NCBI GenBank assembly: GCA_004802705.1
Contig: SGPL01000709.1
Location: 1 to 14,769, forward strand
DNA length: 14,769 nucleotides
Source of the DNA: Bondarzewia mesenterica
Taxonomy: Eukaryota > Basidiomycota > Agaricomycetes > Russulales > Bondarzewiaceae
Direction: 5' to 3'
Below, in pieces: positions 1-14,769 of this stretch. The first letter of the stretch is position 1. Each line of letters opens with the position of its first letter. A model generated the notes under the pieces. That model made no database searches. It had not been told where the DNA came from and saw only the letters and a program-made list of their open reading frames with translations. Made by a program: the position numbers and the translations under genes.

Positions 1-2
1 AG

Positions 3-815
3 ACAAAAGAAGCAAAGACGAAAAGGTGGAAAATGGAGAAGCTTACTAGATATCTCGGTGAGAACGTCCCCCCCGAACTCGTTTTCCAAAAAGAGACGCA
101 GCAGATTCGCCTGGACAAGCGACTCTTACATCGCAGTCGTTCCCTCGGAAGCGCACAAAGACCCCTGGATGCGCACGAAGAGTTAACGCGAGAAGAGGAG
201 CAGTGGCTCGAAAGGCCTCTTCCACCCGAGCGTCCATCAGCGGATATGGCCTATGCATATCTCCCTCCAAAGCATGTTATCCTCCCAACACAACGTCCTG
301 AAGAGTCAAATGAAGCGTTGATACACGCACCAGACTTTCCCCCGCCTTCTCCATCTCTTTCCGGTTCGCGATCCGACACGCCTAACCCTGGACACATTGG
401 TGAAGTCCCCGTCACGGCTGGGCCCTCCTCTATAGCACCATCAGGATCAGGACCAATACCGCGGCAGACACACCTCCGTCAACGCGGCACAGCACCCCTT
501 CCGCGGTTCGCATCACTCTTTTACTCGCGCGCGCGCTTGGACGCAGATTACAAAGCTTGGATGGCAGAAGAGGACGAGGTGTGGACGTTGATGCGTCAGG
601 AAACCAACAGCGATGACAAAAAAAATGCGGGGGAGGATGCAATGCCACCACGCTCGGAGTCAAGGTCGGCAAATTTATTGGGAAGAGGGGGAGAAAGGGA
701 GAGGCTGGATGTCCCTGAGTTGGCACATAGGAGGGAGAAACGGCAGGGATGGAGCGGGGAATGGAATGCTGCCAGCGTTCAGGATGTCATCGTCAAGCTG
801 CGAGAGTTGAAGTGA
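3..815 (+). CDS. Conserved fungal protein of unknown function, 5' partial
   Basis: The frame is open from the window edge to a TGA at 813-815. The first ATG is at 33, but ten open codons precede it (TKEAKTKRWK) and run into the N-terminal motif KLTRYLGENVPPELVF, so the true start or an upstream exon probably lies outside the window. From memory, a basic stretch followed by KLxRxLGExxPPELVF recurs at the N-terminus of uncharacterised Agaricomycete proteins. The middle (about residues 90-160 from the ATG) is rich in Pro, Ser and Gly and is probably disordered. The C-terminus ends in WSGEWNAASVQDVIVKLREL, a short helical motif that also looks conserved. There is no signal peptide or membrane segment. 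A shadow ORF on the opposite strand was discounted. No function can be assigned. It converges with the zinc-finger gene that follows. Confidence 0.7.
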   Translation, partial: TKEAKTKRWKMEKLTRYLGENVPPELVFQKETQQIRLDKRLLHRSRSLGSAQRPLDAHEELTREEEQWLERPLPPERPSADMAYAYLPPKHVILPTQRPEESNEALIHAPDFPPPSPSLSGSRSDTPNPGHIGEVPVTAGPSSIAPSGSGPIPRQTHLRQRGTAPLPRFASLFYSRARLDADYKAWMAEEDEVWTLMRQETNSDDKKNAGEDAMPPRSESRSANLLGRGGERERLDVPELAHRREKRQGWSGEWNAASVQDVIVKLRELK

Positions 816-1391
816 TAGGCAAGACGCAGGGCCTTTATGCACAAGACTGAAGGAACCGTAGTCTATGCCAAGCGAGAATGGACGCTATGTCGGAATTTTG
901 GCGATGGACATCGTATACTGTGGTATCGCCTTTCTCCTGTGTCCTTTCCTTGCATCCTGAATGCCTCGATATTCCAGTCCTTACAGGCATTTTTCGAAAA
1001 TTCTATTCGATTGCGAGTAGACAAGATACGCTCGATACCCTGCACCTTACTTTAGAGATTTGTGTATTCACTCAGGCGTAAGATACCCAAGAAAATACTC
1101 ACTAATATCAGATCACATTGATGTAGAAACAAGCGACCAAAGGAGTCTCGAGAAGGAGAAGTTCGCTGGAGCATGTATGAATGATGAGAGCAGATGAAAT
1201 TGAAAAGGTCAAGCATCAGTTCGCGTAAATGTACAGACAATTTTTGCCTGTTGAAGGCCGCGAATTCTCAATTACAGAACAAACAAAAAATATGAAAAAG
1301 AGCAAATGAGGAATTGGTCCGTTACCGCCCGACTCCCTCATCGATGGTTCCCTCACAGCCATCCCCACTATGTACAGACCCTTCCTGTCAT
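816..1391. other. Intergenic region between convergent genes
   Basis: This stretch holds the 3' flanks of two converging genes. The small ORFs in it (60-72 codons) overlap one another on both strands and have no recognisable domain. I see no RNA gene or long repeat. Confidence 0.6.
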
Positions 1392-3109
1392 CTACTGCGC
1401 GCTGGGTTTCGTTGCCGATGAAAGCCCATGCATCCGACGCTGATGGGCAGCGAGCGAGTCCTTGCGAGTATAAGACTTGTTGCACAGATCGCACTTGAAA
1501 GATGCGGGTTTGTGCGCCAACGCTGTCTCGAAGTGTCGCCCGAGGTCCTTCTCCCATCGATAGCCTGTCCCGCATTCGATGCACCGGTAAGGCCTCTCTT
1601 CGTCGTTCTCGCTGCGCCCCTTCTTCGTCGCCCCGTCAGCTATCTTGTTGGCCTCGCTTCGGTTGGCGAGCGGTGCAGTGCTCGGCCCTCCACGCGACAT
1701 CTGCGAATTGTTGGGGGGAAAACTCATCTACGAGATTATCATTCTCGTAGATGGTCTCCTTCGATAAGTAGTTGTTTCGTCGGAGGGCATCAGCTGCCGC
1801 CGCTTGCCTTTCGACCCGAGGCCTAATAGCCCTCAAGCCCAGGGAGGCGACAGCCTTGCCTTCCATGATCATCCGCCACGCTGACAGATACGTCTCACCA
1901 ATCTCCGTCCCCTTCCTCGCGATCTTGGGTCTCCTCTCTTCCACCTTGTTGGATTCCACCTCCTCGAGCTTCCGCTTTGATCTGCCTCGCGATCGTGAAG
2001 ATGATGCGACCGGCTCATCCTCTCTGGGAAAGATTCTTGTGGGGTATGCGGGCGGCTGTGGTGGTAGGACCGGCATTTGGAATGGCGGTGGGCAGCGAGG
2101 GGCGGGCATTGAGACGGACGTTATATAGGAAGGGTCGGGGTAAAATCCCCCCGGCGAGTGGACGGGAAGGCGGGGAATGGGTGTGGGCATGGGTACGGAC
2201 GTCCCTTCAGTATAGAGGTTGGGATTGTCGCCGATCGCCAGATGAAATTGCGACGCGCCGAGAGCAGCGGCGACAGGATTGACGTCACCCCCGTCGTACG
2301 CCTTAGATGATGTGTAGCCTGGGTGGCTTTGACCCTGACTGTCATAGAACGTTGGCGGCATGCCAAGCTGTTGGTGGGCCTCAGGATACAGTCGGTGCTC
2401 GCGAGCGGGATGCCGGCCCACCGGTTGTGCTGAGCTCTGGAAGGTAAGAACGATGAGTGGCATCTTCTTCCAAAGAAAAATTGATGAGCGCACGGTGTGG
2501 GCGTGCCGCGGTGGCTCTTCGCCAAATCCGACGTTGAGAGGGCCTTCGGTGAATTCGATTATGGGGTTAAGAGAACTTTCCTGCATGGACGTATTCACCA
2601 AATCCCCGAAGTTCTCTGGATGGATGAAAGTCTGAGGATCCTGCATTACGATGAGGTGAGCATCATTGTCTGTCAATAGAATATGGAATGATACTCACAA
2701 CGCTCGGATGTTGGAATTGAGAGCTAGGATTTGTGTTGGGAAACCACATCTCTTCCTGTCCCTGTTCGATATTTGGGACGAAGGAATCTCCTTGTGGCAA
2801 TGCATAGACGGCATCATCCCAGTTGTCTGGGAGGATGAATTCAGAGGCCTGAGATTCCTGCGAAGGCAAGTGAGGTGAGTGGCGTCGCGATCCTACGACA
2901 AAAATTGAATTTAAATCTACCAGCGAGCTTGGGTCCTGCCAATTCACATAGCTAGACTCCATGGTGGGACGACCGTCGTTATGTTCAAACCCGAGCATGA
3001 AAGAGTCGTCTAGCATGAGTTCCGTTGGGAGTTCGTCGTGAGTCTCTAAAAGAGCCGAGGCCGCTGAGGCCTGAGGGAGATGTAGCTGGAAAGTGGGGTC
3101 GTAAGACAT
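1392..3109 (-). CDS. C2H2 zinc-finger transcription factor, five exons
   Basis: Proposed exons on the minus strand are 3109-2921, 2857-2699, 2640-2494, 2436-1732 and 1700-1392, giving about 502 residues. Introns of 63, 58 and 57 nt have GT...CAG ends; the first and third are also open in frame, so intron retention cannot be excluded. The first 400 residues are low-complexity, rich in Pro, Ser and Gln, with a basic SRGRSKRKLEE stretch that could be a nuclear localisation signal. The C-terminus carries two C2H2 fingers: C440-x2-C443-x12-H456-x6-H463 and C470-x2-C473-x12-H486-x4-H491. Such proteins bind DNA in the nucleus; the target here is unknown. The last junction is odd. The zinc-finger frame is +1 to the upstream exon, and the only good GT/CAG pair spans just 31 nt (1731-1701), inside an inverted repeat. 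An alternative acceptor (AAG) gives 88 nt. The family call is firm; the final splice is not. Confidence 0.82.
1725..1753. repeat. Perfect 11-bp inverted repeat with 7-nt loop
   Basis: CATCTACGAGA at 1725-1735 and TCTCGTAGATG at 1743-1753 are perfect reverse complements separated by TTATCAT. The hairpin lies in the coding part of the zinc-finger gene, and the candidate 5' splice site (GTAGAT on the minus strand, first base at 1731) is inside its stem. Confidence 0.9.
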
Positions 3110-5399
3110 GGGCGACCGTACACAGTAGAGAGTTCAGGTAGTTTTTTTTTCGAACGCAAATGGGATGGGTGAGTGGGTCCTTGTTGGTTTTTTCTGTTCT
3201 CACTTCGCACACTTTATATCACCCAGATAGACTGCCCAAGAGTTTTTGACTCCGCTCAGTTTGCGTCCGCATAGTGCCTCCATGTCGGACCCATGCTCTG
3301 CCGTATACGGATACCGATGGCGAGACGGTCCATACGTTATCTCGCAAGCGAGTCTCTGCTTCTCTTCGGATGCTCTGATCTCACGCGCGAGTATTTTTTT
3401 TGGGGTCAATATGATGCAGTGCAAAACGTGTTTGCCATCTTCTGCTGCGCGTCTTTCAGACTTTCACTCGGCGTATCGACCATATCTGGCCTTGTTTTGT
3501 TTTCATGATAGGTTGGTAGGTGAAGAAGCATCTGAGCATCGTCGATGGCGGATCTGCTCAGCATGCCGCTCAATCCCTTTTGTCGAGTGGTTTATGATCA
3601 CAGATACATAGCATGCCGCCGTTTTCGTACTTTCACACAATACCTCGGCGCACTCATATCAACAGCTCTGAGTGGCATTGTGTATCCTTTTTTCTTTCCC
3701 GCCTTTGTATGAACTTTAAAAGAATCCCCAGACGGAATCTAGACTTGGGACATGGCCATGGAGCGCAAGTCAGTGCCACCGACAAGTTGACCGAAGCTCG
3801 AGGCGTAAGTACGTTTTTACATGCGCGTTGTATTGTACTCATTGACGCGCGTGGCTTCAATGGCGAAGATCCGGATTATCGCAACGCCTTCAATGTGATG
3901 GCCTGTATTCGGGTCCAATGATGCGTGAGTATTCAGCTGCCCTGGCATCCGTGTCCGAGGTCTGATTTCACAAGTCGACTCGTCTGCAATTCACACCTTG
4001 CCATATGGGTCAAATGTTATAAACGCTGGCAATCGGGAGGCCCCTCTTTTTCCCGCCGAGGTCTGTGCTTCGTCCTGCTTCGTCATGTCTCTTGTATTTC
4101 ACAATACACCAATTGAGCAAAATGCAGACCAGTAGATTGGTCCGCGGGCTGGTCATAGACTTCTCGCTGTTGACTGTTCCTCAAATCGCACCCAATCATG
4201 ACGACCCTTTTCATGCGAGTGCTGCCGTTGGGTCACAAGCTCTCGAGTATGTACCACAGTACAGAGTATCTTTCTATGCAAAAAAAGTTAACACACTTGG
4301 GATTATTCCATTTGGATACTGGTTCGTGACCTGTGCGGTGAACTTTGTTACGACTGCCGGTGGCTTTCTTCAACACACTCACTCACAATACGTGCGATTC
4401 GTCCCACAGATCGTCCAGCGTCCAGAGCGCACCTCGACGTCAGAGAAAAAGACTCGGCAACTTGGCACAGCCGCTGTGTGGACGAGAGCCGCATTCTGTG
4501 ATCGACACAAAGGAGCTCTACTAATTATCTCGAGCCTGGAGCTTCGAGCCTCCTTGTTTTGGCGACAAGAGACGCACCTCCGAGTTTCCGTCACTGTATA
4601 ATAGGAGCGTCGCCTCCCACACTGTGTTAATACAACCTTCCTCCCTCGCTCATTTTCTGACGATGATCCGTCATTGATGTTACGTCTGTCGTCGGCGTGG
4701 TCCGAGATTAACGCGCCCCACTCACATTCGGAGGTATGACTCTGCGTTGCTTTTGGGATGAATGACTGTGGACACCAGAAAGTATTATATCATCCGATTG
4801 GCTGCCTGAGGTGATCCATATCGAAGTAATATCTCACTGTGTTTTCTTGTTTCAGTTCTGTATTATAATGGATCGCCCTCCTGGAATGACGCTGCGTGTC
4901 CTTGGACGCTGAACGGACGACTCTGACGGGTCGATGGTCGCAATGAGGACTACCTAAATGCCAACTTGTTCAACGCCTCTCGCCTGGAATGAGATGGTGG
5001 TTACGGGTGCTGTTGTTCTTATGTCAACCCATTTACCATTGCACGGGCCCTCTCCTGTTGGGAGAATTGGACAAGTCATGCCAGTTATTCGCACTGCGTT
5101 CTTTATGCGAATCTTTCAAACGAGTAGAATAAAACCTGAAAGTGAGCATATCAGAATAACGAACCGTGACGGATGTCGTGCAAGAGGAGCGTCAAGTTGG
5201 ATCGGGTTGTGGATCTTCTCCAATATTACCTTATTTGGTTACCCCGACATTTAATCCACATCGAGTTTCGTCCGAACTTGAATTCGTTTCCTCTGTTCTT
5301 TTTTTTTTTCATGTGGATTTTTCAGCCGTCCNTTNATTATGCCGGCAGCCTACATAATGTCTCCCACACATCTTTCTTTCTCCCCTTCACTCCCGTTCC
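3110..5399. other. 2.3-kb stretch without a supported gene
   Basis: The ORFs here reach at most 178 codons (4065-4601, +). They have no recognisable motif, and frames change often on both strands. Splice-like GTAAGT and GTGAGT sites occur (for example 3809 and 3925), so fragments of a multi-exon or decayed gene may exist, but I cannot connect them into a product. Two Ns lie near 5332-5335. No tRNA, rRNA or array repeat was seen. Confidence 0.5.
3213..3218 (-). promoter_or_regulatory. Candidate TATA box of the zinc-finger gene
   Basis: The minus strand reads GATATAAAGT about 105 nt upstream of the proposed ATG at 3109. A pyrimidine/A-rich leader follows. Position and sequence fit a TATA element, but a six-base match is weak evidence on its own. 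Confidence 0.3.
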
Positions 5400-5917
5400 A
5401 TGGTTAATGTCCAGTCGACGCTGGGCGCGATCTTGGTCGGATGCCTTCTGGCTGTAGCGTACGTTCTCATTTCTTGTCGCTATGTGTCCTTCTGTCAGGC
5501 CTGATTAATGATTGCCGTCAATACCAAGGCTGTCGGGCCTCGTCTCCGCCCAGACAGTTATTTACTTTTATGTCTATCCTCATGACCCGCCACGCATCAA
5601 ATGGACCGTATGCAAACTCTCGTGACTATCTTGAACACTTTGAAATCATTGACACGATCGCCCAAAAAGGTCTTCACTGTTTGGTGAGCTTAATAGAGAT
5701 CGTCTTCTTCTCCATTCCTATGTCCTTACGTTGTGACAATACAGGGCTCTGAATGTAATACACGTCGTCTTAGTAGTTGCTGCGACCTGGAACTATATCA
5801 TTGGGAACTACGGAAATGCAGAGATAGCAGATCGTATAGCGATGTGAGCTTCTTGGAGTTTGATTCAACTAGCGCAACTGATTTACCGTTGGCATGCGAC
5901 TTAGTCCCATCGCGGTA
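5400..5917 (+). pseudogene. DUF6534-family membrane protein, N-terminal part only
   Basis: Exons 5400-5458, 5529-5607, 5670-5683 and 5745-5843 join in frame. Introns are 70, 62 and 61 nt, with GTACGT, GTATGC and GTGAGC donors. The product begins with MVNVQSTLGAILVGCLLAVA and continues with LSGLVSAQTVIYFYVYPHD. A second hydrophobic helix follows (ALNVIHVVLVVAATW), then YIIGNYGN. This order (STLGA.L.G.L.., then SG...QT.IYF..YP.D, then W.L...H......W.Y...NYGN) is the start of the DUF6534 proteins common in Agaricomycetes, integral membrane proteins of unknown role. Family members usually have about 300 residues and several more helices. Downstream of 5843 a possible 61-nt intron leads to IPIA (about 5905-5917), after which nothing hydrophobic or family-like follows. 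I therefore read this as a truncated gene or pseudogene. The first intron's acceptor (AAG at 5528) was chosen because it restores the family motif. Confidence 0.7.
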
Positions 5918-6268
5918 TGTCATTCTCATTCTTTTCACAATTCCGTCGGCGTATCATGTCTGTAATTGGGCGCCACTGCAATATCACAAGGATGGCACTC
6001 ATCCTCACTCATTCCAGGCAAACCGAGTCAAGCACGCTGATTTCTCACGGGCGGTAGGGAGAGCACCTGAAATGAGCTGGAAGAGGAAACTGATGGTCAG
6101 ACTGAACGCCGTCTCGGCGAGAGTCTTTCTTTGCGCTGAGAGTACATGAAATGACTGGGATACACACTGGTTCATACGTGATAGTATAATTAGCAAAGAG
6201 TCTCTATGAAAGTCAGATGAAGTGTATCGGGACAGGATCATCATCGAGGAATGTGAAAGGCAGTTGCA
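5918..6268. other. Spacer between the DUF6534 remnant and the F-box-like gene
   Basis: A plus-strand frame stays open to 6149, but it is polar and unlike the missing C-terminal half of DUF6534. Nothing else is recognisable. Confidence 0.4.
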
Positions 6269-7861
6269 CTACCTCTTCCCAAAATGAACTGTCCAGATCT
6301 TCGCGTCCACCCCTGTTCTGTCCAAATCTAAGTCCATGCGTTCTCCTTCTCCCACCGTGCCATACTCAGCTTGGCGTCTGGACCAAACTGAGAGCAACCT
6401 GTACAGACGCTGATTGAAAGAGCGGGTTACTAGCTCGAGTAGCAATGTTAGGTGCTTCAAGGATAGCAGCGCAGAGCCGATCGCCCGGACAGCGTCATTG
6501 AAGGTACTGGCCGAAATTTCGCGAGCTTGCCTCCAGTCAGAGATACTCGTACTCCGTTGACCGTTGACTATCTTCAGGGCCCAATAGACTCCAAAGGATG
6601 CGGGGATGGAATATGTACCAAGTCGGTGATCTTCAAACATAAGAGGGACCATGAATACAAGGCTGATGGGATCAGGGTTAAGAGACGCACCGGGTCAAAA
6701 ACAACCGTTGATAGTGCCTTGACCCCTGAAGAATCGAGGAATAAGTTGAGATTGCGAAGGCGAGGAGAAAAACGAGGTATCTTGGCAAAAAGTTCGATGC
6801 CAGTGACGCCGTTTCTTCACCCTTCCAATTCCCACGCAGTATAGATTCCCAGATGATAGCTGTTCCAAAAATCCTCCGGTAGGTCCATATCCAGATTCGT
6901 TTCAACGAAATAAGGGGAAGGTGTTCAGGGCGGAAAGCAGCGCAGCAAGCAGATCGTCAGAGCCAATAATAGTCGAAAAGGTAATCTGCGAAAGCTGACG
7001 GTGGTCCGGTAGGAGAGAGAGGATGACAGGTAGAGGGAGATTGATGCATGTAAGATTCGGGAAAAAGGATGCTTCACTGATACAAAACTTTCGCGCTGTT
7101 TGCCGAGCGTCAGAGACTGGAGATTTTGGAAGGCGATCGCCAATTCTGGAACCGACACAGGATAGAGGTCCGCGCATAATTTCCATACGTTCGGAAAACG
7201 AATGCTTGATCTGGCGAAGTCGAATCAATCGACTTGAGAATATACCTTTAGGCCCCTCAGCGTTTCCGCGTTTTCTGAGAGGAGATTTTGAAGGATGGTA
7301 CGCGTGCTTCGTATTTTGATTTGTCAAAGAAGTGAAGAAGTATATGAATTTGATAGTCAATGCTTGAAGACCTTTGATAGGGCGCAATCCCAATGTGGCG
7401 TCCAGCCCGATCATGAGGTCCACCGGCATGTAATAGGGTGAAACCGGGGACGCAGAGAGGAGGTCTGTAATCATCATGAAGTACGAGAGGAGATGTACCG
7501 GAGTCACCAAGCGCAATCGAACGCGTATTCCGTGCACCCTGAAGAAACTTCGGCGTAAGTCCACGACAATCCATTGACATAGCGCGCAGTCGCCAATCCG
7601 GATTGAAGGCAATATGCCTTATACAACCACAGGGATTGCACTTGTCGACAAATTTGCAGAAAGCAATGGCGCGCTTCTGATTCTGAAGGCAAACGGACTT
7701 CACGGTCAATGGTCGTATGCTGGCGGCTGCCAAATGAGAGTCATCCCAAAGGCTCGAACAGAGTGACTTTAAAGTAGTTTGAGAACATCATAGGCGATAT
7801 CATCGCTCAACCTTGGAATGGCTGCCGTGAGTGCTGGATGGTGGAACGTGAGAATGGCCAT
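6269..7861 (-). pseudogene. F-box/LRR-like protein gene, frame-disrupted
   Basis: An ATG at 7861 opens MAILTFHHPALTAA, followed by IPRLSDDIAYDVLKLL, a good F-box start. A TAA then interrupts, and one base out of frame the reading continues as LKSLCSSLWDDSHLAAAS and LTVKSVCLQNQKRAIAFCKFV. Further leucine-rich segments lie in different frames: GLRPIKGLQALTIKFIYFF (near 7360), PELAIAFQNLQSLTLGKQ (near 7110), FFPNLTCINLPLPVILSLLP (near 7040) and FSPRLRNLNLFLDSSG (near 6740). This resembles the large, fast-evolving F-box families of Agaricomycetes, whose products act as substrate adaptors of SCF ubiquitin ligases. I found no clean GT-AG introns to reconcile the frames, so several indels are likely: either real decay or sequencing errors. 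The 3' limit at 6269 is the end of the last plausible frame and is uncertain; the part below about 6580 may not belong. Confidence 0.55.
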
Positions 7862-8321
7862 TTCGATGCAAAATCAAGGTATATTTTGAGCTCACCACGA
7901 CTGCCTGCGGTATGTGCGAAAGAGTGTCAAACGATCCGGACGGACAACCACTTGAATTGAGATCGTTATTGCATCCTGGATCATATAGATCCAAGATCGT
8001 CGAAGAAATGCCACAGTTTGCTCCCGAATACATCGCAGCCTTGCATGAAAGGGATTGAAGCCCTGCCAGAGCGACTCGTCGGAAAGGCTCGAAAGTCCAA
8101 CACCAAGCGGCTTTGAGCTACGCTATCTTTAGTTCCATGATAAGAAGATCCGAGTCATCCGACGTACCGAGTTTGTCTAGACTTTTCCCTCGCATTCGTC
8201 ATGCATTTGCCCCACAGCACGGACACGCATTGATTTTTATGTGCAGATATCGCCAACGTGCTCGAAAACCTAGTGACTGGAATTTGTTTTATAAACAAAG
8301 ACGCAAGATACGATGTGCTTT
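7862..8321. other. Spacer between F-box-like gene and kinase
   Basis: A minus-strand ORF (8033-7800, 77 codons) starts with ATG but overlaps the start of the F-box-like gene and has no recognisable domain. The rest is the 3' flank of the kinase gene. No other feature is supported. Confidence 0.4.
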
Positions 8322-9042
8322 TTACAAGGATAACCACGGGTGGTTCAGGAGTTGAGAAGCTGTCGCTCGCTCTGCCGGCTGTAGATGAAGCATTAACTTC
8401 AGGAAATGCTCCAAATGAGGTCGATCGTCCGGCTTGACTCTCAGAAGATCCAAAATGTCGTGCAGGCGCAATTCGACGTCGCCACTCACATTCTTGAGGC
8501 GTCCTAATCCACGACAAAGAATCAGCAGGACGCCGGTAGCGCGTGCGGTAAGTGAAATGACAGAGAAACAAACCCTGCTGATCAAAATACTCATGCGTGC
8601 GCTCACCCTTCGCGAGCAGATCCGGAGGCCACCCCTCATCCAGATACTCTGCCATTTGCGACAACATATCAACATCCTTAGTTAGAACACCCTGCTTATC
8701 TGCCCGTGGTCTGAAAAGAATCTTTCCAGTGATCATTTCGAATACCTATCACGGCCAGAGGTGAGCGGATTTCAGACTACGAGTTCTGAGCAAACGTACC
8801 AAGCACCCCAGATTCCAGATGTCCACACTCTGTGACCAGCCTGCCCGAATAAATACTTCTGGGGCTCTCAAATTATATGGCTGGATGTTGTCTGTACGCT
8901 TATCGTCGAGGAAGTTTGCTTGAAACGAAGATCCGGTGAGCGATCTTATGACCGGAACGAGCAGAAGCGATGCGGGACAAACCACTTCCAAAGTCAAGCA
9001 GTTGCACTGACATCTCCGCAGATGTCCAAGAATTAGGGATCT
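8322..9042 (-). pseudogene. SRPK-like protein kinase, C-terminal half, truncated at the retroelement junction
   Basis: Four exons join in frame: about 9042-8983, 8918-8800, 8745-8574 and 8503-8322. The introns are 64, 54 and 70 nt; each has a GT donor, with CAAG, TAG and TAG acceptors. The product reads NLKIPNSWTSAEMSVQLL, then DFGSANFLDD (DFG motif) and NIQPYNLRAPEVFIRAGW (activation segment and APE motif). It continues with SVDIWNLGCLVFEMITGK (subdomain IX) and ends FLKLMLHLQPAERATASQLL-NHPWLSL-stop. The IQPYxLRAPEV and DIWNLGC pattern fits the SRPK-like serine/threonine kinases that are expanded in Agaricomycetes. Everything N-terminal of the DFG region is missing: glycine loop, catalytic lysine and HRD aspartate. 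The reading frame runs straight into TTAGG repeats at 9043-9052 and then element sequence. Without the N-lobe it cannot be an active kinase. Truncation by chromosome breakage is inferred. Confidence 0.85.
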
Positions 9043-9052
9043 TTAGGTTAGG
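9043..9052 (+). repeat. (TTAGG)2 at the host-retroelement junction
   Basis: Two perfect TTAGG pentamers sit between the kinase fragment and copy 1 of the element. The host side reads ...GGATCT just before them. They are in the G-rich orientation expected for a strand whose 3' end points right. Confidence 0.9.
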
Positions 9053-9872
9053 AGGAGTGCGAAGCACGACGAACGGGAATTCGTAAGTGAAGAGGCTGGT
9101 AGTACTAACAAAAGCTCGCTATAAGGCAAGACTTAGGTTTCGACTGGAGTCTCTTCAGAGTCTACCAGGGCAGTATATAAGGGAGGANACATTAGGGTAG
9201 GTAGCTGGGTTCCAAACGNGCTATCTACAGCTTCAGTCAGTGGCATTTCCACTGACTGAAAACTAATGAGTAATGGACGCGGGGCCAGGCCCACGCGAGA
9301 CATTTGCCATTGGCTGATAAGCAACCATATGGCACCGAATCTATTTTCAGAGGACGTGGACCCCACGCTGTCATCCAATAGACCATTCTAGATTACAATA
9401 CGACTTATTAATACGGAGAAGAAGTGGGTCACTACCTTAAAAGGTGAAGCACATGATAAGAAGGCCGCGAATCACGGGTATTAGTCATGATCCGGGTGAT
9501 CGGCATCTATTCTTAGTTGTTCCGTTCCGTCCCGATCGGCTAGCTCGGCCCGAAGGGCCAGGCCAGTTCCGCCGGCATGTTCCGCGGGCGCTAATTTCGC
9601 TTAGTCAGCAAGGTCTTATAAAAATCTCTCAAGTCTTTCGACCTGTTACTGCACGTGATCTAGTCACGTTACAAGTCACGTGACAGGGGTCAACGTGNCT
9701 ACNNNGGTNATNGAGTTAACTCCCGATTNAACGCNNCCTATAATGNCGTNACNAGGCCGCNATNGCAAGGNNTNAGGNNGCGNCANCANAGGGANGATAA
9801 TTTCNGNTGATCGACGNANNTGNCTTGGNAGNAANTNGTAGCTCCNGTANGNCCACAGCANTNAGTTCNAAG
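9053..9872 (-). mobile_element. Penelope-like element copy 1, 5'-truncated (3' end only)
   Basis: This copy aligns with the first 0.82 kb of copies 2 and 3, beginning AGGAGTGCGAAGCAC. It contains the element's 3'-terminal region in antisense on the + strand, including the ribozyme, the GGCCCGAAGGGCC hairpin (9547-9559) and the CACGTG cluster. The match to copy 2 can be followed through CCTATAATG and GATAATTTC into the N-rich stretch. It ends near the equivalent of 10703, short of the reverse transcriptase ORF. Loss of the 5' part is typical of incomplete reverse transcription. The exact breakpoint is hidden by Ns. Confidence 0.85.
9096..9168 (-). ncRNA. Type I hammerhead ribozyme, copy 1
   Basis: On the element sense strand the core boxes are CUGAAGA (9158-9152) and GAAA (9141-9138). 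Between them stem II is GAC/GUC with a UCCA loop (9151-9142). Stem I pairs CUGGUAGACU (9168-9159) with AGUACUACCAG (9106-9096), ten base pairs with one bulged A. Stem III closes with A-U and C-G, then a 2x2 internal loop, then AAGU/GCUU (9134-9131 with 9115-9112). The predicted cleavage is after GUU, between 9107 and 9106. Copy 3 differs at 9134/9112 by a full compensatory change. Hammerheads are known in the terminal repeats of Penelope-like elements, including fungal ones. Activity here is inferred. Confidence 0.78.
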
Positions 9873-9930
9873 TTAGGTTAGGTTAGGAGGAGTGCGAAGC
9901 ACNCANAAGCAGGANCTTGTAAGTNAAGAG
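9690..9930. other. Low-quality sequence with many Ns across the copy 1/copy 2 junction
   Basis: Dozens of single Ns occur here, and the first 50 bases of copy 2 also differ from the other copies in ways that look like base-calling error. The TTAGG run at 9873-9887 itself is clean. Order and spacing of copies 1 and 2 depend on this weak join. Confidence 0.9.
9873..9887 (+). repeat. (TTAGG)3 between copies 1 and 2
   Basis: Three perfect TTAGG pentamers lie between the truncated 5' side of copy 1 and the 3' end of copy 2. The orientation matches the other two junctions. Confidence 0.9.
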
Positions 9931-9931
9931 N

Positions 9932-10006
9932 CTGGTAGTGACTAACAAAAGCTCGCTAGTAAGGCAAGACTNAGGTTTCGACTGGAGTCTCTTCAGAGTC
10001 TACCAG
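9932..10006 (-). ncRNA. Type I hammerhead ribozyme, copy 2
   Basis: This is the same fold as in copy 1: CUGAAGA (9996-9990), stem II 9989-9980 and GAAA (9979-9976). The stem I strands are CUGGUAGACU (10006-9997) and AGU-CA-CUACCAG (9943-9932), with two bulged bases instead of one. One stem III base (9972) is N. The extra bases may be sequencing errors in this poor stretch. Confidence 0.65.
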
Positions 10007-10489
10007 GGCAGTATATAAGGGAGGAAACATTAGGGTAGGTAGCTGGGTTCCAAACGCGCTATCTACAGCTTCAGTCAGCGGCATTCCCACTGACTGAAAG
10101 CTAATGAGTAATGGACGCNGGGCCAGGCCCACGCGAGACATTTGCCATTGGCTGATAAGCAACCATATGGCACCGAATCTATTTTCAGAGGACGTGGACC
10201 CCACGCTGTCATNCAATAGACCATTCTAGATTACAATACGACTTATTAANACGGAGNAGAAGTGGGTCACTACCTTAAAAGGTGAAGCACATGATAAGAA
10301 GGCCGCGAATCACGGGTATTAGTCATGATCCGGGTGATCGGCATCTATTCTTAGTTGTTCCGTTCCGTTCCGATCGGCTAGCGCGGCCCGAAGGGCCAGG
10401 CCAGTTCCGCCGGCATGTTCCGCGGGCGCTAATTTCGCTTAGTCAGCAGGGTCTTGTAAAAATCTCTCAAGTCTTTCGACCTGTTACTG

Positions 10490-10585
10490 CACGTGATCTA
10501 GTCACGTTACAAGTCACGTGACAGGGGTCACGTGACTACAGCGGTGTGGGTTAATTCCCTATAAAAGCCCCCTATAATGACGTAA
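10490..10585 (+). promoter_or_regulatory. CACGTG cluster with TATAAAAG and TGACGTAA, copy 2
   Basis: CACGTG occurs at 10490-10495, 10515-10520 and 10529-10534, embedded in TCACGTGA-like palindromes. TATAAAAG follows at 10560-10567 and a TGACGTAA bZIP-type site at 10578-10585. E-boxes about 30-70 nt before a TATA box in the rightward direction look like a promoter antisense to the reverse transcriptase. CACGTG is palindromic, so a role in sense transcription is equally possible. Factor identity and activity are inferred. Confidence 0.4.
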
Positions 10586-10897
10586 CCATGCCCAGTTAAG
10601 GGTTTAGGTTGCGCACCACAAGGACTATAATTTCGTGATCGACTCTTCTGCCTTCTGCGCTACTAATAGCACCTTAAGGTTCACACCATTGGTTCCAGCG
10701 AGGCCCCTCAAGGGCTTTGCCTACCAAAGGGTAAGGTTCGTTCAAACGTAAGGATGACGTGCCCATTCAAGGGCTATCAAACAAGAACGAGGCACGAGGG
10801 AGTGCCCAGCTTGTTCCTTAGTTATAGTGACTACACTTGTGTTCTAGCAAAATGACTTGCGTCAAGGAACACGTGTCCGAATGTACTCTACGTTAAG

Positions 10898-11003
10898 TAA
10901 GAGTTAAGTACGTTAGCGATTAGGCTAGGTTCGAATTAGGTCTAATAAGTTAGTTAAGTTATTAGGGCCAGATAGTAAGGGTTAGGTTGGGGTTTTGAAT
11001 TCC
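10898..11003 (+). repeat. Degenerate TTAGG-like tract next to the ORF stop, copy 2
   Basis: This region is dense in near-matches to the junction pentamer: GATTAGGCTAGG, AATTAGG, TTATTAGGG, AAGGGTTAGGTTGGGG. The tract lies just downstream of the reverse transcriptase stop in the sense orientation. It may be eroded telomeric sequence captured in the element. Confidence 0.5.
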
Positions 11004-11043
11004 AACCGCCTTGCCCAATTACTAATCCGAATTCCATTGTAAT

Positions 11044-13132
11044 CTACCAATCATTAAAGTCGGCATTGGCGATAATATCGTCGTTGCTCGGTGATTCAAG
11101 CATTACTTTTTTAAGTGATGATATAATATCGAACAGATTGCGACCACGCTTTCTGCTCACTAACCATCTTCTATCACAGAATCCCACGTGACGNACGTCG
11201 AGGACTTTCACAATCTCCAACATGTTAGACCCAGGAATACTCCTTACTAGGCCAGTTTCCACGAGCGGTCCTCTTAGACTTGAGGCAGGCGTCCCAGCCC
11301 CTTCCATCGCATTTGCATCACCCTCAGGTGACCCAGGCTCATTGGCAGTTTCCTGCGTTCGCGGGGTGTCCGCTACTTGCCGGTATCTCGCCGCAGCAGG
11401 CCCCGAAGGGCCACCTGATACATTTGCTAAGGTCGGGGTTATGGAAGCTTTCCCACCCCAGAGGTCGTCCAAAGACCGCTGAACCGTGTCCGCTGGCTTC
11501 GCTCGAAGCGTTACCTGTTCCTGCATGAGGGGACGTTGCCGTACCCCGCTGAAACGTCTCGCTTGGTTGTCCCAGAATACTGCTAAACTGGAATCCCAAG
11601 ACTCTGTGATATTCGTGCTGAATTCTTTAATGTCGAATCGCAACCANATGGGGTTATAGTGTGTCTTTAGGACGAAAACGTCAACCGGGGCTTTTTGCGG
11701 CTCGTCAAGTCGCTTTTCCCATCGTTTCGTCATATTGTCCTTAGTCCACATTTTAATCATATCGATCGGGTACCCTCGNCCNGCATANAGCTCTCCAAGC
11801 TCNTTNACNGCGGCGATGTAGTGTTCTGGTTTACTACTTAAGGTAGCCAATCGACTCATCTCACCGATGTAAGTTCCTTTCTTTACATCTTTAGGATGGT
11901 GAGATGCCCATGGTATGCGTTCTTTGTGGTTTAGCCTCTTGCGATACGGCAAGCTTTCGACCTTCTTAGTGATTGGGTCTAAATAAAGCAAGCTATCCAG
12001 GAATGGTGTGTTATATTCACTGGCTATCCACTCTAATTCTACGTCTTCGTATGATATGCGCTTAGCGATACTAAGCGCTTCTGCTTCATTATGAGCATAA
12101 ACCACACCAATGACGTCGTCAATGAAGCGCGCGAAGAAAGGCATTTCGTGCTTAATTACTTCATCTGACGCAAGGATTTTCTCTTCAAAGTAGGCACCAT
12201 AAAGGTTGGCCAAGTCGGGGCTGCAAGCAACTCCCATGGCAAGGCCCTTCTTTTGAAGGAAAGTTTCGTCTTGAAAATCTATAATCAAATCCTTATTAGC
12301 AAGGTTGAGGCATCTTTTGAATAGATGTATTTCCTCTTGAGAAATTTCGTGAGCGAGTGCCCATGCTTTGTACCACTCAAAAACAATATCCATGCACTTG
12401 TCAGCGGGGATATTTGGGTAAAAGGCGACAATGTCGCCCGATACAATGTATTTCTTCCTTGAAGGATCTAGTTTCAATTTACTTATGCGTTGTGCAAGGT
12501 CCTTACTTCCTTTAAGGACGTAAGGTCGCTCCGCGAGGAGCGGCTTCAACTGTTTGCTTACATACTTAGCAGCGGGTCCCTGCGCGCAAGAGTGACAAGG
12601 CACTATAGGACGCATTTTAGTGGGTGTCTTATGAATTTTAGGCACGCCATAAAATACTGGCACTTTAGGCTCTTCAAGCCGGGACTCGGGGATTTTACTC
12701 CGCAAGAATTTTTCTAGCTGCTCGTTGTTGAGGAACTTCTCCGTGAAGTCAGCTGCCTCTTCAACTTTGGTACGTGTGCGTTCAAGTATAAGCTGGCGTT
12801 CAGCTGCACTAATTTTAGTGTAGTTGTTTGCGTCGCTCAGCAGTAACTTGCTATTCTCTATGAACCATTTCCGGGTGACTACAGCCGCGCCCAGATTTTT
12901 ATCTGTAGGAGTGACGATATAATCGTTCTTCAACAGGTACTCCTTGACCTCGGTCAGCCACACCAAGCCGGTGTCTTTAGATGAGGCTTTTATCGCGGGT
13001 ACAAATTTTTCAACATAGTTGTCGATGTACTTCTTCCCTTGCGAAAGACCGAGTTCGAAATAGGCATCTTGCAAATCCGCCGTCTTTGCGACGTGTGGTA
13101 ATGCGTAGTCAGGATCATAGAGATCTTCACTC
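11044..13132 (-). CDS. Penelope-like reverse transcriptase, no GIY-YIG domain, 5' partial
   Basis: The frame is open from the (TTAGG)4 junction to TAG at 11046-11044, about 695 codons. No ATG exists before the conserved region; residues below count from a TTG at 13074. DKNLG (58-62) corresponds to the N-terminal DKG-type motif of Penelope-like elements. The polymerase shows FYGVPKIHK (141-149) and MRPIVPC (154-160). Motif A is GDIVAFYPNIP with Asp214, motif B is GLAMGVACSPDLANLY (277-292), and motif C is FIDD with Asp319 and Asp320. FLDSLL (358-363) and a basic thumb region (YRKRLNHKERIPWASHH) follow. All catalytic aspartates are present. After about residue 500 a Pro/Gly/Ala-rich linker leads to a conserved C-terminus (GFCDRRWLVSRKRGRNLFDI) in place of the GIY-YIG endonuclease. 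Ns at 11647 and 11779-11810 leave a few residues undetermined. It should copy its RNA onto free 3' ends, here chromosome ends. Confidence 0.93.
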
Positions 13133-13152
13133 TTAGGTTAGGTTAGGTTAGG
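13133..13152 (+). repeat. (TTAGG)4 between copies 2 and 3
   Basis: Four perfect TTAGG pentamers separate the truncated 5' side of copy 2 from the 3' end of copy 3. Read on the element sense strand they put an in-frame TAA just upstream of the reverse transcriptase frame. Confidence 0.93.
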
Positions 13153-13195
13153 AGGAGTGCGACGCACGACGAACGGGAATTCGTAAGTGAAGAGG

Positions 13196-13268
13196 CTGGT
13201 AGTACTAACAAGAGCTCGCTGTAAGGCAAGGCTCGGGTTTCGACTGGAGTCTCTTCAGAGTCTACCAG
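13196..13268 (-). ncRNA. Type I hammerhead ribozyme, copy 3
   Basis: CUGAAGA (13258-13252), stem II 13251-13242 and GAAA (13241-13238) are as in copy 1. Stem I is identical (13268-13259 with 13206-13196, one bulged A). In stem III the outer helix is GAGC/GCUC, where copy 1 has AAGU/GCUU. The pair 13234/13212 is G-C here and A-U in copy 1, and 13231/13215 is C-G where copy 1 has U-G. Predicted cleavage falls between 13207 and 13206, 54 nt before the TTAGG junction. This copy lies just upstream of the copy 2 ORF and could make the 5' end of a copy 2 transcript. Confidence 0.8.
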
Positions 13269-13751
13269 GGCAGTATATAAGGGAGGAAACATTAGGGTAG
13301 GTAGCTGGGTTCCAAACGCGCTATCTACAGCTTCAGTCGGCGGCATTCCCACTGACTGAAAGCTAATGAGTAATGGACGCAGGGCCAGGCCCATGCGAGA
13401 CATTTGCCATTGGCTGATAAGCAACCATATGGCACCGAATCTATTTTCAGAGGACGTGGACCCCACGCTGTCATCCAATAGACCATTCTAGATTACAATA
13501 CGACTTATTAATACGGAGGAGAAGTGGGTCACTTCCTTAAAAGGTGAAGCACCTGATAAGAAGGCCGCGAATCACGGGTATTAGTCATGATCCGGGTGAT
13601 CGGCATCTATTCTTAGTTGTTCCGTTCCGTTCCGATCGGCCAGCTCGGCCCGAAGGGCCAGGCCAGTTCCGCCGGCATGTTCCGCGGGCGCTAATTTCGC
13701 TTAGTCAGCAAGGTCTTGTAAAAATCTCTCAAGTCTTTCGACCTGTTACTG

Positions 13752-13847
13752 CACGTGATCTAGTCACGTTACAAGTCACGTGACAGGGGTCACGTGACTA
13801 CAGCGGTGTGGGTTAATTCCCTATAAAAGCCCCCTATAATGACGTAA
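13752..13847 (+). promoter_or_regulatory. CACGTG cluster with TATAAAAG and TGACGTAA, copy 3
   Basis: CACGTG lies at 13752-13757, 13777-13782 and 13791-13796. TATAAAAG is at 13822-13829 and TGACGTAA at 13840-13847, with the same spacing as in copy 2. This copy lies about 620 nt upstream of the copy 2 ORF, so it could act on either strand. Confidence 0.4.
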
Positions 13848-14149
13848 CCATGCCCAGTTAAGGGTTTAGGTTGCGCACCACAAGGACTATAATTTCGTGA
13901 TCGACTCTTTTGCCTTCCGCGCTACTAAAAGCACCTTAAGGTTCACACCATTGGTTCCAGCGAGGCCCCTCAAGGGCTTTGCCTACCAAAGGGTAAGGTT
14001 CGTTCAAACGTAAGGATGACGTGCCCATTCAAGGGTCATCAAACAAGAACGAGGCACGAGGGAGTGCCCAGCTTGTTCCTTAGTTATAGTGACTACACTT
14101 GTGTTCTAGCAAAATGACTTGCGTCAATGAACATGTGTCCGAATGTACT

Positions 14150-14265
14150 CTACGTTAAGTTTAGAGTTAAGTACGTTAGCGATTAGGCTAGGTTCGAATT
14201 AGGTCTAATAAGTTAGTTAAGTTATTAGGGCCAGATAGTAAGGGTTAGGTTGGGGTTTTGAATTC
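14150..14265 (+). repeat. Degenerate TTAGG-like tract, copy 3
   Basis: This is the counterpart of the tract at 10898-11003, nearly identical apart from a small change near 14160. It sits just downstream of the copy 3 ORF stop in sense orientation. Confidence 0.5.
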
Positions 14266-14306
14266 CAACCGCCTTGCCCAATTACTAATCCGAAATCCAT
14301 TGTAAT

Positions 14307-14769
14307 CTACCAATCATTAAAGTCGGCATTGGCGATAATATCGTCGTTGCTCGGTGATTCAAGCATTACTTTTTTAAGTGATGATATAATATCGAACAGA
14401 TTGCGACCGCGCTTTCTGCTCACTAACCATCTTCTATCACAGAATCCCACGTGACGAACGTCGAGGACTTTCACAATCTCCAACATGTTAGACCCAGGAA
14501 TACTCCTTACTAGGCCAGTTTCCACGAGCGGTCCTTTTAGACTTGAGGCAGGCGTCCCAGCCCCTTCCATCGCATTTGCATCACCCTCAGGTGACCCAGG
14601 CTCATTGGCAGTTTCCTGCGTTCGCGGGGTGTCCGCTACTTGCCGGTATCTCGCCGCAGCAGGCCCCGAAGGGCCACCTGATACATTTGCTAAGGTCGGG
14701 GTTATGGAAGCTTTCCCACCCCAGAGGTCGTCCAAAGACCGCTGAACCGTGTCCGCTGGCTTCGCTCGA
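14307..14769 (-). CDS. Penelope-like reverse transcriptase C-terminal tail, copy 3, partial
   Basis: The last 154 or so codons of the same ORF as copy 2 are seen, ending in TAG at 14309-14307. They comprise the Pro/Gly/Ala-rich linker and the basic C-terminus (CDRRWLVSRKRGRNLFDII). Compared with copy 2 I see a single amino-acid difference in the readable overlap (ASSLKG for ASSLRG). The catalytic domain would lie to the right of the window. No endonuclease domain is present at this end. Confidence 0.9.
   Translation of the reverse strand, partial: RAKPADTVQRSLDDLWGGKASITPTLANVSGGPSGPAAARYRQVADTPRTQETANEPGSPEGDANAMEGAGTPASSLKGPLVETGLVRSIPGSNMLEIVKVLDVRHVGFCDRRWLVSRKRGRNLFDIISSLKKVMLESPSNDDIIANADFNDW

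Follow-up and report, generated by a model that had tools for sequence, protein, structure and literature searches.

Penelope-like elements deficient in an endonuclease (EN) reportedly occur at the chromosome ends of fungi and protists (Gladyshev and Arkhipova 2007). Hammerhead ribozymes are likewise said to reside in Penelope-like elements, and fungal versions to fold as monomers (Cervera and De la Pena 2014). An EN-less clade of fungal Penelope-like elements is described in a section of PMC3846280. Terminons reach up to 40 kb, contain extra open reading frames (ORFs) and carry hammerheads that are termed minimal in parts of PMC7761336 and PMC7229834. A passage of the former review calls the role of the hammerhead in Penelope-like elements a mystery.

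We analyzed a window of 14,769 nucleotides from Bondarzewia mesenterica (contig SGPL01000709.1). At its end, three 5'-truncated copies of a Penelope-like retrotransposon without an endonuclease very probably form a subtelomeric array, each with a type I hammerhead and a tail. All three copies lie on the minus strand. Copy 1 (9048..9872) has an N-rich 5' part that aligned to 9815 only, making that end approximate. Copy 2 (9883..13137) is 98% identical to a copy on contig C758 over 3250 columns, and copy 3 (13148..14769) runs off the contig end. The 3' ends adjoin CCTAA repeats and the 5'-truncated copies stand head to tail. On the plus strand, (TTAGG)4 (13133..13152) forms the junction of the copy 3 3' end with the truncated 5' end of copy 2, (TTAGG)3 (9873..9887) adjoins the 3' end of copy 2, and (TTAGG)2 (9043..9052) joins the 3' end of copy 1 to the DNA leftward of it; each was identified from its letters and the tail pattern. 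The array, its truncated copies and their junctions with telomeric repeats are thus all evident at the sequence level.

Copy 2 encodes a reverse transcriptase (RT) frame of 697 codons (11044..13137, minus strand) with an RVT_1 domain and a FIDD motif, its N-terminus lost by the 5' truncation, and copy 3 retains the C-terminal part of an RT frame (14307-14768, minus strand). RVT_1 scores were barely above the cut-off (29.7 and 29.9 vs 29.6), and NCBIfam gave weak matches to other RTs, far below their cut-offs. A PDB search by sequence returned nothing meaningful, a viral_contigs scan with the RT gave no match, and the single-sequence AlphaFold model of the RT (pLDDT 37.5) was of too low quality for structure searches. 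The 896-aa frame of contig C294 matched RVT_1 only, with GIY-YIG absent at E ≤ 1; as the copies are perhaps all 5'-truncated, this frame may lack an N-terminal part. The longest copy measures 4.1 kb (two copies agree), or 4.7 kb if the C758 copy extends to the next one, and all copies may be truncated; C758:6500-9900 contained no further frame of at least 200 aa. We take the RT motifs to be Penelope-type, and from these motifs together with the architecture the element looks like a member of the Penelope clade. The carrier has the appearance of a telomeric retrotransposon of Penelope-like type that lacks an endonuclease.

Zn_clus genes mark the 33 Mb genome as that of a fungus (15 matches, against 0 of 14 control genomes). 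A tail-pattern search of this genome yielded 19 3' ends of the window subfamily (type 1) and one additional stray with two mismatches in C29, while the reversed pattern yielded none. At least CCTAACCTAA follows 13 of the 19 type 1 3' ends, and the other six show only CCTAAC(C) and then other DNA; all three visible 3' ends of a divergent subfamily (type 2) show CCTAACCTAA. Contig C473 ends in 19 units of TTAGG and TTAGGG x4 was found nowhere in the genome; read from this one contig end, TTAGG appears to be the host telomere repeat. On 10 of 14 contigs every copy points its 5' side to the nearer contig end; the other 4 contigs hold the 5 copies, out of 23, that face the farther end. A second repeat block, beginning TAGAGTTATTACTGACC, occurs in C294, C346, C190, C447 and C504; in two of these places we inspected the reading frames, which seem not to be coding.

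The hammerhead motif of each window copy is of type I and complete, with three helices, and has the minus strand as its sense strand. The first-pass annotation had placed a hammerhead in every copy, and both the sequence and a motif descriptor bore this out. The motifs span 13268-13196 in copy 3, 10006-9932 in the middle copy (copy 2) and 9168-9096 in copy 1, with predicted cuts at 13207/13206, 9944/9943 and 9107/9106, respectively. In copy 3, stem I (13268-13259 paired with 13206-13196) is followed by the box CUGAAGA (13258-13252), stem II (13251-13249 paired with 13244-13242), the box GAAA (13241-13238) and stem III (13238-13208), all on the minus strand. Both boxes, the 3-bp stem II with its UCCA loop and the GUU before the cut are present as annotated, and so is stem I, 10 bp long with a single bulged A; in copy 2, which also has one N within stem III, the bulge is CA. 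Two compensatory changes had been proposed between copies 1 and 3. The A-U to G-C change is clear, whereas U-G to C-G is register-dependent, because the predicted fold of copy 1 bulges the U and lets the next C pair with that G. Immediately upstream of the copy 3 hammerhead lies TTATATACTGC (13270..13280, minus strand), a putative TATA-like element that reads TATATATACTGC in some copies and TATAAATACTGC in the divergent subfamily.

Applied to the window, our first descriptor gave three matches on the minus strand, none on the plus strand and none in 300 shuffles. A looser descriptor recovered the same three motifs only, and it matched nothing in 54,834 bases of flanking DNA from the same genome, most of which lies outside the element. 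Since the window copies are 90-98% alike to one reference copy, a chance resemblance might have been preserved by descent among near-identical copies. This is scarcely credible, as the looser descriptor matched 0 of 500 window shuffles and once in 1000 shuffles of the C571 stretch (it had been relaxed once the C571 motif was known), and as the hammerhead of the second subfamily has all three helices different. The RT of this type 2 subfamily is 77% identical to that of type 1 over 607 aa. Its hammerhead occupies the equivalent place in the 3' UTR in all four copies found, with the core intact in three; helices I-III are altered relative to type 1 around the retained core, and blastn produced no alignment between the type 2 hammerhead region and that of the window.

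Among type 1 copies, 16 of the 19 3' ends have a complete hammerhead with intact catalytic boxes in every case, and the remaining three do not display the motif in full. Hammerhead boxes follow the consensus CUGANGA and GAAA, in which N7 is free. These boxes, A15.1-U16.1 and H17 before the cut are found in 19 of the 20 complete motifs (16 type 1, 4 type 2), the sole exception being the type 2 motif of C702, with AAAA in place of GAAA. Core-breaking substitutions in relatives, named beforehand as evidence against a ribozyme, are thus confined to 1 of 20, an outcome that favors the ribozyme. In a pair count over six distinct types, 48 of 48 cells were paired and 5 of 8 core-adjacent pairs had changed on both sides. 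None of 500 shuffles reached the observed value for either measure, and register-slid controls gave at most 36% paired cells, with no pair changed on both sides. Counting further pair types gave a weaker result (31 of 500 shuffles), and the both-sided changes between subfamilies may represent few events on one branch. Across 12 copies, variable columns numbered 0/10 in the 5' strand of stem I, 1/7 in the core box (only N7) and 0/4 in GAAA; in the same copies they numbered 21/97 upstream and 24/52 in the tail. As candidates for the loop contacts of a type I hammerhead, a stem I bulge (A or CA) and a loop II (UCCA, UUCA, CCCA or CCA) are present.

The proposal of a hammerhead in a fungal Penelope-like element now has broader comparative backing than at first pass, from 16 complete motifs of the same subfamily and four divergent ones, with covarying helices and a constant core. 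Judged from the sequence, the hammerhead has been conserved through helix-swapping change around that core, and its presence in a very different relative within the same genome indicates that the RNA shape is retained by selection. Self-cleavage is predicted for these hammerheads.

The Rfam hammerhead covariance models gave no match in the window even at E ≤ 10, an outcome that the first-pass annotation had listed as counting against a ribozyme. Ten of the 20 motifs were scanned in all (window, a 93-base cut and relatives), and none matched a hammerhead model at gathering or E ≤ 10. RF00163 found none over the element's own genome either (72 candidates scored), but with control genomes equally silent that search is uninformative. 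The Rfam scans included no Rfam-known hammerhead as a positive control, and their result tells as much about how far the models reach as about the ribozyme. A covariance model built from six type 1 copies recovered all 16 complete motifs and the truncated one of C473; in the loci searched it recovered none of three divergent copies. Since none of the 10 motifs tried was picked up by Rfam, current counts of such ribozymes in fungi may be too low.

The unconstrained minimum-energy fold of copy 1 is hammerhead-like, as proposed, but in copy 3 a rival fold is better by 1.6 kcal/mol. Of 9 type 1 sequences, 6 have a rival structure as their minimum-energy fold, and when every hammerhead constraint is imposed the ensemble weighs 0.0001 to 0.04. 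The folding advantage over shuffles is only modest for copies 1 and 3 (z -1.8 and -2.4), as it is in 6 of 7 sequences (z -1.2 to -2.4), C702 reaching -4.4. In the divergent subfamily the minimum-energy fold without the tail is hammerhead-like, and the C324 copy with its tail included prefers a rival fold. The non-Watson-Crick contacts of the core lie outside ViennaRNA's model. These predictions, in which rival folds win for most type 1 sequences, would suit a retired ribozyme whose inherited fold is recognized as structure, for example as an RT-binding element at the 3' end, and no longer cleaves. Templates that were uncut or religated (see below) would suit it as well, and so would the lizard element PAc, whose hammerhead mutants insert normally and whose RNA cleaves only with protein according to a part of PMC11167929. 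We nevertheless consider retirement unlikely, given that 19 of the 20 complete motifs retain intact catalytic boxes. Within the core box only N7 varies, a position that is free in hammerheads, and the constancy of the other core bases speaks against a purely structural role, which would not need them.

Downstream of the predicted cut, the copy 3 tail (13148..13206, minus strand) starts with 11 nt that are the 3' strand of stem I and ends in a hairpin (13157-13167) plus CUCCUCCUAA. The hairpin arms differ yet pair across subfamilies (GUGC/GCAC, GGGC/GCCC, GGCGUC/GACGCC). This tail of ~60 nt is kept at 22 of 22 visible 3' ends, one contig stopping within it, and with a 378-nt 3'-end query all 19 matches start within the first 5 bases, i.e. 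with the tail. Its presence at every visible 3' end implies that the RNA that was reverse-transcribed would have been uncut at its own 3' hammerhead, or religated. When the 16 readable 5' ends were inspected as cleavage footprints, none fell exactly on the predicted cut and one (C346:31228-31293) lay 2 nt upstream of it. With 11 of the 16 within the first 500 nt, we estimate that ~0.1 such near-cut coincidences are expected, and this end does not prove cleavage.

A unit cut at both ends and ligated to a circle, as in retrozymes, could also have served as template, with the RT starting at CCUAA and passing the restored cut site. Such a circle would account for the intact cut sites in the copies and explain why a cut that leaves the unit RNA with CCUAA at its 5' end is harmless. 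It is quite improbable, however: no second round without intervening TTAGG or TAACC was seen in the junctions inspected, and an RNA that reads through uncut is the simpler explanation of these facts. In the model that we prefer, the CCUAA stretch of the RNA would pair with the TTAGG 3' overhang of a chromosome end, which the element's RT would extend. Copying would start just beyond the terminal hairpin and proceed through the tail, the ribozyme and the RT gene until it stops, after which telomere repeats or another copy would be added. Read-through transcripts of the array would be cut by each hammerhead, separating the downstream unit from the upstream unit and leaving the former with a leader of ~60 nt.

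Might the tail be an off-switch built into the element to silence its ribozyme? The tail bases that immediately follow stem I complement the catalytic core (CUCUUCA vs UGAAGAG). In the five copies with U at N7 the tail has CUCAUC instead, an apparent covariation between it and the only core base that is free to vary. If true, full-length template RNA would be protected from cleavage until copied onto the chromosome end, RNA leaving the tail-core fold would be cut, and the 66-nt C346 copy would be a footprint of cut RNA. Ungapped tail-core complementarity exceeds all but 0.5-1.3% of shuffled tails in three sequences with the tail GUCUCUUUA. In a folding test, 1 of 10 distinct sequences fell below 5% (11 of 300 shuffles); of the remaining nine, eight gave 17 to 96 of 300 and C758B 156 of 300. 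The pairing is predicted at only 7-11% in the U7 copies, two type 1 tails place C opposite A7, and N7 may have changed just once. Complementarity in the divergent subfamily is unremarkable compared with shuffled tails (0.62-0.66). Overall, we regard the off-switch as very doubtful.

One genome thus harbors two subfamilies with a common catalytic core and hardly any shared helix sequence. The well-developed helix III makes these hammerheads suited to monomer assays, and the two subfamilies, combined with the constraint on the template (uncut at the chromosome end, or religated), render the question of the hammerhead's role testable.

As tandem units carrying hammerheads, many of them short, the copies resemble retrozymes (PMC4918200), which PMC7229834 describes as non-coding and present as circular RNA. 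A non-autonomous retrozyme-like repeat in place of an RT-coding element is nonetheless highly improbable, since a single RT-coding unit, with the RT frame inside it (896 aa in C294; 697 codons in the window), gave rise to all the copies by truncation, and the short copies appear truncated at random points. The element also differs from retrozymes in sitting at telomeric repeats. With animal Penelope-like hammerheads, as portrayed in parts of PMC7761336 and PMC6155905, it shares the type I hammerhead and a tail downstream of it, and with PAc of Anolis, in the portion of PMC11167929 concerned, uncut RNA as the main template. Animal hammerheads are described as usually without helix III, and their activity may involve dimers or a protein, whereas helix III here is long and branched or bulged.

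The fungal and protist EN-deficient Penelope-like elements, Coprina and relatives, have in common with the Bondarzewia element an RT without GIY-YIG, a location at chromosome ends, a fungal host, and telomeric repeats that follow the truncated 5' ends. In comparison with these Coprina-type elements, the telomere unit here is TTAGG, and the likeness is one of architecture. The bdelloid rotifer elements Athena/Terminon, in sections of PMC6431247, share a 3'-end hammerhead adjoining telomeric repeats in reverse complement, head-to-tail arrays of 5'-truncated copies and an RT without EN. Unlike Terminons, the longest copy here is 4.1 to 4.7 kb, short of their giant size and extra ORFs, helices I-III are all developed, and a hairpin tail separates the ribozyme from the telomeric stretch. 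Overall, the element fits with rotifer Athena/Terminon and fungal EN-less elements, as a new member of a kind already described.

The first-pass annotation placed a hammerhead ribozyme in each repeat copy of the element (9096-13268, minus strand), and sequence reading combined with a regular-expression search confirmed three complete motifs, at 13268-13196 in copy 3, 10006-9932 in copy 2 and 9168-9096 in copy 1, all on the minus strand. Each carries the CUGAAGA and GAAA boxes and a stem II of GAC/GUC with the loop UCCA. Stem III contains a 2x2 internal loop, and GUU stands ahead of the predicted cut. Stem I has 10 bp with a bulged A in copies 1 and 3; in copy 2 the bulge is CA. The proposed stem III change from U-G to C-G between copies 1 and 3 depends on the register of the predicted folds. 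Our first descriptor, consisting of the boxes, a 3-bp stem II, two pairs at the stem III base and stem I, and nothing more, matched exactly these three motifs on the minus strand of the window, with no match on the plus strand or in 300 shuffles. A looser descriptor returned the same three and none in 500 shuffles or in 54,834 bases of flanking, mostly non-element DNA.

The suggested covariance-model check gave no support: Rfam showed no hammerhead in the window, with the models' own thresholds as well as with E<=10, and none in a 93-base cut or the relatives tried (10 of 20 complete motifs submitted), and the control genomes were also silent in the genome search. Minimum-energy folding agreed in part with the proposal. 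Copy 1 and the C346 copy are hammerhead-like at the free-energy minimum and C190 is near, whereas other structures are preferred by six of the nine sequences of type 1, the subfamily of the window. Of these nine, the seven compared with shuffles fold only modestly better than them (z between -1.2 and -2.4, apart from one at -4.4).

In the fungus's own assembly (33.1 Mb, 844 contigs, the window being C670), a 378-nt 3'-end query gave at least 19 matches, each beginning within the first 5 query bases. A pattern for the tail, the stretch from the predicted cut to the CCUAA at the element 3' end, found 19 ends and one stray with two mismatches in C29; reversed, it matched nowhere in this genome. 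The hammerhead is complete at 16 of the 19 type 1 ends; truncation falls inside it in the C473 copy, and the C504:21608 copy reaches the contig end inside the tail. A covariance model built from six type 1 copies recovered all 16 complete motifs and C473. For column alignment 14 of the 16 were entered (C504 and C702 were not) and two were dropped for truncated upstream sequence, leaving 12. Among these 12 copies no column varies in the stem I 5' strand (0/10) or GAAA (0/4), one of seven varies in the core box (N7 alone), two of ten in stem II with its loop, one of two in UH and four of 12 in the stem I 3' strand, where a longer stem III throws the C190 row out of register. Variable columns number 21/97 upstream, 24/52 in the tail and 26/32 in stem III. 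Stem III is the most changeable part, yet its hairpin is kept; the stems of C190, C702 and C758B are quite different (e.g. CUGCUUG/CGAGCAG, UUGCUUG/CGAGCAA). The third end without a complete motif belongs to a 66-nt mini-copy flanked by telomeric repeats (C346:31228-31293; 4229-4294 in L046, a locus cut from this contig), which extends scarcely beyond the tail. Only 2 nt separate its 5' end from the predicted cut downstream; it may be the footprint of an RNA that was cut, or reflect an RT halted at stem I.

A divergent second subfamily, type 2, is represented by C571, whose RT is 77% identical over 607 aa to that of the window's element. At the matching place it reads UUGGAAC-CUGAUGA-GCA-UCA-UGC-GAAA-UACUG...CAGUAUU-GUUCCA, with a stem III whose 6-bp base bears two further hairpins, and without the tail its minimum-energy fold is hammerhead-like (z -2.0). 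Three more type 2 copies were found; with the tail, those in C509 and C702 stay hammerhead-like and the one in C324 favours a rival fold. The C702 type 2 copy (L057) has AAAA in place of GAAA and is expected to be inactive. The first-pass annotation had named core-breaking substitutions in relatives as a refutation; the boxes proved intact in three of four type 2 copies and in 19 of 20 complete motifs overall. Blastn produced no alignment between the hammerhead regions of type 2 and the window, and the type 1 covariance model detected none of three divergent copies in the loci searched. The loose descriptor, loosened after the C571 motif had been seen, matched once in 1000 shuffles of the 5.1-kb C571 stretch.

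Across six distinct types, with the broken C702 type 2 copy excluded, the core-adjacent positions were paired in 48 of 48 cells, and five of eight pairs changed on both sides. None of 500 shuffles reached either value, and in slid versions no pair changed on both sides. As for further pair types, their count was reached in 31 of 500 shuffles. The both-sided changes represent few events, as the six rows hold essentially one deep split. Three changed helices around a kept core are what would be predicted for a working hammerhead under selection, and in this comparison of sequences the second subfamily is decisive. The original observation is correct and its interpretation right in kind: a predicted type I hammerhead with three helices, carried by a telomere-associated element of a fungus that appears to be Penelope-like. 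A search of titles and abstracts, with key papers outside its reach, found no description of exactly such a case; Cervera and De la Pena reportedly noted hammerheads in fungal Penelope-like elements in a 2014 abstract. Just upstream of the hammerhead both subfamilies show a TATA-like stretch (window 13270-13280; also L054-L057) followed by ATACTGC or ACTGC, in surroundings no longer alignable. That a promoter here could begin transcripts inside the ribozyme is speculation.

The carrier has an RT frame of 697 codons in copy 2, with the N-terminus missing, and of 896 aa in the C294 copy. Pfam detected RVT_1 alone in the RT frames, barely above cut-off; a search at E<=1 brought up no GIY-YIG. The genome's 15 Zn_clus matches mark it as fungal. 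The RT protein contains YGVPKIHK, GLAMGVACSPDLAN, FIDD, FLD and HHP, which we take to be typical Penelope-like stretches. The copies have lost their 5' ends at many different points and stand head to tail. In the window their junctions are marked by TTAGG repeats (13133-13152, 9873-9887 and 9043-9052), and in 10 of 14 contigs the 5' side of every copy points towards the nearer contig end. Type 1 3' ends bear at least CCTAACCTAA in 13 of 19 cases and CCTAAC(C) alone in six. Because the C473 contig end has 19 TTAGG units (C473:22776-22870) and four consecutive TTAGGG units occur nowhere in the genome, this fungus probably has TTAGG as its telomere unit, an unusual one among fungi; similar repeats lie at C571:11774-11853. 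A subtelomeric repeat beginning TAGAGTTATTACTGACCTC, which looks non-coding, lies behind truncated copies in four contigs, and in C504 such a copy comes after it (L040 from ~6221, L046 from 3736 downward, L047 2528, L050 3300, L051 3333). A 3' UTR hairpin (CAGTCAGTGG...CCACTGACTG in copy 1; window 9231-9262 and 13331-13362), separated from the downstream hammerhead by about 60 nt, is shared by most aligned copies. An internal 1.05-kb piece in C347 (L044 2544-3595), with one in-frame TAG and no 3' end, lies within other DNA and is not explained by telomere addition.

In eight aligned type 1 copies the tail measures 59-63 nt. A small hairpin closes it, with arms that vary between copies yet keep pairing (GUGC/GCAC, GGGC/GCCC, GGCGUC/GACGCC), and CUCCUAACC comes next. 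The tail is retained at 22 of 22 visible 3' ends, 19 of type 1 and three of type 2 (the fourth falls within an N gap), and sequence extends beyond the cut in 21; at C504:21608 the contig stops within the tail. Since all visible ends keep the tail, the RNA would have been copied to DNA uncut there, or religated. On the simplest reading, the predicted cutting would act on read-through array transcripts to release each unit from the one upstream, and the RNA that gets copied would escape it. Alternatively, cutting may depend on protein, or the template may be a circular RNA. The tail could also form an off-switch of the predicted ribozyme, as it is complementary to the core and the N7 change has a matching tail change, but shuffled tails were often as good in the folding test. 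A template left uncut, or religated, at the hammerhead agrees with PAc of Anolis, in which RT starts internally, downstream of the hammerhead, and hammerhead mutants insert normally, the main substrate being unprocessed RNA (PMC11167929).
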